Assembly: GCA_004299485.1 (NCBI GenBank) | Contig: SCQP01000018.1 | Coordinates: 124,001 to 188,000 of the forward strand | Source: Acidobacteriota bacterium | GTDB lineage: Bacteria > Acidobacteriota > Terriglobia > Terriglobales > SCQP01 | DNA: 64,000 nt | Direction: 5' to 3' | Shown: positions 1-64,000 of the stretch, in pieces | Numbering within the stretch: the first letter of the stretch is position 1 | Layout of the letters: each line of letters begins with the position of its first letter | The notes under the pieces: model-generated | Databases searched by the model: none | What the model was told of the DNA's origin: nothing | Seen by the model: only the letters and a program-made list of their open reading frames with translations | Made by a program: the position numbers and the translations under genes

Positions 1-245
1 AACCGCCGGCGGCGCGGCGATGTGGGAGCGGGCGCGGGCGCCAGAAATATGACCGCCACCGCCGCGGCCAGCACGCCCGCCGCGTTCAGCAGCGTCGGGC
101 CCGCGTACACCCCAGAAGTCCAACCCAGAGACACCGCCGCGCCCACCGCAACCGCGGTGGCCATGCCGCGCGCCGCGGTCTGCCAGACGTGCACCGCGTC
201 GCCGCGCAGCCAGGCGCGCATACCGTGCTGGAGGGACAGGCTCAT
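1..245 (-). CDS. Partial hypothetical membrane protein (5' part only)
   Basis: The reading frame starts at an ATG whose first bases overlap the stop codon of the upstream diguanylate cyclase gene (ATGA arrangement), which suggests translational coupling. It runs off the left edge of the window. The visible 81 residues begin MSLSLQHGMRAWLRGDAVHV and contain two hydrophobic stretches, about residues 27-47 and 52-70, followed by a Pro/Arg-rich segment. I recognise no family. The coupling to a GGDEF gene is the only functional hint. Confidence 0.5.
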   Translation of the reverse strand, partial: MSLSLQHGMRAWLRGDAVHVWQTAARGMATAVAVGAAVSLGWTSGVYAGPTLLNAAGVLAAAVAVIFLAPAPAPTSPRRRR

Positions 246-1423
246 ACCGCAATCGGCGCCCGCGCGCGATGGTGATGGCTTTGCTTGGCGCGATACATTT
301 CCGCGTCGGCGGCATGGAGCAGTTCTTCAGGCGAAAAGCCGGAACCGGGGTACACCGCAAGACCAATGCTGGCGCCCAGGCTACGCTCGCGCAGCAGCGG
401 ATCGGCGGCCAGCATGGCCGCCATCCGCTCGGGCAGAAGCTGAGCGTTGGCGGGGTTGCAGGCCGGCGCCAACACCGTGAATTCGTCGCCGCCAAAGCGG
501 GCCACAATCGAGCCGGCGCGCGCGCTGCTTTGCAGCAGATGCCCGACATGCACCAGCAGACGATCCCCCTCCAGATGGCCATCGTGATCATTCAGGCGCT
601 TGAAGCCATCGAGATCAATCAGCACCAGCGCGAAGCCGCACTCCCCGGCTCCCTCACGGGCCGGCTGTGTCAGCGCGCTCTGCGCCCGCCGCCATTCGCT
701 CTCCAGTGCCTGCATGAAGAAGCGGCGCGTCTTCAAGCCGGTGAGCGCGTCGGTGACCGCCTGCTGCTGGATCTCGGCAAACAGACGGGCATTGTCCAGC
801 GCCACGCCTGCCTGCGCGGCCAGAACCTCAAGCACGTGCAGATGGCCGGTGTCGTAGGCGTATTCGCAGCGGTCGTTTTGCACCGACATAACGCCCTCAA
901 CTTTGCCCTGGGCGCGCATGGGTACGCCCATCCAGGTGCGCGCGGGCATGCCGCTGAGTACCAGGCCGTTGGCTGCGAGATAGCCCATCAGGTCGTGATC
1001 GATCAGCAGCGGACGGCCCATCTCGATGACGTGCTCGGTCACGCCACGTTTGCGCTCGCGCGTCCGCGGCGCGCGGCGCTCGCGGTTTTCTACCTCGAAG
1101 ACGAAGCGGATGCGGTTGGCCTCCCGCTCCTGAAAGGCAAGGTAGAACGAATCCACGGGCATGAGAGTTTGGAGCTGCTCGTAGATGGTTTGCAGCAGGC
1201 TGTCGGTGTCGAGCGAGGAACTGAGCGTGGTGCCGATACGGGTGAGGATTTCGAACTCGCGGCTGCGGCGCACCGACTTCCGGTCGATCGGGGCTCCCGC
1301 ACCGGCGGAGTTGCGGCGTTGGCCTACGGCCAGAAACACCGCCGCCACCAGCGCAGCACCGGCAACTGCGGCCACGGCCGCCAGAAGATAGACCATGCCC
1401 TCCTCCGTTCGGGAATCCCTCAA
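242..1423 (-). CDS. GAF-GGDEF diguanylate cyclase
   Basis: This is a predicted diguanylate cyclase making c-di-GMP from two GTP. The 393-residue protein has an N-terminal membrane helix (about 10-33), a GAF sensor domain (about 55-215) and a GGDEF domain (about 222-388) with an intact FGGDEF active-site motif near residue 310. The inhibitory I-site is absent: the position that should read RxxD five residues upstream is RAGS, so product inhibition through that site is unlikely. A second start at MVYLL (base 1396) sits just before the helix and is plausible. The ligand of the GAF domain cannot be read from sequence. Confidence 0.9.
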   Translation of the reverse strand: MRDSRTEEGMVYLLAAVAAVAGAALVAAVFLAVGQRRNSAGAGAPIDRKSVRRSREFEILTRIGTTLSSSLDTDSLLQTIYEQLQTLMPVDSFYLAFQEREANRIRFVFEVENRERRAPRTRERKRGVTEHVIEMGRPLLIDHDLMGYLAANGLVLSGMPARTWMGVPMRAQGKVEGVMSVQNDRCEYAYDTGHLHVLEVLAAQAGVALDNARLFAEIQQQAVTDALTGLKTRRFFMQALESEWRRAQSALTQPAREGAGECGFALVLIDLDGFKRLNDHDGHLEGDRLLVHVGHLLQSSARAGSIVARFGGDEFTVLAPACNPANAQLLPERMAAMLAADPLLRERSLGASIGLAVYPGSGFSPEELLHAADAEMYRAKQSHHHRARAPIAV

Positions 1424-1453
1424 GCGGCGTATCGGCGGCGGCAGGCGAGTGCT

Positions 1454-2773
1454 TTAGCTCGATGCAGCCGTCAGCACGGCAGCGAAAAAGCCGTCCGTGG
1501 CGAAGCGGCCCGGCAGCACGCGCAGCCAGGGCCCCTCGGTGAGCGCCGCGGCGGGCACGCGGAGGTCCGCAATCGTGGCCAGAACCTCTATCGCGGGCAG
1601 CACGCGAAGCTGGGGGCAAACGGCCAGCAACGCGGTGATGACGTCGGGGCCTTCTTCCGGTTCCATCGAGCAGACGCTGTAGATCAGCCGGCCCCCGGGC
1701 GCCAATCCGCCTGCCGCACGGCGTAATATGCTGAGCTGCAGTTGCGCCAGCCGCTCGGGATCCTGCGGCTGCACGCGCCAGCGGATTTCGGGATTGCGCG
1801 CCAGCGTGCCCGTGCCGGTGCAGGGCGCATCGACCAGAATGCGGTCAAAGCGGCCGGTCAGCGGCCAGGGCGCCGTGGCATCCGCCGCCACGATCTGGAC
1901 GCGATCACTCGCCCCGGCTCGCCGCAGCCGGCGGGCGAGCAACTGCGCGCGGCGGACGTGCCGCTCCAGGGCGAATATCTGCGCCTCCGGCGCGAGCGCA
2001 GCCAGCAGCGCAGTTTTGGAACCCGGCGCGGCGCAGACGTCCAGAATGCGCCCGCAGGCCACCGGCTGCACCAAATGCGCGATCAGTTGCGAGGCTTCAT
2101 CCTGTATCCACATTCGCCCGGAGCGGAACGCCGGCGTTTGCGTCAGCTCGCCGGCTTTCACCCGGCGGGCCGTCCGCAGCAGTTGGCCGGGCGCAAATTC
2201 GACGCCCGCGACCGGCTGCGGCGGCCAGCAGGCCACGGGCGGAGGGGCGTTATCGTATTCCGCCATGGCCGCCGCGGCCTCGGGCGAATAGAAACGGCTC
2301 CAGCGTTCCAGCATCCAGGCAGGGTGCGAGAACTCCGCCTCGCGCCGGCGCGCCAGCTCCGTCTCGTTGGCAAGGAGCCCCGCCAATGGCGCCCGCGACA
2401 CATGTCGCAACACTGCGTTCACGAAACCAGCGGCCTTAGGCCCTTCCGCTTTGGCCAATTCCACGCTCTCATGCACCGCGGCGGAGGCAGGCACGCGGTC
2501 GAGCATCCGCAACTGATAGGCGCCGAGCCGCAGCGCCGTGCGCGGCAGCAGCGGAATCTGCGCGATGGGCCGCCGCGCCGCCCGTCCGATGACGTAATCG
2601 AGCGCCGCGCGCCAGCGCAGCACCCCCATCACCAGCTCCGTCGCCAGCCGCCGGTCGGCCGGCGCCAGCGCGCGCGTCCGCTGCGAGTGCAGCAGGTCGC
2701 TGGCGTAGCCGCCGTGCTCTTCGACGAGCAGCAGAATCTCGCAGGCAAGCTGGCGCGCGGGTGAGGCAGGCAT
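1454..2773 (-). CDS. rsmB: 16S rRNA (cytosine-5)-methyltransferase RsmB/Fmu family
   Basis: RsmB methylates C967 of 16S rRNA using S-adenosylmethionine. The N-terminal third resembles the NusB-like RNA-binding domain. The C-terminal two thirds carry the SAM pocket (DVCAAPGSKT) and the two cysteine motifs of the m5C family, VDAPCTGTGTL and YSVCSMEPEEG. I chose the start MPASPARQ because the 24 upstream residues (to 2845) look like untranslated leader and overlap the divergent ThyX-like gene. A paralogous RsmF/NOL1 role cannot be excluded. Confidence 0.88.
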   Translation of the reverse strand: MPASPARQLACEILLLVEEHGGYASDLLHSQRTRALAPADRRLATELVMGVLRWRAALDYVIGRAARRPIAQIPLLPRTALRLGAYQLRMLDRVPASAAVHESVELAKAEGPKAAGFVNAVLRHVSRAPLAGLLANETELARRREAEFSHPAWMLERWSRFYSPEAAAAMAEYDNAPPPVACWPPQPVAGVEFAPGQLLRTARRVKAGELTQTPAFRSGRMWIQDEASQLIAHLVQPVACGRILDVCAAPGSKTALLAALAPEAQIFALERHVRRAQLLARRLRRAGASDRVQIVAADATAPWPLTGRFDRILVDAPCTGTGTLARNPEIRWRVQPQDPERLAQLQLSILRRAAGGLAPGGRLIYSVCSMEPEEGPDVITALLAVCPQLRVLPAIEVLATIADLRVPAAALTEGPWLRVLPGRFATDGFFAAVLTAASS

Positions 2774-2844
2774 CGCTTTAGCATGGCATGGGGTCGCGGC
2801 CGGGTCGATCCCGGCCAGGCGGCGCGAGACGCGCCTATGGGACA

Positions 2845-4242
2845 ATGAGCCTCATGGCCACTGCCGAGGTGTACTTCCTCACGGGCGTAGATCCGGAAAT
2901 TGCTGCCTATGCGATGGCGCGCTACAGCCGCTCGGCGCTGTCCATGCGCGAGAGCCTGCACGAGCTGGATCAGCAGAAAGCGGAGAAATTTCTCAACACT
3001 TTTTACTTCGCCTACGGCCACCGCTCGATCGCCGATCTCGCCCACCTGAGCCTGGCGCTGGAGCGGCTGTCGATTCTGGCGGCCATCGAAGTGGCCGACG
3101 AGACGCGCTGGGATGGCCAGGAACGCTCGACCCGCTATCAGCAGTTCGAAAAAAGCGGCTTCGTGACTCCGCCGGAGCTGGCCGACAGCCTTGAATACCC
3201 CGACATCATGCAGGCGCTGTTCGCGGCTTACCGCGAGCTCAGCGCCCGCATGGAATCCTTCCTGACCGAGCGTCATCCCCGGCCGGAGGGCATGAAGCCC
3301 GAGGCGTACGCCCGCACCATCCGCGCCCGTGCCTTCGACTTCAGCCGCTACCTGTTGCCGCTGGGCACGGCCACCAGTCTCGGTCAGATCGTCAGCGCCC
3401 GCACGCTCGAACAGCAGATCGTCCGGCTGCTCTCCTCAGCCTGGTCGGAGTGCCACGAGTTGGGCCAGGCTTTGAAGCAGGCCGCCAGCGCGCCCGGCGC
3501 CGTACCCACGCTGGTGAAGTACACCCAACCGAGCGCGTACCAGCTTGCCTCGCGGCGCGAGTTGACCGAAGCGGCCGCGGCGCTGATGAACCATGTGACG
3601 CCGGATTCGACGCCGGGCGTGCATCTGGCGCCGCCGGTCGCGCTCGAAATCGAACTCGCCGCCTCGCTGCTGTATCCGTGTTGCGACCACTCCTACCGCC
3701 AGCTTCTCGATGCGGTAGGCGCGCTGCCGGCGGCGCGGCGCGAGGAGATCGTCGAGCTGGGCCGCGCCACGCGCGGCGATCACGATGAGTTGCTGCGCCC
3801 GTTTCAGGCGGGCCAGACCTTCCAGTTCGACATCCTGATGGATATCGGCGGCTTCCGCGACCTGCACCGCCATCGCCGCTGTGTGCAACTGCACCAGGGC
3901 TACACCGCGCGGCACGGCTTCGATACGCCGGCGGAAATCGAGGCGAGCGCGGCGGGGGAAGACTACCAGACGGCCATGCAAACCGCCGGACGCTGGGCCG
4001 CACGCAAGGGCATGGCCGGCGCCTATGCCCTGCCGCTCGGCTACCGCAAGCGCAGTCTGTTCAAAATGGATCTCGCCGAGCTAGCCTACATCGCCGAGCT
4101 GCGCACCGGCGTGGGCGGCCACTTCGCCTACCGCCGCGCCGCCTGGGCGATGTTCGCAGCTCTGCGCGAGCGTCACCCGGCGCTGGCCCGCAACCTGCGC
4201 GTCACCGACCCCGCCTCCCCCTTCGACCTGCTGCAAAGATAG
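2845..4242 (+). CDS. ThyX-like FAD-dependent thymidylate synthase family protein, tandem-domain form
   Basis: The protein has two ThyX-like halves. The first contains a YGHRSIADLAHLSLALERLS helix like the ThyX GHxSxxEH region and an ERSTRYQQF segment resembling the SxRY end of the ThyX signature. The second contains LHRHRRCVQLHQGYT, which carries the RHR part. A normal ThyX is about 220-250 residues with RHRxxSxNExSxRY in one piece. Here the protein is 465 residues and the motif elements are split between halves. Whether it makes dTMP is therefore uncertain. The start at 2845 (MSLMATAEV) or 2854 (MATAEV) is more likely than the far upstream ATG. Confidence 0.7.
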   Translation: MSLMATAEVYFLTGVDPEIAAYAMARYSRSALSMRESLHELDQQKAEKFLNTFYFAYGHRSIADLAHLSLALERLSILAAIEVADETRWDGQERSTRYQQFEKSGFVTPPELADSLEYPDIMQALFAAYRELSARMESFLTERHPRPEGMKPEAYARTIRARAFDFSRYLLPLGTATSLGQIVSARTLEQQIVRLLSSAWSECHELGQALKQAASAPGAVPTLVKYTQPSAYQLASRRELTEAAAALMNHVTPDSTPGVHLAPPVALEIELAASLLYPCCDHSYRQLLDAVGALPAARREEIVELGRATRGDHDELLRPFQAGQTFQFDILMDIGGFRDLHRHRRCVQLHQGYTARHGFDTPAEIEASAAGEDYQTAMQTAGRWAARKGMAGAYALPLGYRKRSLFKMDLAELAYIAELRTGVGGHFAYRRAAWAMFAALRERHPALARNLRVTDPASPFDLLQR

Positions 4243-4310
4243 AAAGCCGCCGGGCAGCCTCAACGCAAGGTGCCGCATCTCACCTCCGGCCTGACCCAAA
4301 AGGAGGGTGT

Positions 4311-4631
4311 ATGCGGATGTTGCTCAAAGTTCATATCCCTGTCGATCGCGGCAATCAGCTTGTCCGTGACGGCAAGCTCGGCACCACGCTGAAGTCGATT
4401 CTCAGTGAGCTGAAACCGGAGGCGGCTTACTTTTTCGAGGAGCACGGCGAGCGCACCGGCCTGATGGTCGTCAATCTCCGTGACGCTTCCGAGATTCCCC
4501 GCTTTTCGGAACCGTTCTTCGTGGGCTTGGGCGCCAGCGTCAAGCTCCGGCCGGTCATGTTGCCCGAGGATCTCGCCAAAGCCGAGCCTGACCTCCAGCG
4601 TGCCGCGAAAACCTGGCGCGAAGCCGCCTGA
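4311..4631 (+). CDS. Small conserved hypothetical protein (about 106 aa)
   Basis: A strong ribosome-binding site (AAGGAGG) lies a few bases before the ATG. The protein is soluble and alternates beta- and alpha-like segments. It starts MRMLLKVHIPVDRGN, has a central ELKPEAAYFFEEHGERTG stretch and later RFSEPFFVGLGASVKL. This looks like the small ferredoxin-fold or muconolactone-isomerase-like proteins often labelled DUF3303-like, but I assign this only tentatively. It stands alone downstream of the ThyX-like gene. Confidence 0.75.
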   Translation: MRMLLKVHIPVDRGNQLVRDGKLGTTLKSILSELKPEAAYFFEEHGERTGLMVVNLRDASEIPRFSEPFFVGLGASVKLRPVMLPEDLAKAEPDLQRAAKTWREAA

Positions 4632-4639
4632 GCGGCGCG

Positions 4640-4881
4640 CTAGTAAGGAGAACCGCCCGCCTGGCCCGAGGTGATCCTGCGGCGGCAGCTTGGAGGAGCC
4701 CTGAGCGCCAGCGGATGGACCCTGCCGGAAATCGAAGCCCGCACCCCAAGCGACCAACGGGAGCGACCAGGGCAAAAAGTGGCGAGCCACCCGGTGCGGA
4801 ATTGGTTTGCGCTGCCAGCGCCCCAGCGCCGGCCAACCCCACGGCCAGTAGTAGCGTGAGCCGCGAGCGGAGCGGACGCAT
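4640..4881 (-). pseudogene. Small exported-peptide reading frame carrying repeat copy 1
   Basis: An ATG overlaps the stop codon of the cytochrome gene (TGATG) and opens a frame with a signal-peptide-like start (MRPLRSRLTLLLAVGLAGAG, then ALAAQTNSAPG). The 110-bp repeat begins immediately after this. If the 110 bp are removed, the frame continues for about a dozen codons to a TAG at 4640. With the element present, the frame reads past that TAG into antisense sequence of the neighbouring gene. I read this as a small secreted peptide gene spoiled by the insertion. Evidence for a real product is weak. Confidence 0.3.
4680..4790 (+). repeat. 111-bp dispersed element, copy 1
   Basis: This copy runs from GGCGGCAGCTTGGAGGAGCC to GTGGCGAGCCAC without length change. 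It differs from the consensus at a few positions, including GGATGGACC for GGGCGGACC and CACCCC for CACTCC. It lies between the small conserved gene ending at 4631 and the cytochrome gene, inside a short exported-peptide frame. The first base of the element is variable (C or T) among copies. Confidence 0.95.
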
Positions 4882-5407
4882 CAGGGGATGGCCGCCGCGG
4901 CGCTCTTCTGTTGCAGCGCCGCGCTGACAGCGGCGGGCAGATGATCGGCGTGCGCCAGCAGCAGACTCACCTGCCAGAGCTGAACATCGCTCAGCGAGTC
5001 GTGAAAGCCGGGCATACCGGTCAGGCGAATGCCGTTTTTCGCTTTCCAGAAGGTCACGCCGGCAGGATCGTCGGTGACCATGCCGTCCCCTTGCAGCAGT
5101 TGCGGCGGCGGTGGATACATGCCGCGCGCGGCTGCGGTCGCCGGACCGTGCGCCCAACTGTGGCAAAAGGCGCAGTGGGTGCTATACACTTGCGCGCCGG
5201 CGAGCAGGTTCGACTCCGTTAGCGGCACGGGCGCGGGAGTGCGCGGCGCCTGCCGGCGCAAGACGGCGTGCAGCGCCGTCTGCGTGATGGCGTGCTCAAA
5301 CGGCAGGGGATGCGCGGCGGTCGCCACCGGTAGCCCGCCGGTCATCGCCAAGGCGACACCGGCAGCAGGAGTATGCCGATGATGAATCCGATTACAGGTT
5401 TTGTCAT
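4881..5407 (-). CDS. Small secreted c-type cytochrome, apparent frameshift near the N terminus
   Basis: One haem site (CAFCH) and a downstream MPGF that can supply the axial Met identify a monohaem class I cytochrome c. In the haem-coding frame the N terminus is not a signal peptide. The next frame, starting at the ATG at 5407, reads MTKPVIGFIIGILLLPVSP, a good membrane/signal segment, and stops at 5342. Joining the two frames between about 5345 and 5375 gives the family pattern of a signal helix followed by GLPVATAAHPLPFEHAI. So there is either a genuine frameshift or a sequencing error. It sits directly downstream of the AhpD-like and EF-G-like genes. Confidence 0.75.
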
Positions 5408-5425
5408 GCGCAGGAATCTTTCTCA

Positions 5426-5911
5426 CTAGCGGCCAGCGGCTTTACTCTCAACCTTGGTGGGCGTGCGGAACGGAATCGCCAGCCGGTTCCAGCAGTTGAT
5501 GGCGATGATGGCATAGGTCAAATCCACCAGCGCTTTGCCGTTGAAGTAGCGCGACACCCAGTCGTAGACTTCGCCGGGGACGTGATCGACGCTGACCAGC
5601 GTGACCGCCTCCGCCCAGGCGAGAGCCGCGCGTTCGGTATTGGTAAACAGGTTCGATTCGCGCCATACGGCGACGGCGTCGACGCGCTGGTTGCTTTCAC
5701 CCACGCGGCGCGCATCCCGCGCATGCATATCGACACAGAACGCGCAGCCATTAATCTGCGAGCAGCGCAGTTTGATCAGCTCGGCGATTTTCGCGTCCAG
5801 GCCGCACTCGTTCACGTATTTTTGCAGATTCACGATGGCCTGCACGCCTCCCGGCGCCGCAGCGCTGTAATCCAGGCGTTGTGCCGGCGCCTCTTCCTCG
5901 ACAAAGGGCAT
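5426..5911 (-). CDS. Carboxymuconolactone decarboxylase / AhpD-like protein
   Basis: The protein is about 161 residues of the AhpD/CMD fold, helical, with the redox CxxC motif in GCAFCVDMHARDAR. This motif matches the peroxidase-type AhpD-like group (CxxC followed by H three residues later). I chose MPFVEEEAP as start because an AGGAGG sequence lies about 8 bases upstream, inside the end of the EF-G-like gene. An earlier GTG/ATG would overlap that gene further. The likely role is hydroperoxide or thiol-disulfide chemistry; the substrate is unknown. Confidence 0.85.
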   Translation of the reverse strand: MPFVEEEAPAQRLDYSAAAPGGVQAIVNLQKYVNECGLDAKIAELIKLRCSQINGCAFCVDMHARDARRVGESNQRVDAVAVWRESNLFTNTERAALAWAEAVTLVSVDHVPGEVYDWVSRYFNGKALVDLTYAIIAINCWNRLAIPFRTPTKVESKAAGR

Positions 5912-5915
5912 GGAA

Positions 5916-8036
5916 TTATTCCTCCTCTTCCTCAGTATGCCCACGTTCGGCGCGCGCCTTGGTGATGATTTTTTCCGCCTGCAGCGCCGGCACCAGATCG
6001 TAGCGCGAAAACGCCATGTGGAACGCGCCCCGCCCCTGCGTCTTGGAGGTCAGATCGGACTGATAGGTCAGCATTTCCGCCAGGGGCACCTGGGCGCGGA
6101 TAAACTCGCTGCCGTTGCGCGGCTGCATGCCTTCAATGCGGCCGCGGCGCGCGTTGAGATCGCCGATCAGATCACCGGCATACTCCTCGGGCGATTCCAC
6201 CTCCACCATCATGATGGGTTCGAGCAGCACCGGCCGCGCCGTCTCCATGGCTTTTTTGAAGGCCAGCGAGCCAGCAAGCTTGAACGCCATTTCGCTGGAG
6301 TCAACCTCGTGATACGAGCCGTCATACAGCACCACGCGGAAATCGACCACGGGATAGCCCGCCAGGTACCCGCGCGCCGCGCTTTCCTGAATGCCTTTCT
6401 CGACCGCAGGAATGTAGTTTTTCGGAATCGAGCCGCCAAAAATTTCATTCACGAACTCAAACCCCGAGCCGCGCGCCAGCGGCTCCATGCGAATCCAGCA
6501 GTCGCCGAACTGGCCGTGGCCGCCGGTCTGCTTCTTGTGGCGGCCCTGCACGTCGGCCTTGGCGAGGATGGTTTCGCGATAGGCGACACGCGGCGCGCGC
6601 AACTGTACCTCGACGTTGTAGCGCTGCTTCAGGCGCGCGACGGCAATTTCCACATGCTGCTGGCCGGTGCCGCCCAGCAGGAACTCCTGCGTCTGGGCGT
6701 CGCGCGCAAACTGCAGCGCCCGGTCTTCTTCCAGCATCTTGTGCAGCGCCAGCGAGACCTTGTCTTCATCGCCCCGGCTTTTGGCGGCGAGGGCAAAATG
6801 AATCGCGGCTTCCGGCCAGGCAAAGGGCCGGTAGGCAATGGGCGCGGCCTTGTCGCCCAGCGTGTCGCCGGTGAGAGTGTCCTTGAGCTTGGCGACCACC
6901 CCCAGATCGCCGGCATGAAGTTCGGCGGCCGGCAGCAGTTGCTTGCCCTGCAGCACGCTCAGGTGCGCGAATTTTTCCGTGGCCTGGGTGCGGAAGTTGG
7001 TCACGGGTTCTTCGTTCTTGAGCTTGCCGCTGCGCAGCTTGAACACGCTCAGCCGTCCGGCAAACGGGTCGGCGATAGTCTTGAAGACCTCCAGCGATAG
7101 CGGTTGGCTGTCGCTCACCGTGCGCGTCAGCTCCTGCTCGGGATGGCCAGGCACCGTGCCCGGCCGCGCCGGCGCTTCACCCGGGTGCAGCGCGTAGGCG
7201 GCCACAAAATCCAGCAGCGCATCGACAGCAATATTCTGCTGGCCGCTGGTGATCAGCACCGGCACAATGCGGCGGGCGCGGATGGCGCCCCGCAAGCCCT
7301 TGACGAGATGCTCGGGCGCCAGCGTGTTCTTGTCGAAAAACTCCTCCATCAGCGCGTCGTCGCCTTCGGCAATCAGCTCGACCAGTTCTTCGTGGGCTTT
7401 TCGCGCGACCTCATCGTCGGCGGCATCAATGGCGGCGGTGCGGGTCTTGCCATTGCCGCCTGCGCTGTAGTGGCGGGCGCTCATGGCCACCAGATCGATG
7501 ACGCCCTGAAAACCGCGCTGCGCACCAATCGGCAACTGCACCGGGCACAGAGCGCGGCCGAAGCGCTCGCGCAGCGCGGCCAGCACCGCCGCAACGTCGC
7601 TGTGGTCGTGATCGGCGCGCGTCAGCACCGCCATCACCGGAAGGTTGTGCGCCGCCGCCAGCTCCCACAGCCGCGCCGTCTGCACCTGCACGCCGCTCGC
7701 GGCATCGACCGCAAGCAGCATGGTCTCCGCGACTTCCAGCGTGGCCACGGCTTCGTGGGCGAACAGGCTTTGGCCGGGCGTATCGGCGAAGTTCAGCTTG
7801 CAGGGCGCGCGGTCGGGACCGGGCCACTCCGCCAGCGCCAGACCGGTGGCGATGCTGTTGTGGCGCTGAATTTCCTGCTCGTCAAAGTCGGTGACCGTGG
7901 TGCCGGCGGCGACCGAACCCTGCTGGGGCGTGGCGCCGGCGGTGTATAAGGCTGCGGCGACGAGGGTGGTTTTGCCGCAACCGCCGTGGCCCGCGAGAGC
8001 CAGGTTGCGCACGTGGAGGGTATCGAAAACCTGCAT
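5916..8036 (-). CDS. Elongation factor G-like GTPase (EF-G paralogue)
   Basis: The 706-residue protein has the full EF-G domain order: a G domain with P-loop GHGGCGKTT, a switch II region (DTPGQSLF) and the NKXD-equivalent TRAD, then domains II-V. The P-loop differs from canonical EF-G (AHIDAGKTT), and the switch II motif is DTPGQ rather than DTPGH. This is what is seen in the divergent EF-G2-like group, so it is probably not the main translocase. It heads a gene group with the AhpD-like and cytochrome genes, and the AhpD ribosome-binding site lies within its last codons. Confidence 0.85.
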   Translation of the reverse strand: MQVFDTLHVRNLALAGHGGCGKTTLVAAALYTAGATPQQGSVAAGTTVTDFDEQEIQRHNSIATGLALAEWPGPDRAPCKLNFADTPGQSLFAHEAVATLEVAETMLLAVDAASGVQVQTARLWELAAAHNLPVMAVLTRADHDHSDVAAVLAALRERFGRALCPVQLPIGAQRGFQGVIDLVAMSARHYSAGGNGKTRTAAIDAADDEVARKAHEELVELIAEGDDALMEEFFDKNTLAPEHLVKGLRGAIRARRIVPVLITSGQQNIAVDALLDFVAAYALHPGEAPARPGTVPGHPEQELTRTVSDSQPLSLEVFKTIADPFAGRLSVFKLRSGKLKNEEPVTNFRTQATEKFAHLSVLQGKQLLPAAELHAGDLGVVAKLKDTLTGDTLGDKAAPIAYRPFAWPEAAIHFALAAKSRGDEDKVSLALHKMLEEDRALQFARDAQTQEFLLGGTGQQHVEIAVARLKQRYNVEVQLRAPRVAYRETILAKADVQGRHKKQTGGHGQFGDCWIRMEPLARGSGFEFVNEIFGGSIPKNYIPAVEKGIQESAARGYLAGYPVVDFRVVLYDGSYHEVDSSEMAFKLAGSLAFKKAMETARPVLLEPIMMVEVESPEEYAGDLIGDLNARRGRIEGMQPRNGSEFIRAQVPLAEMLTYQSDLTSKTQGRGAFHMAFSRYDLVPALQAEKIITKARAERGHTEEEEE

Positions 8037-8100
8037 GAGGCGCTCTTTCCTCCTTCAAAAACGCCATCATAGCGCACCGAAGGCGCGCTGGGGGAAGCGC

Positions 8101-8871
8101 CTATTTCAGGGGTTTGGGGGTGAACAGCGAATCGGCGAAGGGGGCAAAGCTGATATCGGTGTAATACTGCTGCTCCAGCCGCTGCGGCCCCTGGTAGCGA
8201 TCCACCGAAAAGGCGGCTTCAATGCCGCCAATATTGGCCCAATTGCCATAAACCACCGCCTCGACGTAACGGCCGCCGGTATCCGGATCGGTGCGCTGCC
8301 AATGTACCCGCACCGGCAAGTGGGTGAGGAGGGAAAAATCCACCGTCGCGGAAACGCCATCCTTGGTGGTAAACAAAACCGAATCGATAGGCGCCTGGTC
8401 ATACAGGCCATTGCCCTCGTCCAGCATCAGCGTCGCCGGATCGGCGGCCCAGGTCTTGAGGATGACATCCAGGGAGTGCGCGCTGACTTCTTTATAGTTA
8501 GCCATGGTGCGCCGCAGCATCGGCGTGACGCCGCGAAACGTGACTTCCCAGCCCTTACCGCCGGAATAGATATAAATGACGTTGCGCTTCTTGGTGAGTT
8601 CGAGGCGCTCATCGCCGGGAAAGCGGTAGTAGGACCAGAACTGGGTTCCGGTGCCGTTCAGCTCGCCCGCGGAGTTGAAGGTGTACAGGTAACCCTTGCC
8701 GCTGCGCTCGTTCGCCTGCAGGTACTCGTCGCCGCCGAGCGCGGCAATCGCCTGCGCCACGGTGCGATGGGCGGCCGCAACCGCCGGGGTGTTGGCTGCC
8801 GCCTGCGGCAGCCGGGCAGGCACAGCAGGAGCGAACGGGAGGGCGGCGAGCAGCAGCCAGGCAAGCGGCAT
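8101..8871 (-). CDS. Exported protein of unknown function, LolA/outer-membrane-lipoprotein-like
   Basis: A signal peptide (MPLAWLLLAALPFAPAVPA) is followed by a beta-rich domain. Motifs include HRTVAQAIAALGGDEYL, a GKGYLYTFNSAGEL stretch and a late VVYGNWANIGGIEAAF segment. This pattern of an initial alpha segment followed by alternating strands resembles proteins of the LolA/LolB fold seen in acidobacterial genomes. I cannot name a family with certainty. The gene lies just downstream of the helicase gene on the same strand with a 10-bp gap, so they may be co-transcribed. Confidence 0.7.
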   Translation of the reverse strand: MPLAWLLLAALPFAPAVPARLPQAAANTPAVAAAHRTVAQAIAALGGDEYLQANERSGKGYLYTFNSAGELNGTGTQFWSYYRFPGDERLELTKKRNVIYIYSGGKGWEVTFRGVTPMLRRTMANYKEVSAHSLDVILKTWAADPATLMLDEGNGLYDQAPIDSVLFTTKDGVSATVDFSLLTHLPVRVHWQRTDPDTGGRYVEAVVYGNWANIGGIEAAFSVDRYQGPQRLEQQYYTDISFAPFADSLFTPKPLK

Positions 8872-8881
8872 AGGGAAGATT

Positions 8882-11224
8882 CTAAACCGGGCTCAGGCCG
8901 GCCATTTTTTCCACCAGTTTCTTGAGGCCGTAGCCGGGAAACGAGATAGTGAGCTTCGTGAGGTCACCCTCGCCTTCAATCTGCAGCACCGTGCCCACGC
9001 CGAATTTGGCGTGGCGCACACGCGAGCCGGCGCGCAGACCGGACCCGGTGGCCTTGGCTTTGGGGTGCGAGCGCGGCGCGGCCGGCGGGGCGCTCGCGGC
9101 AGCCGGGGCGGGCGCCTCGGGAGGCCGCCCGCCCCGGCTGCCGAAAAACTGGTGAATACTTTCCACCGAGTTGTATTTATGACGGAAGCCGCCCGGCGCC
9201 GGTTTCACTTCCTGGCTGTAGCCCTCGCTGACGTAGCGCGGGCCCGCGGGGGAAACGTCGTGCAGCAGCTCCTGCGGCACTTCGGCCAGGAAGCGCGACG
9301 GCACCGTCGGTTCGTAGCTCTGGCCGCCATAGCGCCGCCGCCGCGCCGCGTGCGACAGCAGCAGCTCGCGGCGCGCGCGCGTCATGCCGACATAGCAGAG
9401 GCGGCGCTCTTCTTCGAGATCGGAGGGGCTGTTGGCGCTGCGGCTGTGCGGAAACAGACCCTCTTCGAGTCCGGCAAGAAAGACAACGTCAAACTCCAAG
9501 CCCTTGGCAGCATGCAGGCTCATGAGCTGAACCGCGGCTTGCGGATCGTAGTCGTCCTGATCGCTCACCAGCGCGGCGTGGTCGAGAAAGGCGGCCACCG
9601 ATTCGCCGCGCGCGGCGGCGTCGGCGGCAGCGTTGATCAACTCACCCAGGTTCTCCAGCCGGGCTTCCGCCTCCGGCGTGGCCTCTTCCTGCAGCAGCTT
9701 GGCGTAGCCGGTACGCTCCAGGATGAGCCGCAACAGCGTATCGGCAGGGACCGGCTCCAGCGCCGCCGTCCGGAACTCGGCCATGAGTTTGAAAAACTCC
9801 GCCAGCGGCCCCAGCGCCCGTGACGGCAGGCCCGCGCCGCCCTCGAGCGCGATCTTCACCGCGTCCAGACAGGTGGCATTGCGTTCGAGCATCAGGCGCT
9901 CGAGGGCATCGACGGTGACCTTGCCAATGCCGCGCGCCGGGGTGTTGATGATGCGCAGCCAGGCGATGGAATCGGCCGGATTGATGCTGGCGCGCAAATA
10001 GGCCAGCAGGTCGCGGACTTCGGCGCGCTCATAAAAGCTGAAGCCGCCCAGCACCTTGTAGGTGAGGTTGCGGCGCCGCAGCGCTTCTTCAAACAAGCGC
10101 GACTGCGCATTGGTGCGGTACAACACCGCAATCGAGCCGGCGCCTGCCGCCTCGCCGGCCTTGCGGCGCGTCTCCACCGCTTCGGCGACCCAGACCGCTT
10201 CCTGCTCGGAATCCGGCGCCAGGCAGTAGCGGATCGCCGCGCCCGCCTCGGCTTCGGTCCACAGCACTTTGCCTTTGCGCTCGCGGTTGTTGGCCACTAC
10301 GCTCGACGCCGCCGCCAGAATGTTCTTGGTCGAGCGGTAGTTCTGCTCCAGCCGGATCACCTGCGCGCCTTGGTAGTCACGCTCGAAATCGAGAATGTTG
10401 TGGATGTCGGCGCCCCGCCAGGAGTAAATGCTCTGATCCTCGTCGCCGACGACGCACAGATTCTGCGTCTTCTGCGTCAGCAGCCGCAGCAGCTCGTACT
10501 GCGGCCGGTTGGTGTCCTGATATTCATCGACCAGCAGATAACGGTAGCGTTCGTTGTAGCGCGCTGCGGTTTCCGGCGATTGCCGCAGCAGCCGCTCGGT
10601 CTCCAGCAGCAAATCGTCAAAGTCGAGCGCATGTGCCTGTTTCAGCCCGGCCTGGTAGCGTTCGTAGACCACCGCCAGGCGCTCGCTGCGTGGATCGACG
10701 GCATGCTTGAGGAACTCCTGCGGCGACCAGCCGCGATTCTTGGCGGCTGAAATCCGGCTCAGCACTGCACGCGGCGTAAACGCCTTGTCCTCGAGGCCCA
10801 GCGCCTTGAGCACCGTCTTCACCAGCCGCTGCTGCTCGTCGTCGGCGTAGATCACGAAATCGCGCGTGCCGCCGATGGCGGGGTAGTCGCGCCGCAGCGA
10901 GCGCACGCAAAAGGCGTGGAAGGTGGAAATCTGCGGCTGTGCGTACGCCTCATACGACAGCAGGCCGGCAACCCGGCTCTGCATCTCCTCCGCCGCCTTG
11001 TTGGTGAACGTCATCGCCAGAATCGCGTCCGGCGGGGTACGATAATGGGCGATAAGATGAGCGATGCGGTGCGTGATGACGCGCGTTTTCCCGCTGCCCG
11101 CACCTGCCAAAATGAGCAGCGGCCCATCCACCTGCTCAACGGCGGCGCGCTGCTGCGGGTTCAGCGCGGCCAGTCCGGCGCGTTGCGATGAGGGAGCTGC
11201 GGTTGCCACATCCAATTTTAACAA
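8882..11224 (-). CDS. UvrD/PcrA-type 3'-5' DNA helicase (superfamily 1)
   Basis: This is an ATP-dependent helicase for repair and replication-fork maintenance. The Q motif LNPQQRAAV and Walker A LAGAGSGKT are at the N terminus, then GDEDQSIYSWRGAD (motif III region), LEQNYRS (motif IV), LMSLHAAKGLEFD (motif V) and VGMTRARREL (motif VI). The length (780) is typical of PcrA. The last about 60 residues (SRVRHAKFGVGTVLQIEGEG) form the Tudor-like domain that in PcrA contacts RNA polymerase. A Pro/Ala-rich linker precedes it. Confidence 0.95.
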   Translation of the reverse strand: MLKLDVATAAPSSQRAGLAALNPQQRAAVEQVDGPLLILAGAGSGKTRVITHRIAHLIAHYRTPPDAILAMTFTNKAAEEMQSRVAGLLSYEAYAQPQISTFHAFCVRSLRRDYPAIGGTRDFVIYADDEQQRLVKTVLKALGLEDKAFTPRAVLSRISAAKNRGWSPQEFLKHAVDPRSERLAVVYERYQAGLKQAHALDFDDLLLETERLLRQSPETAARYNERYRYLLVDEYQDTNRPQYELLRLLTQKTQNLCVVGDEDQSIYSWRGADIHNILDFERDYQGAQVIRLEQNYRSTKNILAAASSVVANNRERKGKVLWTEAEAGAAIRYCLAPDSEQEAVWVAEAVETRRKAGEAAGAGSIAVLYRTNAQSRLFEEALRRRNLTYKVLGGFSFYERAEVRDLLAYLRASINPADSIAWLRIINTPARGIGKVTVDALERLMLERNATCLDAVKIALEGGAGLPSRALGPLAEFFKLMAEFRTAALEPVPADTLLRLILERTGYAKLLQEEATPEAEARLENLGELINAAADAAARGESVAAFLDHAALVSDQDDYDPQAAVQLMSLHAAKGLEFDVVFLAGLEEGLFPHSRSANSPSDLEEERRLCYVGMTRARRELLLSHAARRRRYGGQSYEPTVPSRFLAEVPQELLHDVSPAGPRYVSEGYSQEVKPAPGGFRHKYNSVESIHQFFGSRGGRPPEAPAPAAASAPPAAPRSHPKAKATGSGLRAGSRVRHAKFGVGTVLQIEGEGDLTKLTISFPGYGLKKLVEKMAGLSPV

Positions 11225-11250
11225 GGCCCTCGCTTTAGTTAGATGCTTCG

Positions 11251-12552
11251 ATGTTCGTTCTTTACTCTATCCTTCTCGCATTGGGACTTGCAGCCTTGGC
11301 GCCGCTGCTTTGGGCGCGCAATGCTCCCGACGGCCGCTACACCCGCCATCTGGGCGAGCGCTTCGGCTGGCTGAAGCCGTTGGCCACTGCCGGCCCAGGG
11401 ACGATTTGGCTGCATGCGGTTTCGGTGGGCGAGACGCTGGCGGTGGAGCGGCTGATCAGCCTGCTGAAACAGCGCTTCCCCGACCGGCTCGTAGTGTTAT
11501 CAGTCACCACGGCCACCGGGCGCAGCGTGGCCGAACGGCGCATCCCGGCCGACCGGATTTTTTACTTTCCGCTCGACTTCCGCTTTGCCACGCGGCGCGC
11601 GCTCAAGGCTATGGCTCCGGCATTGGTGATCATCACCGAAACCGAAATCTGGCCCAATTTCCTGCGCGAAGCTGCCGCCGCGGGCGTCCCGGTGATGTTT
11701 CTGAACGGCCGCATCTCCGGCCGCAGCTACGCCCGCTACCGGCTGGTGCGCAAGCTGCTGCGCCCGGTGCTGGGCGCCGCCGCCGGCTTTCTGATGCAGA
11801 CCCCCACCGACGCCGCGCGTATTGAAGACCTGGGGGCGCGCGCCGAATGCGTTGAAGTCGCCGGCAACCTGAAATTTGACTGGATTCCGCCCGATCTGCC
11901 CGGTTTCATCCGCTGGCTGCGGGCGGCGTTTGAGCACGCCGGCATCACTGAGGTCATCATCGCCGGCAGCACTATGGAGGGCGAAGAAGCCCAACTGCTC
12001 GAGGTCTATCGCCGCCTGGCTACGCCCTCCCGGCTGCTTGTCCTCGCGCCCCGGCATCCGCAGCGCTTCGAAGCGGTGGCGGCAGAGATCGGCGCCAGCG
12101 GCCTGCCCTGGGCGCAGCGCTCGCGCCTCATCGCCGGCGACGGGGCGTTCGTCCCGCCCGGCGGCGTGCTGCTGCTGGATTCCCTGGGCGAGCTGGCGTC
12201 GGCGTACCAGCTCGCCACGGTCGCCTTTGTCGGCGGCACCCTTGGCGCCTTTGGCGGCCATAACTTGCTCGAGCCGGCCTATTGGGGCGTGCCGGTCACC
12301 TTTGGACCACATATGGAAAACTTTGCCGCCATCGCCGAGCAGTTCCTGGCCGCAGGCGCTGCGCAAGGAGTCGCCAGCACCGTCGAACTCGAACGTGTCT
12401 GGCGCAGGCTGCTCGAAGACGCGGCGGAGCGGCAGCGGCTCGGTCAGGCGGCGCAGGCGCTGTTGGCCTCACAGCGCGGCGCCACGGAGCGCGCGCTCGA
12501 AGCCATCGCCGCCCAGATTCAGCCCGCCGTCAGCGTACAATCGAAGCTGTGA
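11251..12552 (+). CDS. waaA: 3-deoxy-D-manno-octulosonic acid (Kdo) transferase
   Basis: WaaA transfers Kdo from CMP-Kdo onto lipid IVA at the inner membrane in LPS synthesis. The N terminus has a hydrophobic anchor (FVLYSILLALGLAALAPLL), then the GT30 signature WLHAVSVGE, ITETEIWPNF, and late GGTLGAFGGHNLLEPAYWGVPV and FGPHMENF. The length of 433 is normal. It diverges from the helicase gene across about 26 bp. Its stop codon overlaps the GTG start of the TPR gene. Confidence 0.93.
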   Translation: MFVLYSILLALGLAALAPLLWARNAPDGRYTRHLGERFGWLKPLATAGPGTIWLHAVSVGETLAVERLISLLKQRFPDRLVVLSVTTATGRSVAERRIPADRIFYFPLDFRFATRRALKAMAPALVIITETEIWPNFLREAAAAGVPVMFLNGRISGRSYARYRLVRKLLRPVLGAAAGFLMQTPTDAARIEDLGARAECVEVAGNLKFDWIPPDLPGFIRWLRAAFEHAGITEVIIAGSTMEGEEAQLLEVYRRLATPSRLLVLAPRHPQRFEAVAAEIGASGLPWAQRSRLIAGDGAFVPPGGVLLLDSLGELASAYQLATVAFVGGTLGAFGGHNLLEPAYWGVPVTFGPHMENFAAIAEQFLAAGAAQGVASTVELERVWRRLLEDAAERQRLGQAAQALLASQRGATERALEAIAAQIQPAVSVQSKL

Positions 12553-13730
12553 CAACGACCGACTTCGCTGTGACCGTCGTGGCCGACGGTGCCTGGGCCA
12601 TCCCCGAAGGCGCCGGCGCGGGGCTGGCGCGGTTGATTACCGAAGCCCTGGAGCGCACCGGACTGACGGCCCCAGCCTCCCTCGGCGGTCAACTCTGGAT
12701 CAGTGACCGCTGGCAGGCGGAAATTGCTGTCAACGGCGAGCGCAAGGCCGAAGAGGCTCCCTTCGCGCTGGCCCATCACTTGTTGGCGCGGCTGGCCGAG
12801 TTCGCCGCGCACCAGCTCGGCGCGGAGCTGAGCCAGCCGGTACTGCGCAGCTTCGAGGATCTGGCCACGCCTTCCCCGGCGGCGCTGCTGCATTTTCTCG
12901 CCGGAAACTTGCGGCGCGCGTTCGAGCTCGATCCTTCCATGGTCGCCATCCGCACCGCTTTGGCGCGCGAACTGCTGGGCCAGAACAAGGCAGACGCAGC
13001 CGCGGCGCTGTTGGGCGGCCTCGTGGTTCACGACGGCTTCGCGGGCGCGGATCTCGGCATCGGCCTGTGGGCGGCGGGCGAAATACAGGTCAGCTTCGAG
13101 CTGCTGCAAGCGGCCGTGAAGTCCAACCCCGAAAATGGCCTGGCGCTGGCCGCGCTCTCCTCGCTGCTGCTGCGCCGCCTGGAGCATGCCGGCCTTGCCC
13201 AGGGCGAAGGCGCTCACGAAGGCTGGGACGAGGCGCTGCTGCTGGCGACCGAGGCCACCCAGAAGGCCTCCGACGATTTCCGCACCTGGGCCGCGCTCGC
13301 CGATGTACACCGCGCCGGTGGCGATTTTGACCAGGCCGCATTTTTCTACGGCTTTGCCCTGCGGCTCGAACCCGAGGCGGCCCGTGTGCTGAAAGACGCC
13401 AGCGCCTGCTGGTTGCAGGCGCGCCAGCCGGAGCGCGCGCTGCCGCTGATCGAACGCGCCCGCGCCGCCGCTCCCGCCGACGCCGAAAACGCCGGCAATC
13501 TCGCCTTTGCGCGGCTGCTGCTGGGCGATGCGCCCGCGGCGCTCGCTGCAGCTCGGGAAGCCGCCGAGCTGGGGCCGCGAAACGCCCGCCTGCACGTGCT
13601 GCATGGTGAGCTGGCGCTCAAAGCTGGCGAGCGCGAAGAAGCCCTCGACGCCTGGGCCCGCGCCGCCGCGCTCGAACCCGGCTTTGTCATCAACCCGGAG
13701 GGCGGCAATCTCGGCCTGGAGATCTCATGA
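12549..13730 (+). CDS. Tetratricopeptide-repeat protein, function unknown
   Basis: The start is the GTG overlapping the waaA stop (GTGA), giving 393 residues. The first about 110 residues form a distinct domain (VTTTDFAVTVVADGAWAIPE) I do not recognise. The rest is helical repeats of TPR type, for example ELDPSMVAIRTALARELLGQ and LGPRNARLHVLHGELALKAG. It has no signal peptide. The overlaps with waaA upstream and the rhodanese downstream suggest one transcript. A scaffold role is inference only. Confidence 0.75.
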   Translation: MTTTDFAVTVVADGAWAIPEGAGAGLARLITEALERTGLTAPASLGGQLWISDRWQAEIAVNGERKAEEAPFALAHHLLARLAEFAAHQLGAELSQPVLRSFEDLATPSPAALLHFLAGNLRRAFELDPSMVAIRTALARELLGQNKADAAAALLGGLVVHDGFAGADLGIGLWAAGEIQVSFELLQAAVKSNPENGLALAALSSLLLRRLEHAGLAQGEGAHEGWDEALLLATEATQKASDDFRTWAALADVHRAGGDFDQAAFFYGFALRLEPEAARVLKDASACWLQARQPERALPLIERARAAAPADAENAGNLAFARLLLGDAPAALAAAREAAELGPRNARLHVLHGELALKAGEREEALDAWARAAALEPGFVINPEGGNLGLEIS

Positions 13731-14074
13731 GCCAACCCGAACCCCTCGATATTGAAATCAGCGTGGAAGAGCTCGCCGCCCGCCGCCAGGCCGGCGAAAA
13801 GCTGGCGCTGCTCGATGTCCGCGAGCAATGGGAGTTCGACGCCGCCCACCTTGACGGCGCCGAGCACATCCCGCTGCCGCAAATCCCCATGCACCTCGAC
13901 GAGTTCCTGCAGAACCGCGCCGGCGAAGAGATCATCTGCTACTGCCACAGCGGCCAGCGCTCCCTCACCGCCGCCGACTGGTTGCGCCGCTCCGGCTGCG
14001 CCCGCGCCCGCTCCCTCGCCGGTGGCATCGACGCCTGGAGCCTCACCGTCGACCCCTCCATCCCGCGTTACTGA
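13727..14074 (+). CDS. Single-domain rhodanese-like sulfurtransferase
   Basis: The 115-residue protein has the rhodanese pattern LLDVREQWEFDAAHLDGAEH and an active-site loop CYCHSGQRS with the second Cys as catalytic candidate, followed by AGGIDAW. Such proteins carry sulfane sulfur on the Cys. The start codon overlaps the end of the TPR gene (ATGA). The physiological sulfur acceptor is unknown. Confidence 0.9.
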   Translation: MSQPEPLDIEISVEELAARRQAGEKLALLDVREQWEFDAAHLDGAEHIPLPQIPMHLDEFLQNRAGEEIICYCHSGQRSLTAADWLRRSGCARARSLAGGIDAWSLTVDPSIPRY

Positions 14075-14093
14075 CCGTGACACAAACCCCCAG

Positions 14094-14402
14094 TTAGCGC
14101 GGAAACGGAGCCACAAACTCGACCGCCAACTCCCGCCGCAGGCGCCGGAAATCGTCCAGATTCGAAGTGATTAGGGCGATGCGCGGCAAGCGCGTCACGG
14201 CCTCGGTTTCCGTGCGTACTCCTAACGCGCGCCGCACCTCTGGCGGCAGCTTGGAGGAGCCCTGAGCGCCAGCGGGCGGACCCTGCCGGGAATCGAAGCC
14301 CGCACTCCAAGCGACCATCGGGAGCGACCAGGGCAAAAAGTGGCGAGCCACATCCAGCAGTTTCGCGTCCAGCAACATCGTCTTTTTTTGCTTTTGCGCC
14401 AT
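14094..14402 (-). pseudogene. vapB-like antitoxin remnant with in-frame repeat, fused to a PIN-toxin tail
   Basis: On the minus strand an ATG at 14402 opens MAQKQKKTMLLDAKLLD. The 111-bp element follows exactly at a codon boundary, read as VARHFLPWSLPMVAW and onward to GSSKLPP. Then comes EVRRALGVRTETEAVTR. Deleting the element gives LLDEVRRALGVRTETEAV, the standard VapB N-terminal pattern. After VTR the frame continues LPRIALITSNLDDFRRLRRE, which looks like the C-terminal end of a PIN-domain VapC. The middle of both genes is missing. So this is a deleted toxin-antitoxin pair that had an element in its antitoxin. Confidence 0.75.
14241..14351 (+). repeat. 111-bp dispersed element, copy 2 (in vapB remnant)
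   Basis: This copy is at or near consensus. It is read on the minus strand by the vapB remnant as 37 codons (residues 18-54), with exact codon boundaries at both ends. It is the cleanest guide to element length: the host frame is restored only if 111 bp are removed, meaning the 110-bp core plus the T at 14241. No target-site duplication is visible. Confidence 0.95.
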
Positions 14403-14707
14403 CTGTATGCAAGCATAGCGCCTGTACTTCACCCTGTTTGGCCCGGAAGACGCGGACAGAGGCCGTCGCAGCGACGGAAGAAGCAATTGGCGGCAGCTTG
14501 GAGGAGCCCCGAGCGCCAGCGGGCGGACCCTGCCGGGAATCGAAGCCGGCACTCCAAGCGACCATCGGGAGCGACCAGGGCAAAAAGTGGCGAGCCACTA
14601 AGCCACCGCAAGCTCCGACCCTCCCATAGTCGCGCCGACCGGCGGTCACGCCCGTTTCACCCCGTCAGTAGAGATGCACAAGCTGATCGCTGATGGCTGA
14701 TCGCTGA
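14403..14707. other. Intergenic stretch containing a second nearby repeat copy
   Basis: Between the vapB remnant and the DUF1634 gene I find no credible gene. Bases 14430-14488 and 14599-14700 hold short unassigned GC-rich sequence. A near-tandem duplication reading GCTGATCGCTGATGGCTGATCGCTGATCAG lies at about 14681-14710, next to the DUF1634 stop. The only defined feature is repeat copy 3. Confidence 0.5.
14488..14598 (+). repeat. 111-bp dispersed element, copy 3
   Basis: This copy has the same orientation as copy 2, 136 bp away, and has CCCCGAGC where copy 2 has CCCTGAGC, plus GAAGCCGGC for GAAGCCCGC. The two copies are similar but not identical, so this is not a simple local duplication. 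I see no host gene around it. It is flanked by short unassigned sequence. Confidence 0.95.
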
Positions 14708-15091
14708 TCAGTGCAGCCCCAGGCGGCCGAGAATCACCGTCAGCACAATAACGCCCAGCACTGTGCCGCAGACCAGCACGAACTTGCGGTCGCGGTCCAC
14801 CCAGAAAGTGAGCAGGGCCACCACCACGCGCGACACCGGCGTGAGAATCAGCACAATGGTCGCCAACTGCATGAGCTCGGTCGGATCGAGGTGGAGCAGT
14901 CCGCGCCAGAACTGGCTCCAGCTCACCGCCGCCATCGGCCTGAGGGAGATGACCATATGGCGGCGCAGCGAGAGCACCACCCCCAGCGCGAACAGCGCCG
15001 AGGAGATGACCATGCCCCACAGCAGCGCCTTATAGACGACGGCGTAAACGTTGGCCGGGGCTTCGTGAATGTGGGGTTCGGGACTCGCCAT
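14708..15091 (-). CDS. DUF1634 family membrane protein
   Basis: The 127-residue protein has three membrane helices (about 22-42, 72-95 and 103-124) and the family segments GMVISSALFALGVVLSL and TPVSRVVVALLTFWVDRDR. DUF1634 proteins are usually encoded next to TauE/SafE-type permeases, as here, with only 1 bp between the genes. The biochemical role is not established. I infer an accessory to the exporter. Confidence 0.85.
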   Translation of the reverse strand: MASPEPHIHEAPANVYAVVYKALLWGMVISSALFALGVVLSLRRHMVISLRPMAAVSWSQFWRGLLHLDPTELMQLATIVLILTPVSRVVVALLTFWVDRDRKFVLVCGTVLGVIVLTVILGRLGLH

Positions 15092-15092
15092 C

Positions 15093-15989
15093 TCAGCTCC
15101 CCAGACTCGGCAGTTGAATATGGAAGCGCAGCGCCAGCGCTTTCACCAGCATGCCGTAGGCCAGATACAACATCAGGACGGTGAAGATGCGCTTGAGGAC
15201 GACCGACTTCAGCCGGTTCATCACCAGCGTGCCCAGCGTCGCGCCCGTGGTCGTGCCCAGCGCCACCGGCGCGACCACATAAAAATGAATGAGTCCGGCC
15301 AGGTAAAACAGAATCGAGCCGACCGCGGCGGTGACCCCGATCATCATCTTGCTGGTGCCGACCGCGGCCTTCATGGGCACGTTCATGTAGCGGTTCATGG
15401 CCGAGACCTTGAGCACGCCGCCGCCCACGCCCAGCAGGCCGCTCGCGACGCCCGCCAGATAGGAGATGATCATGCCGGTGCCGCTGCCGTTGACGACGTA
15501 GGTGACCTCGCGGTCGAGCGCCTCATCATGGTAGCGGCCGCTCAGCTCCAGCCGCTCCGACCAGGCGTCGGGCGCCGCCAGCACGTAGGTTCCGGCGGCG
15601 ATGCGCTGGTCATCCATTTTGCGCGTCACAAACGCCGTCCAGGCCATGTAGGCCAGCAGCACCGTAAACAGCAGCAGCATCACCCATTCCTTCAGGTACA
15701 GCGCCAGCACGCTGCCGCTCAGCGCGCCGATGGTGGTCGCCACTTCCAGAAACATGCCCAGCCGCACGTTGGTGATGTGCTGCTCGACATAGCTCGAACC
15801 GCCGGCGTTGCTGGTGGCGATGACCGACACCAGACTGGCAGCCACGGCAATCTTGATGGGCAAATGAAAGGCCAGCACCAGCGCCGGCACGATGAAGATG
15901 CCGCCGCCCACCCCGAGCAGCGCGCCCAGAAAGCCCGCGCACACCGCCGCAGCAAACAACACAGCCACAAAATGCAGCGAATAGACCAT
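15093..15989 (-). CDS. TauE/SafE-family (TSUP) sulfite/organosulfur exporter
   Basis: This is a polytopic membrane protein with two homologous halves. The N-terminal GFLGALLGVGGGIFIVPALV and the mid-protein GVASGLLGVGGGVLKV are the repeated TSUP signature. Other conserved pieces are SNAGGSSYV and GTSKMMIGVTAAVG. Substrates in the family include sulfite, sulfoacetate and other C2 sulfur compounds; none can be fixed here. MVYSLHFVAVLF (base 15989) is a better start than the ATG four codons upstream, but this is not certain. Confidence 0.88.
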   Translation of the reverse strand: MVYSLHFVAVLFAAAVCAGFLGALLGVGGGIFIVPALVLAFHLPIKIAVAASLVSVIATSNAGGSSYVEQHITNVRLGMFLEVATTIGALSGSVLALYLKEWVMLLLFTVLLAYMAWTAFVTRKMDDQRIAAGTYVLAAPDAWSERLELSGRYHDEALDREVTYVVNGSGTGMIISYLAGVASGLLGVGGGVLKVSAMNRYMNVPMKAAVGTSKMMIGVTAAVGSILFYLAGLIHFYVVAPVALGTTTGATLGTLVMNRLKSVVLKRIFTVLMLYLAYGMLVKALALRFHIQLPSLGS

Positions 15990-16051
15990 GCAGGAAGCCA
16001 ATAGAATACGCTATCCGCCCGGCCGACTTCGCCGGCGCTCATACTGAAAAC

Positions 16052-16282
16052 ATGAAAGTCGACAGACGCGGGCGCATCACCATCCCCAAGCGCATCCGCG
16101 AGCAATTCGGCTTCGGGCCACAGCACCCGCTCGATCTTCAACTAATGGGTGACGCCATTGTTCTGACGAACCTTCGCCAGAACCTCGGTTTCGCCGACTG
16201 GAAAGGCCGCCGTGCCCGCAGCTTCGCGCGGCTCGGTTACAGTTCGGTCGACGAATTCATCGAAGCTGTTCGCGGCCGATAG
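16052..16282 (+). CDS. AbrB/SpoVT-type (MazE-like) DNA-binding protein, no toxin partner
   Basis: The 76-residue protein has the swapped-hairpin AbrB domain, MKVDRRGRITIPKRIREQFG, followed by a strand-rich segment and a short tail (ARLGYSSVDEFIEAVRG). This layout is typical of antitoxins of PIN or MazF toxins. No toxin gene follows: the next gene is dnaB, 120 bp away. It is either an orphan antitoxin or a lone regulator. Confidence 0.85.
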   Translation: MKVDRRGRITIPKRIREQFGFGPQHPLDLQLMGDAIVLTNLRQNLGFADWKGRRARSFARLGYSSVDEFIEAVRGR

Positions 16283-16402
16283 AACGCAGCCTCATCTGCT
16301 TCCGCAGCCCAAACCCTGCACAGGATTTCCGCAAACTTTCGCCGGTTTGCACAGTAATTCACAGTGGCATCCACAGGGCCGCAAGGCGTACTATGCTCGC
16401 TC

Positions 16403-17764
16403 ATGGCGATTGCGGATCAGCTCGCGGAAAAAGGTTTGCCCTCCAACGTCACCGCGGAGCGGTCGGTGCTGGGCGCCATCCTGCTCGACAGCTTCCACTA
16501 TTTCTCCACCGCCGACGTGCTCACGCCGGATGATTTTCATCTCGATGCCCACCGCAAAATCTACCGCGCCATGCGCGAACTGGCGTCGAAAAGCGTCGCC
16601 ATCGACTTCATTACGCTGGGCGAGGAGCTGGAGCGGCAGCATGACCTCGAAGCCGTCGGCGGCCATCTCTACCTCACCACGCTCACCGAAGGGCTGCCGC
16701 GCACCCTCAACGCCGAGCATTACGCCCGCATCGTCAAGGCACGTTCGGTCGAGCGCGAGCTCCTGGGCGTCGCGCAGGAGATGACCCAGGCGGTGCTCGC
16801 CGGCGAAACCGGCGACGCCGTGCTGGAGCTGGCGCAGCAGCGCATCTTCGCCATCGCCGTCGACCGCGTGCAGGAGGGGCTGACCAGCGTCAGCGACCTC
16901 ACCGGCGACATCATCGCCAAGCTCGACCAGTTGCACGGCCAGGAGATCAGCGGCCTGCACACCGGCTTTGAAAGACTCGATGAGATCACCACCGGCCTGC
17001 AGCCATCGGATTTGGTCATCATCGCCGGCCGCCCCTCCATGGGCAAGACCAGTTTCGCCATGAACATCGTCACCAACGCCGGCCTGCGCTACGGCAAAAC
17101 TGCGGCGGTGTTCTCGCTGGAAATGTCGAAAGTGCAGCTCGTGCTGCGCATTCTCTGCTCCGAGGCCCGCGTCAACGCCAAAAAGTTGCGCAGCGGCTAT
17201 CTCGGCCGCGAGGACATCGCCGCCCTCACCGATGTGGCTGGCAAGCTGGCGCAGGCCGCCATTTACATTGACGACACCTCCGGCATCGACCTCGCCACGA
17301 TGCGCGCCAAGTGCCGCCGCCTGGCGGCCGAGCTGGCCGCCCAGAATCCGCCGCGCAAACTCGATCTGGTGGCGCTCGACTACCTGCAGTTGATGGGCTC
17401 CAGCGGCCGCGCCGAGAACCGCAACCTCGAAGTCTCCGCCATGTCGCGCGGCCTGAAAATTCTCGCCAAGGAGCTGAACTGCCCCGTCATCGTGCTCTCG
17501 CAGTTAAGCCGCGCACCCGAGCAGCGCACCGGCTCGCACCGGCCCATGCTCAGCGATCTGCGCGAATCCGGCGCCATCGAGCAGGACGCCGACCTGGTGA
17601 TGTTCATCTACCGCGACGAAGTTTATAACAAAGGCAGCGACGATCAGGGCAAAGCCGAGATCCTGATTGAAAAGCAGCGCAACGGCCCCACCGGCATGAT
17701 CAAGCTCGCCTTCCTGCGCGACTTCACCCGCTTCGAAAACCTCGCCGACGATTACGAAGGGTAA
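16403..17764 (+). CDS. dnaB: Replicative DNA helicase DnaB
   Basis: DnaB is the hexameric 5'-3' helicase that unwinds DNA at the replication fork. The N-terminal domain (NVTAERSVLGAILLDSFHYF) binds primase. The RecA-like domain has Walker A AGRPSMGKTS, Walker B-region LDLVALDYLQLM, LSQLSRAPEQR and the family motif LRESGAIEQDADLVMF. The start MAIADQLAEK gives 453 residues, the usual length. The ATG 13 codons upstream adds a non-conserved tail. Confidence 0.96.
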   Translation: MAIADQLAEKGLPSNVTAERSVLGAILLDSFHYFSTADVLTPDDFHLDAHRKIYRAMRELASKSVAIDFITLGEELERQHDLEAVGGHLYLTTLTEGLPRTLNAEHYARIVKARSVERELLGVAQEMTQAVLAGETGDAVLELAQQRIFAIAVDRVQEGLTSVSDLTGDIIAKLDQLHGQEISGLHTGFERLDEITTGLQPSDLVIIAGRPSMGKTSFAMNIVTNAGLRYGKTAAVFSLEMSKVQLVLRILCSEARVNAKKLRSGYLGREDIAALTDVAGKLAQAAIYIDDTSGIDLATMRAKCRRLAAELAAQNPPRKLDLVALDYLQLMGSSGRAENRNLEVSAMSRGLKILAKELNCPVIVLSQLSRAPEQRTGSHRPMLSDLRESGAIEQDADLVMFIYRDEVYNKGSDDQGKAEILIEKQRNGPTGMIKLAFLRDFTRFENLADDYEG

Positions 17765-17783
17765 CCATTCGCATCCGCAGACT

Positions 17784-18060
17784 TCACGAGCCGCGAGGGT
17801 AAATCTCTCGCCGGTGCCCGACTTGCAATACCAGCACCGTCAATACATGGTGCTGCAGCTCGGCAATAATTCGATAATCGCCGATAAATAGCGATAGATC
17901 CGCTGCGCTGCCGTGCGGTTGAGCTTCCGCAACTGCCGGCTTGCAGCATCGGTGTACTCAATCGTCCAGGCCAAGCTCGGCCTTCACCTCGGCGGCCGTA
18001 TGGACTTTCGATTCGCCTTTGCGTATGCGTTCGAGCTCCGGGCGCCACCCCGCCTTGGAG
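17784..18060 (-). pseudogene. RelE/ParE-type toxin-antitoxin remnant
   Basis: Reading on the minus strand from about 18060, one frame gives an antitoxin C terminus (GWRPELERIRKGESK, then VHTAAEVKAELGLDD) ending at TGA 17958. Overlapping it, another frame begins TIEYTDAASRQLRKLNRTAA, a RelE-like toxin N terminus. A third frame reads IGDYRIIAELQHHVLTVLVL then QVGHRREIY and stops at 17784, a RelE C terminus. The central 20 or so residues are missing and the frame shifts at the junction. The antitoxin start appears cut off by the rhomboid gene end. Both genes look dead. Confidence 0.72.
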
Positions 18061-18075
18061 ATGCTGCCGTAGGCC

Positions 18076-19017
18076 TCACACCCGCGGCAGGTGTGTCCAG
18101 GTCGCCATGAGATAAAACGCCACGACCACGACCGCGATCACCACCATCGCCACCACGGCCCAGCGCCGCGTTTGCGCTTCGGTGAGCGGGGGATCATCGC
18201 CCACCAGCATGCCCAGCGCGAAGCCGGCGGCTAGACCGCCGAGGTGCGCAGCGTTGTCGACGTGCGGAATCACGAAGGCGAGAATCAGCGCGTAAATCGC
18301 CCAGCGCATCGCGACACTGCGCAGCTCGCGGCCTTGGGCGGTGTGGCTGCGGCGCACACCGTAGGCGATCATCACGCCCAAAATGCCGAAAATAGCCCCC
18401 GACGCCCCCAGGCTGACGTAGCCGCAATAGCTGGAAACGATGTAGCCGAAAATGCCGGTGACGATGTACAGAAACAGGAACTTCGCGCCCCCGTAAAACG
18501 ATTCCACGATCTGCCCGATGTCGTACAGCGCCCACATGTTGAAACCAATATGCAGGATGCCGGCGTGCAGAAAGCACGCCGTGATCCAGCGCCAGTACTG
18601 GGCGTGGTAGGGCGAAGGCAGCACCAGATAGCCCAGCGGCAGGCTTTCGCCCAGCCGCATGGTCGCTGCACCGCTGGGGCTCGACATCAGGTGCGTCAGC
18701 AGCGGAACACCGCTCACCGCATACTCGATGATGAACATTACGAAGTTGGCGAGAATCAGAATGCCGGTCACCGGAACCGCGCTCGGCATGGCGCGCTTCA
18801 GCAGCTTGCCGGTGGGGCCGGTGCCGAACACTTTGAGCCGCTGCCCGCAATACGGGCACACGGCTTTGCCGCGCGGCACAAAGGCGCGGCAGGAGGGGCA
18901 CATCTTGTTGGTCGCAGTAACCGCCTGCTCGGTCTGGCGCAGTCCGCCCTTCCACTGTTCCCAGCGGTTACGCAGGCGGTTCAGCTTGAATTGCCACTTC
19001 GGTGAAAGCGGAGACAT
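18076..19017 (-). CDS. Rhomboid intramembrane serine protease with N-terminal zinc ribbon
   Basis: Rhomboids cleave membrane-anchored proteins within the bilayer. Here an N-terminal zinc-ribbon (CPSCRAFVPRGKAVCPYCGQR) precedes six or seven membrane helices. Catalytic Ser is in SLGASGAIFGILGV and the His in HVDNAAHLGGLAAGFALG. The helix L1 region HAGILHIGFNMWAL has the family HxxxN-type motif. The substrate is unknown. The gene is 313 residues long; downstream on the same strand is the degraded toxin-antitoxin pair. Confidence 0.9.
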   Translation of the reverse strand: MSPLSPKWQFKLNRLRNRWEQWKGGLRQTEQAVTATNKMCPSCRAFVPRGKAVCPYCGQRLKVFGTGPTGKLLKRAMPSAVPVTGILILANFVMFIIEYAVSGVPLLTHLMSSPSGAATMRLGESLPLGYLVLPSPYHAQYWRWITACFLHAGILHIGFNMWALYDIGQIVESFYGGAKFLFLYIVTGIFGYIVSSYCGYVSLGASGAIFGILGVMIAYGVRRSHTAQGRELRSVAMRWAIYALILAFVIPHVDNAAHLGGLAAGFALGMLVGDDPPLTEAQTRRWAVVAMVVIAVVVVAFYLMATWTHLPRV

Positions 19018-19038
19018 CTGACGCGGACAATGCGCGAA

Positions 19039-19572
19039 CTAGCCGACGCGCTCGATGGTGACCTTGTGCATCACAACCGGGATCTTGGGACGGTCCTGTC
19101 CATCGCGCGGCGTTTTAGAAATCTTCTCGACGACATCGTAGCCTTCCACCACTTGCCCGAACACGCTGTGCTTGCGGTCGAGCCAGGTCGTGGGCGCTAC
19201 CGTCACAAAAAACTGCGAACCGTTGGTGCCCGGGCCGGCATTGGCCATCGAGAGCATGCCCGGCTGGGAATGGTTGAGGCTGGGGTGAAATTCGTCGCCG
19301 AACTTATAGCCCGGCCCGCCGGTGCCCGTGCCCTGCGGGCAGCCGCCCTGAATCATGAAGTCCGGGATGACGCGGTGAAAAATCAAGCCGTCGTAGAACG
19401 GGCGCTTGGTCTTCGCGCCCGACTTCGGATCGCTGAATTCTTTGCTGCCTTCCGCCAGCCCGACAAAATTGGCGACCGTGTTTGGCGCTTCCTGCTCGAA
19501 CAGACGCGCCGTGAAATCGCCCTGGGAAGTTGAAAAATGGGCGTAAAGACCGGATTGGGCAGCAGTCGGCAT
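19039..19572 (-). CDS. Cyclophilin-type peptidyl-prolyl cis-trans isomerase
   Basis: This protein catalyses proline isomerisation during folding. Conserved active-site pieces are FHRVIPDFMIQGG (Arg and Phe), NAGPGTNGSQFFVT (Gln/Phe) and RKHSVFGQVVEGYDVV. It has no signal peptide, so it is cytoplasmic. I prefer MPTAAQSGLYAHF (19572) over the ATG eight codons upstream. It is adjacent to the rhomboid gene on the same strand, with a 21-bp gap. Confidence 0.93.
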   Translation of the reverse strand: MPTAAQSGLYAHFSTSQGDFTARLFEQEAPNTVANFVGLAEGSKEFSDPKSGAKTKRPFYDGLIFHRVIPDFMIQGGCPQGTGTGGPGYKFGDEFHPSLNHSQPGMLSMANAGPGTNGSQFFVTVAPTTWLDRKHSVFGQVVEGYDVVEKISKTPRDGQDRPKIPVVMHKVTIERVG

Positions 19573-19629
19573 GATGCGCGGATGATCCTTTCGCACTACG
19601 GAGTGTTAGTCTAACCATTCGAGCACACT

Positions 19630-20571
19630 ATGGCGACTACACGCAACGTGGTGATCCTGGGATCGGGCTGCTCCGGGCTGACGGCGGCCATTTACTGTGG
19701 CCGCGCGGGGCTGGAGCCGCTCGTGGTCGAAGGCCACGAGAGCGGCGGCCAGTTGAGCCTGACGACACTGGTTGAGAATTTTCCAGGCTTCCCCGAAGGC
19801 ATCCAGGGCCCGCAGTTGATCGAAAACATGCGCGCTCAGGCCACCTCGTTTGGCACGACGTTTGTCTCCGGGGACGTCATCGCCGCCAAGCTCAAACAGC
19901 AGCCGATTGAGTTGACGCTCGACGATCAGCCGGAGCCGCTGCGCACCCGCTCGCTCATCATCGCCAGCGGCGCACGCGCGCGCTGGTTGGGTCTGGAGAG
20001 CGAACAGGCGCTGATCGGCCATGGGGTCTCAAGCTGCGCCACCTGCGACGGCTTCTTCTTCCGCGGCAAAGACATTGTCGTTGTCGGCGGTGGCGACTCG
20101 GCCATGGAAGAGGCGCTGTTCCTCACCCGCTTCGCCTCTTCGGTCACAATTGTCCATCGCCGCGACGAGTTCCGCGCCTCGAAAATCATGCTCGACCGCG
20201 CCCGCGCGCATGAAAAAATCCGCTGGGTCACCGGCGCCGCGATCACCGAAGTACTCGATCCCGCCAGGAAAGAAGTCAGCGCCATCCGCCTCGAGTCCAC
20301 CAACGACAGCAAACGGCAATGGGAGCTGCCCACGGCGGCCGTCTTCCTCGGCATCGGCCACGAGCCCAACACCAAGCCCTTCGTTGGCCAGCTTCCCACC
20401 GACGCCGCTGGCTACCTGGTGACCACCGATTACGTGCACACGCCCATTCCCGGCGTCTACGCCTCCGGCGACGTGCAGGACCGCCGCTACCGCCAGGCCA
20501 TCACCGCCGCCGGCAGCGGCTGCATGGCCGCCATGGAAGCCGAGAAGTATTTGGGCGAACACCACGGCTAG
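19630..20571 (+). CDS. trxB: Thioredoxin reductase
   Basis: TrxB uses NADPH and FAD to reduce thioredoxin. Visible motifs are the FAD-binding GSGCSGLTAAIYCGRAGL, the redox pair CATC in SSCATCDGFFF, the NADPH-binding VGGGDSAMEEALFL, and the terminal FAD motif YASGDVQDRRYRQAITAAGSG. The length (313) is standard. It is transcribed divergently from the cyclophilin gene across 57 bp. Confidence 0.94.
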   Translation: MATTRNVVILGSGCSGLTAAIYCGRAGLEPLVVEGHESGGQLSLTTLVENFPGFPEGIQGPQLIENMRAQATSFGTTFVSGDVIAAKLKQQPIELTLDDQPEPLRTRSLIIASGARARWLGLESEQALIGHGVSSCATCDGFFFRGKDIVVVGGGDSAMEEALFLTRFASSVTIVHRRDEFRASKIMLDRARAHEKIRWVTGAAITEVLDPARKEVSAIRLESTNDSKRQWELPTAAVFLGIGHEPNTKPFVGQLPTDAAGYLVTTDYVHTPIPGVYASGDVQDRRYRQAITAAGSGCMAAMEAEKYLGEHHG

Positions 20572-20596
20572 GTCAGCGCGGGGCTAGAATCTAGCC

Positions 20597-20695
20597 ATGG
20601 TGCCGCCGTTCATCCGCCGGGTCCAAATCGAGAACTTCCGCAGCATTGCCGCCTGCGAAGTCGCGCTCGGCCCCCTCATGTTCATCGTCGGCTGA
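20597..20695 (+). pseudogene. Truncated N terminus of an AAA/RecF-SMC-like ATPase
   Basis: This short frame reads VPPFIRRVQIENFRSIAACE then VALGPLMFIVG and stops. It is the typical first strand pair of RecF/SMC-like ATPases (IENFRSI...LGPL.FIVG), which continues into the Walker A loop GxNGSGKS. Here a TGA occurs exactly where the P-loop should begin. The rest of the gene is absent: the 3' end of the methyltransferase gene overlaps it. I interpret it as a deletion remnant. Confidence 0.65.
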
Positions 20696-21431
20696 CGCGC
20701 GCGTGCGCCAGCAGCAGATGCCCCCAGTCGCTGCTGAAGGCAGAGGCGCGCTCGAGGCGGTGGTCGATGGTGCGGGCGAGTGGGCCCAGGAGCGGGAACC
20801 AGCGCCAGGTGTGGGGCAGCAGGTGGATGAGGCCGCACACTTCCAGCACCTCGAAGCTCGGAGTCAGGTCGTCGCGCAATTCATCCGCTTCGTAACAATG
20901 AAAGAAGATACCGCTGTCGTGGATACCCTCGCGTGGCGCGCCCCGGCGCCGGATGGGCTGGTTGAAGTTATAAACCGTCAGCAGGCAACGGCCGCCAGGC
21001 CGCAGCAGCCGCGCAAAATCCCGCAGCAACGCGCGCCGGGCCGCAGGCTCAGGGATGTGCTCGAGCACCTGGGTGCAGAGCACCGCGTCAAACGATCTTT
21101 CGGCCAGCGGCAAATGGCCCAAATCGGCCTGGCAAGGCTCGGGACGCGAACCCTTTGGCGCCTGGGTGCGCAAATACCGCATGCGGCTGAGCGCGAAGTC
21201 GAGCGACACGACTTCGGCGCCGCGGCGCAGCGCCGCGCAGCTCATCCGGCCGACACCGCAGCCGGCATCGAGCACCCGCATGCCGGGCCGCGGCTGCAAG
21301 CGGCGCATGACTGCCTCCAGCTCGATTCGCCACTGATAGCGCACCCGCCGATCGCCGGTGTGCGTTACCGCACGCTCGCGGTAGGCGCGCTCGCGGCGCT
21401 GCAACTCTGCCGGTGAAACCGCCGATGCCAC
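20682..21431 (-). CDS. Class I SAM-dependent methyltransferase
   Basis: Motif I is MRVLDAGCGVGRMSCAAL, followed by VVSLDFALSRM, the LPLAERSFDAVLCTQVLEHI segment and a late LLRPGGRCLLTVYNF. This is the UbiE/Methyltransf_11 pattern with small-molecule or lipid substrates. The substrate is unknown. The frame stays open to 21554, but that would overlap the divergent peptidase gene. A GTG at 21431 (VASAVSPAELQRRE) leaves a normal intergenic gap, so I use it with moderate confidence. Confidence 0.8.
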   Translation of the reverse strand: MASAVSPAELQRRERAYRERAVTHTGDRRVRYQWRIELEAVMRRLQPRPGMRVLDAGCGVGRMSCAALRRGAEVVSLDFALSRMRYLRTQAPKGSRPEPCQADLGHLPLAERSFDAVLCTQVLEHIPEPAARRALLRDFARLLRPGGRCLLTVYNFNQPIRRRGAPREGIHDSGIFFHCYEADELRDDLTPSFEVLEVCGLIHLLPHTWRWFPLLGPLARTIDHRLERASAFSSDWGHLLLAHARVSRR

Positions 21432-21476
21432 TTCCGCTGGGATGCCCCGGAGCTTTGGTGGGATAGGATAACGGAC

Positions 21477-22673
21477 ATGCAATATCGAAAGAGGCAGGCC
21501 AGAGCACGTCAGCGGATGGAGCGCGGCGGCGTCGAGGCGCTGCTGATCTCCCACCTGCCGAACGTCCGCTATCTGTGCGGCTTCAGCGGCTCGAACGCAC
21601 TGCTGCTACTGGCCCCCACGCAAACGATTCTTTTTACCGATGGCCGCTACCGCGAGCAGGCACGCACGGAGGTGATGGGCGCGTCGGTTGTAGTTCCTCC
21701 GAAAGGCGATCTGTGGAAGGCGGCTGCCGCCAAAGCAGCCAAGCTCAAGCGCGTCGGCCTGGATAGCGACCACGTCACCGTCACCCAACGCTCCCGCTGG
21801 CTCGCAAGCTGGAGCGGCCGGGCGGCGGGGCTGAAGTCTGCCAGCGGCTGGATCGAACCATTGCGCGCCGTCAAGGATCCGGAAGAAATCGAAGCCATCG
21901 AGCGCGCGGTCCGGCTGGCCTCTTCGGCGTTCGCGCCAACCCTCAAGCGCTGCCGGCCGGGCGTTTCAGAAACGGAGCTGGCCGGATGGCTGGAGTTCAA
22001 TCTGCGCCGCGCCGGAGGCGAAGGCCTGGCGTTCGAGACCATTCTGGCCGGGGGCGCCCATGGCGCGCTGGTACATGCTCAGCCGGGCCGGCAGCCGCTG
22101 CCGCACCGCGGCCGGCGGCAGCTTGGAGGAGCCCGGAACGCCAGCGGGCGGACCCTGCCGGGATTCGAAGCCCGCGCTCCAAGCGACCAACGGGAGCGAC
22201 CAGGGCAAAAAGTGGCGAGCCACTTTGTGGTGATGGACTACGGCGTCGTCCTCGCCGGATACCACAGTGACATGACGCGCACCGTGCATCTGGGCCGGCC
22301 GGACCGCAAAGCGCAGACCGTGTATCGCGCCGTGCTCGAAGCCCAGCTTGCCGCCATTGCCGCGGTGCGGCCCGGTGTCACCGGCGCCACCGTCGATGCC
22401 GCCGCGCGGTCGGTATTGCGGCAAGCGGGCTTCGCCCGTTATTTCCCCCATTCCACCGGTCATGGCGTGGGCCTGGAAATTCACGAAGCGCCCCGCATTG
22501 CCTCAACCGCAACGGGCGAAAACGACCGTTTGCAAACCGGCCAGGTGGTCACGATCGAACCCGGCGTCTACATCCCCGGCTGGGGCGGGGTACGCATAGA
22601 AGACGTTGTGCTGGTGACCGCGCAGGGGGCAAAAGTATTGACTCCTACCCCCAAAGACCTCATCGTTCTTTAA
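21477..22673 (+). CDS. M24 aminopeptidase P / Xaa-Pro dipeptidase with in-frame 37-residue repeat insertion
   Basis: This is a metallopeptidase cleaving Xaa-Pro bonds. The N-terminal creatinase-like domain (ALLISHLPNVRYLCGFSGSN) is followed by the pita-bread catalytic domain. Metal ligands are visible: Asp254 and Asp265 (VVMDYGVVLAGYHSDMTRT), His in HSTGHGVGLEIHE, and Glu in TIEPGVYIP and VRIEDVVL. Residues 213-249 are encoded by repeat copy 4. Without them the sequence reads PLPHRG-FVVMDYG, normal for the family. The insertion is directly before the strand bearing the first metal ligand, yet all ligands remain in frame. Confidence 0.9.
   Translation: MQYRKRQARARQRMERGGVEALLISHLPNVRYLCGFSGSNALLLLAPTQTILFTDGRYREQARTEVMGASVVVPPKGDLWKAAAAKAAKLKRVGLDSDHVTVTQRSRWLASWSGRAAGLKSASGWIEPLRAVKDPEEIEAIERAVRLASSAFAPTLKRCRPGVSETELAGWLEFNLRRAGGEGLAFETILAGGAHGALVHAQPGRQPLPHRGRRQLGGARNASGRTLPGFEARAPSDQRERPGQKVASHFVVMDYGVVLAGYHSDMTRTVHLGRPDRKAQTVYRAVLEAQLAAIAAVRPGVTGATVDAAARSVLRQAGFARYFPHSTGHGVGLEIHEAPRIASTATGENDRLQTGQVVTIEPGVYIPGWGGVRIEDVVLVTAQGAKVLTPTPKDLIVL
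22113..22223 (+). repeat. 111-bp dispersed element, copy 4 (inside the M24 peptidase gene)
   Basis: This copy occupies exactly codons 213-249 of the host gene. It has diverged at GCCCGGAACG (consensus GCCCTGAGCG), GGATTCG and CGCGCTCC, and begins with C rather than T. The host reads it forward as RRQLGGARNASGRTLPGF and onward to QKVASH. It is the only copy here read in this frame. Confidence 0.95.
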
Positions 22674-22715
22674 AATAGAAGGCTCATGCCTTTGCTACCC
22701 AAGAGAACCCCATCC

Positions 22716-23189
22716 ATGGACCTTGACGCCATCAACAAACTCATCGACACGTTAATCGAAAAACAGATTGACGAATTCGAGTTGGAAGAAGAAGGCCGCC
22801 GCATCCGTATTCGCCGCAGCGCCGCAACGCCCGTGCCCCCACCGCTAGCACCGGCTGTAGGCGGCGCTAGCGCCCTGCGTAGCGCAGAGCGCGAAGCAGG
22901 GCCTCAACCGTCCAGTTCTGTCCCCGCTCCCACCGAAGAGACCGGTCTCCTCACCATCACCTCGCCCATCGTCGGCACCTACTACGACGCGCCCGCGCCC
23001 GGTGCGCCCGAATTTGTGCATATAGGCGACACCGTCTCGTCCGGCCAGGTGCTCTGCATCATCGAGGCCATGAAGTTGATGAACGAAATTGAAGCCGAGC
23101 AGGGGGGCACGATAATCAAAAAGCTGGTCTCCAACGGCCAGCCGGTCGAGTTCGGCCAGCCGCTGCTGCTGCTCCGGCCCAGCAATTAG
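22716..23189 (+). CDS. accB: Biotin carboxyl carrier protein of acetyl-CoA carboxylase
   Basis: AccB carries biotin between biotin carboxylase and carboxyltransferase in fatty-acid synthesis. The N-terminal helix [20 protein letters not shown] is followed by a Pro/Ala linker and the biotinyl domain with the EAMKLMN lysine site. I chose MDLDAINKL by analogy to AccB; an ATG ten codons upstream is possible and has AGAAGG close before it. The linker contains an extra hairpin-encoded piece (see 22863-22902). It is followed after 14 bp by accC. Confidence 0.95.
22863..22902 (+). repeat. Palindromic insertion-like segment in the accB linker
   Basis: A perfect 12-bp palindrome (GGCGCTAGCGCC) merges into a hairpin with arms GCCCTGC and GCAGGGC separated by 17 bases. 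The intervening GTAGCGCAGAGCGCGAA is itself partly self-complementary. It encodes [12 protein letters not shown] in a Pro/Ala linker where length is not constrained. Similar wording (CGTAGAGAGCGG..GCAGCGAAGC) occurs at the end of the rluD gene, so it may be a small dispersed palindrome. Confidence 0.5.
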
Positions 23190-23203
23190 ACAGAGTTGTT
23201 TCC

Positions 23204-24598
23204 ATGTTCAAGAAAATTCTGATCGCCAACCGGGGCGAGATCGCCGTGCGCGTGATCTGCGCCTGCAAGGAAATGGGCATCCGGACCGTGGCCATTTACT
23301 CGGAGGCCGACCGCCATGCCCTGCACGTGCGCTTTGCCGACGAAGCCATCTGCGTCGGTCCGCCGCGCCCGGCGCAAAGCTATCTGAACGTGCCTGCCGT
23401 GGTCAGCGCCGCGGAAATCACCAACGTGGATGCGATCCATCCCGGCTACGGCTTCCTGTCTGAGAACGCCAATTTCGCAGAAGTGTGCGAAACCAGCCAT
23501 ATCAAGTTCATCGGCCCCCGGCCGGAAGTGATCCGGGTGATGGGCGAGAAGGAGCGGGCGCGCGCGGCCGCCAAAAAGGCCGGCATCCCGATCCTCCCCG
23601 GCTCGGATGGCGTGCTGGCAGACGCGGCGCAAGCGCTGAAAGTGGCCGAAGACATCGGCTACCCGGTGATGATCAAAGCTTCCGCGGGCGGCGGCGGCCG
23701 CGGTATGCGCATGGTGCGCTCGCCCGAGGAGCTGCCCAGCCTGTTTTCGGCGGCGCAGACCGAAGCCGCCAACGCCTTCGGCTGCGGCGACCTCTACATG
23801 GAAAAACTGGTCGTCGAACCGCGCCATATCGAGTTCCAGATTCTGGGCGATGAGCACGGCCGCGTCATTCACCTGGGCGAACGCGAGTGCAGCATCCAGC
23901 GCCGCCACCAGAAGCTGGTCGAAGAATCTCCCTCCACCGCGGTGGCCCCCGAACTGCGGCAAAAGATGGGTAAGATCGTGACCGAAGCCATGGTCAACAT
24001 TGGCTACACCAATGCGGGCACGATCGAGTTTCTGATGGACAAAAGCGGCGCGCTCTACTTCATCGAGATGAACACCCGCCTGCAGGTCGAGCATGCCGTC
24101 ACCGAGATGGTCACCGGCGTCGATCTGGTGAAAGCGCAAATCCGCGTGGCCGCGGGTGAAAAGCTGGAGAACATCCTGACCGTGCCCAAGGGCCAGACCG
24201 GTCTGCTGCCGCACGGCCATGCCATCGAGTGCCGCATCAACGCCGAAAACCCGGTTAACTTCACGCCCTCGGCCGGCAAAGTGACGGCGCTCAATCTGCC
24301 CGGCGGCATCGGCATCCGCGTGGATTCCTACATGTACGCCGAAGGCGTAGTGCCACCCTATTACGACTCGCTGGTGGCCAAGCTCGTGGCCTACGGCAAC
24401 GACCGCAGTGAGGCGATTGCCCGCATGCAGCGCGCGCTCGATATGTTCGTGGTGCAGGGCATCGAGACTTCGATTCCACTGCATAAGAAGATCCTGGCGG
24501 AAGCGGATTTTCAGGCCGGGCGGCTTTCCACTGCCTTCATGGACCGCTTCATGCCGGTCAAGAAGCAGTCTGCCGTCAGCCATCAGCCATCAGCTTGA
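23204..24598 (+). CDS. accC: Biotin carboxylase subunit of acetyl-CoA carboxylase
   Basis: AccC carboxylates biotin on AccB using ATP and bicarbonate. The N-terminal pre-ATP-grasp is [20 protein letters not shown], then the glycine-rich ATP loop [14 protein letters not shown], the [19 protein letters not shown] signature and [20 protein letters not shown]. The length (464) is slightly above usual because of a short C-terminal tail ([12 protein letters not shown]). The following thiE gene starts 3 bp after its stop. Confidence 0.96.
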
Positions 24599-24601
24599 AC
24601 C

Positions 24602-25318
24602 GTGCAGCCGTTGTACCCGATTCTGGACGTGGAAGCGGCCGCTGCCGGCGGCCATGATCTGGTGGCCTGCGCGCAGCGATTTGCCGCGCTCGGCCTCGAT
24701 TTGCAGCAGCTTCGGGCCAAGTGTCTGCCCGACCGCGAATTTCTGGATCTCGCGCAGCGGCTCGCAGCCGTGGTGCCGCAGCTCATCATCAACGATCGCG
24801 CCGATATCGCGCTTCTGTCCGGCGCCGCAGGCGTGCACGTCGGCCAGGACGATCTGCCCGTCACCACGGTCCGCGCGCTTCATCTGGCGGCAGCTTGGAG
24901 GAGCCCCGAGCGCCAGCGGGCGGACCCTGCCGGCAATCGAAGCGCGCACTCCAAGCGACCAACGGGAGCGACCAGGGCAAATAGTGGCGAGCCACATTGG
25001 CGGGTGGGCGCTTCCACGCACTCGCTGGAACAGGCGCGCGCCACCATGGCCATGAATCCCGACTACCTCGCCATCGGCCCCATTTACCCAACCCGCACCA
25101 AGCGCAACCCCGACCCGGTGGTGGGTTGCACCATGGTGCGTGCCATGCGCGAGTTGACGGACAAGCCCCTCGTCGCCATCGGCGGCATTCAACTCCACAA
25201 CTGCGCCGCCGTCTGGCGGGCGGGGGCGGATGCAGTGGCAGTCATCTCGGGCCTGTGGTCGGCCGACGATCCTATCAGTGCTGCGAGGCAATTCCTGCTT
25301 GCGTTTGCGCGGGTTTAA
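24602..25318 (+). CDS. thiE: Thiamine-phosphate synthase with in-frame repeat insertion
   Basis: ThiE joins HMP-diphosphate and HET-phosphate in thiamine synthesis. Motifs are LIINDRADIALLSGAAGVHV, GQDDLP, VGASTHSLEQA, YLAIGPIYPTRTK and AVISGLW. GTG 24602 is the start. Residues about 95-131 come from repeat copy 5. Excising 111 bp joins VRALH directly to HWRVGASTHS, as expected for a normal ThiE. The insertion lies in the loop before the phosphate-binding GxSTH segment. I cannot tell whether the enzyme is active. Confidence 0.9.
   Translation: MQPLYPILDVEAAAAGGHDLVACAQRFAALGLDLQQLRAKCLPDREFLDLAQRLAAVVPQLIINDRADIALLSGAAGVHVGQDDLPVTTVRALHLAAAWRSPERQRADPAGNRSAHSKRPTGATRANSGEPHWRVGASTHSLEQARATMAMNPDYLAIGPIYPTRTKRNPDPVVGCTMVRAMRELTDKPLVAIGGIQLHNCAAVWRAGADAVAVISGLWSADDPISAARQFLLAFARV
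24885..24995 (+). repeat. 111-bp dispersed element, copy 5 (inside thiE)
   Basis: The element is read in a different frame from copy 4, as LAAAWRSPERQRADPAG onward to RANSGEP. It differs from consensus at GGCAATCG, GAAGCGCG and GCAAATAG. The last change makes a stop codon in another frame but not in the frame used by thiE. Confidence 0.95.
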
Positions 25319-25376
25319 TTCTATAGTCCCCCACAGCAAGCAAACCAGGCTGGCAAGCCCAGCCGAGCTCACCCGC

Positions 25377-26879
25377 ATGGCCACCGATCGCGCCTCTCCC
25401 CAAAACGCCGCCGACACCGGCTCCGGCACCGTCAAAGCCCTGGGGCTGACCAGCGCCACCACCATCGTGATGGGCATCATGATCGGCTCGGGCATTTTTG
25501 TTGTTTCCCCCGAGATTGCGCGCGAAGTCGGCTCGCCCGGCTTGCTGATGCTGGTCTGGGTAATCACCGGCATCATGACGCTGATGGGCGCGCTCTGCTA
25601 CGGCGAGCTGGCGGCCGCCATGCCGCAAGCCGGCGGGCAGTACGTCTACCTGCGCGAAGCGCTGGGCTCGCTCTGGGGCTTTCTATTCGGCTGGACGCTG
25701 TTTCTGGTCATTCAGACCGGCACCATCGCCGCAGTCTGCGTCGCTTTCGCCAAGTACCTCGGCGTGCTCTACCCACACGCGATTTCCGACGCCCCCTTCA
25801 TGCACATCTTCGGACTGGGCATCAATCCCGAGGAGCTGGTGGCGATTGCCGTCATTCTGTTTCTCACCTGGCTGAACACGCGTGGCGTAAAGTCAGGCGC
25901 GCTGGTGCAGAACGTCTTTACCTTCGCCAAGATCATCGCCCTCGCCGGTCTCATTCTGCTGGGCCTGGTGATCGCGCGCAATGTCTCCGTCATTGAAGCC
26001 AACTTCGCCCACTTCTGGCATGACTTCTTCTCGGGCTTCTGGGGTCACGGCCTCTACAACCTGACGGGCGCGGCGAATGGCAAGCTGGTCTCCACGGCCA
26101 CCATCGTGGCCGTATTTGCGGCCCTCGTCGGTTCGCTATTCTCCTCCGACTCCTGGAACAACGTCACCTACACTGCCGGCGAGATAAAAAATCCGCGCCG
26201 CAATCTGCCGCTGTCGCTGGCCATCGGCACCATTACCGTGACCGTGCTGTACCTGCTGGCCAACCTCGCGTATTTGTGCGTGTTGCATTTCAACGAAATC
26301 GCGCACGCACCCGAAGATCGCGTGGCCTCCGCGATGTTGGGCGCCCTCTACGGCCACACCGGCGCGGTGCTGATTGCAGCCGCCATCCTGATCTCGACCT
26401 TCGGCTGCACCAACGGCCTGATCCTGGCCGGCCCGCGCGTGTTCCAGGCGATGGCCAAAGACGGCCTGTTTTTCCGCAAGGCGGCGACGCTCAACGCCCG
26501 CCACGTGCCCGCGACCGCGCTTTGGATTCAGGGCATCTGGGCGTGCGGGCTCTGCCTGTCGGGCACCTACACCGATTTGTTGAACTATGTGATGTTCACC
26601 GAGTTCATCTTTTACATTCTGACCATCAGCAGCCTGTTCGTGCTGCGCCGCAAGCAGCCGCATCTGGAGCGGCCCTATAAAGTCATCGCCTATCCCTGGC
26701 TGCCGGCAATCTATATTCTGCTGGCAGCGTTTTTCGCTGCCGTAGTGCTGTGGGTTTTTCCCCGCTACTCGGGCAGCGGCCTCATTCTGGTGTTGATTGG
26801 AGTTCCGGTGTTTTACATCTGGCGGCGCAGGAACAAGCCGCCGGAGAGCAACGCTCCTGCTTCAGCTAAGGTAAGCTAG
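25377..26879 (+). CDS. APC-superfamily amino acid permease (LAT-like)
   Basis: This is a transporter with about 12 membrane helices. The first helix has the broken-helix motif GIMIGSGIFVVSPEI, typical of APC amino acid permeases. Later come YGELAAAMPQAGGQYVYLRE, FSSDSWNNVTYTAGEIKNPR and AGPRVFQAMAKDGLF. These resemble the LAT/APA subgroup of exchangers. Substrate cannot be deduced. MATDRASPQ is chosen since the long upstream frame overlaps thiE. A second, different permease follows within 10 bp. Confidence 0.9.
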   Translation: MATDRASPQNAADTGSGTVKALGLTSATTIVMGIMIGSGIFVVSPEIAREVGSPGLLMLVWVITGIMTLMGALCYGELAAAMPQAGGQYVYLREALGSLWGFLFGWTLFLVIQTGTIAAVCVAFAKYLGVLYPHAISDAPFMHIFGLGINPEELVAIAVILFLTWLNTRGVKSGALVQNVFTFAKIIALAGLILLGLVIARNVSVIEANFAHFWHDFFSGFWGHGLYNLTGAANGKLVSTATIVAVFAALVGSLFSSDSWNNVTYTAGEIKNPRRNLPLSLAIGTITVTVLYLLANLAYLCVLHFNEIAHAPEDRVASAMLGALYGHTGAVLIAAAILISTFGCTNGLILAGPRVFQAMAKDGLFFRKAATLNARHVPATALWIQGIWACGLCLSGTYTDLLNYVMFTEFIFYILTISSLFVLRRKQPHLERPYKVIAYPWLPAIYILLAAFFAAVVLWVFPRYSGSGLILVLIGVPVFYIWRRRNKPPESNAPASAKVS

Positions 26880-26889
26880 GAACAAATTT

Positions 26890-28440
26890 ATGGGCATGAA
26901 CCTACTCGCACGCAAAGACGTCCACGCCATGCTGGCGGAAACGGAAGGGGAAAAGAGCGGCCTCAAGCGCACCCTCGGTCCCTTTAACCTGATCACGCTG
27001 GGCATTGGCGCTATCATCGGCACCGGCATTTTCGTGCTGGTCGGCCCCGCTGCCGCCATCTACGCCGGCCCGGCGGTGGTGCTCAGCTTCATCGTCGCCG
27101 CTATTGCCAGCGCCTTTGCCGGCATTTGCTACGCCGAATTCGCCGCCGCCATCCCCATCGCCGGCAGCGCCTACAGTTACGGCTACACCGCGCTGGGCGA
27201 AATCGTCGCCTGGATCATCGGCTGGGCGCTGATCATGGAGTACGCCTTTGGCGCCGCCACCGTCGCCGTGGGCTGGTCCGGCTATATCAATAGCCTGTTG
27301 CACACCTTGGGCATCAACATTCCTCCCGCCCTGTCCGCCGCGCCCGGCACTGAAGTCGCCCTCGTCGGCGGCATCTGGAAGCCCCTGATGTCGCTCGCCG
27401 GCAGCGAAAAAATCGCCGCCCTCACCGCTCCCCATGCGGTCGCGCACTTTAATATTCTGGCGTTTCTCGGCATTTTGATGGTCACCGCGATTCTGATCAT
27501 CGGCATCTCCGAATCCGCCAACATCAACACCGCCATCGTGGTCATCAAGGTTTCGGTGCTGCTGGTGTTCGTCGGCATCGCCATCGTCTTCCTCAACGTC
27601 CACGGCTGGAACACCGCCGTCCACAACTGGACCACTCCTTCTTTCATGCCCTTCGGATGGTCGGGCGTCTTTAAAGGCGCCGCCTTCATTTTCTTCGCCT
27701 ATATCGGCTTTGACGCCGTTTCCACCGCCGCGCAGGAAGCCAAAAACCCGCAGAAGGACATGCCCATCGGCATTCTCGGCTCCCTCATCGTCTGCACCAT
27801 TCTCTATATCCTGGTGGGCGGCCTGCTCACCGGCCTGGTGCCCTACTCGATTCTGAACGTGCCCGATTCGCTGGCCATCGGCGTACACCATACCGGCCTC
27901 ACCTGGGGCGAGGTGCTGATCGACGTCGGCGCCATTTGCGGCCTGACCTCCACCATGCTGGTCATGTTGCTGGGCCAGTCGCGCGTCTTCTACACCATGT
28001 CGGGCGATGGTCTGCTGTTCAAATGGGCCAGCAAGATTCACAAGAAATTCCGCACGCCTTACGTTTCCAGCGCCGTGGTCGGCATCTGCGTCGCCGTCGT
28101 CGCCGCCTTCTTCCCGGTGGATAAGCTCGCCGACCTCACCAACATCGGCACCCTCACCGCTTTTGCCATCGTCTGCGCCAGCGTCTGGGCCATGCGCGTT
28201 CGCGAACCCAACTTGGAGCGGCCCTTCCGCACGCCCTGGGTGCCCGTGGTCCCCATCATTGGCGTGCTGATTTCGGTCGGCCTGATCTGGGAGCTCACCC
28301 CACTGACCAAGGAGGCCTTCCTGGTCTGGCTGGCCATTGGGCTCGTCATCTACTTCACGTACGGCCGCAAGCACAGCGAAGTGCAGCGCAAACTGCAGAA
28401 GGCCACCGCCTCAATTCCCGGGGCCGTCGGCAAGCATTAA
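26890..28440 (+). CDS. APC-superfamily amino acid permease (CAT/YfnA-like)
   Basis: About 12-14 membrane helices. It has an N-terminal cytoplasmic segment LKRTLGPFNLITLGIG, the first-helix motif AIIGTGIFVLVGPAA, then YAEFAAAIPIAGSAYSYGY, FFAYIGFDAVSTAAQEAKNP, and LLGQSRVFYTMSGDGL. These are hallmarks of the cationic amino acid transporter group. It forms a likely operon with the preceding permease and is followed by a clear terminator. Confidence 0.92.
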   Translation: MGMNLLARKDVHAMLAETEGEKSGLKRTLGPFNLITLGIGAIIGTGIFVLVGPAAAIYAGPAVVLSFIVAAIASAFAGICYAEFAAAIPIAGSAYSYGYTALGEIVAWIIGWALIMEYAFGAATVAVGWSGYINSLLHTLGINIPPALSAAPGTEVALVGGIWKPLMSLAGSEKIAALTAPHAVAHFNILAFLGILMVTAILIIGISESANINTAIVVIKVSVLLVFVGIAIVFLNVHGWNTAVHNWTTPSFMPFGWSGVFKGAAFIFFAYIGFDAVSTAAQEAKNPQKDMPIGILGSLIVCTILYILVGGLLTGLVPYSILNVPDSLAIGVHHTGLTWGEVLIDVGAICGLTSTMLVMLLGQSRVFYTMSGDGLLFKWASKIHKKFRTPYVSSAVVGICVAVVAAFFPVDKLADLTNIGTLTAFAIVCASVWAMRVREPNLERPFRTPWVPVVPIIGVLISVGLIWELTPLTKEAFLVWLAIGLVIYFTYGRKHSEVQRKLQKATASIPGAVGKH

Positions 28441-28463
28441 TCCGCCGTCTTCATGTGTGAGGC

Positions 28464-28500
28464 GAAGGGGGCTCGCGCCGGCGGGTCCCCTTCTTTTTTT
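28464..28500 (+). terminator. Rho-independent terminator after the permease pair
   Basis: Arms GAAGGGG and CCCCTTC form a stem, with weaker G-C pairing inside the loop, and are followed directly by a run of seven T. It is 23 bp after the permease stop, oriented for the plus strand. Confidence 0.85.
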
Positions 28501-28581
28501 CCCCTTGACATGGAGGCGGTGATCGCCGCACACTGGGCTTAACCTGCAAGCGCGAATCTGTCGCATGTCATCGCTGTTCGG

Positions 28582-28602
28582 TTATGCGACAGCTCCGCAT
28601 AA
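28582..28602. promoter_or_regulatory. 21-bp inverted repeat upstream of the Fur-family gene (candidate operator)
   Basis: The arms TTATGCG and CGCATAA are perfect, with a 7-base spacer. An overlapping second inverted repeat has arms TGTCGCAT (28559-28566) and ATGCGACA (28584-28591). A possible TTGACG -35 hexamer follows at 28618. The position suggests autoregulation by the downstream Fur-type protein, but the sequence does not match the classical AT-rich Fur or PerR boxes. Confidence 0.5.
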
Positions 28603-28733
28603 TTGGCAGTCGTACAGTTGACGCTCTCGCTACGTAAGCGCACACTACCGATATGTTCTGCGATGCGGTCATTCGCGATGCTTCCAAACCCGGCCGCCGG
28701 GAACTGGACAGCGCCATCGCCTCTTCGCCGCTA

Positions 28734-29219
28734 ATGGCGCACTCCTTCGACCGGCGCTCTCTGCTGGGAGAACTCAAAGCCAAAGGCATCCGGCTGACGT
28801 CACAGCGGCGGGCGGTGGTTGAAGTGATCCAGGAGGCCAACGAGCACCTCGACGCCAGCGCCCTGCTGGAGCGCGCCCGCGCCAAGGGCGTCAATGTCGA
28901 TCGCGCTACGGTCTACCGCACCGTCGAGCTGTTGAAGCGGCACCGGCTGATCGACGAGCTCGACCTGATGCACCTGCAAGGCGAAAAACATTACTACGAG
29001 GCGCGCACCCGCGGCGATCATGTCCATCTCGCCTGCCTGAACTGCGGCCGCATCCTCGAATGCGCCACGCCCCTGCTCGACTGGCTGAAGCTGGAGCTGG
29101 CCACGCGCACCGGCTTTGAGTTGCGGGTCACCCGGCTGGAGGTCGGCGGCTACTGCGCGCAATGCCGTGCGGCCCACTCCCGCCGCGCCGAGACTGCGGA
29201 AGCGATCGCCTCGGCTTAG
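28734..29219 (+). CDS. Fur-family metal-dependent or peroxide-sensing transcription regulator
   Basis: The winged helix contains LKAKGIRLTSQRRAVVEVIQ and RATVYRTVELLKRHRLIDEL. The dimerisation domain has HYYEARTRGDHVHLACLNCG with the metal-binding His cluster, and one C-terminal CxxC (YCAQC) that pairs with CLNC for the structural zinc. Fur, PerR and Zur cannot be separated by eye. The start MAHSFDRR is chosen because a plausible promoter lies too near the ATG at 28653. Confidence 0.9.
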   Translation: MAHSFDRRSLLGELKAKGIRLTSQRRAVVEVIQEANEHLDASALLERARAKGVNVDRATVYRTVELLKRHRLIDELDLMHLQGEKHYYEARTRGDHVHLACLNCGRILECATPLLDWLKLELATRTGFELRVTRLEVGGYCAQCRAAHSRRAETAEAIASA

Positions 29220-29220
29220 C

Positions 29221-29248
29221 GTGCGTCGTTTACAGGCGAAGCCCAGCT
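29221..29248 (+). repeat. Short dispersed GC-rich segment, also found before ileS
   Basis: These 28 bases match 45244-45271 at 25 positions; the differences are all A/G transitions. They lie directly after the Fur-family stop codon and run into the inverted-repeat element that follows. This looks like debris of a repeated intergenic element. Confidence 0.55.
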
Positions 29249-29362
29249 AGAGCAGTTTTAGCATCGCTGTAGCCCGTACCGGGCGTACCGCATGCGGTTT
29301 TTCACCAAGAAAAGCCGCACGCACTCGACCAGAGCGGGACACAACTAAGCTAAAACTGCTCT
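29249..29362. mobile_element. 114-bp MITE-like element with 14-bp terminal inverted repeats
   Basis: The ends AGAGCAGTTTTAGC and GCTAAAACTGCTCT are perfect inverted repeats. An internal palindrome ACCGCATGCGGT is present and there is no coding capacity. TA or T lies next to each end, but an exact target duplication is not certain. The ends look like those of IS630/Tc1-type transposons, which would make this a non-autonomous derivative. That family link is from memory and unverified. No second copy is seen in this window. Confidence 0.65.
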
Positions 29363-29407
29363 TAATGCGGCGCGAGCCGCCGCATCGGCTACGCTAGAAT
29401 CAGCAGG

Positions 29408-31501
29408 ATGGCGACGCCGGAGACCCAATCCAACCCGACCGGGCCGCCTCAGGCGAGCGCCGCCCATGCCCGCGCCCGCACCGCGCGGCTGCTGCTGGAG
29501 TTGCGGCATTCGGTGCTCTTCAAAGTCACCGCTGGCCTTGGCGTCCTGACGCTCCTGTTGGGCCTGCCCGCGTTTTTCGGCCACGCCACCCTCAGCGGCT
29601 TTGGGCTATTCCGGGCGGCCTTTTCCATCGCCGTGTTTCTCTTGCTGGTGCGCGTGGTACACCTCCTCGCCACCGAAACCCTCTGGCTGCTGCGCAACCG
29701 GCTCATCCTCGCCTATGTCTTCATGGGCGTGGTGCCGGTGCTGCTGATCGCCGGCATGCTGGCCATCGGCGCCTACATGTTTTATGGCCAGTACGCCTCC
29801 TACCTGCTGCTCAACGAGCTCAACGACCACACGCGTAACGTAGGCGCGGTAAATGCCCTCACCGTGCGCGAGCTGGACCGCAATCCCGGCCGCATCAGCG
29901 ATGCACCGGGCTTGAGCCGTTACTACGCCAGCTACTACTTCCCCCGTGGCTTTGGCGGCGTGCGCTCGTTTTTCTACAGCGGTGGCAAGGCGCTCACGCC
30001 GGCCTCCGAGCGCTTCGGCGGCCCGCCCAAGTGGCTGCAGAAGGGCTTCGTCGGCCTGATCGTTCGCAACGGCCGCTACGCCATTGCCAGCTTCGGCGAG
30101 TCCGCCAACCAGCCCAAACAGGTCCTGACGCTGTACGCCCTTTCAACCAGCAACCTCGACACCCTGGCCAAGCCCTTGGGGCTGGTCTCTCTGCACCTGG
30201 GCTTCGCCACCGTGACCGGCACGGCTGCCACCGGGCCGGGCGATCTGGCCAGCCAGGCGCCGCTGCGGCCCGCCAGCAGCGCCTTTGACATCCGCATCAG
30301 CAGCTTCGCCTTTATCCCGGTGACCGACTGGCAGACTGGCGCCGCCGAGACTGCCATCGCCACCGTGACCACCCGGCCCTCGCTGCTCAACGATCAGTTG
30401 TTCGCCAGCTTCCAGGACAGCGCCGGTCCGGTGCAGCGCACGCGCTGGCCGCTGCTGGTGCTGGCCATCGTTGCCGTCGGCTTCCTGATCATTGAATTTT
30501 TCTCCTTCATTGCCGGCATCCGCATGACCCGCGTCATCACCGGCGCCGTCAACGACCTTTATGTCGGCACCGAACACGTCAATCGCGGCCAGTTCGACTA
30601 CCGCATCCGGGTGCGCACCCGCGATCAGTTGGCGGCGCTGGCGCACAGCTTCAATACCATGACCGCCTCCATCGAGCGCCTGCTGGCGGAGCAACGGCAG
30701 AAGCAGAATCTGGAGAATGAACTGGCCATCGCGCAGGAAGTGCAGGCCCAGTTGTTTCCGCGCACGCCGCCGCAAATCGCGGGCCTGGAAATCGCCGGCC
30801 GCTGCCTGCCGGCGCGCGTCGTCAGTGGCGACTACTTCGACTTTCAGCAGTTGAGCCCCACCAGCCTGAGTCTGGCGCTGGGCGATATTTCCGGCAAGGG
30901 CATTTCCGCCGCCCTGCTGATGGCCACCATCGTCTCCGCGGTGCGCGCCTACCAGCCCAGCCTCGCCGACCGCGCTGTGGGTGCGGCTGCGGGGGTACGC
31001 GGGATGGCCCTACCCGCCAACGGCACTGACCCGGTCGACCCAGTGCAGTTGCTGGAGCGGCTGAACCACCAGCTCTACCACTCCACCCCGCCGGAAAAAT
31101 ACGTGACCTTGTTCTACGCCGTCTACGACGCCAACGACTGCTCGCTGCGCTACACCAACGCCGGCCATCTGCCGCCTGCGGTCATCGGCGGCGGCGGCGT
31201 GCGCCGGCTGGAGCGCGGCGGCATGGTCGCCGGCCTGTTTGACGACGTCCACTTCGAGCTCGGCCGCCTGCAGTTTGAGTCCGGCGACCTGCTCGCTGCC
31301 TGGAGCGACGGCGTCACCGAGCCGGAAAACGAATACGGCGTCGAGTTCGGCGAAGCGCGTCTGCTGCAAATGCTGGAGCTGCACCGCGCCCGGCCGCTGC
31401 AGGAAATCCTCGACACCGTCCTCAGCGCCGTGCTCGACTGGAGCGGCACCGCCGAACAGTCCGACGACATCACCCTTATCCTCGCTCGCGTCGCCGGCTA
31501 A
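29408..31501 (+). CDS. Membrane-bound RsbU-type PP2C serine phosphatase with HAMP domain
   Basis: This is a signalling phosphatase of the SpoIIE/RsbU type, expected to dephosphorylate an anti-sigma-factor antagonist. There are three or four membrane helices before residue 125, an extracytoplasmic sensor region of about 220 residues, a helix near 350-375, a HAMP linker (YRIRVRTRDQLAALAHSFN), then the PP2C domain with VSGDYFDF, LALGDISGKGISAALLMA, YTNAGHLPP and SDGVTEPEN as metal-binding motifs. No partner anti-sigma genes are adjacent. Confidence 0.92.
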   Translation: MATPETQSNPTGPPQASAAHARARTARLLLELRHSVLFKVTAGLGVLTLLLGLPAFFGHATLSGFGLFRAAFSIAVFLLLVRVVHLLATETLWLLRNRLILAYVFMGVVPVLLIAGMLAIGAYMFYGQYASYLLLNELNDHTRNVGAVNALTVRELDRNPGRISDAPGLSRYYASYYFPRGFGGVRSFFYSGGKALTPASERFGGPPKWLQKGFVGLIVRNGRYAIASFGESANQPKQVLTLYALSTSNLDTLAKPLGLVSLHLGFATVTGTAATGPGDLASQAPLRPASSAFDIRISSFAFIPVTDWQTGAAETAIATVTTRPSLLNDQLFASFQDSAGPVQRTRWPLLVLAIVAVGFLIIEFFSFIAGIRMTRVITGAVNDLYVGTEHVNRGQFDYRIRVRTRDQLAALAHSFNTMTASIERLLAEQRQKQNLENELAIAQEVQAQLFPRTPPQIAGLEIAGRCLPARVVSGDYFDFQQLSPTSLSLALGDISGKGISAALLMATIVSAVRAYQPSLADRAVGAAAGVRGMALPANGTDPVDPVQLLERLNHQLYHSTPPEKYVTLFYAVYDANDCSLRYTNAGHLPPAVIGGGGVRRLERGGMVAGLFDDVHFELGRLQFESGDLLAAWSDGVTEPENEYGVEFGEARLLQMLELHRARPLQEILDTVLSAVLDWSGTAEQSDDITLILARVAG

Positions 31502-32246
31502 TCTCATCGCGCCAGCCCGCAAGGCCAGGCGGCGTGCGCGCAAGCGCCCCCAGACGCCGCATGCGTTCCACCGCCAGCTCCACAAAACGCAGCGGAAAGG
31601 CCGCACCCAGTGCCGCGGCATCGTAGAGCAGCACCGCCGATTCGCCTTCAAACGGCAGCGGCGCCACGCGCAGCGGACTCGCCGGTGGCTGTGCTGCCTG
31701 CAACAGTCCGGCCCACTGGCGCGGCCGCAGATACAGCCGCGTGAGGTGGTCGCGCTGCCCCCACTCGCTCTGCCGCTGCGCGGCGGCGATGTTAGAGACA
31801 AAAGCGGCCCGCCGCGCCAGCCGCGCGATCTCGCCCAGCGCCGCCCGCGCCGCGCCCGCCTCCAAATACTGCAAAACCCCGTTGCAATACACCAGATCGA
31901 ACCGGCCATCGCCAAACGGCAGCCGCGCGCAATCCGCGCGAGCCGTCATCCTGCCCCCAGTCGCGCGCCGCGCGATGTGCGTGGCATGGCGGCTGCGATC
32001 CACGCCGGTCGCCCTCACGCCCCAATGCTGCCGCGCGTACCCAGCCAGCGCTCCCTTACCGCAGCCGACATCCAGCAGACTGCGTGCCCCCGTCAACTCC
32101 ACCAGCGTGGCCAGTTGCGCCTCCACCACCGGGAAATAATTCGGGTAGTAGCCATACCCCCGGACCTCATCCCCGCCCTTCAGCCCCGGCGGGAAATCAG
32201 AGTCTTCAAAGTATCGCCGCTCGAATTCGCCCTCAACGTTCGCCAC
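31476..32246 (-). CDS. Class I SAM-dependent methyltransferase
   Basis: Motif I is SLLDVGCGKGALAGYARQHW, then TGVDRSRHATHIARR and the LPFGDGRFDLVYCNGVLQYL acceptor region, a Methyltransf_11 pattern. The N terminus (VEGEFERRYFEDSDFPPGL, then a GYGYYPNYFP stretch) resembles methyltransferases of cell-surface or sugar pathways. The frame is open to 32291; I use the GTG at 32246 (VANVEGEF). Its 3' end overlaps the 3' end of the phosphatase gene by 26 bp in convergent orientation. Confidence 0.8.
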   Translation of the reverse strand: MANVEGEFERRYFEDSDFPPGLKGGDEVRGYGYYPNYFPVVEAQLATLVELTGARSLLDVGCGKGALAGYARQHWGVRATGVDRSRHATHIARRATGGRMTARADCARLPFGDGRFDLVYCNGVLQYLEAGAARAALGEIARLARRAAFVSNIAAAQRQSEWGQRDHLTRLYLRPRQWAGLLQAAQPPASPLRVAPLPFEGESAVLLYDAAALGAAFPLRFVELAVERMRRLGALARTPPGLAGWRDEISRRRERG

Positions 32247-32287
32247 GCACGACGGATGACTGATGACTGATGACTGACGACTTTTCC

Positions 32288-32452
32288 TCATTCGCTGTCC
32301 GGTTCGCGCCGTAGATCATGCTTGTGTTTTTCCGGCTTGCGGCGCTGGTCGGGCACGGCCTGCTCCGGCGGCACCGGACCAATGTGCGCCCGCGCCATCG
32401 TCTTGACGAGCTTGGCGGCCGAGGGTGGACGCGACTTTTTGCGCTTGGGCAT
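32288..32452 (-). CDS. Small basic protein of 54 residues, unknown function
   Basis: A frame starting MPKRKKSRPPSAAKLVKTMA and ending KHDLRREPDSE is very basic and Pro-rich, with the segment VPDQRRKPEKHKH. It lies between maf and the methyltransferase on the same strand. It is shorter than usual gene-finder cut-offs. I think I recognise similar small basic proteins in acidobacterial genomes but cannot name a family. Confidence 0.5.
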   Translation of the reverse strand: MPKRKKSRPPSAAKLVKTMARAHIGPVPPEQAVPDQRRKPEKHKHDLRREPDSE

Positions 32453-32529
32453 GACCGATGCGGCCTGTTCAATTACTACTCGAACCGTGGATCCAATGCC
32501 CCTATTTTAGGAGAATGCGCAAACTCGGT

Positions 32530-33114
32530 TCACAGCCCGCATGGTGGAATTCTGAACTGCCGCCAAAGCTGATAGACGAGAGCCAAGGGTAAACCAACGA
32601 CGTTGGAATACGAGCCTTCAATGCGCGGAATGAAGCAGGCCGCGCGCCCCTGAATGGCGTAGGCGCCCGCCTTGCCCTCCGGCTCGCCGCTGGCAACGTA
32701 TGCGTCGATTTCTTCCGGCGGTAGCGCCGCGAACTGGACGCGCGTGGCCTCGACCGCTGCTGCCTCCGCCCCGCCATAAATCAGGCAGACGCCCGTCAGC
32801 ACCTCATGCACCCGGCCGGAAAGCTTCGTCAGCATGGCGCGGGCCTCGGCAGCATCGGCCGGCTTGGCCAGCAACACATCGCCCAGCACCACCGTCGTGT
32901 CCGCGCCCAGCACGCCCACGCCTGCAACTTGCGGTGCAATGGCGCGCGCTTTGGCGCGGGCCAAACGCAGCACGTAATCGGCAGCGGGCTCATCCGCGAG
33001 CTGGCTCTCGTCCACATCGGCCGGCCGCACCTCAACCCGCCAGCCCGCCGCCTCAAGCAGCTCGCGCCGGCGCGGCGACGCCGAAGCCAGCACCACAAAC
33101 CGCTCTCCGCTCAC
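32530..33114 (-). CDS. maf: Maf-family nucleoside triphosphate pyrophosphatase
   Basis: Maf proteins hydrolyse dTTP, UTP or modified nucleotides to limit their incorporation. Motifs are VLASASPRRRELLEAAGW (the SxxR(R/K)xxL motif), the LARAKARAIA helix, GVLGADTTVV (catalytic Asp region) and the late EGKAGAYAIQGRAACFI and IEGSYSNVVGLPLALV. The length is 194. Its start overlaps the stop of the upstream glycosyltransferase gene. Confidence 0.94.
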   Translation of the reverse strand: MSGERFVVLASASPRRRELLEAAGWRVEVRPADVDESQLADEPAADYVLRLARAKARAIAPQVAGVGVLGADTTVVLGDVLLAKPADAAEARAMLTKLSGRVHEVLTGVCLIYGGAEAAAVEATRVQFAALPPEEIDAYVASGEPEGKAGAYAIQGRAACFIPRIEGSYSNVVGLPLALVYQLWRQFRIPPCGL

Positions 33115-34430
33115 GAAGTTGCACCCTGGACTTGCACGTCGCTCGCGGCAGAGCGTCGCGACTCCCGCCAGAGCTGCCAGCCCAGCAAGGCGTAGAGCGG
33201 CACATACTCAACCATGGTCCAACCCGGTTGCCGTCCCATCAGGTAGGCCCAGGGCACCGCCACGGAGAAATAAATCCAGGCGGGTTCGGGGAAAAACACC
33301 ACCAGCGGCAGCAGCCACAGCACAAACCAGGGCTGCATCTGTGGCAGCACCAGCAGCAGCACCGTCAGAATCCAGAGCGCGCCGCGCAGCGGCTCGATTC
33401 GGCGCACAGAGAGGAACACGATCGCCGCCAGCACCAATAGCGTCGAGACCACGGCCGCCGCGTGCGCGCCCCATGCGGCATGCAGCAGCGCATACACGCT
33501 GGCATTAAACGGTGCGGCGACAGCCACAGCCGCCCGCAGGTTGCGCACAATATCCCCCAGCACGAACCGGCTGCTCGCAAACCAGTAGGGCAGCGACAGC
33601 ACCACCGCGCACGCAATGGCCCAGCGCAGCGCGCGCCCCCAGCGCTTCCCCGCCCTCACAATGACCAGCGGCACCAGCGTGATCGCGTACCACAAGCTGA
33701 GCGCGGCTGCAGCGGCGGCCACGCCGGCCGAGCGCGCGCGGTGCTCGCTCCAGCCCAGCGCCAGCAGCGCCAGCAGCGCCGCCACCGGCGCGATGTGCCC
33801 CTCGCCGGCCACTTCGAAGATCGCCAGCGGCGACCAGGCATAAATCAGCACCCATTCCGCCGGCAGCTTGCGCCGCCGCAGCATGCGGATCAGCAGCACA
33901 AGCAAAAGCAGATCCGCAGCCACAAAAACGATCTTTCCCGGCCGCAAGCCGGGAAACCAGTTGTAAGTCCAGTGAAAGAGTAATTCCGCCAGCGGCGGTT
34001 GCACAGCCGCCCGGTTTTGCGCCGGCACGGCGGCATCGACAGCCGTGCGGATGGGGCTAAGCAGGCTGTTGTTGGGCGCGTAAATGTAGGGGTTGAAGCC
34101 GGCGTGGGCGATCTTGCCGTCCCAATGTACCCGCCAAAGCTGGTGCGATAGCGCCGGCGTAAGCGGCAGCAGCGTCAGCCGGAACACAGTCGCCGTCAGA
34201 AAGATAAACCAGAGTGACCGGCGGCCCAAAGCGGCGCCTGTGCCCTGGCGCACCACCGTGAATACGGCAATCAGGTAAACTATTCCTGCTGCGGAGAACC
34301 AAAGCAGAAACTGCGGCAAGGGCGCCGGCTGCGTAGCGGCGCGCCACAGTAGGACGCCAAAAATGGCCTCCAGCAGGACGGCCAGTGCAATGAGAGTCAG
34401 TACGCGTGATCGGACAGCAAGCTTTCCCAC
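33111..34430 (-). CDS. Polytopic membrane glycosyltransferase, GT-C-like (DUF2029/GT87-like)
   Basis: There are about 11 membrane helices. The GT-C hallmark loop after the second or third helix is WRVHWDGKIAHAGFNPYIYA, with Asp likely catalytic. A following AVPAQNRAAVQPPLAELLFH and a central YAWSPLAIFEVAGEGHIAP resemble the GT87 mannosyltransferase-like group using polyprenyl-phosphate sugars. The start is a GTG at 34430. The acceptor is unknown. It is transcribed with maf and divergently overlaps the GT2 gene start. Confidence 0.78.
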   Translation of the reverse strand: MGKLAVRSRVLTLIALAVLLEAIFGVLLWRAATQPAPLPQFLLWFSAAGIVYLIAVFTVVRQGTGAALGRRSLWFIFLTATVFRLTLLPLTPALSHQLWRVHWDGKIAHAGFNPYIYAPNNSLLSPIRTAVDAAVPAQNRAAVQPPLAELLFHWTYNWFPGLRPGKIVFVAADLLLLVLLIRMLRRRKLPAEWVLIYAWSPLAIFEVAGEGHIAPVAALLALLALGWSEHRARSAGVAAAAAALSLWYAITLVPLVIVRAGKRWGRALRWAIACAVVLSLPYWFASSRFVLGDIVRNLRAAVAVAAPFNASVYALLHAAWGAHAAAVVSTLLVLAAIVFLSVRRIEPLRGALWILTVLLLVLPQMQPWFVLWLLPLVVFFPEPAWIYFSVAVPWAYLMGRQPGWTMVEYVPLYALLGWQLWRESRRSAASDVQVQGATS

Positions 34431-36126
34431 AGGCTTTAATAGCCTAACACTTGCCCTCTTCGGCTATCTGAGTCTCTGGCAGACCGGCGCGCAGCAGCAG
34501 AGCGGCCTGCTTCACTACATCCATACCCAGCTTCTGAACCGCACCTTCACCGTCGGCCAGGCGAACCTGCCGCTCTATCAGGCCAACGGCTTCGATATGG
34601 CGCTGCTGATTCCCTACTTTGTGGTGCTGGGCATCCTCGCGGGCTACGGCTTCCATCGCTATTCGCTGGTTTTCCTGTACTACAAGTACCGGAAACGCGA
34701 AACCCGCGAGCCCGCCCACCGCTTCGCCGATCTGCCCGTGGTCACGGTGCAGTTGCCCATCTACAACGAGCAGTTCGTCGTCGAGCGCTTGGTCGAATCC
34801 ATCTGCAAGCTCGACTACCCGCGCGACCGGTTGGAGATTCAACTCCTCGACGACTCCACCGACGAAACCCAGCTCGTCGCCCGCGCCGCGGTCGAGCGTG
34901 CGGCTGCCGCCGGCGCTCCCATTACCTACATCCACCGCACCAACCGCAGCGGCTTCAAAGCGGGTGCGCTCGATGCCGGCATGAAAGTCGCGCGCGGCGA
35001 GCTGATCGCCATCTTTGACGCCGACTTCGTCCCGCCTGCCGATTTCCTGCGCCAAACCGTCGACTACTTCACCGACCCCAAGCTCGGCATGGTGCAGACC
35101 CGCTGGGGCTACATCAACCGCGATTACTCCTGGCTGACGCGCGTCGAGGCCATTCTGCTCGACGGCCACTTCGTGATGGAGCACGGCGGACGCCATCGCG
35201 CCGATCTGTACTTCAACTTCAACGGCACCGCGGGCGTCTGGCGTCGCCAGGCCATCGGCGAAGCCGGCGGCTGGCAGCACGACACTCTCACCGAAGACAC
35301 CGACCTCAGCTACCGCGCCCAGCTCTGCGGCTGGAAGTTCACTTACCTGCCGCATGTGGTCTGCCCCTCCGAGCTTCCGGTCGATATGAACGCCTTCAAA
35401 GTCCAGCAGGCACGCTGGGCGAAAGGCCTGATCCAGGTCTCGAAAAAAATCCTGCCGCGCCTGCTGCGCCGCAAAGACGTCGATGCCCACCACAAGATCG
35501 AAGCCTGGTGCCATCTGACCAACAACATCAGCTATCCGCTGATGATCCTGTTGTGCGCGCTCCTTCTGCCCGCCATGATCGTGCGCTTCTATCAGGGCTG
35601 GTTTCAGATGCTCTACATCGACCTGCCGCTGTTCATCGCCTCCACCTGCTCCATCTCCTCGTTTTATCTGGCCTCGCAGCGTGAGCTCTATCCCCGCAAA
35701 TGGTTCTCGACGCTGTTCTACATCCCCATGGTGATGGCCATCGGCATCGGCCTGACGGTGACCAATTCGCGCGCGGTGATGGAGGCGCTGCTCGGCATCA
35801 AGAGCTCCTTCAAGCGCACCCCCAAATTCCACATCGAGTCCCGCGCCGACGAGCAGGCCTCGGTGGTCAAGAAAAAGAAATATAAACGCAAGGTAGGCTG
35901 GTCGCCGGTGATCGAGCTGGTGCTCGGCTGCGTCTTTCTGGCGGTGACGGTCTACGCCTGGCAGATGGAAAACTATCTGACCATCCCCTTTGTCCTGCTC
36001 TTCGTCGTCGGCTACTTCACCACCGGCTTCCTGTCCATCTTCCAGGGCCGCTTCCCCCGCCGCCGCGCCGCCGCGGTTGTGGCTCCTCCGGAAGAAGTCC
36101 CCGCCGCCTCCCTCGCCAGCCGCTAG
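34390..36126 (+). CDS. Processive GT2 family glycosyltransferase (cellulose-synthase-like)
   Basis: This is an inner-membrane synthase of a beta-linked polysaccharide or glycolipid. The GT-A domain has VTVQLPIYNEQFVVERLVES, the DXD motif IAIFDADFVPP, TEDTDLSYR, and QQARWAKG (QxxRW), all diagnostic. Membrane helices flank it at the N terminus and in the C-terminal third. The ATG at 34390 has an AGGACGG upstream but overlaps the divergent gene by 41 bp. An internal ATG at 34597 (MALLIPYFVVLG) matches the first helix and would give 509 residues. The start is unresolved. Confidence 0.88.
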   Translation: MRVSTRDRTASFPTGFNSLTLALFGYLSLWQTGAQQQSGLLHYIHTQLLNRTFTVGQANLPLYQANGFDMALLIPYFVVLGILAGYGFHRYSLVFLYYKYRKRETREPAHRFADLPVVTVQLPIYNEQFVVERLVESICKLDYPRDRLEIQLLDDSTDETQLVARAAVERAAAAGAPITYIHRTNRSGFKAGALDAGMKVARGELIAIFDADFVPPADFLRQTVDYFTDPKLGMVQTRWGYINRDYSWLTRVEAILLDGHFVMEHGGRHRADLYFNFNGTAGVWRRQAIGEAGGWQHDTLTEDTDLSYRAQLCGWKFTYLPHVVCPSELPVDMNAFKVQQARWAKGLIQVSKKILPRLLRRKDVDAHHKIEAWCHLTNNISYPLMILLCALLLPAMIVRFYQGWFQMLYIDLPLFIASTCSISSFYLASQRELYPRKWFSTLFYIPMVMAIGIGLTVTNSRAVMEALLGIKSSFKRTPKFHIESRADEQASVVKKKKYKRKVGWSPVIELVLGCVFLAVTVYAWQMENYLTIPFVLLFVVGYFTTGFLSIFQGRFPRRRAAAVVAPPEEVPAASLASR

Positions 36127-36228
36127 AATTAAAACCAGACCAGCTATAGGCCGACGGCCCGGATCGTGTGCGGCTTCGTCATGCGGAGAAGCCGCTCCCA
36201 CTTCGGCCGCCGCCGAGAATCTGCTCGA

Positions 36229-36312
36229 CCGCCGCAGAATGCCGCGGCCATACTGCGGCCCCAGCGACACGGTTTTCATCACCAGCAAATCCAGCGTTCC
36301 CCGCAACGTCAG
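36229..36312 (-). pseudogene. PadR-type regulator N-terminal fragment
   Basis: On the minus strand the translation LTLRGTLDLLVMKTVSLGPQ then YGRGILRR matches the first helices of PadR regulators (LxxGTLDLLIL.TL..GP.HGY.I). The similarity stops after about 28 residues, and what follows (SSRFSAAAEVGAASPHDEA) is unlike PadR. There is no good start. It abuts the stop of the broken nucleotidyltransferase gene. Confidence 0.6.
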
Positions 36313-36850
36313 CCGGCAACGGCGGCGACGCGCCGGGGCCATGCCTCCGCGAACAAAACGCCGCTGATCTGGGTCATGACGTCAACTCTCACCGGAGCAA
36401 TGCCAATTTGATAGATGAGATTCGGGCTGGAGAAATCCTCGGACGTGAGGCCGTCCTTTTGCAGCGGCGCTCCGAAAGCGGCCAGGGCGGCGTACACCTG
36501 CTCCGCGTTCCGGGCTGAGTTGTTGATCCAGAGGTCCAGGTCCTTACGCGGAGGCCGCGCCGTTGGAACTGTGGGCCAAGTCGGCGCGGAAGTCTGCAAA
36601 ACTCATGCAATGGCGGCTCGTCCCCGGCAAACCACCGGGCGCGGACCCGGCCGGGCGGGGGCTCCGGGGCCCCCAGCCCGGCCGAGCGTCAAGTGGGTGG
36701 CGTGGCGCAGCCACGCCAGGCCCCGCGCCAGTCAATGGTGAAGCGCGGCTCGCTGTACTTCATCAGCGCGTAGCCGCCAACGACGAGGTACTCAGCCTCT
36801 TGTTCGTTGAACCGAAGTAACAGTTCGCTGAAATGTGGGTTGGCTGCCAT
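36309..36850 (-). pseudogene. Nucleotidyltransferase-fold gene interrupted by a 191-bp insertion
   Basis: The N-terminal part (36850 downward) reads NPHFSELLLRFNEQEAEYLV then VGGYALMKYSEPRFT. The C-terminal part reads KDLDLWINNSARNAEQVY with FGAPLQKDG, IYQIGIAPVRVDVMTQISGV and FAEAWPRRV. Together they are the minimal nucleotidyltransferase family with VGG(Y/H)A and KDLDIW. The two parts are separated by 191 bp that break the frame and contain stops. Rejoining T and K restores RFTKDLDLW. The gene is therefore inactivated. Confidence 0.8.
36546..36736. mobile_element. 191-bp hairpin-rich insertion in the nucleotidyltransferase gene
   Basis: Two strong hairpins are visible: arms CGGCCGGGC (36648-36656) and GCCCGGCCG (36676-36684), and arms GGCGTGGC (36699-36706) and GCCACGCC (36710-36717). 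On the minus strand it also contains MSFADFRADLAHSSNGAAS, which resembles the first helix of a Phd/YefM antitoxin. The boundaries follow from the reading frame, not from a target duplication. Its identity is unknown. Confidence 0.6.
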
Positions 36851-37004
36851 GGCGGATTTCCTCAGCCGCGAGCACGAGATCCCAGGCGGCAGCAAAGATT
36901 GCCTCGTCCCCTTGCGCCTGCCAGAACTCCACGTCGAAGCGGCGGTCGGGAAAACTGCCCCGAACCACGCGCGTTTTCCAATCGGAAGTTTGGGCAGCAG
37001 CCAT
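36792..37004 (-). CDS. Small hypothetical protein encoded before the broken nucleotidyltransferase
   Basis: The 70-residue frame begins MAAAQTSDWKTRVVRGSFPD and continues FDVEFWQAQGDEAIFAAAWD. It is acidic to neutral, helical and lacks a signal. It overlaps the start of the nucleotidyltransferase gene by 59 bp. Small proteins with a DxxFWQxQGxxAIFxAAWxxV pattern are, in my recollection, common companions of such nucleotidyltransferase genes, so this looks like the intact first gene of a two-gene unit. Confidence 0.6.
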   Translation of the reverse strand: MAAAQTSDWKTRVVRGSFPDRRFDVEFWQAQGDEAIFAAAWDLVLAAEEIRHGSQPTFQRTVTSVQRTRG

Positions 37005-37018
37005 GGGGATCTGTGCGG

Positions 37019-37900
37019 CTAGTACAAATGGAAGTTGACTTCGATCTGGGCAACGACGGCGATGGGTTTGCCGTGCTTGTCGCGCGCGGGCTGGAATCGC
37101 CAGCGGAGCACCGCCTGCAAGGCCTTCTGGTCGAGGCCCAGGCCCAGCGGTTGCACAACCTTGGGATCGCTCACACGTCCATCGGAGCCAATCACCACCG
37201 ACAGCACGCAGGTGCCCTGGAAGCGGGCCTTGCGCGCGGCGTCGGTGTACTCCGGGTCGGGTTCGTAAATGCCCACCGGCGCAGAGGCGGCCACTGATCC
37301 CGCCTCCACGCAATCCGGACCGGTGCAGGTGCCTCCGGCCGAGCCGCGGCCCATGCCGCCCGGGCCGCCATTCACGCCACCACCCGAACCGGGCGGCCCG
37401 GAAATCGGGCCCAGCGAACCGAACGAGGGCAGCGATTGCGCCATCACCGGCGCCAGCAGCGTGGGCGTGATGTTGACCGGGTTGGGATGCGGCGTCTGAA
37501 CCTTCTTGGGTGCATTCAAGACCGGCGCGCCGCCGCCGGAAAGCCGGATCATCCGGACCGGAACCGCCTTTACCGGCTCGAGCGCGGAGGGGAGATAAAT
37601 CGATTGCACCGTCAGCGCCTTCTCCACCTTGGCGCGCACGGGCCGCCAGAAGGGTAGCAGGACAATGACGATGACCGCGACGTGAATGCCCAGCGATTTG
37701 AGCCGGCTGGAGAGCGGCTGCGGCGGCGACCAAATGTCCTTAACCGGAATCGGCTTCGACTCCAGCACCAACTCCGGAGCCTTGGGCGGACGGATGGTCT
37801 CCTTGATACGCGCCCAGAACTCCTTGAGAGCCGATTCCTGCTCCAGGTGAAAGATTTCGTCAGAAGGCCCGTTGGCGGGCGCGTTGCGCTGGTCGGCCAT
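37019..37900 (-). CDS. TonB C-terminal-domain energy transducer (paralogue 1)
   Basis: A cytoplasmic N-terminal segment with LVLESKPIPVKDIWSPPQP is followed by one membrane helix (about 72-90), a Pro/Gly-rich periplasmic linker containing a CTGPDC cysteine pair, and a TonB-C domain: YEPDPEYTDAARKARFQGTC, VVIGSDGRVSDPKVV and VLRWRFQPA. It probably couples the proton motive force to an outer-membrane receptor, or acts as a related transducer. No ExbBD genes are adjacent. It is a tandem paralogue of the gene starting at 38904. Confidence 0.88.
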   Translation of the reverse strand: MADQRNAPANGPSDEIFHLEQESALKEFWARIKETIRPPKAPELVLESKPIPVKDIWSPPQPLSSRLKSLGIHVAVIVIVLLPFWRPVRAKVEKALTVQSIYLPSALEPVKAVPVRMIRLSGGGAPVLNAPKKVQTPHPNPVNITPTLLAPVMAQSLPSFGSLGPISGPPGSGGGVNGGPGGMGRGSAGGTCTGPDCVEAGSVAASAPVGIYEPDPEYTDAARKARFQGTCVLSVVIGSDGRVSDPKVVQPLGLGLDQKALQAVLRWRFQPARDKHGKPIAVVAQIEVNFHLY

Positions 37901-38030
37901 GCAACTTGATCCTTTGGACAGCCGGTGTGGACTGCCTTCCCACTGCTTTATACGAAGGATATCATGTTGGCGTTGCGCGAAATGAGAATTCGCCCTGGAA
38001 GTGGGTTATCGGCCGGTCGGTCTGTGCGGC

Positions 38031-38047
38031 ATAAAGTGGCGAGCCGC
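38031..38047 (+). repeat. Right-end remnant of the 111-bp element
   Basis: ATAAAGTGGCGAGCCGC matches the last about 17 bases of the element with a terminal A to G change. The remainder of the element is absent. It abuts the stop codon of the second TonB-C gene. Confidence 0.5.
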
Positions 38048-38904
38048 TAGAACAGCCGGAAATTCACTTCAATATCGGCCAAAACCCGCACTGGGCGGCC
38101 GTTTTTCATGGCCGGACGAAAGCGCCAAAGTGTAACCGCTTGCACCGCTTTCTGGTCCAGCCCGAGGCCCACCCGGCGAATCACCTTGGGATCGTGCACG
38201 TGGCCGTCGGTGCCAATGATGACCGCCACGATTACCGTACCCTGAAATTTTGCGCGGCGGGCGGCGTCAGAGTACTCCGGGTTGGGCTCATAAATCGGAA
38301 TAGGTTCGCTCACATCGCCGCCCGGCTCACACAGGCCACTCACGCAGTCACCTCCGCCGGAAGGGCTGTTGCCCGGCCCGCCCGGGCCGGCGCCACTGTG
38401 GCCGAAGCTCGTGCCCGGAGGCCCGGCAACGGGGCCGAGATTGCCGAACGCCGGCAGTGGCACATTGGCCTCCGCCGTCGCCGGCATGAGCTGCAACGGC
38501 GCCGACACCGGCTGCGCCTGCGCATCCACCGCCTGCAGGGTCGGGGGCGCCGGCAAGTGCACCGGCGTGCCGCCGCCCGCCAGGCGGTGCATTTTCGGCA
38601 GCGATCCCCCGGGCGCGAAGAGAGTGGGAATCAGCTCCGCCTGCTCCTGCTTTTGCACGGGCAGGTGAACGGCGTGCCAGATGGGCAACAGGATGACAGC
38701 GATCACCGCAACATGAATCGCTACCGAGATGATGCGCTGCCGCGTGCGCTGCTCATGACTCCAGATGTCTTTGACAGGAATCGGCTTCGACTCAAGCTGC
38801 AGTTCCGGCCGTGGAGTGGGATGCATCCACTCCCGCACCTCCTCGACGAGCTGCCGCCAGAAGGGCTGATCGGGGGACGATTCATAATCGGCAAACAGAG
38901 CCAT
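38047..38904 (-). CDS. TonB C-terminal-domain energy transducer (paralogue 2)
   Basis: The layout is the same as its neighbour: LQLESKPIPVKDIWSHEQRT before the single helix, a Gly/Pro-rich linker with a paired-Cys CVSGLC, and TonB-C (YEPNPEYSDAARRAKFQGTV, VVAVIIGTDGHVHDPKVI without the first V, LWRFRPA). The start MALFADYESS is preferred over the ATG 25 codons upstream. The shared ESKPIPVKDIWS segment before the helix is unusually well conserved between the two paralogues and may be a docking site. Confidence 0.88.
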   Translation of the reverse strand: MALFADYESSPDQPFWRQLVEEVREWMHPTPRPELQLESKPIPVKDIWSHEQRTRQRIISVAIHVAVIAVILLPIWHAVHLPVQKQEQAELIPTLFAPGGSLPKMHRLAGGGTPVHLPAPPTLQAVDAQAQPVSAPLQLMPATAEANVPLPAFGNLGPVAGPPGTSFGHSGAGPGGPGNSPSGGGDCVSGLCEPGGDVSEPIPIYEPNPEYSDAARRAKFQGTVIVAVIIGTDGHVHDPKVIRRVGLGLDQKAVQAVTLWRFRPAMKNGRPVRVLADIEVNFRLF

Positions 38905-39049
38905 CCCGCCCTCGCTCCCTATTGCTGAGACTGCTCCCAGGGGGGGAAGGTTGCGCAGAACCTTGCCAGCGCAGCTCATAACGGAGCTGGCGCGTAGAGG
39001 CTGCAGGCGCCAGTGGCGCGTTCGCGCGCATTGGGACGTCGGCTCTTAG

Positions 39050-39184
39050 TCTAACTTCACCCAAGCCGCCCAGCAACGCGACCTCGCCCCCCTCCTGATC
39101 GCCTCCTCCGCTCCCGCTAAGCAAACCACCGACTTTTTCGATGCCATCACCCGCGCACGCCAGCGTCTTCCCTTGATTTTCTGA
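39050..39184 (+). other. Startless coding-like fragment in the 38905-39264 gap
   Basis: A 44-codon open stretch reads SNFTQAAQQRDLAPLLIASS then APAKQTTDFFDAITRARQRL and stops at TGA 39182-39184. It has no start codon and an in-frame stop directly before it. Its composition is protein-like, and it may be the tail of a lost gene. I do not recognise it. The rest of this gap shows only GC-rich sequence and the left border of the low-GC island. Confidence 0.3.
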
Positions 39185-39264
39185 TCTCCGCAAAAGTTGC
39201 GGGCTGTGCTTATAAGACGGGAGCGCGCGGTGCGGGCCGCGCGCCCCGCTGAGGCGGGCAGGTA

Positions 39265-39774
39265 TCAGGTCAGATTATCGTTCAGGTTCCCTCCGGAATC
39301 GCCATTAAAGACCTTAAACAAGGCGGCGACCAATGCCTCCTGGCCGCTCCGATAGAGCCAAAACTGGGTGTGCCGGTTCCTCCATCCGCTCACGATGGCC
39401 ATCAGCGGCTTGGGTGACCGCGCTTGCTCGGAAGTCGCGATGTTTCGAGCGACCTTCAAATCTTTCCTGCTCGGTTCGGAAGAGCCTAAAGGATGTGTGT
39501 GCCAGTCGCCGAGGTATCCCCAATAGCGCCCCGATCGCTCATACGCGAGCGCTACCTGTTTGTCGTCGAACTCGTAATCAGGTACGAAGCTGAAAAGCCG
39601 ATGGGCCGCGCGCGGGCCTGGGCGAGTTGCGGCCATCACAGCAGCGCTACCATCGTCGTTCCAGTAACCCAACAATAGACCGCCAGCTTCAAACGGACAA
39701 AATTGAGCTGCCACTTCCAACATCACTCCCTGAGCGGCGAATTCTAACCACACCGAACTCAATGGCTCCGGCAT
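39265..39774 (-). CDS. JAB/MPN JAMM-motif metalloprotease of the E2-E1 locus
   Basis: The 169-residue protein is a zinc isopeptidase-like JAB domain. A complete JAMM motif is visible: Glu29 in PFEAGGLLLG, then His92 and His94 (WHTHP), Ser102 and Asp105 in HTHPLGSSEPSRKD. In known systems (Cap3 of CBASS, BilC) such proteins remove a modifier or process its C terminus. Its first codons overlap the end of the E2-E1 gene by 16 bp, so the two are coupled. The base composition is lower in GC than the flanks. Confidence 0.9.
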   Translation of the reverse strand: MPEPLSSVWLEFAAQGVMLEVAAQFCPFEAGGLLLGYWNDDGSAAVMAATRPGPRAAHRLFSFVPDYEFDDKQVALAYERSGRYWGYLGDWHTHPLGSSEPSRKDLKVARNIATSEQARSPKPLMAIVSGWRNRHTQFWLYRSGQEALVAALFKVFNGDSGGNLNDNLT

Positions 39775-41462
39775 TCAGGATGCCTTTCGAGGGAGCCAAC
39801 AGTCCAGGATGGCGCGCAGAGCGCGCCTTTTGGCGTTCGCAGCGTGAGCGTGCCGACATCCCAGTTGGTGGCAGGATAGCCGCCGGGACAATTCTCTAGA
39901 AGCGTGGAAACGGCCAAGCGTATGCCCGCTAGGGATACCTCCTGCACGTCGAAGGCTGCTGCGGTAAAGGTTGGCAAATTGCAGCCTTGTGGCTGGATAA
40001 GTGTCATTGGTGGGGCCTCGGGAAGAGTCGGGAGCAAACCATCGTCCTCATTCTTCAAGAAACACCACCAGCAACCCAGGGTCGCGTTGGGGCGAATCCT
40101 CACGAGCCGACCTCCCCAACCGCCATGAGTTGAGTAGGCACAAATGTAGGGCAGAGAACGTGCACGAGCCATTGCTGATACGAGCATGTGCAAACCTGGA
40201 TCAGCGGTCGCATCGAAAACCAGGTCAATGCCATCTAACAATCGCGTTTCCGTCGCGAGGTCCAGGCCGCCCATTGATACAGCGGAGCCCACGCGCGTCT
40301 CGCTGACGGTTACCTTCGTTCGCGGGAAGTTCTCGCGAAGAAAGGCGTTTAGCGCCCAACCCTTCGCTTCGCCCGAATGCACAACCCCAAGCGGCCAACG
40401 GACGACCGTGCCCGGCTCGATGAAATCGGGTTCCACCAGGCGGAGGTCGCCGATTCCGGCTTTGGCCAGCTCGATAGCCACTGGGGCGCCCACGCACCCG
40501 AGTCCGATGATGGCGACCGCTTTGCCTTCAAGTGAAGAAAGTTCCGGTATGCGGAGGAGCATGTCTTGGTTGCCGGCGCGGCCGGCTCTGGCGAAATACG
40601 TCGCAGGCAGTGCCTTTCCATCTCGAAAACCGTTCCGCCGTACAGGGTGTTCGACGACAAAAAGCCATCCGTCCCCAGATGATTCTCGCTGTTTGATTTC
40701 TTCAGGAAAAATAATCCCTGTGATTAGCGGCGCGCTGCTTGGCCTCCCCAGCGGCCGTGGACTCATTTGCTGGCGTACCATCTCAAGAAAACGCGTGGCC
40801 TGAAATTCGAGGATCGGCGCAGCAACGCGTGACCAATCGCCAGAAAAAGTCGCGGCGTTGTATAGATCTCGCAAAGCAGGGTCGGCAACGGCGACGATTT
40901 GGCCCGAAGGATCTCGAAGTTCGAGCACGGCCGCGCTAATCGTCTTTTCGGTGAGGTACCGACAACCGACTAGCATCGTACCCGAGCTGCAAGTGGACAG
41001 ATTCCAGGATGAATCGACCAGCACAATTGAACTGGGCGCGTACGGATAATAAGCACTGACGGGCTCCGCCTGTTCGGCCTCTTGGCCTGCGGCCGCAGAT
41101 TTATCCTTGCTAATGCCTAGCTCCAATACACGCGGTAGGCGGTCACGAAGGCATTCGGCAAGGTAATCTTCCGGTCCCCAGCTCCCGGTGTTCGCGAACA
41201 GGCAGAGGTTCTTTGCGAATGGGTTCTGATGATGTTCCAGCGCGAGACTCTTCGCGAAAAGCTCGAAGCGAGTGTGCGGGTAGGTTGGTGGGAATTCCGC
41301 AACCATCTCGACAGACTGTTCCTGTGCCGTCAATGACAGCGCCATCGTCAGCACACCTCTTCTGGCGTCCTGCTCTTGAACTGTGAACTCAATCCCAGCA
41401 TCCCTGAGCGCATCGAGTTCGAACTTGAGGCGCTCAGGAATGCGCTCCCACCAGGGCTTCAC
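39759..41462 (-). CDS. E2-E1 fusion protein (UBC-like plus ThiF/E1 adenylation domain)
   Basis: The 567-residue protein begins with an E2/UBC-like domain (about 1-115). Cys87 in NPFAKNLCLF is followed by GSWGPEDY, the bacterial E2 pattern. A middle region (about 135-305) is unassigned. The C-terminal E1 domain has the Rossmann loop VAIIGLGCVGAPVAIELAKA (about 315), IEPGTVVRWPLG, DLVFDATADP, CWWC at 464-467 and GCNLPTFT (Cys494, candidate catalytic Cys). The order E2 then E1 followed by JAB is that of CBASS Cap2/Cap3. Its GTG start overlaps the stop of the 42-residue gene. Confidence 0.88.
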   Translation of the reverse strand: MKPWWERIPERLKFELDALRDAGIEFTVQEQDARRGVLTMALSLTAQEQSVEMVAEFPPTYPHTRFELFAKSLALEHHQNPFAKNLCLFANTGSWGPEDYLAECLRDRLPRVLELGISKDKSAAAGQEAEQAEPVSAYYPYAPSSIVLVDSSWNLSTCSSGTMLVGCRYLTEKTISAAVLELRDPSGQIVAVADPALRDLYNAATFSGDWSRVAAPILEFQATRFLEMVRQQMSPRPLGRPSSAPLITGIIFPEEIKQRESSGDGWLFVVEHPVRRNGFRDGKALPATYFARAGRAGNQDMLLRIPELSSLEGKAVAIIGLGCVGAPVAIELAKAGIGDLRLVEPDFIEPGTVVRWPLGVVHSGEAKGWALNAFLRENFPRTKVTVSETRVGSAVSMGGLDLATETRLLDGIDLVFDATADPGLHMLVSAMARARSLPYICAYSTHGGWGGRLVRIRPNATLGCWWCFLKNEDDGLLPTLPEAPPMTLIQPQGCNLPTFTAAAFDVQEVSLAGIRLAVSTLLENCPGGYPATNWDVGTLTLRTPKGALCAPSWTVGSLERHPECRSH

Positions 41463-41587
41463 CCCACCTCCCTGTGATGAGGAGGTCGCGGCGGATTTGG
41501 CGGCCCCGGCGGATGGCCCGGCTTGGGTGGGTGTTCATGTTGAGGAGACGATTCCGGCTCCCGCGGCTTCTGGTCTGGTTTCGACAT
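41459..41587 (-). CDS. 42-residue Pro/His-rich peptide ending in glycine
   Basis: The frame starts MSKPDQKPREPESSPQHEHP, continues as a Pro-Pro-rich stretch and ends HHREVG. A ribosome-binding site (AGGAG) lies 8 bases before the ATG. Its TGA overlaps the GTG of the E2-E1 gene (GTGA), so the genes are probably translationally coupled. It has no beta-grasp length and no hydrophobic core. The terminal Gly is what an E1 would need for adenylation. A modifier or a substrate tail is a hypothesis. Confidence 0.6.
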   Translation of the reverse strand: MSKPDQKPREPESSPQHEHPPKPGHPPGPPNPPRPPHHREVG

Positions 41588-41612
41588 TTAATCTCCTAGG
41601 AATCAGGTTTGT

Positions 41613-41798
41613 TTAGGCCGAAAGGAAATCCTCGATCCCATGGCTCAGCAAATGCTCCGCCAGGGTCCGGCATCCACGGTCGCAGTTGGGGGTTGATAGC
41701 AATATGCAAGCGGCGCCGACCCAAAGCAACGCCGCAAGCCAGCCCGAGTTCTTCGGTGTTGTCACGCTCAATTCCCTCCGTTCCGATTTTCCGTGCAT
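41613..41798 (-). CDS. 61-residue small protein with one membrane helix
   Basis: One frame reads MHGKSERRELSVTTPKNSG, a hydrophobic WLAALLWVGAACILLSTPN and a C-terminal NCDRGCRTLAEHLLSHGIED. Third codon positions are richer in GC in this frame than in an overlapping alternative frame (41596-41805), so I favour it. It ends 25 bp before the 42-residue gene. No clear ribosome-binding site is seen. It would be a membrane-anchored component with a Cys pair. I do not recognise it. Confidence 0.45.
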   Translation of the reverse strand: MHGKSERRELSVTTPKNSGWLAALLWVGAACILLSTPNCDRGCRTLAEHLLSHGIEDFLSA

Positions 41799-41801
41799 GT
41801 T

Positions 41802-41830
41802 TCATTTGTGAGTGCTAATCTCCCAAATGA
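41802..41830. promoter_or_regulatory. Inverted repeat between the E2-E1 operon and the XRE gene
   Basis: The arms TCATTTG (41802-41808) and CAAATGA (41824-41830) are perfect, with a 15-base spacer, in the 108-bp gap between the divergent genes. It overlaps the 5' end of the leftward operon. A site for the adjacent XRE protein is a reasonable inference. Confidence 0.5.
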
Positions 41831-41906
41831 TGAACATGAGGGGACTGTACGCCACTCGGCTTCCTTTGTCAAACTGTGTTTTATATTTGAGACAGGAGGG
41901 TAGGCG

Positions 41907-42287
41907 ATGACGCTTTTGCGCCTCGGGGCAGCGCTCCGTGATAGAAGGGGCACGCGCGGCGTTCGCGAGCTTGCGGCGGAAATTGGAATCAGTCCGGCTA
42001 CGCTATCGCGCGTTGAAGGGGGCAAGCTTCCTGACCTGGTCACTTTCCGGAAAATTTGTGTCTGGCTGAAAATCGATCCGGCACAAATCCTAGGCCTTCC
42101 CGGTGCTCAGGAGGGGTCAACCGAGCCCTCAATTCCGGACTCGATGACGGTAGCCGTTCACCTTCGGGCAGATGCGCAACTGTCCCAAGAAGCCGCCGGC
42201 GATTTGGCCGCGCTAATTCTTGCCGCCCAAAGAGAACTGGCTGGCAGAGTACGGGATGGGCGTGCCGATGTTCCGTCGTGGGTTTAA
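41907..42287 (+). CDS. XRE-family helix-turn-helix regulator
   Basis: The N-terminal HTH is VRELAAEIGISPATLSRVEG, with LVTFRKICVWLKIDPAQILG completing the five-helix domain. The C-terminal half is unassigned. A good ribosome-binding site (AGGAGGG) precedes the ATG. The downstream ImmA-like gene overlaps its 3' end by 32 bp. XRE/ImmA pairs typically control mobile elements or defence systems, with the protease cleaving the repressor. Confidence 0.9.
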   Translation: MTLLRLGAALRDRRGTRGVRELAAEIGISPATLSRVEGGKLPDLVTFRKICVWLKIDPAQILGLPGAQEGSTEPSIPDSMTVAVHLRADAQLSQEAAGDLAALILAAQRELAGRVRDGRADVPSWV

Positions 42288-42837
42288 GACGTGGTCGGAG
42301 GAGACCGCAGCTCATGTTAGACAAGCGCTCCAGATTGCAATGGACGCGCCTCTGGAGCCACTGCGTATGGCCGAGTATTTAAGTGTTCCGGTTCTACGGC
42401 CTCTGGATCTTTCGGGACTTGCGCCGGAGGTTATCGGCCGCCTGTCGGCCTCGCACCGCGAAGCGTGGTCGGCGATTACGGTAGCCAATGGCCGGCACAA
42501 GCTCATCGTCATTAATCCGGCGCATTCGCAGGCACGTCAAAATAGCAGCCTCGCCCATGAGCTTGCGCACATAATTCTTGACCATGAGCCCTCGTTGATG
42601 TTCATGGCGCCCGGGAGCGGCGCTGTGTTGAGGACGCACAACAAGGAGCAAGAGGACGAAGCGGGATGGCTTGCAGGGACTCTGCTGCTCCCAAGAGCGG
42701 CGCTTCTTAAGATCAGACGCAGGCGGCTCACGAACGAGGAGGCTTGCACCGAATACTTCGTCAGCGCAGCCATGCTCCGGTTCCGACTCAACGCAACCGG
42801 TGTCAATGTGCAAATCAGGCGTGCCGGTCGGATTTGA
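42256..42837 (+). CDS. ImmA/IrrE-family zinc metallopeptidase
   Basis: The catalytic motif SSLAHELAHIILDH supplies the HExxH-type zinc site, followed by EDEAGWLAGTLLLPRAAL, the conserved third-ligand region, and the EACTEYFVSAAMLRFRLNATG helix pair. The ATG at 42256 (MGVPMFRRGFKTWSE) is favoured over one at 42220. In ImmA-ImmR type switches the protease removes the HTH repressor. Here the target is likely the upstream XRE protein. Confidence 0.92.
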   Translation: MGVPMFRRGFKTWSEETAAHVRQALQIAMDAPLEPLRMAEYLSVPVLRPLDLSGLAPEVIGRLSASHREAWSAITVANGRHKLIVINPAHSQARQNSSLAHELAHIILDHEPSLMFMAPGSGAVLRTHNKEQEDEAGWLAGTLLLPRAALLKIRRRRLTNEEACTEYFVSAAMLRFRLNATGVNVQIRRAGRI

Positions 42838-42860
42838 ACGGTTTGCAAAGCAGGCCGCCC

Positions 42861-43079
42861 ATGAATGCACGAAGACTGGCTGCATCAACCGATATGCATA
42901 GTGTTCCGGAACACTCCTGTCCTGCCAACGTTCGGCAAACGCTTGCTTTATCTTCTCCGGCCGACAAGCGATTGCACGGTGTTCTCAAAGAGCTTGCATT
43001 GAAAGGACGGCTGGAGTGCGACATGCGCGATGCCGAAGCTGGCCTGCCGAACCTCCCGCCGACCCTCAAGGGGAAATGA
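42861..43079 (+). CDS. Hypothetical 72-residue protein downstream of the ImmA-like gene
   Basis: The frame starts MNARRLAASTDMHSVPEHSC and contains DKRLHGVLKELALKGRLECD. It is soluble, with moderately low GC like its neighbours, and begins 23 bp after the ImmA stop. Codons 14-18 overlie a perfect 16-bp DNA palindrome (42900-42915). I do not recognise it. It could also be non-coding sequence before the repeat copy. Confidence 0.4.
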   Translation: MNARRLAASTDMHSVPEHSCPANVRQTLALSSPADKRLHGVLKELALKGRLECDMRDAEAGLPNLPPTLKGK

Positions 43080-43109
43080 AAACACCCCCACAAGCGCTGG
43101 CTTTCTGGC

Positions 43110-43220
43110 GTGGCTCGCCACTTTTTGCCCTGGTCGCTCCCGCTGGTCGCTCGGAGTGCGGGCTTCGATTCCCGGCAGGGTCCGCCCACTGGCGCTCAGG
43201 GCTCCTCCAAGCTGCCACCG
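43110..43220 (-). repeat. 111-bp dispersed element, copy 6 (inverted)
   Basis: This is the only copy in opposite orientation. It has CGGTGGCAGC at its start, GCCAGTGGGC, CTCCGAGCG and ACCAGCGGG, making it among the more diverged copies. It lies between the small hypothetical gene and the 316-residue gene, inside the low-GC island although the element itself is GC-rich. Confidence 0.95.
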
Positions 43221-43236
43221 AATTCAGGTGTTCCGC

Positions 43237-44187
43237 TTAATCACGCTCAGAACTTGGCTGAATTTCACGCAAGTCGAGCAATAGAAAAGTCTCAATCGTT
43301 CGCCCCGGCTTTTTGGTCTCGCGCTTCCGTAAGACCGCCTGCCAACGCCGCCCGACGAGCTGCTCCTGATGTATGCGTTCGAGATATGTTTCACTGAAAA
43401 TCTCCGCAACTTTTCCGGAGATGAGTTCGCCTCCGGGATACGTCCTGAACTCAAACCGACGCCCGTACGGTACTACCCCTATCAGTTCTCCCTCGACCGG
43501 AATGTCGTCCTCTGCAATCTCGGTGGCTTCGACTCTACTGTATGCCCTTTCGATTGCAGCTTGATCAAACGGCATCTCTCGCTCGTCCTCGACAAGCCGG
43601 AATACTGCATGCTCACTGCGAATCTCCTTAAAGAAGTCCCTCAGGGACGAAAATATCCGTGGATTTATCTCTTCAACCAGAGCGCTGAACGGACGATCGT
43701 CTTCGGCCGCGACTTGCTCCATGTAATCGGTTACCTTGCTGATTGTTTGCTTTAGCGGCGTTGGGAAGAGCGGTTCACCTCGCTCGTCAAGTTCCTCCAA
43801 CAAGAACCCGACCGATCCGTGGACAAGGTTCGTGATGTGGAGTCGTGTGGCATCGCGATCCTTAATCTGTCCTCGCAATGCCAAGGCGCCACACTGGAGA
43901 GTTGCCCCGACTTTCGACACAAGATCCTGATAAGTGGATACAATGGAAGAAGCGAAATCGGCCTGAATTCCGCGGCTGCCGATGACGGGGCCACCCCCAA
44001 AGTATAGTGCGACTGCGGCTCGCCGTTCCTCCATAGTGTCGAGTTCGGCTAATCTGCCTCGTAGCTCTTGGACTCGCGAGCTAAATCCTAGCAGGCCTAC
44101 GGGATCATTTGCCGGAAGTGAACCGAGGATCGCTTCAACCGACGCGATCTCAGCAACGAGCTGGTCCCGCTCGATTTTGCGAATCAT
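43237..44187 (-). CDS. Unrecognised 316-residue protein paired with a DUF6932-like nucleotidyltransferase
   Basis: The start MIRKIERDQLVAEIASVE overlaps the upstream gene stop (ATGA). The protein opens with a probable coiled coil (about 1-55), then a helix-rich body with FASSIVSTYQDLVSKVGATL and LVHGSVGFLLEELDERGE, and ends in a beta-rich domain (GELIGVVPYGRRFEFRTYPG, then TIETFLLLDLREIQ). No membrane helix or catalytic motif stands out. The tight coupling to the nucleotidyltransferase suggests a two-protein module. Confidence 0.7.
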   Translation of the reverse strand: MIRKIERDQLVAEIASVEAILGSLPANDPVGLLGFSSRVQELRGRLAELDTMEERRAAVALYFGGGPVIGSRGIQADFASSIVSTYQDLVSKVGATLQCGALALRGQIKDRDATRLHITNLVHGSVGFLLEELDERGEPLFPTPLKQTISKVTDYMEQVAAEDDRPFSALVEEINPRIFSSLRDFFKEIRSEHAVFRLVEDEREMPFDQAAIERAYSRVEATEIAEDDIPVEGELIGVVPYGRRFEFRTYPGGELISGKVAEIFSETYLERIHQEQLVGRRWQAVLRKRETKKPGRTIETFLLLDLREIQPSSERD

Positions 44188-44798
44188 GGCTGTATCCCCG
44201 GCATAAGCAGTGCGGCTGCGGCATGGTCCGCTGCCGTGATTGCAAGTGGCACCTCTAACATGCCCTTCCATTCGCCCGTCACCCTCCTGTGTGAAAAGAG
44301 GCCATACCAGTAGCGAGTCTGAGCAACCAGCGTTAGTGGATCGATGTCCAGATCCACGAAGTAGGAATCGCAGTGATAATTTTGTTTATTCGATAAAGGA
44401 TGGAACAAGGTCGAGTTCGAGGCGAAGAACTCGGCCCATAATGGGTCGGAACGCAAATGCGGTGGGCGCCGGAAGAAGGTCACAACGTCGAGATCGTTCG
44501 GATTACGGCTTTCCCGAACTTCAATCAACTCTGTAAAGCTGCCATCTAGCCACTGGAACCCGTCATTCAGACCTGCCTTTTGTAAGGCCAGCCTGAACTG
44601 AAGGAATCCTCGAAAGATCTCGGATCGCTTCGCGGTGTGCGACAGTGCTCTGGCTACGACCTCGACCGAAGTAGGATATGGTGCCAAGGATTGCGGCTGC
44701 GCGGGATTGGTGCCGCAGTATGGCGGGAGTAACCCGGCCAGTGTGAATGCTGGCAAGGCCGTGAAGAGCACTGAAGGGGTGTAAGTTGGAGTACCCAT
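44184..44798 (-). CDS. DUF6932-like nucleotidyltransferase-fold protein
   Basis: The N-terminal ALPAFTLAGLLPPYCGTNP and the active-site-like FQWLDGSFTELIEVRESRNP followed by NDLDVVTFF fit the DUF6932 group. These have a polymerase-beta-type GS motif and DxD (NDLDVV). MGTPTYTPSV is a likely start; another ATG lies five codons upstream. Related proteins are found near toxin-antitoxin and phage-defence genes. The nucleotide product or target is unknown. The composition differs from the housekeeping flanks. Confidence 0.72.
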   Translation of the reverse strand: MGTPTYTPSVLFTALPAFTLAGLLPPYCGTNPAQPQSLAPYPTSVEVVARALSHTAKRSEIFRGFLQFRLALQKAGLNDGFQWLDGSFTELIEVRESRNPNDLDVVTFFRRPPHLRSDPLWAEFFASNSTLFHPLSNKQNYHCDSYFVDLDIDPLTLVAQTRYWYGLFSHRRVTGEWKGMLEVPLAITAADHAAAALLMPGIQP

Positions 44799-44813
44799 CG
44801 GGCCGAAAAACAA

Positions 44814-45297
44814 TCAGCGGAAAACATATATCGAACAGGTTTGAACGCGCCGCAAAGCCGAGGCTTGAATTCTAGCGCGCATACGATCACCTGAGCGATC
44901 TTCGAACATTAACAGCTTGCCATGAGGAAAGTGTATGGCCAAAGCGCGCTTGCCCGATGGCGATTTAGCGGGGCCGCTGGGGTTAACCAGAGGGTTACCG
45001 ATCGCCGCGCGATCTCTTACGGTTCGGTTAGCGTAGAGCTTCGGATTGTACGCATCCGGATGCCGCTCGGGCCCTCAGCCTCTCGCTTCTCGCGCCGCCA
45101 GGCTATAACCGCTTTGATTCCGCTCTAAGAGCGGCGGTTTTGCGAAGCGCTCCCGGAGCAGGGCGGGCGTCCCAAGCGGAGCTGGGGCGTAGGGGCTCCA
45201 GCGCAGCGGGCCGTCGGCCTTTGAGAGCGGGGCAAACGACGCAGTGCGTCGTTTGCGGGCGAAGCCCGGCTGGGTGCCCGCGACCATATAATGAACT
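44814..45297. other. Gene-free gap upstream of ileS, right border of the low-GC island
   Basis: From 44814 to about 45100 the sequence is AT-richer and holds only short frames without good starts; one of 68 codons at 44922-45128 is not convincing. From 45118 to 45290 it becomes strongly GC-rich and repeat-like. No promoter for ileS is obvious, and I see no T-box or other riboswitch motif. Confidence 0.6.
45232..45256. repeat. Hairpin within a GC-rich repeated segment before ileS
   Basis: The arms GCAAACGACG and CGTCGTTTGC form a perfect 10-bp stem with a 5-base loop. The right arm belongs to the 28-base segment (45244-45271) shared with 29221-29248. The tail GGGTGCCCGCGA also recurs at the end of the rluD gene. 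There is no T-run, so it is not a standard terminator. Confidence 0.6.
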
Positions 45298-48117
45298 GTG
45301 GCCGCTTCGTCCTATAAAAGCACATTGAATCTGCCAGTGACGAAGTTTCCGATGAAGGCGAATTTGCCTGCCCGGGAACCCGAGTGGCTGGCGCGCTGGC
45401 ACGATCTGGGCCTCTATGAGCGCATCCGCGAGACCCGTCGCGGGCAGCCGGTGTTCCTGCTTCACGACGGCCCGCCCTACGCCAACGGCGCCATTCATCT
45501 CGGAACCGCGCTGAACAAAGTCCTGAAGGATTTCGTCGTCAAATCCAAGACCATGGCCGGCTTCGATTCCCCTTATGTGCCCGGCTGGGACTGCCATGGC
45601 CTGCCCATTGAAATCAAAGTCGATCAGGAGCTGGGGCCGAAAAAGCGCGAGTTGAGCGCGCTCGAAATCCGCCGCCGCTGCGAAGCCTATGCCCGCAAGT
45701 ACGTCGACTTGCAGCGTCAGGGGTTTGAGCGCCTGGGCGTGCTGGGGCAGTGGCAACAGCCCTACCTGACGCTGAACTCCAGCTACGAAGCTGCCATTGC
45801 GCGGCAACTGCTCGGCTTCATCGAGCAAGGCTATGCCTACAAGGGCCTGCGCGCTGTGTATTGGTGCATTCACGACCAGACGGCGCTGGCCGAAGCGGAA
45901 GTTGAGTACAAGCAGCACCGCAGCCCCACCGTGTGGGTGCAGTACGCCTACGCCGGCGGCAAGCTGCCCGCCGGACTTTCCGGCGAAAACCTCTTCGCGG
46001 CCGTGTGGACCACCACGCCCTGGACGCTGCCCGCCAGCATGGCGCTCGCCTTCCATCCCGAACTCGAGTACGTCGCCGTCAAGCACACCAACGGCCGCGT
46101 CTACGTCATGGCCGCGGCGCGCATGGCGGCAACATCGGATGCCATCGGTGCTGCCTGGACCGACGCCGAAGTCGTAGCCCGCTTCTGCGGCAAGGATATC
46201 GAGGGCGTGCGCTTCCGCCATCCCTGGCTGGAGCGCGACATTCCCGCCGTGTTGGCCGACTACATCACCACCGATCAGGGCAGCGGTATTGTCCACACCG
46301 CGCCCGGCCACGGTGCCGAAGATTTCGCCACCGGCGAAAAATACAAGCTGCCGATTCTCTGCCCGGTCGACGGCACCGGCAAATTCTTTGGACCGGAAAC
46401 CGCGCCCTTCACCGGCCAGCAAATCTTTGCCGCCAATCCAGCGATCATCGAGCACCTGCGCTCGATCGGCGCCCTCCTGGCCGAAGCGCCCCTCGATCAC
46501 TCCTACCCGCACTGCTGGCGCTGCCATCAGCCCATCATCTTCCGGGCCACGGAGCAGTGGTTCATCGGCATGGACCGGCTCGCGCTGCGCGAAAAGGCGC
46601 TGGAGGCCATCGCCGGCGTGCGCTGGATGCCGGACTGGGGCGGCGAGCGCATTCATCAGATGGTCGCCTCGCGGCCCGACTGGTGCATCTCGCGCCAGCG
46701 CGTCTGGGGCGTACCTATTCCAGTCCTGGCCTGTACGCAATGTCATGCCTACCTGCGCGACAAGGCCACCGATGAGCGCATCATCGCCGCCTTTGCCGCC
46801 GAAGGCTCGAACGTCTGGTTCGAACGCCCGGCCTCGGCCTTCATCGCTCCCGGCGCGCGCTGCGCCCAGTGCGGCGCCGGCGAGTTCGTCCAGGAACACG
46901 ACATCGTCGACGTCTGGTTTGAGTCCGGCTGCAGTCAGGCCGCGGTGCTCAACCAGCAAACCGGACTCCCTTTTCCCGCTGACATGTATCTGGAGGGTGG
47001 CGATCAGTACCGCGGCTGGTTCCAGTCCTCCCTGCTGGTTGCGGTGGGCATGCGCGGCGCCGCGCCCTACCGGCAAACCCTCACCCATGGCTGGGTGGTC
47101 GATGCCCAGGGCCACACCATGCACAAATCGCTCGGCAACGCCATCGAGCCGGATGAGATTGTGGGCAAGTATGGCGCTGAAATTTTGCGGCTCTGGGTGG
47201 CGAGCAGCGATTTCCGCGAAGAAATCAGCCTGTCGGACGATTTGCTGCAGCGGATCACCGAAGCCTACCGCAAGGTGCGCAACACCTTCCGCTACCTGCT
47301 CGGCAATCTGCACGCCTTCGAGCCGGCGCGCGACGCCGTGACGGAAACCGAACTCGAGAGCCTTGACCGCTACATGCTGCGCCAGGTGGCGCGCCTGGCG
47401 CGCGAGGTCGAGCAGGAATACGCCGACTACGCCTTTCACCGCGCCTGGCGCCGGCTGGCCGATTTCTGCGCCATCTCCCTCAGCGCCTTTTATCTCGATG
47501 TGCTCAAAGACCGGCTCTACACCTTCGCTCCGCGCAGCCCCCAGCGCCGCAGCGCCCAAACCGTCCTCTGGCACACCCTGCGCGTTCTGGTCCGCCTGAC
47601 GGCGCCGATTCTGGCCTTTACTGCCGATGAAGTCTGGGCCGACATGGCCGCCGAGGGCCTGGCGGATGGCCCCGCGCCACTGCGCGCCAGCGTCCATCTG
47701 CAAACCTACACGGAGGTTGCGGCGTGGCTGCCAGGCGGGGCGGCGGAGGAAGATCGCTGGGCCACGCTACTGGAGTGGCGCGAAGAAGCGCTCAAGGCGC
47801 TGGAGCAGGCGCGCCAGGAAAAGCGCATCGGCACCAGCCTCGAAGCTCGCCTGGAGCTGGTGGCGCCGGCCGCGGAGCGGGCGCTCCTCCAGGCCGAACT
47901 GCCGCAGCTTCCCGCCCTCTTCATCGTGTCGCAAGTCGAGCTGAGCGCGGACAGCGGCTCCCGTAGTGTCCGCGTCCATCGCGCCCGCGGCCTGAAATGC
48001 GAGCGCTGTTGGAATTATGCTGAAGATGTGGGCGCCGATGCGGCGCACCCCACGCTCTGTGCGCGCTGCGTGCGCGCCCTGGCGGAAATGGCGGCGCCGG
48101 TGGCGCACGGCAAGTAG
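45298..48117 (+). CDS. ileS: Isoleucyl-tRNA synthetase
   Basis: IleS charges tRNA-Ile and edits misactivated valine. The start is a GTG giving the conserved N terminus [20 protein letters not shown]. The HIGH motif is [15 protein letters not shown], the editing domain contains [11 protein letters not shown] and the KMSKS equivalent is [10 protein letters not shown]. The C-terminal zinc site is [12 protein letters not shown] with a later CARC. The length of 939 is normal for the bacterial type. lspA follows after 6 bp. Confidence 0.97.
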
Positions 48118-48123
48118 CGGAGC

Positions 48124-48639
48124 ATGGCACACGGATTCCAATTGAAACATTTGCTGGCCGGCGTCGCGGTCTTCGTCGCCGACCAGTGGTCGAAGGGACT
48201 GATCGACCGCACCCCGCAGTATTTCGATCACACCGTCATCCCCGGCCTGTTCCGCATCATTCACGCCGACAATCCCGGCGTGGCCTTCGGCCTGTTTCAA
48301 TACTCCTCGCCGGGGTTTCGCGATCTGCTCATTACGGCATCGAGCATCGCCCTGCTGATCGTGCTGGCGCTGCTCTGGAAAAATAAACAGTCCTCGCGCA
48401 CCGGCTACGCCATGGCGCTGATCGTCGGCGGCGCCTGCGGCAATCTGCTCGACCGGGTGTTGCATGGCCAGGTCGTGGACTTCCTGCTCTTCTATGTGGG
48501 CAGCCATAGCTGGCCGGTCTTCAATCTCGCCGACAGCGCCATCGTCATCGGCGCCGCCCTGCTGGTCTGGGAGATCATCCATGACCAGCCCGCCCCCTAT
48601 CCTGCTCCCACCCCAGCCCCCGACAAGGAGATAACCTAG
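48124..48639 (+). CDS. lspA: Lipoprotein signal peptidase (signal peptidase II)
   Basis: LspA cleaves the signal peptide of diacylglyceryl-modified prolipoproteins in the inner membrane. It has four helices. The two catalytic Asp are in NLLDRVLHGQVVDFLLF and VFNLADSAIVIGAALL, and the N-terminal VFVADQWSKGLIDRT is conserved. It is followed 24 bp later by lgt, the preceding step of the same pathway. Confidence 0.96.
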   Translation: MAHGFQLKHLLAGVAVFVADQWSKGLIDRTPQYFDHTVIPGLFRIIHADNPGVAFGLFQYSSPGFRDLLITASSIALLIVLALLWKNKQSSRTGYAMALIVGGACGNLLDRVLHGQVVDFLLFYVGSHSWPVFNLADSAIVIGAALLVWEIIHDQPAPYPAPTPAPDKEIT

Positions 48640-48663
48640 CTACTAGCTCCGAGCTGAAAACAC

Positions 48664-49464
48664 ATGTTCCCCGTCCTCTACAATTTCGGCTTCTTCACCC
48701 TCCACACCTACGGCCTGCTGGTCGCCATCGGCTACCTGATGGGCATCTACGTGGCCCGCCACTATGCCCGCCGCTTCGGCCTCGATCCCGACCGGATTTT
48801 CAATCTGGCCGTGTATCTGGCCATCGCGGCCATCGTGGGCGCCAAGCTGTTTCTGGTCATTCAGGATTTCCATTTTTACGTGCGCGAGCCGCGCGCCCTG
48901 CTCAACATCGGCTTTCTGGAGTCGGCTGGCATCTTCTACGGGGGCCTGCTGTGCGCCTTGCTGGTGCTGACACTTTATGTTTACCGCCAGAAGCTGCGCT
49001 GGCTGGCGGTGGGCGATGCCATCGCGCCCGGCGCCGCCGTGGGCCAGGCGATCGGCCGCCTGGGCTGCTTTTCCGCCGGCTGCTGCTGGGGCAAGGCGAC
49101 CACCGGCTTTTTCGGCTATACCTTCCATAACGCCTACGCCCACGCCACCGTGGGCGTGCCGCTGGGCATCAAACTCTACCCCACGCAGTTGCTCATGTCG
49201 GCGGGTGAATTCGTGATTTTCCTGGTGCTCTGGCGCGTGGCCAAACGCCGCGCCTTCGAAGGCCAGATCATGGCGCTCTACCTGATCTGCTACGGCGTCT
49301 TCCGTTTCCTGATCGACTTCCTGCGCTACTACGAACCCTCCGCCATGCTCTTCGGAGGCCTGATGACCGACGCCCAATTTACCAGCCTCTGCCTCATCGC
49401 CCTGGCGGTAGTGATCTGGGCCGTGCGCGGCCGCCGCCCCGTCGCCGCCGCCACTGCCGCGTAA
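48664..49464 (+). CDS. lgt: Prolipoprotein diacylglyceryl transferase
   Basis: Lgt attaches diacylglycerol from phosphatidylglycerol to the lipobox Cys. There are about seven helices, with LHTYGLLVAIGYLMGIYVAR at the N terminus, ESAGIFYGGLLCALLVL, the signature AIGRLGCFSAGCCWGKAT (containing the essential Arg) and the late YGVFRFLIDFLRYYEP. With lspA it forms a lipoprotein-maturation pair in one operon with ileS. Confidence 0.96.
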   Translation: MFPVLYNFGFFTLHTYGLLVAIGYLMGIYVARHYARRFGLDPDRIFNLAVYLAIAAIVGAKLFLVIQDFHFYVREPRALLNIGFLESAGIFYGGLLCALLVLTLYVYRQKLRWLAVGDAIAPGAAVGQAIGRLGCFSAGCCWGKATTGFFGYTFHNAYAHATVGVPLGIKLYPTQLLMSAGEFVIFLVLWRVAKRRAFEGQIMALYLICYGVFRFLIDFLRYYEPSAMLFGGLMTDAQFTSLCLIALAVVIWAVRGRRPVAAATAA

Positions 49465-49530
49465 GGCGCCGCACCGCGCCTCAGCACCCCATCATCCCTC
49501 GCTCGCTGCCAACTGGTTTAAACTAGTTTG

Positions 49531-49773
49531 ATGAAGACGATAGGTGCATTCGAAGCCAAGACCCATCTCGCCGAACTGCTGGATCAGGCGCAAGCCGGCG
49601 AGGCGATCACCATTACCCGCCACGGATCGCCCGCGGCCGTCTTGATGCCGGTGCAAATGGCCACCCGGTTGTCGCACCCCGAGATCATTGCCGGCTTGCG
49701 TGCGCTGCGGGAGCAGATCCGGCCGGACGCACTTTCCGTACGGGATATGGTGCGGGCAGGCCGCCGCCGGTAA
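49531..49773 (+). CDS. Phd/YefM-type antitoxin
   Basis: The 80-residue protein has the Phd fold start MKTIGAFEAKTHLAELLDQA followed by GEAITITRHGSPAAVLMPV, which binds operator DNA. The C-terminal tail (LREQIRPDALSVRDMVRAG) would wrap the toxin. Its TAA stop overlaps the ATG of the PIN toxin gene. It is intact, in contrast to the broken modules at 14.1, 17.8 and 36.5 kb. Confidence 0.93.
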   Translation: MKTIGAFEAKTHLAELLDQAQAGEAITITRHGSPAAVLMPVQMATRLSHPEIIAGLRALREQIRPDALSVRDMVRAGRRR

Positions 49774-50195
49774 TGACCGCCGTTATCGACGCCTCCTTGG
49801 CGCTGGCGTGGTACTTCCCTGATGAAAGCAGCGCCCTGGCAGAGGCAGTGCTGCGACATCTGGAGGGTGCGGCGCTTTTCGTGCCGGCGCTCTGGGCCAG
49901 CGAGATCGCTAACGGCATCGTCGTGGGTATCCGCCGCCGGCGCGTCACCTCCGCAAGCAAAGATCAATTCCTCGTGCTGCTGGCGCAGTTGCCGATTCAG
50001 ATCGAACCCGAGCTATTTCCCGAGCACGTACAACAAGTGGTCGCATTGGCCGAGGCGTACCAACTTACCGCCTACGACGCCGCGTACCTGGAGCTCGCGC
50101 TGCGCCGGAGTGCGCGGCTGGCGACCCTGGACCGCGAACTGCGACGGGCGGCACGCCGGGCCGGCGTGAGCCTCTTGCCCGAGCGGCTCGATTAA
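49773..50195 (+). CDS. VapC-type PIN-domain ribonuclease toxin
   Basis: The 140-residue PIN domain shows acidic active-site residues: Asp6 in AVIDASLALAWYF, Glu in WASEIANGIVVG, and Asp in LTAYDAAYLELALRR plus ATLDREL. It would cleave tRNA or rRNA when not inhibited by the antitoxin encoded directly upstream. The RNA target cannot be predicted. Confidence 0.93.
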   Translation: MTAVIDASLALAWYFPDESSALAEAVLRHLEGAALFVPALWASEIANGIVVGIRRRRVTSASKDQFLVLLAQLPIQIEPELFPEHVQQVVALAEAYQLTAYDAAYLELALRRSARLATLDRELRRAARRAGVSLLPERLD

Positions 50196-50204
50196 CATTG
50201 TGCC

Positions 50205-51311
50205 ATGCAGGCAAACCCCACCAGCGCCGAGCGCCAGAACTGGATCGCCACCCAGGCGGAGCGGCTGGACCTATTTCTGCATGCGCAACTTCCGGACCAG
50301 AGCCGGGCGCGGCTGCAAGCCCAAATCCGCGCCGGCGCGGTCCGCGTCAACGGCGCGGAAGCGACACGGCCGGGAGCGGTGTTGCGGGTGGGCGATCTCA
50401 TCGAAATGCAGGCGGCTGCCCTGGCGCCCGTGGCGCCGCATGCCGAAGCCGAAGCCATTCCGCTCGAGGTGTTGTACGAGGACGACGATCTGGCCGTCAT
50501 CAACAAGCCCGCCGGCCTCGTGGTCCATCCCGGCGCGGGGCAGGCGCGGGGGACGCTGGTCAGTGCCCTGCTGCACCGCTATGGAAGGCTGTCCGCGGCG
50601 GGGGGCGAGCAGCGTCCGGGCATCGTGCACCGCCTCGACCGAACGACGAGCGGCGTTATCGTGGTTGCCCGCACTGATTTTACCCATCAGCAATTGAGCG
50701 CCCAGTTTCAGGCGCGCAGCGTGGTCAAAATCTATCGTGCCCTGGTGCATGGCCTCACCGCCGCCGACGGCGACATCCGCCTGCCCGTGGGCCGCGACCT
50801 GCGCCAACGCGTGCGCATGACCACCCGCCGCCCCGAGGCTCACGCCCGCAGCGCCCGCACCAGCTTCCGCCGCCTCGCAGCCTTCCCGGCGCCGCAGGAC
50901 ACGCCCGCGAAGTTGCGCGCGGCCTGCAGCTTCAGCGAACTGGAACTGCGGCTGTTTACCGGCCGGACGCACCAGATCCGCGTGCATCTGGCCGCTGTGG
51001 GCCATCCCGTCGTCGGCGACCGGCTCTACGGCGCCGCGGCCACCCTGGCCGGACCGGGCGCGCTCGCCGGCTGGCAGCCGCCACGGGTGATGCTCCACGC
51101 CGCCGAGCTCGAATTCACCCATCCCCGCAGCCACGAGCGCCTGCATTTCCGTGCCCCGGTTCCCGTAGAGATGGAAAACCTGCGCCTGGCCCTGCGGAGC
51201 CCCGTGCCGGATTCGGGCACCCAAGCCCCCTGCCGGGCGACACCGGCGGGCGTAGAGAGCGGGCGGCAGCGCGCAGCGAAGCCGGGTGCCCGCGATCAAG
51301 CGATGTCATAA
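50205..51311 (+). CDS. RluD-family 23S rRNA pseudouridine synthase
   Basis: The S4-like domain (ERLDLFLHAQLPDQSRARLQ) precedes the catalytic domain with LAVINKPAGLVVHPG, GIVHRLDRTTSGVIVVAR (catalytic Asp) and LFTGRTHQIRVHLAAVGHPV. The last about 38 residues, from PVPDSGTQAP on, are outside the family pattern. They are encoded by GC-rich sequence similar to the repeat before ileS, so the native end may have been extended by repeat invasion. RluC versus RluD specificity is undecided. Confidence 0.9.
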   Translation: MQANPTSAERQNWIATQAERLDLFLHAQLPDQSRARLQAQIRAGAVRVNGAEATRPGAVLRVGDLIEMQAAALAPVAPHAEAEAIPLEVLYEDDDLAVINKPAGLVVHPGAGQARGTLVSALLHRYGRLSAAGGEQRPGIVHRLDRTTSGVIVVARTDFTHQQLSAQFQARSVVKIYRALVHGLTAADGDIRLPVGRDLRQRVRMTTRRPEAHARSARTSFRRLAAFPAPQDTPAKLRAACSFSELELRLFTGRTHQIRVHLAAVGHPVVGDRLYGAAATLAGPGALAGWQPPRVMLHAAELEFTHPRSHERLHFRAPVPVEMENLRLALRSPVPDSGTQAPCRATPAGVESGRQRAAKPGARDQAMS

Positions 51312-51320
51312 TCGGTGAAG

Positions 51321-52277
51321 ATGCTGAAGCGCGCAGGAGCCATGTGTGCGGTGTTGATGGGTGCGGCGGCACTCGTCTGCCTGGGGCAGCAAACCAGCCC
51401 AAGCGGGCAGACCACCACCAAAACCCAAACCCCGACCATTGTCGCCAACGTCAACTCTGTGCCGCTGGTGTTTGTCGCCCTCGATAAGCATCACCACTTC
51501 GTTCCCGATCTGACCACGAAGGACATTCAGATCTACGACAACGGCAAAGTGCAACAGATCCAGCAGTTCACCTCCGAAGGCAACCTGCCGCTCCGCATCG
51601 CCGTCCTGATGGACGTCAGCCAGAGCGTCGATACCCGCTTTCAGTTCGAGCAACATGCGGCGACCGATTTCCTCCAATCGGTGCTGGTCGAAGGCCGCGA
51701 CAAAGCCATGGTCGCCGGCTTCGACACTTCGCTGCATGTCGCCCAGTCGTTTACCGACAACTACGCCAAGCTGGCCATGGCGATTGGTATGCTGCGGCCC
51801 TCCGGCGGCACGGCGTTGTACGACGCCCTGTTCTATACCGCGCACAATGACTTCGGCCCGGGCTCAGGCGAAGTTGGCGCCGGTCGCAATGTCATCGTCA
51901 TCATCAGCGATGGCGCCGACGACCAGAGCCGCTATAGCGAGAGCGAAGCCATCGCCATGGCGCAGGACGCGGGCGCGGTGATCTATACCATCGGCACCGA
52001 GTCCACCGGCGCCGACCCCCAAGCCGATGGCGTGCTCAAGAAATTCGCCACCGAAACCGGCGGACGCTCCTACTTTCCGATCTCCGCCCGCGATCTGGGC
52101 GGCGCCTTTCAGTCGATTTTGCAGGACTTGCGCCATCAATATGTCGTCGCCTACAGCCCCAATGACCTGGCGCCCAACGGCGAATTCCATAAGGTCATCA
52201 TCAGAGTCCTGCGCAAGAACGTCACCGTCCGTACCCGCAAGGGCTACTACGCCCGCACCACCAGCGGCGCTTATTGA
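51321..52277 (+). CDS. Secreted VWFA-related domain protein
   Basis: A signal peptide (MLKRAGAMCAVLMGAAALVC) leads into a short linker, a beta-rich VALDKHHHFVPDLTTKDIQI segment, and a von Willebrand A domain with MIDAS motif DVSQSVD, SGGTALYDALF and ISDGADDQS. The end RKGYYA is typical of the family called VWFA-related acidobacterial domain. It is expected outside the cytoplasmic membrane. The ligand is unknown. Confidence 0.9.
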   Translation: MLKRAGAMCAVLMGAAALVCLGQQTSPSGQTTTKTQTPTIVANVNSVPLVFVALDKHHHFVPDLTTKDIQIYDNGKVQQIQQFTSEGNLPLRIAVLMDVSQSVDTRFQFEQHAATDFLQSVLVEGRDKAMVAGFDTSLHVAQSFTDNYAKLAMAIGMLRPSGGTALYDALFYTAHNDFGPGSGEVGAGRNVIVIISDGADDQSRYSESEAIAMAQDAGAVIYTIGTESTGADPQADGVLKKFATETGGRSYFPISARDLGGAFQSILQDLRHQYVVAYSPNDLAPNGEFHKVIIRVLRKNVTVRTRKGYYARTTSGAY

Positions 52278-52615
52278 CCCCCGTACAACCCCGCAACTCC
52301 GTCCGGCTTCTAACTATTTAGGCGGCCCAGGTCTCCGCGGCGGCGCGTTGGCGGTTCGTCGCCGCTTTCCTGTTTGACAACTGAAGTTTTTTCTGGGGAG
52401 CGGTCGCGCTCCCGGCCGCTCCCCTTTGCCGGCGCGCCGGCCGCGACGGTTCCATTTATTGTTCCGCCTGTGCCACCCTAATCCCGCAAAACCCCCGGTA
52501 AACACGCCACTTTGGGGTGCAAAGTGGCACACTTTGCGCAAAAAAAAAGAACAGCCCGCGCGACCGTGACCCACCCCCACCCCGCGCCGCCGGCTATCGC
52601 CCTTATCATTTACAA
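52278..52615. other. Intergenic region before der with overlapping alternative hairpins
   Basis: No gene is credible here. Two mutually exclusive stems share one segment: CCACTTT (52507-52513) can pair with AAAGTGG (52521-52527), while GCAAAGTG (52519-52526) can pair with CACTTTGC (52530-52537), with a 3-base loop. A run of A follows. The arrangement resembles an antiterminator pair, but there is no T-run on the plus strand. Confidence 0.55.
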
Positions 52616-53962
52616 GTGACCAAACCTGGTTCCATCGTGATCGTGGGGCGTCCGAATGTGGGTAAATCCACCTTGTTCAACCGGCTGACGCGCTCGCGTC
52701 GCTCCATTGTGGGCGATGAGCCGGGGATTACCCGCGACCGCATCGAAGGCCAGGTCGAGTGGCGGGGACGGAGCTTTGGCATCACCGACACCGGCGGGCT
52801 GCTGCCCGGCGATGAAGCGGAAATTCCAGCCGCAATCTTCGCGCAAGCCCAGGTGGCCCTGAAAAGCGCCAGCGCCGTGGTGATGGTGGTCGATGGTCGC
52901 AGCGAGCTGACCGCCCCCGACATCGAACTCGCCCGGCTGCTGCGCACCAGCGGCAAGCCCGTTCTGCTGGCCGTGAACAAGATCGAAGGCCGGCGCGCGG
53001 AAAGCACAATTGGAGATTTTTATCAGTTAGGCCTCGAAGAGGTATTCCCCCTCAGCGCCGAGCACGGCGATGGCCTCGATGCCTTGCTCGACCGCGTGAT
53101 CGCGCTCTTGCCCGCGGCTGCCGAAGCCGCCGCGGACGAGCCGGCGGTGCGCGAGACGCGGGTCGCGATCATCGGCCGGCCCAATGTCGGCAAATCAACC
53201 CTGCTCAATTGCCTGCTGGGCGAGGAACGCTCGATTGTCAGCCCCGTCGCGGGCACGACCCGTGATGCCGTCGATGCGGTCCTGATCCATGGCAAGACGC
53301 CGTACCGCTTCATCGACACGGCCGGCATCCGGCGCAAAGGCGCCACCCACGCCCTGGCGGAAAAGCTCAGCGTGGTCATGGCGCGCCAGCACCTCGAGCG
53401 CGCCGATCTGGCGCTGGTGTTGATCGACGGCGCCGCGCCGGAAGAAGGCGGCGTGCTCGCGCTCGATGCCACGATCGCCGGCTACGCCTTCGAGGCACAG
53501 CGTTCCTGCATCCTGGTGGTCAACAAATGGGACGCCGCGCAGGCCATGGGGCGCACCCAAAAGGAACTGGAGCAGCGGGTGCGCGAGCGCCTGAAGTTTC
53601 TGGCCTTCGCGCCCATCGTGTTCGTTTCCGCCCGCGCCGGCACAGGACTGCCGCAGCTTTTTGCCGCTATGGCGCGGGTCGCGCGCGAGCGGCGCAAACG
53701 CATAACCACGGCAGCCATGAACCGCTTTCTGGCCACGGTGGATTTTACCCGAGCCCCTGTGCCCGCTGGCCAGCGCGTGCGCATTCTCTATATGGCGCAG
53801 GTGTCACTGGCGCCGCCGCAGTTTGTGCTCTTTATCGACCGCGCGCGCCGGCTGCATTTTTCCTATCGGCGCTTCCTGGAGAATCAGATCCGGCGCGCCT
53901 TCGGCTTTGAGGGCACGCCGATTCTGCTTAAAACCCGCGCCGGCAGCCGAAAACATCAATGA
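52616..53962 (+). CDS. der: Ribosome-assembly GTPase Der (EngA)
   Basis: Der has two tandem GTPase domains and acts in 50S assembly. The first has GRPNVGKSTLFNRLTRS, DTGGLL and NKIEG; the second has GRPNVGKSTLLNCLLGEE, DTAGIRRKG and NKWDAA. A KH-like C-terminal domain follows (SLAPPQFVLFIDRARRLHFS). The start is taken as the GTG at 52616, directly before the first strand. The length of 448 is normal. Its end overlaps the convergent GH18-like gene by 7 bp. Confidence 0.96.
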   Translation: MTKPGSIVIVGRPNVGKSTLFNRLTRSRRSIVGDEPGITRDRIEGQVEWRGRSFGITDTGGLLPGDEAEIPAAIFAQAQVALKSASAVVMVVDGRSELTAPDIELARLLRTSGKPVLLAVNKIEGRRAESTIGDFYQLGLEEVFPLSAEHGDGLDALLDRVIALLPAAAEAAADEPAVRETRVAIIGRPNVGKSTLLNCLLGEERSIVSPVAGTTRDAVDAVLIHGKTPYRFIDTAGIRRKGATHALAEKLSVVMARQHLERADLALVLIDGAAPEEGGVLALDATIAGYAFEAQRSCILVVNKWDAAQAMGRTQKELEQRVRERLKFLAFAPIVFVSARAGTGLPQLFAAMARVARERRKRITTAAMNRFLATVDFTRAPVPAGQRVRILYMAQVSLAPPQFVLFIDRARRLHFSYRRFLENQIRRAFGFEGTPILLKTRAGSRKHQ

Positions 53963-55086
53963 ATCTGCGGGATATCGCGCAAACGCACCGGCCCGCTGGT
54001 ACTGACCGCTGCCGGCGCCGGGTGGTTGAGGTTGGGCAGGCCATCCCAGATGCCCGGGTCTTCCAGGCCCAGCCGCCAGACTGAATAGCCGCGCAGATGG
54101 TACTGGCTCACCAGGTCCAGCTCGGCGCGGAAGCTGCGCGCGTCCTCAACCCAGGTCACCACGCGGTGGTGACCGTAGCCGGAAATACGGTAGGCCGCCT
54201 GCAGCGTCGGGTCCCAATGCAGGTCGTCGTAAACCGAGACCGGACCGCTGCGGTGAAAGAAACGATAAATCGTGCGGTAGAACCGGTGGATGCGCCCGGC
54301 AATGCGGCGCCGCCAATAAATGCGCACCCGCCGTTGCATCCAGTCGGTCTGGTAGGTCGGAATGCCGAGCGACACTTTATCCGGCGGTGCCGATTGCAGC
54401 ACATAATCCAGCACCTGCTCCACCCAGGGCGTGCTCGCCAGCGGCCCGGGCTGATTGCCGCTGCTTTCCGGATAGGCCATCACGCTCAGGAAATCGGCGC
54501 TGCGCGCCAGCGCCGCGTAGTCGTAGACCCCGGAAAAGTCGCGGTAATTGTCGCTGTAAGGATCGTTGTTGGTACGCGCCGCAACGGCGACACTCAGCTT
54601 CAGTCCATGGCGGTGCAAGGCGCCGGCCAGCTCGGCGATGAAATGCGAAAACGCCGGCCGTTCAAACGAGGGCAGGTTTTCAAAATCCACCTGCCAGCCC
54701 ATGAAGTCCTGCAGGCGCGCCGTATTCACCAGGGCGCCCACCGCCCGGTCGCGCGCCGCCGGCGAACGCAGCAGCCGCTCGGCACCGATGCGCGAGAAGC
54801 CGGAGTTGATCACCAGCGGCATGACCGGCACGCCATGCGCGCGCGCAATGGTGCTCAAGGCGCCGGGCACCGAACCGCGTAGCACTCCGTAACGGTCGAG
54901 CGAAAAACTTTGCGGCGCGAAGATGCCGATGCTGTCGGCGTGCTCCAGAAAACTGCTGACCGCCTTCGACCCCGGCATGGCGTAGAACAGACCTTGGGCG
55001 GCCGGTGCGGCCGGCGCGGTTTGCGCGACCGCTGCCACCCACAGCAGCATCGGGATCAGAATGGCGCAGAAACGGCGATGAGCCAC
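53956..55086 (-). CDS. Secreted GH18-type glycosidase-like protein (YaaH/YdhD-like)
   Basis: A signal peptide (MAHRRFCAILIPMLLWVAA) is followed by a TIM-barrel with the GH18 active-site strand MGWQVDFENLPS. The DxE pair is kept, in a shortened form of DxxDxDxE. Other blocks are LKLSVAVAARTNNDPYSDN, ADFLSVMAYPESSG, KVSLGIPTYQTDW and YSVWRLGLEDPGIW. Such enzymes act on N-acetylglucosamine polymers such as peptidoglycan. No LysM domain is seen. Confidence 0.85.
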   Translation of the reverse strand: MAHRRFCAILIPMLLWVAAVAQTAPAAPAAQGLFYAMPGSKAVSSFLEHADSIGIFAPQSFSLDRYGVLRGSVPGALSTIARAHGVPVMPLVINSGFSRIGAERLLRSPAARDRAVGALVNTARLQDFMGWQVDFENLPSFERPAFSHFIAELAGALHRHGLKLSVAVAARTNNDPYSDNYRDFSGVYDYAALARSADFLSVMAYPESSGNQPGPLASTPWVEQVLDYVLQSAPPDKVSLGIPTYQTDWMQRRVRIYWRRRIAGRIHRFYRTIYRFFHRSGPVSVYDDLHWDPTLQAAYRISGYGHHRVVTWVEDARSFRAELDLVSQYHLRGYSVWRLGLEDPGIWDGLPNLNHPAPAAVSTSGPVRLRDIPQIH

Positions 55087-55180
55087 TGTGATTTCAGTGT
55101 AACAGCCCAGAGCCGCTTCTGAACCTAAGGATAAACGCCGAGACGGATGTGACTTCCAGGGGGGATCACCAGGCCGCTTA

Positions 55181-55199
55181 GCAAAAAGTGGCGAGCCAC
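55181..55199 (+). repeat. Right-end remnant of the 111-bp element
   Basis: GCAAAAAGTGGCGAGCCAC is an exact match to the last 19 bases of the element. Nothing upstream matches. It sits 12 bp downstream (in gene direction) of the stop of the gene ending at 55211. Confidence 0.65.
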
Positions 55200-55210
55200 T
55201 CTGCAGCGAT

Positions 55211-55762
55211 TCACTGAAGCAGGCCGGTACTGCCGCCGTGGGGGGCGGGCTCGGTGTCTTCGTCGTCGCCGGTGATCAACTCGGCGCGGCACAGCGCGCT
55301 GGCGAGGCGGATGGTGCCGCCCTCGAAAAAAAGCCGGATGGTCGGGGCGGGATCGTTCAGAAACTCGAAATAATCCAATTGTCCCGGAGGGTCCCGCTCG
55401 AAGGCGACTTCGAAGCGCGTAAGTTCACTGAAGTGCAGCGCCAGCCCGCTCACCGGCAGTGCCCGCGCTCCGCGCACCACATGCAGTGGCTCGATCGCCG
55501 CCCAGCCCAGCGTGGCGCTGGTGGGCTCGATGCCGAAGGTCAAGCCCACCAGCCGCAGGTGACGGTGCAAGTCCAGATGCACGCCCTCCACCTCGATTTC
55601 GGCGAGAGGGTGGTTGAGCGTGGGCGGCTTGAGGTTTTCGAAACGGATAGCAACGATCCTTTTAAAACGGAATGTCGTCGTCAGTGATTTCGGTCGGAGG
55701 TCCGCCGTAGCGCTCCGCCGCCGCAGGCGCGTCACTGGCAGGACCGGCTTCGGCTGCCGCAT
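55211..55762 (-). CDS. Hypothetical protein downstream of ssb
   Basis: The convincing part runs from about 55650 to 55211: FENLKPPTLNHPLAEIEVEG, LDLHRHLRLVGLTFGIEPTS and LDYFEFLNDPAPTIRLFFEG. It is beta-rich and soluble with no known motif. The frame is open further upstream, but that part overlaps ssb in another frame and looks unlikely. No standard start codon is evident between ssb and the conserved part, so the real start is unclear. Confidence 0.55.
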   Translation of the reverse strand: MRQPKPVLPVTRLRRRSATADLRPKSLTTTFRFKRIVAIRFENLKPPTLNHPLAEIEVEGVHLDLHRHLRLVGLTFGIEPTSATLGWAAIEPLHVVRGARALPVSGLALHFSELTRFEVAFERDPPGQLDYFEFLNDPAPTIRLFFEGGTIRLASALCRAELITGDDEDTEPAPHGGSTGLLQ

Positions 55763-56123
55763 GGGCGGCACGGCCCGCGCCCTCGCCGCGACTGCCGACC
55801 ATCACCATTTCACTGACCACCACTTCGGTCATGTAGTGGCGCTTGTTCTCCTTGTCTTCCCAAGAGCGGGTTTGCAGCCGCCCTTCAAGATAGACGCTGG
55901 AACCTTTGGTCAGGTATTGGTTGGCGGTTTCCGCCAGTTTTGACCAGAGCACAATGTTGTGCCACTCGGTCCGCTCCTGGAATTCACCGCTGCCTTTGTC
56001 TTTCCAGCGCTCGCTGGTCGCCAGGCTGAATTTGGTCACCGCCTGGCCGGAGGGCGTGTACTTCAACTCGGGGTCTTTTCCCAGACGCCCGAGCAGGATC
56101 ACTTTGTTGACGCTACGTGACAT
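55662..56123 (-). CDS. ssb: Single-stranded DNA-binding protein
   Basis: The OB-fold domain starts SRSVNKVILLGRLGKDPELK, with SLATSERWKDKGSGEFQERT and WHNIVLWSKLAE. A Gly/Ala-rich linker leads to the acidic tip TEITDDDIPF, the docking peptide for replication and repair proteins. It is 153 residues, normal for bacterial SSB. Confidence 0.96.
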   Translation of the reverse strand: MSRSVNKVILLGRLGKDPELKYTPSGQAVTKFSLATSERWKDKGSGEFQERTEWHNIVLWSKLAETANQYLTKGSSVYLEGRLQTRSWEDKENKRHYMTEVVVSEMVMVGSRGEGAGRAAHAAAEAGPASDAPAAAERYGGPPTEITDDDIPF

Positions 56124-56299
56124 AGATCACCTCAGATCGTACCCTTCGCCGGATACGATGTTGGGACAATTGTACCCGCGAACCCGGCGCAAGGGGATGA
56201 AGCGGCTTCCACATTTCTGTAAAATAAAAGAAGCACTTTTCCGAATTTGGTAGTGCGCTACAATCCTCTCGAAACGGGCTTTTTCGTCCGGGACACAGC

Positions 56300-57007
56300 T
56301 TGCAATACCTGCTTCTCCACTTCGGTTACGCGTTTCTGGTTCTCGGCCTGATCCTGGAAGGCGATGCCACGCTGGTGGCCGCCATGATCCTGGCCAGTGC
56401 CGGCGCCGAGTACTTCAGCATGCGCTGGGTGGTGGGCATTGCCATGGGCGTGACCATTGGCGGCAACGAGCTCATCTACGAAATTGGCGCCCTGGGGCGG
56501 ATGCGGGGCTTGCTCGCCAACAGCCGGCACCGGCAGCGGGTGTCGCGCTGGCTGCACAACTCGCGCTCCGGGTTTTTGTCGCTGCTGTTCTCCCGCTTCA
56601 TGTGGGGTTTCCGGCTGATGATCCCGTTTGCCGCCGGCATGCTCCACATCAAGCGCCGGCGCTTCTCGGTAGCCAATGCGGTCGGCGGCGCCATCTGGGT
56701 GGCCGTGCTCGCCTATTTCGGCGTGGCCATCGAACAGTTGTTTGAGCTGCTGCACAACGATCTGCTGCGTTACCAGTCCCACATCGCGGTGGCGCTGTTC
56801 CTGGTGGGCGTCGTGATTGGCCTGGCCACCATTCCCTGGCAGATTGTGCGCCGCAGCCGGAAGAAACAGCGCACGACTGCAGCCCTGCGACTGGCAAAGC
56901 GCCGGATCGTCCTGCCGCCCCGGCCGGCAGCCAAACCGCCAGTCCCGGCCGTCCCGGCTGGCTGGGTGCAGCCGCGGGAAGCCGCGCCGCCGCCACCGCC
57001 CAATTGA
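56300..57007 (+). CDS. DedA/SNARE-associated (VTT-domain) membrane protein
   Basis: A polytopic protein starting at a TTG. The VTT core has LILEGDATLVAAMILASAGA, the reentrant-loop region GNELIYEIGALGRMRGL and SRFMWGFRLMIPFAAGM (conserved FxR...R). DedA family members flip lipids such as undecaprenyl phosphate or phosphatidylethanolamine. The specific lipid is unknown. The C terminus is a basic Pro-rich tail. Confidence 0.87.
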   Translation: MQYLLLHFGYAFLVLGLILEGDATLVAAMILASAGAEYFSMRWVVGIAMGVTIGGNELIYEIGALGRMRGLLANSRHRQRVSRWLHNSRSGFLSLLFSRFMWGFRLMIPFAAGMLHIKRRRFSVANAVGGAIWVAVLAYFGVAIEQLFELLHNDLLRYQSHIAVALFLVGVVIGLATIPWQIVRRSRKKQRTTAALRLAKRRIVLPPRPAAKPPVPAVPAGWVQPREAAPPPPPN

Positions 57008-57041
57008 CGCCTTCCTATCCTATTGATTAAACTCAGCTTAG

Positions 57042-57311
57042 ATGATCAAACTGGACCTCATTCAAGCCGTGGTTGCGCGCACCGGCCTGAGCAAGGCGGA
57101 CGCGGAAAAGGCCGTCGAAGCCGTGTTCGGACGCATGAAGATGGCGCTCGAGCAAGGCGAGCGCATCGAGCTGCGCGGCTTCGGCGTGTTCAGTATCCGT
57201 CCTCGCAAGACCGGCGTGGGACGTAACCCGCGCACCGGCGCCGAAGTGGCGATTATGCCGGGCAAGTCAATTCGCTTCCGCCCGGGCAAGGAAATGAGCG
57301 CCATCGACTGA
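57042..57311 (+). CDS. HU/IHF-family nucleoid DNA-binding protein
   Basis: The 89-residue protein has helices KLDLIQAVVARTGLSKADAE and KAVEAVFGRMKMALEQGERI, the GFGVFSIRPRKTGVGRNPRT arm and IMPGKSIRFRPGKEM. The arm carries the conserved RNP with the DNA-intercalating Pro. It is more IHF-like than HU-like in the arm, but the distinction is uncertain. Confidence 0.94.
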   Translation: MIKLDLIQAVVARTGLSKADAEKAVEAVFGRMKMALEQGERIELRGFGVFSIRPRKTGVGRNPRTGAEVAIMPGKSIRFRPGKEMSAID

Positions 57312-57322
57312 CGCGCGGCAGC

Positions 57323-58429
57323 ATGCGCGTTCCGGACGAAGACAGCGACGGAGAAGAGGCGGTTCCCGCGCCGGTGGCGGCAGCTTGGAGGAGCCCTGAG
57401 CGCCAGCAGGCGGACCCTGCCGGGAATCGAAGCCCGCACTCCAAGCGACCATCGGGAGCGACCAGGGCAATAAGTGGCGAGCCACCATTTTGGGCGATGC
57501 CTTGGTGGCAGGTGCCGCGCACCGAGCGCTGGCGCCCGCCGTGGCCAAGCTGGACGTGGGCCGCGCCGCTGTTTGTCGTTACTCTGATCACCACCACCGT
57601 AATCGGTGCGCGGCTGCAGTTCGATTTCGCGCGTGGACTGCCTGCTTATTACACCAACAACGATCTGTGGCCCTTCGGCTGGGTGTGGCGCCATCCGGCG
57701 GAGTTCTGGACCGGCTTCGCCTTCAGCCTGGCGCTGATGGCGATTCTGCTGGCGCACGAGTTGGGACACTTCCTTGCCTGCCGCTACTACCGGCTCGATT
57801 CGACGCTGCCCCTGTTCATGCCGGCGCCCACGCTGATTGGGACGTTGGGCGCGTTTATCAAGATCAAAGCGCCCTTTCATGACCGGCGCGAAGTCTTTGA
57901 CATCGGCATTGCCGGACCACTGGCAGGGCTGGCGCTTACGTTGCCGCTGCTCTGGTACGGCATGGCGCACTCCCAGGTGCTGACCGCGGCGCAGGCGCCG
58001 TTGTTCCAGCATCAGTTCCTGCATTTCGGCTGGCCGCCGCTGGTCGCGTGGTTCGCCGCCTGGCTGCATCCCGGCGTGCCGTTGAGCCTGATTGCGCTGT
58101 CGCCCATCGCGCGCGCCGCGTGGCTGGGCTTGTTCGTCACCATGTTGAATCTGATCCCCGGCGCGCAGCTCGATGGCGGGCATATCTTGTATGCCTTGCT
58201 GCCGCGACTGCATCGTGGGATCTCCTGGATCGCGATGCTGGCGCTGTTTGCCGCGGGCTGGTTCTACTGGCCGGGCTGGTACTTTTTTGCGGTCTTCATC
58301 GCGGTGATGCGTGTGCGGCATCCGTTCGTGCCGGAAGTCGCGCCGCTCGGCCGCGGACGCGCGGCGCTGGCGATTCTCTGCCTGCTGGTGTTCGTGGTGA
58401 CGTTTGTGCCGATGCCGCTGTTTACCTAG
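57323..58429 (+). CDS. M50-family site-2-protease-like metallopeptidase with N-terminal repeat insertion
   Basis: This is an intramembrane zinc protease-like protein. It has six or seven helices, the HExxH motif in LLAHELGHFLACRYYRLDS and the second motif LIPGAQLDGGHILYALLPR (Asp ligand, N replaced by A in the NPxDG-type motif). Residues 18-54 are encoded by repeat copy 7, in the cytoplasmic N terminus where extra length is easily tolerated. Without the repeat the start reads VPAPAFWAMPWWQVP. Its stop overlaps the convergent priA stop. Confidence 0.9.
   Translation: MRVPDEDSDGEEAVPAPVAAAWRSPERQQADPAGNRSPHSKRPSGATRAISGEPPFWAMPWWQVPRTERWRPPWPSWTWAAPLFVVTLITTTVIGARLQFDFARGLPAYYTNNDLWPFGWVWRHPAEFWTGFAFSLALMAILLAHELGHFLACRYYRLDSTLPLFMPAPTLIGTLGAFIKIKAPFHDRREVFDIGIAGPLAGLALTLPLLWYGMAHSQVLTAAQAPLFQHQFLHFGWPPLVAWFAAWLHPGVPLSLIALSPIARAAWLGLFVTMLNLIPGAQLDGGHILYALLPRLHRGISWIAMLALFAAGWFYWPGWYFFAVFIAVMRVRHPFVPEVAPLGRGRAALAILCLLVFVVTFVPMPLFT
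57375..57485 (+). repeat. 111-bp dispersed element, copy 7 (inside the M50 protease gene)
   Basis: This copy is near consensus, with AGCAGGCGG for AGCGGGCGG and GCAATAAGTGG near the end. The latter creates TAA in the frame used by copy 4 but leaves the frame used here open. The host reads it as AAAWRSPERQQADPAG onward to AISGEP, the same frame as thiE. Confidence 0.95.
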
Positions 58430-60516
58430 AGGTTCAGGGGATCGACGTCGAGGGTGAGGGCGGTGGCGGGAAAGTTTCGGGCGCGGGCAAAGGCGCGGAG
58501 CTCAGCCAGCAAGGCGTGGAGCGAGCGGCGGGATTCGGCTTTGAAGAGAAACTGAAAGCGATAGGCGTTTTTGGCGCGGGCCAGCAGCGCCGGTGAGGGC
58601 CCGAGAATGCGGATCGCGGGATAAGCGGCGGCGTGCTCGCGCAGAAATTGCCCGGCTTGCGTAGCGTAGGCCAGCACGCGGTCGTAGTCCCGGTGGCGGA
58701 GTTGTGCGACGGCGAGGGCAGCGAAGGGCGGGTAATGGAGCCAGCGGCGGAAGTTGGCTTCCTTCTCGTAAAAGGCGGCGAAATCGCCCGTTACGGCGGC
58801 TTCCACGGCGTAATGGCCGGCGTGAATGACCTGCAGCAGGACTTCGCCGGGTTCGGCGCCGCGGCCGGCGCGGCCGGCAACCTGCGTCAGCAACTGGAAC
58901 GTGCGCTCCGCGGCGCGGAAATCGGGAAACGCCAGCCCCAGGTCGGCGTGAAGCACGCCCACCAGCGTGACACCGGGCAAATCGTGGCCCTTGGCGATCA
59001 TCTGCGTGCCCACGAGAATGTCGAGCGCGCCCGCGCGGAATTTCGCCAGTGTCTGCTCGAAGTGGCGGCGGCTGCGGGCGGTGTCGCGGTCGAGCCGGGC
59101 AATGCGGGCCATGGGCCAAAGCGCCACCAGCGTCTCTTCGACTTTTTCGCTGCCGGAGCCGACGAAATACAAGTGCTCGCTGCCGCACGCCGGGCAAGTT
59201 TTGGGCGGTTCGACACTATAGCCACAGAGGTGGCAGAGCAGGCGCGCCGCACGTTTGTGATACGTCAATGCCAGCGAGCAGTCGCGGCACATGACGCTCG
59301 CGCCACAGGCGCGGCAGAGGACCACTGGGGCAAAACCGCGGCGATTGATAAGCAGCAGCGACTGCTGGCCGCGCTGCAGGCGATCCTCGATGGCCGCGCG
59401 CAATTCGGCCGAAAGCAATTCTTCGTGCTCGCCGCGGCGCCGTCCCGGCTGCGCCTCCTCCGCGCTCCTGCGGAACTCGGCGCCCATATCCACCAAACGC
59501 ACCGCCGGCAACGGGCGCTGCTCGACGCGCTCGGCGATGGTGAACAGGCGGTACTTGCCGGCGCGGGCGTGGGCGAAACTCTCCAGCGAAGGCGTTGCCG
59601 ATCCCAGCACGATGCGTGCCCTCGTGAGCTTGGCGCGCAGCACTGCCAGATCGCGGCCATGATAGCGGGGCGCTTCCTGCTGCTTGAAGCTGGCGTCGTG
59701 CTCCTCGTCGACCAGAATCAGTCCAAGTTTTTGCACTGGCGCGAACACCGCCGAGCGCGTGCCAATGGCGACGCGCGCTTCCCCGGACCGCAGCCGCTGC
59801 CAGTGCCGCGTCCGTTCGCCCTCCGCCAGCCCCGAATGCAAAACGGCGACCAGGCCAGGAAACGCAGCTTCGAAATCGGCAAACAGTGCGGGCGTGAGGC
59901 CGATTTCCGGAACCAGCAATAGTGCGGATTCCCCGCGTGCCAGCGCGGCTGCAATGGCGGCAATATAGACCGCGGTTTTGCCACTGCCGGTGACACCGTG
60001 CAACAGCAGCGGCCGGCAGTCGGCTCCGTCCTCAATCGCGGCCAGCGCGGCGCGCTGACTGGAGTTCAGGTTGGTAACGCGCGGGCGCGCTTCCCACGCG
60101 GGTGCGGCGGCGATAGCCGCGCGCCGCCGCCGCTTGGGTTCCTGATTCGAGCCCGGCGGCAAGGCGCAGCGCATGACCTCGCCGAGCGGCGCCTGATAGT
60201 AGGAGGCAGTCCAGCGGACCATCTCCAGCACCGGCGCCTCGACCGCTGGGGTTTCTTCCAGCACGGCACTGAGCGGGCGGATGCGGTCCGCAGGAAAATC
60301 CGCGGGCGGCGCGTCGCGCACGGCGACAATGACGCCGGTCATCGTGCGCGCGCCCCAGGGCGCGCGCACCCGCAGACCAGGCTGCAGTGTGCGCGCGCCA
60401 GCCAGCTCGACCGGGACCGAATAGGTGAAAGCACCGTCGAGCGGAACCGGCAGCGCCAGTTCCACGAACGCAGGAGCCAACGAATTATAGGCCTTTGACG
60501 GCGGCGATGATGGCAT
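58426..60516 (-). CDS. priA: Primosomal helicase PriA
   Basis: PriA restarts stalled replication forks by loading DnaB. The N-terminal 3'-DNA-binding domain (FVELALPVPLDGAFTYSVP) precedes Walker A LLHGVTGSGKTAVYIAAI, DEEHDASFKQQEAPRYHGRD, two zinc sites (CRACGASVMCRDC, CHLCG, CPACG) and the late TQMIAKGHDLPGVTLVGVL. The ATG at 60516 overlaps the upstream transketolase stop by 32 bp; an ATG at 60573 is also possible. Confidence 0.95.
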   Translation of the reverse strand: MPSSPPSKAYNSLAPAFVELALPVPLDGAFTYSVPVELAGARTLQPGLRVRAPWGARTMTGVIVAVRDAPPADFPADRIRPLSAVLEETPAVEAPVLEMVRWTASYYQAPLGEVMRCALPPGSNQEPKRRRRAAIAAAPAWEARPRVTNLNSSQRAALAAIEDGADCRPLLLHGVTGSGKTAVYIAAIAAALARGESALLLVPEIGLTPALFADFEAAFPGLVAVLHSGLAEGERTRHWQRLRSGEARVAIGTRSAVFAPVQKLGLILVDEEHDASFKQQEAPRYHGRDLAVLRAKLTRARIVLGSATPSLESFAHARAGKYRLFTIAERVEQRPLPAVRLVDMGAEFRRSAEEAQPGRRRGEHEELLSAELRAAIEDRLQRGQQSLLLINRRGFAPVVLCRACGASVMCRDCSLALTYHKRAARLLCHLCGYSVEPPKTCPACGSEHLYFVGSGSEKVEETLVALWPMARIARLDRDTARSRRHFEQTLAKFRAGALDILVGTQMIAKGHDLPGVTLVGVLHADLGLAFPDFRAAERTFQLLTQVAGRAGRGAEPGEVLLQVIHAGHYAVEAAVTGDFAAFYEKEANFRRWLHYPPFAALAVAQLRHRDYDRVLAYATQAGQFLREHAAAYPAIRILGPSPALLARAKNAYRFQFLFKAESRRSLHALLAELRAFARARNFPATALTLDVDPLNL

Positions 60517-62356
60517 CGGCGTCAATGCCGTAACGGTGCAATAATTCCTCGGGCTTGCCGCTGCGCGGCACACCGTTCACTGTCAGCCGGTGGACGCGCA
60601 CGCCCGCAGGCGAGACGGCCTCGCTGACGGCATCACCTATGCCGCCGGCCGAATAGTGGTCTTCGACAGTGATGAGGGTGTTGTTCGTGTCGCGGGCGGC
60701 AGCCAGCAGTGCTTCCGTATCGACCGGCCGCACGCTGAAAAGATCAATGACGCGAATGGCGATGGCTTCTTTTTGCAGCCGGTCGTAGGCGGCCAGCGCT
60801 TCCGTCAGGGTCACGCCGGCGGCGACGACGGTGACGCGATCCTGGGCGCTCTGCCGTAATACTTTGCATTTGCCGATGGCAAAGGGTTCGCTGTTTTCGT
60901 AGATCACCGCCGCCTTGGGACGGCCGGTGCGGACGTAGCAAAGTCCTTTCACCTCGGCGATCAGCGTGATCGCGCGCCAGGTGCTGACCGCATCAGTAGG
61001 GTACAGCACCACCGAATGCGGCAAGGCGCGGAAGAGAGAGAGATCTTCCAGTCCCATCTGCGAGCCGCCATCTTCGCCAATGGAAATGCCGGCGTGCGTG
61101 CCGACAAATTTCACGTTTGCCTGCGCTAGCCCGGCGAGGCGGATGAAGTCGGCCGCGCGCGTGAGGAAGCAGGCAAAGGTGGACACGAAGGGAATGCGGC
61201 CGGTGGTGGCAAAACCCATCGCCATGCCGGTCATGTTCTGCTCGGCAATGTAGCCTTCAAAGAACCGCTCGGGCTGCACCTTCTGGAAGTCCTGGGTGAA
61301 GGTCGAGTTTTCGACATCGCCATCAATGGCCACCAGGCGCTCGTCGCGCTGGCCGAGCGCGGCCAGGGCCTGGCCAAAGGCTTCGCGGGTGGCAAGCTGC
61401 TGGCCCAATTTGTAGTTGGGTTCGGGCGCCTTGCCGGAGGGCACGGGCAGCGGCGCCGGAGCCGGTGCGGGCTTGCGCGGCCAGGGCTTGTAGCCGTTGG
61501 GCACGGGACGAATCGCCGCGCGCAACTCAGACAGGGCGGCGTTGGCCTCCTCGCCTGCCTTCAAAGCTTTGCCGTGCCAGCCGTTCTTGTCCTCAATAAA
61601 GGCCACGCCCTTGCCCTTGAGCGTGCGCGCCAGCAGGACGGTGGGCTTGCCGCTGGTCTGTGCGGCGTTCGCAAATGCCGCACGAATCTGCGGCAGGTCA
61701 TGGCCGTCGAGCACAATCGCATTCCAGCCAAAGGCGTCCCAACGGCGGCGGTACACGTCCATGTCGTGCTGCAGCATGGTGGGCTGACTCTGGCCGAGGC
61801 GGTTGACGTCGACGATGGCGCAGAGGTTATCGACGTGGTAGAAGCTGGCAACCTTGGCCGCTTCCCACACCGATCCCTCTGAGGTTTCGCCATCCCCCAG
61901 CAAGGCGTAGGTGCGGTAGGAGGCGCCTGCCAGCCGTGCCTGCAAGGCCATACCGAGCGCCACCGGCAGTCCTTGCCCGAGGGATCCGGTGGGCACGGCG
62001 ACAAACGGCAGCTCCGGCGTGGGATGGCCCTCGAGGTCGGAATCCAGCTTGCGCAGCGTCAGCAGGTGCTCGCGCGGGTACAGGCCCAGCTCGGCCCAGA
62101 CGGAATAGAGCACGGGCGCAGCGTGGCCCTTGGACAGCACGAACTTGTCGTTGGCGGGGTCAGCGGGATGCACCGGATCGAGCCGCATGACTTCGAAAAA
62201 CAGCACCGCCAGTAAATCGGCCGCGGACATGGAACTGGTGGGATGGCCGCTGCCCGCCGCGGTCGTGGCTTCGATGGAGTCGATACGGAGCTGCGTGGCG
62301 AGATTGTGGAGCGCAAGATCAACTTCCTGCGCCGGATGAGTTTCTTTCACGGGCAT
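60485..62356 (-). CDS. tkt: Transketolase
   Basis: Transketolase transfers two-carbon units in the pentose phosphate pathway using thiamine diphosphate. The ThDP motif is LLGDGETSEGSVWEAAKVAS, with substrate-binding SGHPTSSMSAADLL and FVLSKGHAAPVLYS. The pyrimidine domain has FFEGYIAEQNMTGMAMGFA. The length of 623 with the animal-like spacing (no extra loop of the E. coli TktA type) suggests the shorter subfamily. A DXPS identity is unlikely because the DXPS-specific motifs are missing. Confidence 0.92.
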   Translation of the reverse strand: MPVKETHPAQEVDLALHNLATQLRIDSIEATTAAGSGHPTSSMSAADLLAVLFFEVMRLDPVHPADPANDKFVLSKGHAAPVLYSVWAELGLYPREHLLTLRKLDSDLEGHPTPELPFVAVPTGSLGQGLPVALGMALQARLAGASYRTYALLGDGETSEGSVWEAAKVASFYHVDNLCAIVDVNRLGQSQPTMLQHDMDVYRRRWDAFGWNAIVLDGHDLPQIRAAFANAAQTSGKPTVLLARTLKGKGVAFIEDKNGWHGKALKAGEEANAALSELRAAIRPVPNGYKPWPRKPAPAPAPLPVPSGKAPEPNYKLGQQLATREAFGQALAALGQRDERLVAIDGDVENSTFTQDFQKVQPERFFEGYIAEQNMTGMAMGFATTGRIPFVSTFACFLTRAADFIRLAGLAQANVKFVGTHAGISIGEDGGSQMGLEDLSLFRALPHSVVLYPTDAVSTWRAITLIAEVKGLCYVRTGRPKAAVIYENSEPFAIGKCKVLRQSAQDRVTVVAAGVTLTEALAAYDRLQKEAIAIRVIDLFSVRPVDTEALLAAARDTNNTLITVEDHYSAGGIGDAVSEAVSPAGVRVHRLTVNGVPRSGKPEELLHRYGIDADAIIAAVKGL

Positions 62357-62371
62357 GGCATTCTCCCTGGG

Positions 62372-63319
62372 TTAGCGGGCCAACACTGCCTCGGGCAGGA
62401 TGAAGCGCACATGCTCATCAATACCCTCGGTCTCTTCTACATGGGTAAATCCAAAACGCTCGCGCAGCGCGGCGACTACCTGCTGCACCAGCGACTCGGG
62501 CGCGGAGGCGCCGGCGGTCAACCCGACCGTGGTGACGCCTTCCAGCCAGGCAGGCGCAATGGCATCGGCGTCATCAATGCGGTGCGCGACGGTGCCGGCA
62601 TTGGCGGCGACTTCGACCAGACGCAGCGAGTTGGAACTATTTTCCGATCCCACCACCAGCACCAACTCCACGCGTGGCGCGATGCGCTTGAGGGCAGTCT
62701 GGCGGTTCTGGGTGGCATAACAAATGTCCTGCGCCTTGGGTGCCGCCACTAAAGGAAAACGCTGGCGCAGCCGGTCAATGATGGCGCGCGTCTCGTCCAG
62801 ACTGAGGGTCGTCTGAGTGAGGAAGGCGACGCGCGTGGGATCCGGAAGCTGCAGCGCATCGACCTGCTCGACGGTCTCCACCACGGGCGTACCTTCCGGT
62901 ACTTCCCCCAGCAGGCCGATGATCTCGTCATGATGCCGGTGGCCGATAATGACGATACTATAGCCGCGGCCGGTGTACTCCTGAGCCTCGCTGTGAACTT
63001 TGTTGACCAGCGGGCAGGTAGCGTCAATGACCTGGAGACCGCGTTCGCGGGCATCACGCCACATCTGCGGCGAGACGCCATGGGCGCTGAAGAAGGTGCG
63101 TGCCCCGCGCGGCACCGCAGCCAAATCCGGCACAAAGACTGCTCCGCTGGCCTCGAGACTGGCGATCACGGTACGGTTATGGACGATTTCTTTCAGTACG
63201 TAAATCGGCGGGCCAAACTTACGCAGGGCCACTTCCACCGCTTCGACGGCGCGCACCACGCCGGCGCAAAAGCCACGCGGTTTGAGAATCAAAATCGTCT
63301 TCGGGCGGTCGGCGGCCAT
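62372..63319 (-). CDS. ispH: 4-hydroxy-3-methylbut-2-enyl diphosphate reductase
   Basis: IspH is the last enzyme of the MEP isoprenoid pathway, with a [4Fe-4S] cluster held by three cysteines, here in PRGFCAGVVRAV, VIDATCPLVNKVH and AQDICYATQNRQ. The substrate-binding blocks YVLKEIVHNRTVI, FSAHGVSP and VVGSENSSNSLRLVEVA are present. The length is 315. It lies 15 bp upstream of the transketolase gene on the same strand. Confidence 0.96.
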   Translation of the reverse strand: MAADRPKTILILKPRGFCAGVVRAVEAVEVALRKFGPPIYVLKEIVHNRTVIASLEASGAVFVPDLAAVPRGARTFFSAHGVSPQMWRDARERGLQVIDATCPLVNKVHSEAQEYTGRGYSIVIIGHRHHDEIIGLLGEVPEGTPVVETVEQVDALQLPDPTRVAFLTQTTLSLDETRAIIDRLRQRFPLVAAPKAQDICYATQNRQTALKRIAPRVELVLVVGSENSSNSLRLVEVAANAGTVAHRIDDADAIAPAWLEGVTTVGLTAGASAPESLVQQVVAALRERFGFTHVEETEGIDEHVRFILPEAVLAR

Positions 63320-63358
63320 CCGTCATCATTTTAAGCCATCCGCGGCCAGCGCCCCCGC

Positions 63359-64000
63359 TCAGCGGTGTGGAATGACGGGCGGCTGTTTCTTTTTTGCCGG
63401 CAGCTTTTTCACGGGCTTCGCGGTCGTGTTAGCGTCCTGAATCACCAGCGTGGCTGGCGGTGGCGCCGGGGACGGGCGGGGTACGGCCAGATGCGTCGAG
63501 GCCGACGGGTGATGCGCGGCGTAATCGGCACTGCCGTGCACCTCGATCCAGGAACCGAGCTGATCGAGGCTCTGGCGCAGTTCATCGGTCGCCGAGCGCA
63601 ACGCTACGCCGCCGTCGTCGTCGTCATCCTTTGCCGGCAGCACCGCGGCGCTGCGCTGCGCGACCGCAAGCACGGCGTCGGCATCCTGATAAAGCCGGAA
63701 TGCAGCGCCAAGATTTTCTGGCGCGGCACGGAAGGCCTGCAACAAGCCTGGCATGGCTTGGGTAAGGTTACGCATGAGCGACGCTTGGCCGTCGGTAAGC
63801 GCCTGCTTTTCTCCCGTGGGCACATGAAGCTGGCTGGGATCGAGCGCACCGATTGCGGTCTGCAACGATTGCAGCGACTCGCCGAGCTGCAGCGCAATTC
63901 CCTGACCGGTCAGGTTAGATGCAACCGAAGGAGCCTGCGCCCGCGCTAAGCCAAAGCTCAGGGCCGCAGCAATGAACAACGTCGTCGACCACGATCCAAC
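63359..64000 (-). CDS. Exported hypothetical protein, 5' end near or beyond the window edge
   Basis: The frame is open to the right edge; a TTG at 63979 would give a signal-peptide start (LFIAAALSFGLARAQA). The mature part is helical (LQLGESLQSLQTAIGALDPS, LMRNLTQAMPGLLQAFRAAP), with an acidic run KDDDDDGG and a basic Pro-rich tail (KKLPAKKKQPPVIPHR). No family is recognised. The true start may lie outside the window. Confidence 0.55.
   Translation of the reverse strand, partial: VGSWSTTLFIAAALSFGLARAQAPSVASNLTGQGIALQLGESLQSLQTAIGALDPSQLHVPTGEKQALTDGQASLMRNLTQAMPGLLQAFRAAPENLGAAFRLYQDADAVLAVAQRSAAVLPAKDDDDDGGVALRSATDELRQSLDQLGSWIEVHGSADYAAHHPSASTHLAVPRPSPAPPPATLVIQDANTTAKPVKKLPAKKKQPPVIPHR

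Follow-up and report, generated by a model that had tools for sequence, protein, structure and literature searches.

To our knowledge, the modifiers known to depend on E1 and E2 enzymes are folded, being either beta-grasp ubiquitin-like proteins (Ubls) or, in CBASS, the whole cyclase. Pup relies on PafA/Dop chemistry that is unrelated to E1/E2/JAMM and has a C-terminal Glu/Gln, and MccB of microcin C acts on a 7-residue peptide. In CBASS, Cap2 conjugates CD-NTases via a C-terminal Gly or Ala (PMC10097602). The CD-NTase C-terminus conjugated by Cap2 is a flexible tail of ~30 residues, and the conjugation is reversed by Cap3 (PMC11153139). The modifier of Bil systems is a folded ubiquitin-like protein (PMC11354881). 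Bub operons often adjoin CapW or CapH/CapP, and pairs of CapH and CapP regulate immune operons in response to DNA damage (PMC13373217).

The window, a 64,000-nucleotide stretch of DNA from an Acidobacteriota bacterium, contains a compact operon built from enzymes of this kind (Table 1). We consider it likely, with fairly high confidence, that this operon is a minimal reversible Cap2/Cap3-type conjugation cassette in which the conjugated item is a free-standing disordered tail. A sequence-only reading had described a run of four open reading frames with overlapping junctions, and all four are present on the reverse strand: the stop of the 42-aa ORF and the GTG start of the E2-E1 gene share 4 nt (GTGA), and a 16-nt overlap joins the E2-E1 gene to the JAB gene. 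The Shine-Dalgarno sequence AGGAG preceding the 42-aa ORF is rated good. PADLOC profiles assign the 567-aa protein to E1-E2 (1.4e-31) and the 169-aa protein to JAB (5e-24), and Pfam gives zero matches for the 61-aa and 42-aa ORFs. Two genes beside the cassette, at 43237-44813 on the reverse strand, encode a DUF6932 protein (PADLOC candidate PDC-M63A, 7.5e-10) and a 344-aa protein that Pfam does not match, possibly forming a second small defence module.

Table 1. Features of the cassette and its surroundings, in positions of the window.
Feature	Position	Strand	Basis or remark
61-aa ORF, probably outside the system	41613-41798	-	No Pfam match; no homologue
42-aa ORF, putative modifier (MSKPDQKPREPESSPQHEHPPKPGHPPGPPNPPRPPHHREVG), Pro/His/Gly-rich, disordered, C-terminal Gly	41459-41587	-	Shine-Dalgarno AGGAG; co-conservation
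E2-E1 fusion, 567 aa, Cap2-like, GTG start	39759-41462	-	Pfam ThiF 5e-15, Prok-E2_B 7e-7
JAMM/Prok-JAB protein, 169 aa, Cap3-like, predicted isopeptidase	39265-39774	-	Pfam Prok-JAB 2.5e-12
HTH regulator (Cro/C1-type, CapH-like), divergent	41907-42287	+	Pfam HTH_31 1.2e-7
M78/ImmA-IrrE metallopeptidase (CapP-like), HEXXH motif LAHELAH	42220-42837	+	Pfam M78 5.5e-17; PADLOC capP 6.9e-13
Putative sigma-70-like promoter before the operon (weakly supported), TTGACA-17-TACAGT	41844-41872	-	Position alone; count equals shuffled expectation

The E2-E1 fusion is related to Cap2 in architecture and fold. It has an N-terminal E2 domain with its Cys and a C-terminal ThiF-fold E1 domain with its Cys and the motif GLGCVG. 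Foldseek, one of the checks that had been proposed from the sequence, placed Cap2 (7to3) first with an E-value of 4.9e-24 over the whole length, at 16% identity over the fold alignment. Sequence profiles likewise ranked Cap2 at the top in the PDB, and MccB was among the fold and the sequence matches. The AlphaFold model of the fusion has a pLDDT of 84 and places C494 in a flexible loop. Seven residues are invariant in all 26 aligned E2-E1 sequences (H78 and C87 of the E2 domain; D346, R355, K367, D417 and C494 of the E1 domain), including both cysteines that had been named from the sequence. Cys 464, 467 and 564, kept in 25 of the 26, are possible zinc ligands. The 169-aa protein retains the JAMM residues E29, H92, H94, S102 and D105 (an E followed by the motif HxH...S..D) and is encoded next to the cap2-like gene, as is Cap3; isopeptidase activity is thus predicted for it. 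In a maximum-likelihood tree, 40 E2-E1 proteins of tail-type loci form one group against nine of the CBASS or MBL type with moderate support (79/87), and the window protein groups with L092, L051 and members from Bacteroidota.

Homologous loci were collected from three sources. Plasmid records gave ~10 relatives with at least 80% query coverage and 28-35% identity, and the eight plasmid loci retrieved are from Hymenobacter, Arthrobacter, Sinorhizobium, Iamia, Indioceanicola and Sphingobium. An alignment of the E1 C-terminus, used to scan 84,980 genomes, added 45 further loci from Pseudomonadota, Bacteroidota, Actinomycetota, Planctomycetota, Chloroflexota and candidate division KSB1. The E2-E1 sequence or profile, applied to a sample of ~1,900 genomes, yielded three extra tail-type loci (L021, L092 and L103), which makes the cassette rare (well under 1% of genomes) yet widely scattered. 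The JAMM gene is directly downstream of E2-E1 in nearly all cassettes. The peptide gene was sought with a pattern comprising a Pro-rich stretch of 26 aa, VG, 0-6 aa and a stop, and in 50 of the 54 surveyed loci exactly one coding-strand ORF, directly upstream of E2-E1, fits it, mostly within -8 to +10 nt of the E2-E1 start. The four exceptions are three loci with a broken E2-E1 (L062, L066, L072) and L032, where no stop follows the motif KDREVG. In the window the pattern has one match, and across 900 kb of retrieved DNA, read on both strands, it matches cassettes only; conservation of the peptide is therefore far beyond chance. Since the pattern demanded VG, the invariance of these two residues comes partly from how loci were selected, and what carries the claim of co-conservation is that recovery was near-complete, that independently sampled loci also have the peptide and that no match occurs elsewhere. 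In the independently sampled loci the peptide ends in KHRPVG (L021), KDRPVG (L092) and GPRKVA (L103), the last with Ala in place of Gly.

The 42-aa gene is thus strictly co-conserved with the E2-E1 and JAMM genes across at least six phyla. The sequence-only reading would have yielded to homologous loci that held a standard CD-NTase or Ubl and did not conserve the small genes, and the survey came out the opposite way for the 42-aa gene. That reading had left open which of two tiny proteins was the modifier or target; the 42-aa product retains this candidacy through its co-conservation and its C-terminal Gly (once Ala), and the 61-aa product loses it. Neither the fetched loci nor 20 relatives yielded a homologue of the 61-aa ORF, which was rejected as modifier on that ground. 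Being conserved beside E2-E1 in dozens of unrelated bacteria, the 42-aa peptide is very probably the tag itself. Annotation mostly misses its gene, which is listed in one of the eight plasmid loci according to plasmid gene tables that are themselves incomplete. Close relatives of the host gave only MoeB/ThiF-like matches to E2-E1 and lack the cassette, so it was probably acquired. Phage and viral collections and viral contigs gave no homologue, and no link to phages is visible.

Some individual loci show further features. In L032 (Chloroflexi, 4820-5220) the frame continues for ~75 codons past KDREVG, through either a frameshift or a true C-terminal extension, and another copy lies at a contig end of that genome (G414 C93). 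The cassette of L105 (G1774 C43) lies downstream of genes that resemble TniQ by eye, which suggests carriage by a Tn7-like element. In Sinorhizobium and Sphingobium (L026 and L029, similarly L046 and L050), a pair of Xre/MbcA antitoxin and RES toxin is directly upstream of the cassette. Plasmid-borne cassettes adjoin copper or heavy-metal resistance genes in L022, L023 and L029.

The surroundings of the cassettes contain few recurrent families. Across 68 flanking proteins, only M78 peptidases (seven), HTH proteins and integrases recur, and other families are scattered. The flank scan showed no recurrent CD-NTase, SAVED protein, other effector or target, nor was the PafA/Dop family recurrent in it. 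No cyclic-nucleotide effector (CapV, SAVED and others) was found at the locus with Pfam and PADLOC or recurrently in the flanks, and a beta-grasp Ubl, which Bil, Bub, 6d and 6e operons would encode, is likewise missing from the operon and from the recurrent flanking families. The absence of a CD-NTase, Ubl or known effector nearby, as originally read from the sequence, therefore holds in the operon and as a recurrent feature of the flanks.

Members of the peptide family are 39-70 aa long, apart from a fused form in L031. Pro makes up 37%, Gly 14% and His 8% of their residues, Cys and Tyr are absent, and hydrophobic residues are very scarce. AlphaFold, given 26 sequences, models the 42-aa peptide without helix or strand (pTM 0.22), and a peptide predicted to be free of secondary structure cannot be a beta-grasp Ubl. 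The C-terminus is typically (R/K)xVG, sometimes with 1-2 extra residues and once with VA: 39 of 50 peptides have RPVG, others have KHVG, RQVG, RKVG, GQVG or GKVG, and the window peptide has REVG. Given a short, proline-rich ORF that is translationally coupled to E2-E1, it could be proposed that the peptide is an inert leader on whose proline runs ribosomes stall in an EF-P-dependent manner, regulating the downstream gene. This is very unlikely, because conservation is strictest at the C-terminal VG, where each of the four Val and four Gly codons is in use among the surveyed peptides. The dN/dS of the tail is ~0.07-0.12 in pairs at 70% identity or more, a value biased downward by that choice of pairs. 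A stalling leader also sits poorly with five of the 39 RPVG peptides, which carry an extra QQ, QQ, Q, QG or R after VG and in this resemble unprocessed Ubls, with the Gly-to-Ala variant of L103, and with the fusion of the tail to other domains in L031; it would, moreover, leave the enzymes without any modifier.

The fusion in L031 (Hymenobacter) replaces the free peptide by a 162-aa upstream protein (1602-2090) made of two DUF1508 (YegP) domains (1e-21) and a tail ending in DRPVG. Because the same kind of tail is here attached to two DUF1508 domains, it behaves as a portable C-terminal tag. A 2026 paper reports YegP-like genes beside CapK/CapS regulators (PMC13373217), and the two observations may belong to one linked theme. 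In the nearest outgroup operons, the place of the peptide gene is taken by a CD-NTase in L090 and L093 and by an MBL protein in L091, all with Pro-rich tails; the CD-NTases end in PPRSRWYG and PRAPRDERYG and the MBL protein (5545-6606) in PRRDRYAG. In L099, an MBL protein (2196-3227) upstream of E2-E1 ends in the Gly-type tail KPMGGQ. The Gly-type tails of L091 and L099 suggest that in 6A-MBL-like systems the modifier that becomes conjugated is the MBL protein itself. The peptide family has what Cap2 uses in its substrate, a flexible tail with a C-terminal Gly or Ala (RKVA of L103 included), and by this analogy the cassette looks like a CD-NTase tail minus its cyclase, with the Gly/Ala exchange retained.

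The CD-NTases with Pro-rich, Gly-ending tails at the same position could also mean that the cassette is a degenerate CBASS, in which the cyclase was lost and the tail ORF is a leftover CD-NTase C-terminus. Intact cassettes under purifying selection in at least six phyla, with no CD-NTase, SAVED protein or effector recurring beside them, make this highly improbable. Furthermore, a CD-NTase was found nowhere in 6 of 12 cassette-bearing genomes, among them that of the window, whose assembly was searched for PF18144. A historical origin of the peptide from a cyclase tail is possible. The reading of an E1-E2-JAMM pathway with a bare disordered modifier is probably correct, the tail serving as a portable unit for Cap2-like recognition and CD-NTase, MBL protein, DUF1508 domains or nothing at all serving as interchangeable cargo.

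Among the closest described systems, type II CBASS shares with the cassette the E2-E1 architecture, the full-length match to the Cap2 fold (7to3), the JAMM gene downstream, the modifier gene directly upstream, the C-terminal Gly/Ala on a flexible tail and, sometimes, CapH/CapP-like regulators. In contrast to CBASS, the cassette has no CD-NTase or effector, its modifier is an unfolded 42-aa tail alone, and identity to Cap2 is only 16%. In 6A-MBL systems, E2-E1(-JAMM) is likewise preceded by an MBL protein, which has a Gly-type tail (YAG in L091, MGGQ in L099), whereas no MBL gene lies beside the present cassette and its E1 and JAB matches score 47.7 and 57 bits against a 6A-MBL cut-off of 320. 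Bil/Bub operons also hold E1, E2 and JAMM enzymes together but differ in that the cassette lacks a gene for a folded Ubl and has E2 and E1 fused. Pup/UBact resembles the cassette in its small intrinsically disordered modifier; unlike it, the cassette has E1/E2/JAMM enzymes, and its peptide ends in xVG or VA rather than Gly-Gly-Glu/Gln. In the part of an earlier catalogue that tabulates such operons, row 6b (E2 and E1 with JAB) lists RhNGR234a and an Arthrobacter (Iyer 2006, PMC1779556), so the cassette enzymes were probably catalogued in 2006. Plasmids pNGR234a and Arthrobacter FB24 plasmid 1 do carry members of the present family, which thus resembles types 6b/6c; row 6b is paired with a nucleotidyltransferase, whereas the pNGR234a and FB24 loci have none adjacent, and a short disordered peptide goes unmentioned in that part of the paper (PMC1779556).

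In microcin C, an E1-like enzyme (MccB) activates a short unstructured peptide (MccA) at its C-terminus. A RiPP-type precursor activated in this manner, or a sulfur carrier, would account for the pairing of a short peptide with an E1 of the ThiF/MccB fold and for the matches to MccB. Microcin C has no E2 or JAMM protein and its product is an antibiotic rather than a protein conjugate, whereas the peptide is accompanied throughout by a JAMM protein and by an E2 domain whose His and Cys are invariant, and genes for export, immunity or biosynthesis do not recur in the flanks; such a role is extremely unlikely. The peptide might instead be the recipient of another modifier or a His-rich metal-binding accessory, since many members are His-rich and several plasmid cassettes are near copper or heavy-metal genes. 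This is equally hard to credit: L030 has no His and L025 no Lys, the conserved C-terminal Gly/Ala marks a modifier, and no other modifier candidate is encoded. Metal binding as a general role was rejected, several peptides being without His. Peptides without Lys, such as that of L025, also show that Lys-linked chains are not general.

If the free tail is indeed the modifier, the chemistry would follow that of Cap2/Cap3. The E1 domain would adenylate the C-terminal Gly (Gly42) of the 42-aa peptide and load it as a thioester on C494, from which the peptide would be handed to C87 of the fused E2. The E2 domain would then place it on an amine, probably a lysine, of one or more target proteins. Removal of the peptide would fall to the JAMM protein, which would also trim precursors ending in VGQQ, VGQ, VGQG or VGR.

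For regulation and targets, context offers some guidance. An M78 peptidase adjoins the cassette in seven surveyed loci besides the window, and also in L021, where the HTH and M78 pair is divergent as in the window; most of these loci have an evident HTH protein or domain. In gene content, an HTH repressor and M78 peptidase adjoining an operon promoter match a CapH/CapP pair, and by this resemblance the two genes are probably a divergent CapH/CapP-like control pair. The HTH protein would probably repress the operon, and the M78 peptidase would cut it after DNA damage. Targets would then be decorated with a stiff, charged, proline-rich bristle, most likely in stress or anti-phage defence; from its context, a defence function for the cassette is slightly favoured.

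Searches of openly accessible full texts turned up no description of a disordered modifier in an E1/E2 system. The enzymes are of a known kind, and the modifier class may be new. If the reading is true, it would be the smallest ubiquitin-like system known, and its conjugates would leave a diagnostic Lys-EVG remnant upon trypsin digestion. A bare-tail modifier would explain the "orphan" loci of the E2-E1-JAMM type on plasmids, rhizobial and sphingomonad ones among them. It would also mean that a fold is dispensable for an E1/E2-dependent modifier and that an unfolded peptide of ~40 aa suffices, which would fit the use that Cap2 makes of the flexible cyclase tail.

Follow-up and report, generated by a model that had tools for sequence, protein, structure and literature searches.

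A proline-rich peptide ending in Val-Gly as a proposed modifier of a bacterial E1-E2-JAB system

The E1-E2 systems known to date act on a folded protein of the beta-grasp type or, in the case of CBASS, on an entire nucleotidyltransferase as modifier. In the latter case, the C-terminal Gly of the cyclase is bound by Cap2 as a thioester and the cyclase is then joined to lysines (PMC10097602). More generally, the CD-NTase is conjugated by Cap2 through a C-terminal Gly or Ala (PMC10097602; PMC11153139), and Cap3 removes the conjugated CD-NTase (PMC11153139). A 2025 review regards Cap2 as the only known system that activates a non-beta-grasp protein (the CD-NTase), and expects further systems that are hidden by their non-canonical substrates (PMC12355090). 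In the Bil system, BilA is trimmed to expose a Gly (PMC11354881). Operons of E2-E1 and JAB genes were listed by Iyer et al. in 2006 (rows 6b and 6c) from plasmid NGR234a and the actinobacterial 'Asp.', and the assigned partner was a pol-beta nucleotidyltransferase in row 6b and a metal-binding protein in row 6c; a peptide is not mentioned there (PMC1779556). Here we consider a locus of this kind in which a 42-residue, predicted disordered peptide very probably takes the place of the modifier.

Layout of the locus and its enzymes

The window, by which we mean the whole 64,000-nucleotide stretch of DNA analyzed here, carries three minus-strand genes in a row, with overlaps of a few bases each, that encode a 42-aa peptide, a 567-aa protein and a 169-aa protein:

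41459..41587 (stop included), minus strand: proline-rich 42-aa peptide, the proposed modifier, with C-terminal R-E-V-G (ORF; homologues with conserved V-G)
41593..41597, minus strand: Shine-Dalgarno AGGAG of the peptide gene, 5 nt before the ATG (sequence)
41467..41471, minus strand: Shine-Dalgarno GGAGG of the E2-E1 gene, within the R-E-V-G codons of the peptide (sequence)
39759..41462, minus strand: 567-aa E2-E1 fusion with a GTG start that overlaps the peptide stop (Pfam Prok-E2_B 6.9e-07, ThiF 5.3e-15)
41202..41204, minus strand: codon of the E2 active-site Cys87 (NPFAKNLCLF), invariant together with His78 (alignments)
39981..39983, minus strand: codon of the putative E1 catalytic Cys494 (PQGCNLPTFT), invariant (alignments)
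39265..39774, minus strand: 169-aa JAB/JAMM protease with E29, HTHP 92-95, S102 and D105 (Pfam Prok-JAB 2.5e-12)

The peptide ORF has 126 nt of coding sequence followed by TGA, and translation of window 41587-41459 on the minus strand gives MSKPDQKPREPESSPQHEHPPKPGHPPGPPNPPRPPHHREVG, of which 36% is Pro. The stop codon (TGA, 41461-41459) and the E2-E1 start (GTG, 41462-41460) overlap as GTGA, and the codons for REVG (AGG GAG GTG GGG) double as the Shine-Dalgarno of the E2-E1 gene. The initial annotation had described a good ribosome-binding site, the GTGA overlap and a terminal Gly; all three are borne out by the AGGAG 5 nt before the ATG, the overlap at 41462-41459 and an ORF that ends ...HHREVG. 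It had also proposed that the peptide has no globular fold. The AlphaFold model is an extended chain with no secondary structure (mean pLDDT 79, pTM 0.23), a result that decides neither for nor against disorder. Pfam, NCBIfam and PADLOC gave no match to the 42-aa peptide, so neither the model nor Pfam indicates a beta-grasp fold. Just upstream of the peptide gene lies a possible 50-aa ORF (window 41613-41765), which has a GGAGG, starts with GTG and encodes a hydrophobic stretch of membrane type; no homologue of it was found at related loci.

The E2-E1 fusion was modelled with a pLDDT of 83.6, and its closest relative by both profile and Foldseek comparison is Cap2 of Enterobacter cloacae (7to3). 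In VIA-align 2, Cap2 is not among the 50 matches listed, a list that is probably filled by the E1 domain alone; Foldseek does list it. Across 26 aligned E2-E1 sequences, His78 and Cys87 of the E2 part are invariant, as are the GxGxxG motif (G320/G322/G325), D346, R355, K367 and Cys494 of the E1 part, and there is hardly any variation at the zinc-type cysteines C464, C467 and C564. The JAB gene adjoins the E2-E1 gene in 56/56 loci (all where the contig allows), and the JAMM residues E..HxHP..S..D are conserved in an alignment of related JABs (L089 not counted). Judged by these residues, both enzymes look active. The locus holds the features of an E1-E2-JAB conjugation system, namely an E1 adenylation domain and Cys, an E2 Cys, a JAMM protease, and a C-terminal Gly that a protease could expose.

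In profile and structure comparisons, the E1 part also shows similarity to ThiF and MoeB and to MccB and PaaA, and E1-like enzymes that act on short peptides are known. The peptide could thus be the precursor of a small secreted product (a RiPP), with the E1-like domain adenylating its C-terminus (as MccB does on the MccA heptapeptide) or making a thiocarboxylate carrier. However, an E2 with conserved His and Cys is fused to this E1, the JAB is always there, the closest solved relative is Cap2, and no recurring transporter, immunity or sulfurtransferase gene was seen at the loci inspected. We consider a RiPP precursor very unlikely.

Conservation of the peptide and its Val-Gly end

Relatives were gathered by E2-E1 similarity only, and the peptide was not used. 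In genome contigs, an alignment-based scan found relatives where a single-sequence scan gave none; a search of viral contigs and phage records gave no relative either. At 57 loci, a short Pro-rich ORF lies immediately upstream of the E2-E1 gene. Its C-terminus is exactly Val-Gly in 52/57, and Val-Gly plus one or two residues (QQ, Q, QG or R) in the other five. The 57 loci reduce to 28 sequences at <0.8 similarity. The peptide exceeds chance expectation: with family peptides excluded, VG is the C-terminus of about 0.45% of the ORFs at these loci (50/11,180). Hosts belong to the Bacteroidota, Pseudomonadota, Actinomycetota, Chloroflexota, Planctomycetota, KSB1 and the window's own phylum, and at least six phyla have such a peptide, its Val-Gly terminal or nearly terminal, upstream of related enzymes. 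The initial annotation had suggested a Gly-ending modifier or conjugation target and a search for the peptide and its terminal Gly upstream of related E2-E1 genes; both are kept there, a pattern that supports a role of this general kind.

All ten plasmid relatives, with E2-E1 identities of 28-35%, have a Pro-rich short ORF directly upstream. Nine of these peptides end R-P/Q-V-G and the one from Hymenobacter ends RPVGQQ. A profile scan with one genome per species gave 45 loci, and the peptide was present again. It ends KHRPVG in a relative from the window's own phylum (L089), PRPVG in a second Chloroflexota copy that has the GTGA overlap as in the window (L108), KDRPVG at an actinobacterial locus (L112), KHVG in a second NGR234a copy (L117) and RVVG in a decayed second Bradyrhizobium copy (L110).

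Four exceptions were found, all damaged or unterminated. In L080 and L083 the peptide is absent and the E2-E1 is truncated, with the E2 part gone too. Bradyrhizobium valentinum (L086) has a one-base frameshift within the peptide, and in a Chloroflexi locus (L044) the peptide reads KDREVG with no stop after REVG; the frameshift and the missing stop are either damage or assembly errors.

Existing gene tables omit the peptide in 9/10 of the plasmid loci (L041:3052-3201 and other plasmid records). For Sphingobium, the ThiF start chosen in the annotation reads through the peptide in a different frame.

Selection acts on the protein and not on the DNA. Among peptide pairs with 60-99% protein identity, pN is below pS in 544/546, and dN/dS in the closest pairs is about 0.01-0.09, with one at 0.28. 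The Val codons across relatives include GTA, GTC, GTG and GTT, and all four Gly codons are used. Because these codons vary freely, the Shine-Dalgarno does not explain the conservation of Val-Gly, and we rejected it, along with any other DNA signal, as the cause of REVG.

Across relatives, the peptides consist of 37.5% Pro, 13% Gly and 0.7% FWYILC, with no Cys. Given this low complexity, homology between distant peptides is hard to prove beyond the C-terminal motif and the position. For detection by mass spectrometry, the initial annotation had proposed isopeptide-linked REVG remnants. This has to be corrected, as trypsin would leave EVG on lysine (+285.1325 Da, computed); most relatives end RPVG, and the R-P bond resists trypsin.

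Sister systems and a proposed mechanism

No such peptide was found at ten control E2-E1 loci (CBASS/6A; mostly CBASS, with one MBL system), where gene 1 encodes an enzyme and several of the cyclases end GFA. In a tree, a branch supported at 98/98 separates all VG-peptide E2-E1s from the control E2-E1s. When sister loci are included, these form a clade with 100/100 support, and the VG-peptide clade has 91/91. At the three sister loci, gene 1 encodes a CD-NTase (SMODS) or an MBL-fold protein, with E2-E1 and JAB genes directly downstream and a C-terminus made of a Pro-rich stretch plus RYG, WYG or RYAG:

L113:3092-4054: tailed gene-1 protein, CD-NTase
L114:543-1487: tailed gene-1 protein, CD-NTase
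L115:3092-4150: tailed gene-1 protein, MBL

Since gene 1 of the sister clade has a Pro-rich tail that ends in Gly, the peptide looks like a conjugation tail of this sort that stands by itself. The L115 case points to conjugation of MBL enzymes as well. In Hymenobacter (L047:1602-2087), two DUF1508 (YegP-like) repeats are fused to a Pro-rich tail that ends GDRPVG, in the modifier position. We read these arrangements as one scheme, in which a Pro-rich, Gly-ended tail would be the conjugation handle and the head would be exchangeable, and usually absent in the VG-peptide family. From midpoint rooting and the three sister loci, we infer that an ancestral head domain may have been lost.

The same tails bear on another possible role, that of a regulatory leader (upstream ORF) for the E2-E1 gene. 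Polyproline stalls ribosomes, and the peptide is short, directly upstream and, in the window, translationally coupled; its conserved residues come just before the stop, and its last codons in the window hold the E2-E1 Shine-Dalgarno. Control could therefore come from polyproline stalling or from a TnaC-type arrest at V-G-stop. We think this very unlikely, as VG and the stop are separated by additional residues in five relatives, the distance from the stop to the E2-E1 start ranges from overlap to tens of bases, the tail in L047 is fused to a folded two-repeat domain, and the corresponding tail belongs to an enzyme in the sister systems. A leader would also leave the E1 without a substrate.

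If the peptide is instead part of the conjugation reaction, it could be the donor or the acceptor. In most members, the N-terminal region contains one to a few lysines, as might be expected of a target for another modifier, or the peptide could be an adaptor of the E2-E1. We favour the modifier (donor) reading over the target (acceptor) reading because the C-terminal VG is the invariant part, because two peptides (L037, L062) lack lysine altogether, and because the peptide sits at the gene-1 position of the proven donor in type II CBASS, the CD-NTase with its C-terminal Gly/Ala. In addition, no other modifier gene is common to the loci, and no CD-NTase lies near the family loci except for one remote ORF in L048. 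A role as acceptor or adaptor is, to us, very unlikely, and the least probable of these alternatives. A hidden beta-grasp modifier was also considered and rejected, as the shared genes seen at the loci, apart from the peptide, were only those of the E2-E1 and the JAB.

The best explanation, and in our opinion a very probable one, is that the peptide is a disordered, tail-only modifier that is activated by the E1-E2 fusion and both matured and removed by the JAB. In this three-gene system (peptide as modifier, E2-E1 and JAB), the adenylation domain of the E2-E1 would activate the C-terminal glycine of the peptide with ATP. The peptide would then pass as a thioester from Cys494 of the E1 to Cys87 of the E2, and on to an amine of a target protein, most likely a lysine. 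The JAB would trim precursors that have residues after the Gly (the QQ, Q, QG and R extensions), and would also take the peptide off its targets. We infer adenylation, thioesters, conjugation and trimming by analogy with Cap2 and Cap3, and Val-Gly followed by one or two extra residues is what a protease-matured modifier would be expected to show. Having no globular domain, the modifier would be a free-standing form of the disordered Pro-rich C-terminal tail of gene-1 proteins, and in the sister systems the gene-1 proteins (CD-NTases, and probably MBL enzymes) would be presented to their E2-E1 via such a tail.

Genomic setting and comparison with known systems

Upstream of the operon in the window, two probable regulatory genes are divergently encoded:

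41907..42287, plus strand: divergent XRE/HTH gene, probable regulator (Pfam HTH_31; a divergent XRE and ImmA pair is also found in L089)
42220..42837, plus strand: divergent ImmA/IrrE (Peptidase_M78) gene, probable partner of the regulator (Pfam 5.5e-17)

An ImmA homologue lies upstream in L089, L060, L062, L066, L068 and L084. At other loci, ImmA alone or an Xre-RES toxin-antitoxin pair is divergent to the operon. Occurrence is patchy: each sampled group comprised about 350-400 genomes, of which 1-3 (counting the seeds) have the system. Plasmid location, patchy occurrence and the divergent XRE-ImmA or Xre-RES neighbours suggest that the operon is mobile, possibly defensive cargo. From the family, the plasmid location and the divergent neighbours, our guess would be that the system defends its host from phage or mobile DNA.

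On three plasmids (L034, L035, L041), the operon is surrounded by genes for resistance to copper, cadmium or other heavy metals. Elsewhere in the window (43237-44813), a DUF6932 protein (nucleotidyltransferase-like) overlaps a 344-aa protein with no Pfam match; this pair was not found near related loci.

The operon type has been partly known since 2006. Compared with the survey of Iyer et al., the NGR234a loci (L038, L117) and the Arthrobacter plasmid (L035) are found here to carry the peptide. We found no description of a proline-rich or disordered E1-E2 modifier in the open-access literature searched, and as far as that literature shows, the modifier itself is new. If the proposal is true, a disordered peptide of 42 residues would be a minimal modifier, and the tail by itself could suffice to be activated and transferred. 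Systems with a CD-NTase, an MBL protein or a peptide would then be united by a Pro-rich Gly tail as the conjugation handle, with an exchangeable head.

Among known systems, type II CBASS Cap2-Cap3 shares with this locus the gene order (modifier, E2-E1, JAB) and the E2-wing-E1 architecture. It also shares with the proposed system a modifier that is not a beta-grasp protein and is linked via a C-terminal Gly/Ala, and a JAB isopeptidase. In contrast to CBASS, the proposed modifier here is a free 42-aa, predicted disordered peptide with V-G, and the VG-peptide E2-E1s form a separate clade outside CBASS Cap2 (the 98/98 branch). No CBASS effector was found nearby at the locus. The window's genome contains no CD-NTase (SMODS), and we therefore rejected a CBASS whose cyclase lies elsewhere in it.

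The tailed sister systems (L113, L114, L115) have the nearest E2-E1 clade, a gene-1 product with a Pro-rich, Gly-terminated end, and a JAB gene after the E2-E1. Their tail, however, sits on an enzyme and ends RYG, WYG or RYAG rather than VG. Bil (BilABCD) and Bub likewise combine a bacterial E1, an E2 and a modifier-processing protease, but BilA contains folded ubiquitin-like domains, and each enzyme has a gene of its own. In the Foldseek comparison of the E2-E1 model, Bub structures are ranked behind Cap2.

Pup, which among disordered modifiers is the best known, ends GGE/GGQ and is ligated through its Glu by PafA, a glutamine-synthetase-like ligase. It is, like the proposed modifier, small and intrinsically disordered (PMC5286830). 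The present locus differs from Pup in its E1-E2-JAB set and in its terminus, which is REVG (RPVG, KHVG and similar in relatives) and not GGE/GGQ. No PafA-type Pup ligase (PF03136) was found in the window's genome, while a Corynebacterium control gave a match. We suggest that the system is probably a hitherto unrecognised, widespread but patchy E1-E2 counterpart of Pup, in which a short, disordered, Pro-rich Val-Gly tail, originating from a modifier that also bore an enzyme, serves as the modifier.

Follow-up and report, generated by a model that had tools for sequence, protein, structure and literature searches.

AbiE acts by abortive infection (PMC3985639, PMC10435456). The position of rexAB in lambda, and of bstA in BTP1, is a common site of accessory and exclusion genes that are expressed by the lysogen (PMC7067206). 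DUF6575 is a domain of an E. coli defence system found by functional selection and an XRE-peptidase fusion acts in PD-lambda-2, a defence system resembling toxin-antitoxin pairs (both PMC9519451). PDC-M63AB is listed as a candidate defence system but is unproven; in one test, with 10 phages, the version from E. coli NILS69 showed no defence that could be measured (PMC12409345). Here, we describe a gene pair that can be set beside each of these. The pair was found in a 64,000 nucleotide stretch of DNA from an Acidobacteriota bacterium, which we call the window. The features are listed below.

44184..44798, minus strand: DUF6932 nucleotidyltransferase (NTase), the first gene; ATG start, 204 amino acids
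NTase residues 86-88 (GSF), D102-x-D104 and D144 (third Asp), minus strand: active-site motifs of the polymerase-beta type (GSF...NDLDVV)
43237..44187, minus strand: partner, the second gene; ATG start, 316 amino acids
Partner residues 2-51, 58-200 and about 223-312, minus strand: helical hairpin, alpha/beta domain and OB fold, respectively, from the predicted structure
44184..44187, minus strand: ATGA, the 4-base overlap of the first-gene stop and second-gene start, read from the sequence
39046..45297, no strand: genomic island (approximate limits) holding the pair with E2-E1, JAB, XRE and ImmA/IrrE genes, flanked by a TonB-like gene and ileS
39265-41462, minus strand: operon of an E2-E1 fusion and Prok-JAB, diverging from the XRE and ImmA/IrrE genes
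41907-42837, plus strand: XRE and ImmA/IrrE genes, convergent with the NTase-partner pair

A first-pass annotation of the window had described an ATGA-overlapping gene pair in a low-GC setting. We recovered both open reading frames on the minus strand at these coordinates, with the 4-base overlap, and GC content across the pair's stretch is 0.55-0.57 compared with 0.62-0.70 in most of the window. The same -4 overlap between the DUF6932 and partner genes is common to many homologous loci. The flanking genes are separated by ~6.2 kb in the window. In a genome of the same genus (G398) the gap between the TonB-like gene and ileS is ~37 bp. Hence, the pair is cargo of an island that has been gained. 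Judged by content, this is probably a defence island and, by layout, the pair is predicted to be its own transcription unit, separate from the E2-E1 operon.

The ImmA/IrrE gene is capP-like (PADLOC 7e-13), and the E2-E1/JAB operon with its XRE-ImmA layout resembles ubiquitin-like operons regulated by a protein pair of the CapH/CapP type. An analogous arrangement occurs on a Bradyrhizobium plasmid (L009), where a multiubiquitin/ThiF/DUF6527 and XRE-ImmA set sits beside a homologous NTase pair. We also noted a 42-codon Pro/His-rich open reading frame (41459-41587, minus strand; MSKPDQKPREPESS...HHREVG), the end of which overlaps the start of the E2-E1 gene. This could be a small member of the E2-E1 operon or a chance occurrence. 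Searches with tblastn, using the E2-E1, JAB, XRE and ImmA proteins of the window against the other pair loci, returned nothing at 1e-4; this excludes only close homologues because the ubiquitin-like set of L009 was also missed. Among the annotated loci that we read, L009 is the only one with a ubiquitin-like operon alongside the pair. The suggestion that the pair supplies the nucleotide signalling of a system akin to the E2-E1 operon is not supported: the pair is separate and convergent, such an operon accompanies it at that one locus among those read, and the NTase has neither the size nor the profile matches of a CD-NTase.

The assignment of the first gene to DUF6932 held when checked against PF22014 (E 1e-27, 98 bits; cut-off 27). 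The NTase is also matched by the PADLOC model for PDC-M63A (PDLC04744) at E 7e-10, and its homologues at 4e-14 to 4e-6. No other profile in Pfam, NCBIfam or PADLOC matched the NTase. All of the marks of the polymerase-beta superfamily are present, namely hG[GS], DxD and a third acidic residue. The active site proposed in the first-pass annotation (GSF, NDLDVV) is well conserved: D102, D104 and G86 are found in 42/42 sequences, S87 and F88 in 41/42, and D144 in 40/42. Thus, loss of the catalytic Asp pair, for which we looked among the homologues, was seen in none of the 42. One paired NTase (L004 938-1504, the same as L007 3060-3626) has MGPPSPDG in place of GSF and retains the DxD; it is possibly a decayed or altered copy. 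Alignments of all NTases, or of all partners, proved too varied to be scanned for a pattern.

The structure of the NTase was modelled with a pLDDT of 87 and a pTM of 0.86. The top three Foldseek matches of this model were MNT antitoxins (7ae9, 7ae2; E 0.03-0.04, prob ~0.6). VIA placed AadA first (Z 5.1, rmsd 3.9, 110 residues), followed by small putative nucleotidyltransferases, AAD(9), KNTase and MNT (Z 3.6-4.9; MNT itself Z 3.6). The CD-NTase CdnD scored Z 3.2. Given these low fold scores, and the motifs, the evidence speaks to superfamily membership rather than to activity. By its motifs and predicted fold, the NTase is a minimal member of the polymerase-beta nucleotidyltransferase superfamily.

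The second gene had been called an unrecognised coiled-coil protein. It is indeed unrecognised, with no family match in Pfam, NCBIfam, PADLOC or PDB sequences, and searches of PDB sequences with both proteins and both profiles gave no significant match. The coiled-coil description fits the first ~50 residues only; in the model (pLDDT 90, pTM 0.78) the remainder is a folded alpha/beta domain and an OB fold. The latter resembles the Rim1 single-strand-binding protein (VIA Z 8.7, rmsd 2.3, 80 residues), and what Foldseek and VIA match in the partner is mainly the OB part and the hairpin. Its best viral fold match is a DUF6575 phage protein (BFVD A0A8S5QA00; Foldseek E 1.9e-13, prob 1.00). Superposition of the two gave an rmsd of 15.4 over 290 columns, so the whole chains are not superposable as one body. 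A protein of Leptospira phage LE1 was the second BFVD match. Partner homologues share little identity (aligned with the window protein, 20-35%) and conserved positions are mostly Gly or hydrophobic (GxPVxGxxGIxAxF, GSFGF). No alignment column has His in at least 60% of the 29 partners, and there is no conserved acidic set suggesting an enzyme. From its sequence, then, the partner looks non-catalytic. Since the NTase has kept its active site, and the partner has mostly Gly and hydrophobic conservation without a conserved His, the enzyme is probably the NTase.

The gene pair is real, obligate and mobile. When viral contigs were searched using only the NTase, 37 viral or prophage loci were identified, and the partner was the next, overlapping gene in every one (E 1e-31 to 1e-99). 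Missing co-occurrence, which would have spoken against the pairing proposed in the first-pass annotation, was thus sought and not found. Reciprocally, the partner query found three other Acidobacteriota genomes among 396, and four plasmids among 72,556 records; the NTase was directly upstream in all seven. A scan of genome contigs returned one locus only, which was already in the set. The exceptions are few. On the Rhizobium plasmid L012 an intact NTase is followed immediately by a transposase where the partner would be, the partner is truncated at L047, and the contig ends at L051. Distances among NTases and among partners co-vary (r 0.875, 0/2000 permutations; shared descent is not removed by this test), and purifying selection acts on both genes (dN 0.02-0.16, dS 0.25-1.95 where computable). 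Taken together, the constant order and overlap, the invariant DxD, a dN far below dS and the co-varying distances make this a pairing that recurs beyond chance.

The pair is carried by prophages, plasmids and genomic islands. In 10/10 loci tested, the gene upstream of the pair encodes a phage repressor or regulator, and at least 24 of the 37 phage loci carry such a gene (CI-type repressor or regulator) on the pair's strand and no more than 1.3 kb away, with the pair just behind it. DNA matching the pair occurs in 34 of 5426 complete E. coli genomes, and in eight of these the match covers at least 80% of the pair. The two E. coli loci that we read both belong to lambdoid prophages, in which a LexA/CI-type repressor gene immediately precedes the pair. 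Because this is a site of the rexAB/bstA type, exclusion of other phages is the likeliest benefit. Phage isolate records contained no match to the NTase, whether of the window or of E. coli, or to the window partner; hence, the link to phages rests on prophages and viral contigs. The overlapping exclusion genes of Pseudomonas phage Fc02 (7.9 and 20.7 kDa products, encoded upstream of the repressor) were considered as a known member and rejected.

Other DUF6932 genes also have an overlapping or abutting second gene, but of other kinds. At L019, L020, L022, L023, L027, L028 and L030 the second gene encodes a bare hairpin of ~70 amino acids. The hairpin is joined to XRE at L013, L014, L017, L096 and L098, to XRE and/or an M78 peptidase or a long tail at L094, L095, L097 and L099, and to a body at L021. 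The ~70 amino acid proteins, which overlap the end of short DUF6932 genes, are candidate minimal antitoxins; that of L027 has no Pfam match. In profile comparisons, the small hairpins and the XRE N-termini were homologous (95% probability). The L021 protein acts as a bridge, its hairpin matching the small hairpins (96%, E 3e-9) and the protein matching the window partner family (94%, E 2e-7, 236 columns). Compared directly, the window-type and small hairpins match weakly (1-21% probability); from their position, and the L021 bridge, we infer that they correspond. Neither the L021-type pair nor the DUF6932-bare-hairpin queries found viral loci, and the L021 partner and bare hairpin had no plasmid matches. 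Exchange of second genes beside a constant catalytic first gene is a toxin-antitoxin trait and, hence, argues for DUF6932 as a toxin-like component.

Bodies resembling the partner also occur without the hairpin. These lie directly upstream of PIN-domain genes at L034 (1468-2828) and L101 (1471-2888), where PF01850 matches at 1e-5 and 6e-18, respectively, suggesting a further toxin-antitoxin arrangement. The hairpin-less bodies resemble PADLOC PDC-M32A. Across L032 (1420-2969) and L035-L039, a PDC-M32A-like protein is followed by an unrecognised protein of ~130 amino acids, and the C-terminal part of PDC-M32A is also found alone in several genomes.

The idea of a nucleotidylation-based toxin-antitoxin pair, raised in the first-pass annotation, fits best; it accommodates overlapping, antitoxin-like second genes of changing architecture and hairpin-less bodies ahead of PIN toxins. 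On balance, and by a narrow judgement, the pair is probably a toxin-first, toxin-antitoxin-like anti-phage (phage-exclusion) module. Once released, the DUF6932 protein would nucleotidylate a tRNA or protein of the host, and this modification would stop growth or phage production. The partner would restrain the NTase via the N-terminal helical hairpin, with the alpha/beta-OB body as a regulatory or sensing part that lets go during infection. Obligate pairing, the kept active site, the exchangeable second gene, the repressor-adjacent site and the PIN-linked bodies are consistent with such a module. Conversely, the null result with PDC-M63AB, the truncated partner at L047 and the weak direct hairpin match count against it, and the intact NTase without its partner at L012 is unexpected if the NTase is a toxin when free. 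The genes, their pairing, the intact active site, the predicted folds, the conservation and the mobile, repressor-adjacent setting are shown by the data; we infer the toxicity and which protein causes it, what is modified, what sets it off, and the role in defence against phages. More tentatively, DUF6932 may comprise a wide range of nucleotidyltransferase toxins whose antitoxins can be exchanged and have the hairpin in common; the alpha/beta-OB body of the window's partner would sense infection, and the pair would be an abortive-infection module, linked to repressors, that prophages, plasmids and islands disseminate.

The repressor-adjacent location, an OB fold like that of single-strand-binding proteins and the persistence of a partnerless NTase at L012 would also suit a superinfection-exclusion enzyme, one of the two main rival readings and not a toxin-antitoxin pair in the strict sense. 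Here, the NTase would act on a molecule of the phage or the host solely while infection is under way, the OB partner would be an activator that binds phage nucleic acid, and the uninfected cell would be unharmed. We think this unlikely, as exchange of the second gene for XRE or XRE-peptidase proteins, and PIN-paired bodies, are typical of toxin-antitoxin loci. That XRE proteins replace the partner beside other DUF6932 genes also speaks against the other main rival, a reversal of the pair on the model of HepT-MntA, where the partner would be toxic and the NTase, like MNT, would be the antitoxin that silences it by nucleotidylation. The first three Foldseek matches of the NTase, all MNT antitoxins, point this way. 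However, the partner has no HEPN-like conserved His and looks non-catalytic, while MNT is not singled out in VIA, where AadA and others score higher. The reversed pair is accordingly a quite improbable reading.

Two features could indicate signalling, in which the NTase would produce a nucleotide messenger, cyclic or linear, to activate the partner: the polymerase-beta-type active site, and the proximity of an E2-E1/JAB operon such as type II CBASS employs. This is very improbable. The NTase has only 204 amino acids, matches no CD-NTase profile and reaches only Z 3.2 with CdnD; no effector domain was recognised in the partner, and the pair usually occurs without an operon of the E2-E1/JAB type.

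For an orphan pair, and for a candidate (PDC-M63, DUF6932) that had no definition, the toxin-first model offers something testable: a toxic protein, an enzyme target and the hairpin as a common DUF6932-binding element. If true, this would add a family of nucleotidyltransferase toxins with interchangeable antitoxins, and the partner bodies near PIN toxins and in the PDC-M32A and DUF6575 candidates would be joined into one regulatory module. E. coli prophages with the pair are usable laboratory material.

How, then, does the pair compare with known systems? AbiE and MenAT likewise have two genes, for a nucleotidyltransferase-like enzyme and a regulatory second protein (PMC3985639, PMC10435456). 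Conversely, the enzyme gene comes first here, the partner is made of hairpin, alpha/beta and OB parts, and identity was rejected as neither protein matches an AbiEii (DUF1814) or AbiEi/MenA profile. HepT-MntA (HEPN-MNT) is likewise a two-gene unit and may share the minimal nucleotidyltransferase fold; the partner has no HEPN profile match or Rx4-6H motif and, hence, by these tests the pair is not HepT-MntA. The 204 amino acid NTase is hit by none of the CD-NTase models of Pfam, NCBIfam or PADLOC, so by that test the pair is not CBASS, and by sequence the partner has no known effector domain. Any likeness to DUF6575 is one of fold, as the match of the partner model to the phage protein may suggest; PF20215 (DUF6575) had no match at E 10 in 10 genomes or records, including the window's own, and none in Pfam scans of partners. 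To lambda rexAB and BTP1 bstA the likeness is one of position, directly behind the prophage repressor.

The closest system is PDC-M63, which has a first gene of the same family, two genes and a home in prophages. It differs in that the window's own partner is recognised by no PDC-M63B model, even at E 1. For one of these models (PDLC04746) there were zero matches in 35 genomes or records, so that it is no test of absence. Since PDC-M63AB gave no defence against 10 phages, we offer a defence role for the window pair as a proposal. A partner homologue at L075 (E 6e-62 to the family) matches PDC-M63B models PDLC04749 (4.1e-5) and PDLC04750 (1.6e-3). On the strength of the former match, the window pair appears to be a divergent relative of PDC-M63AB, and is best filed as such.
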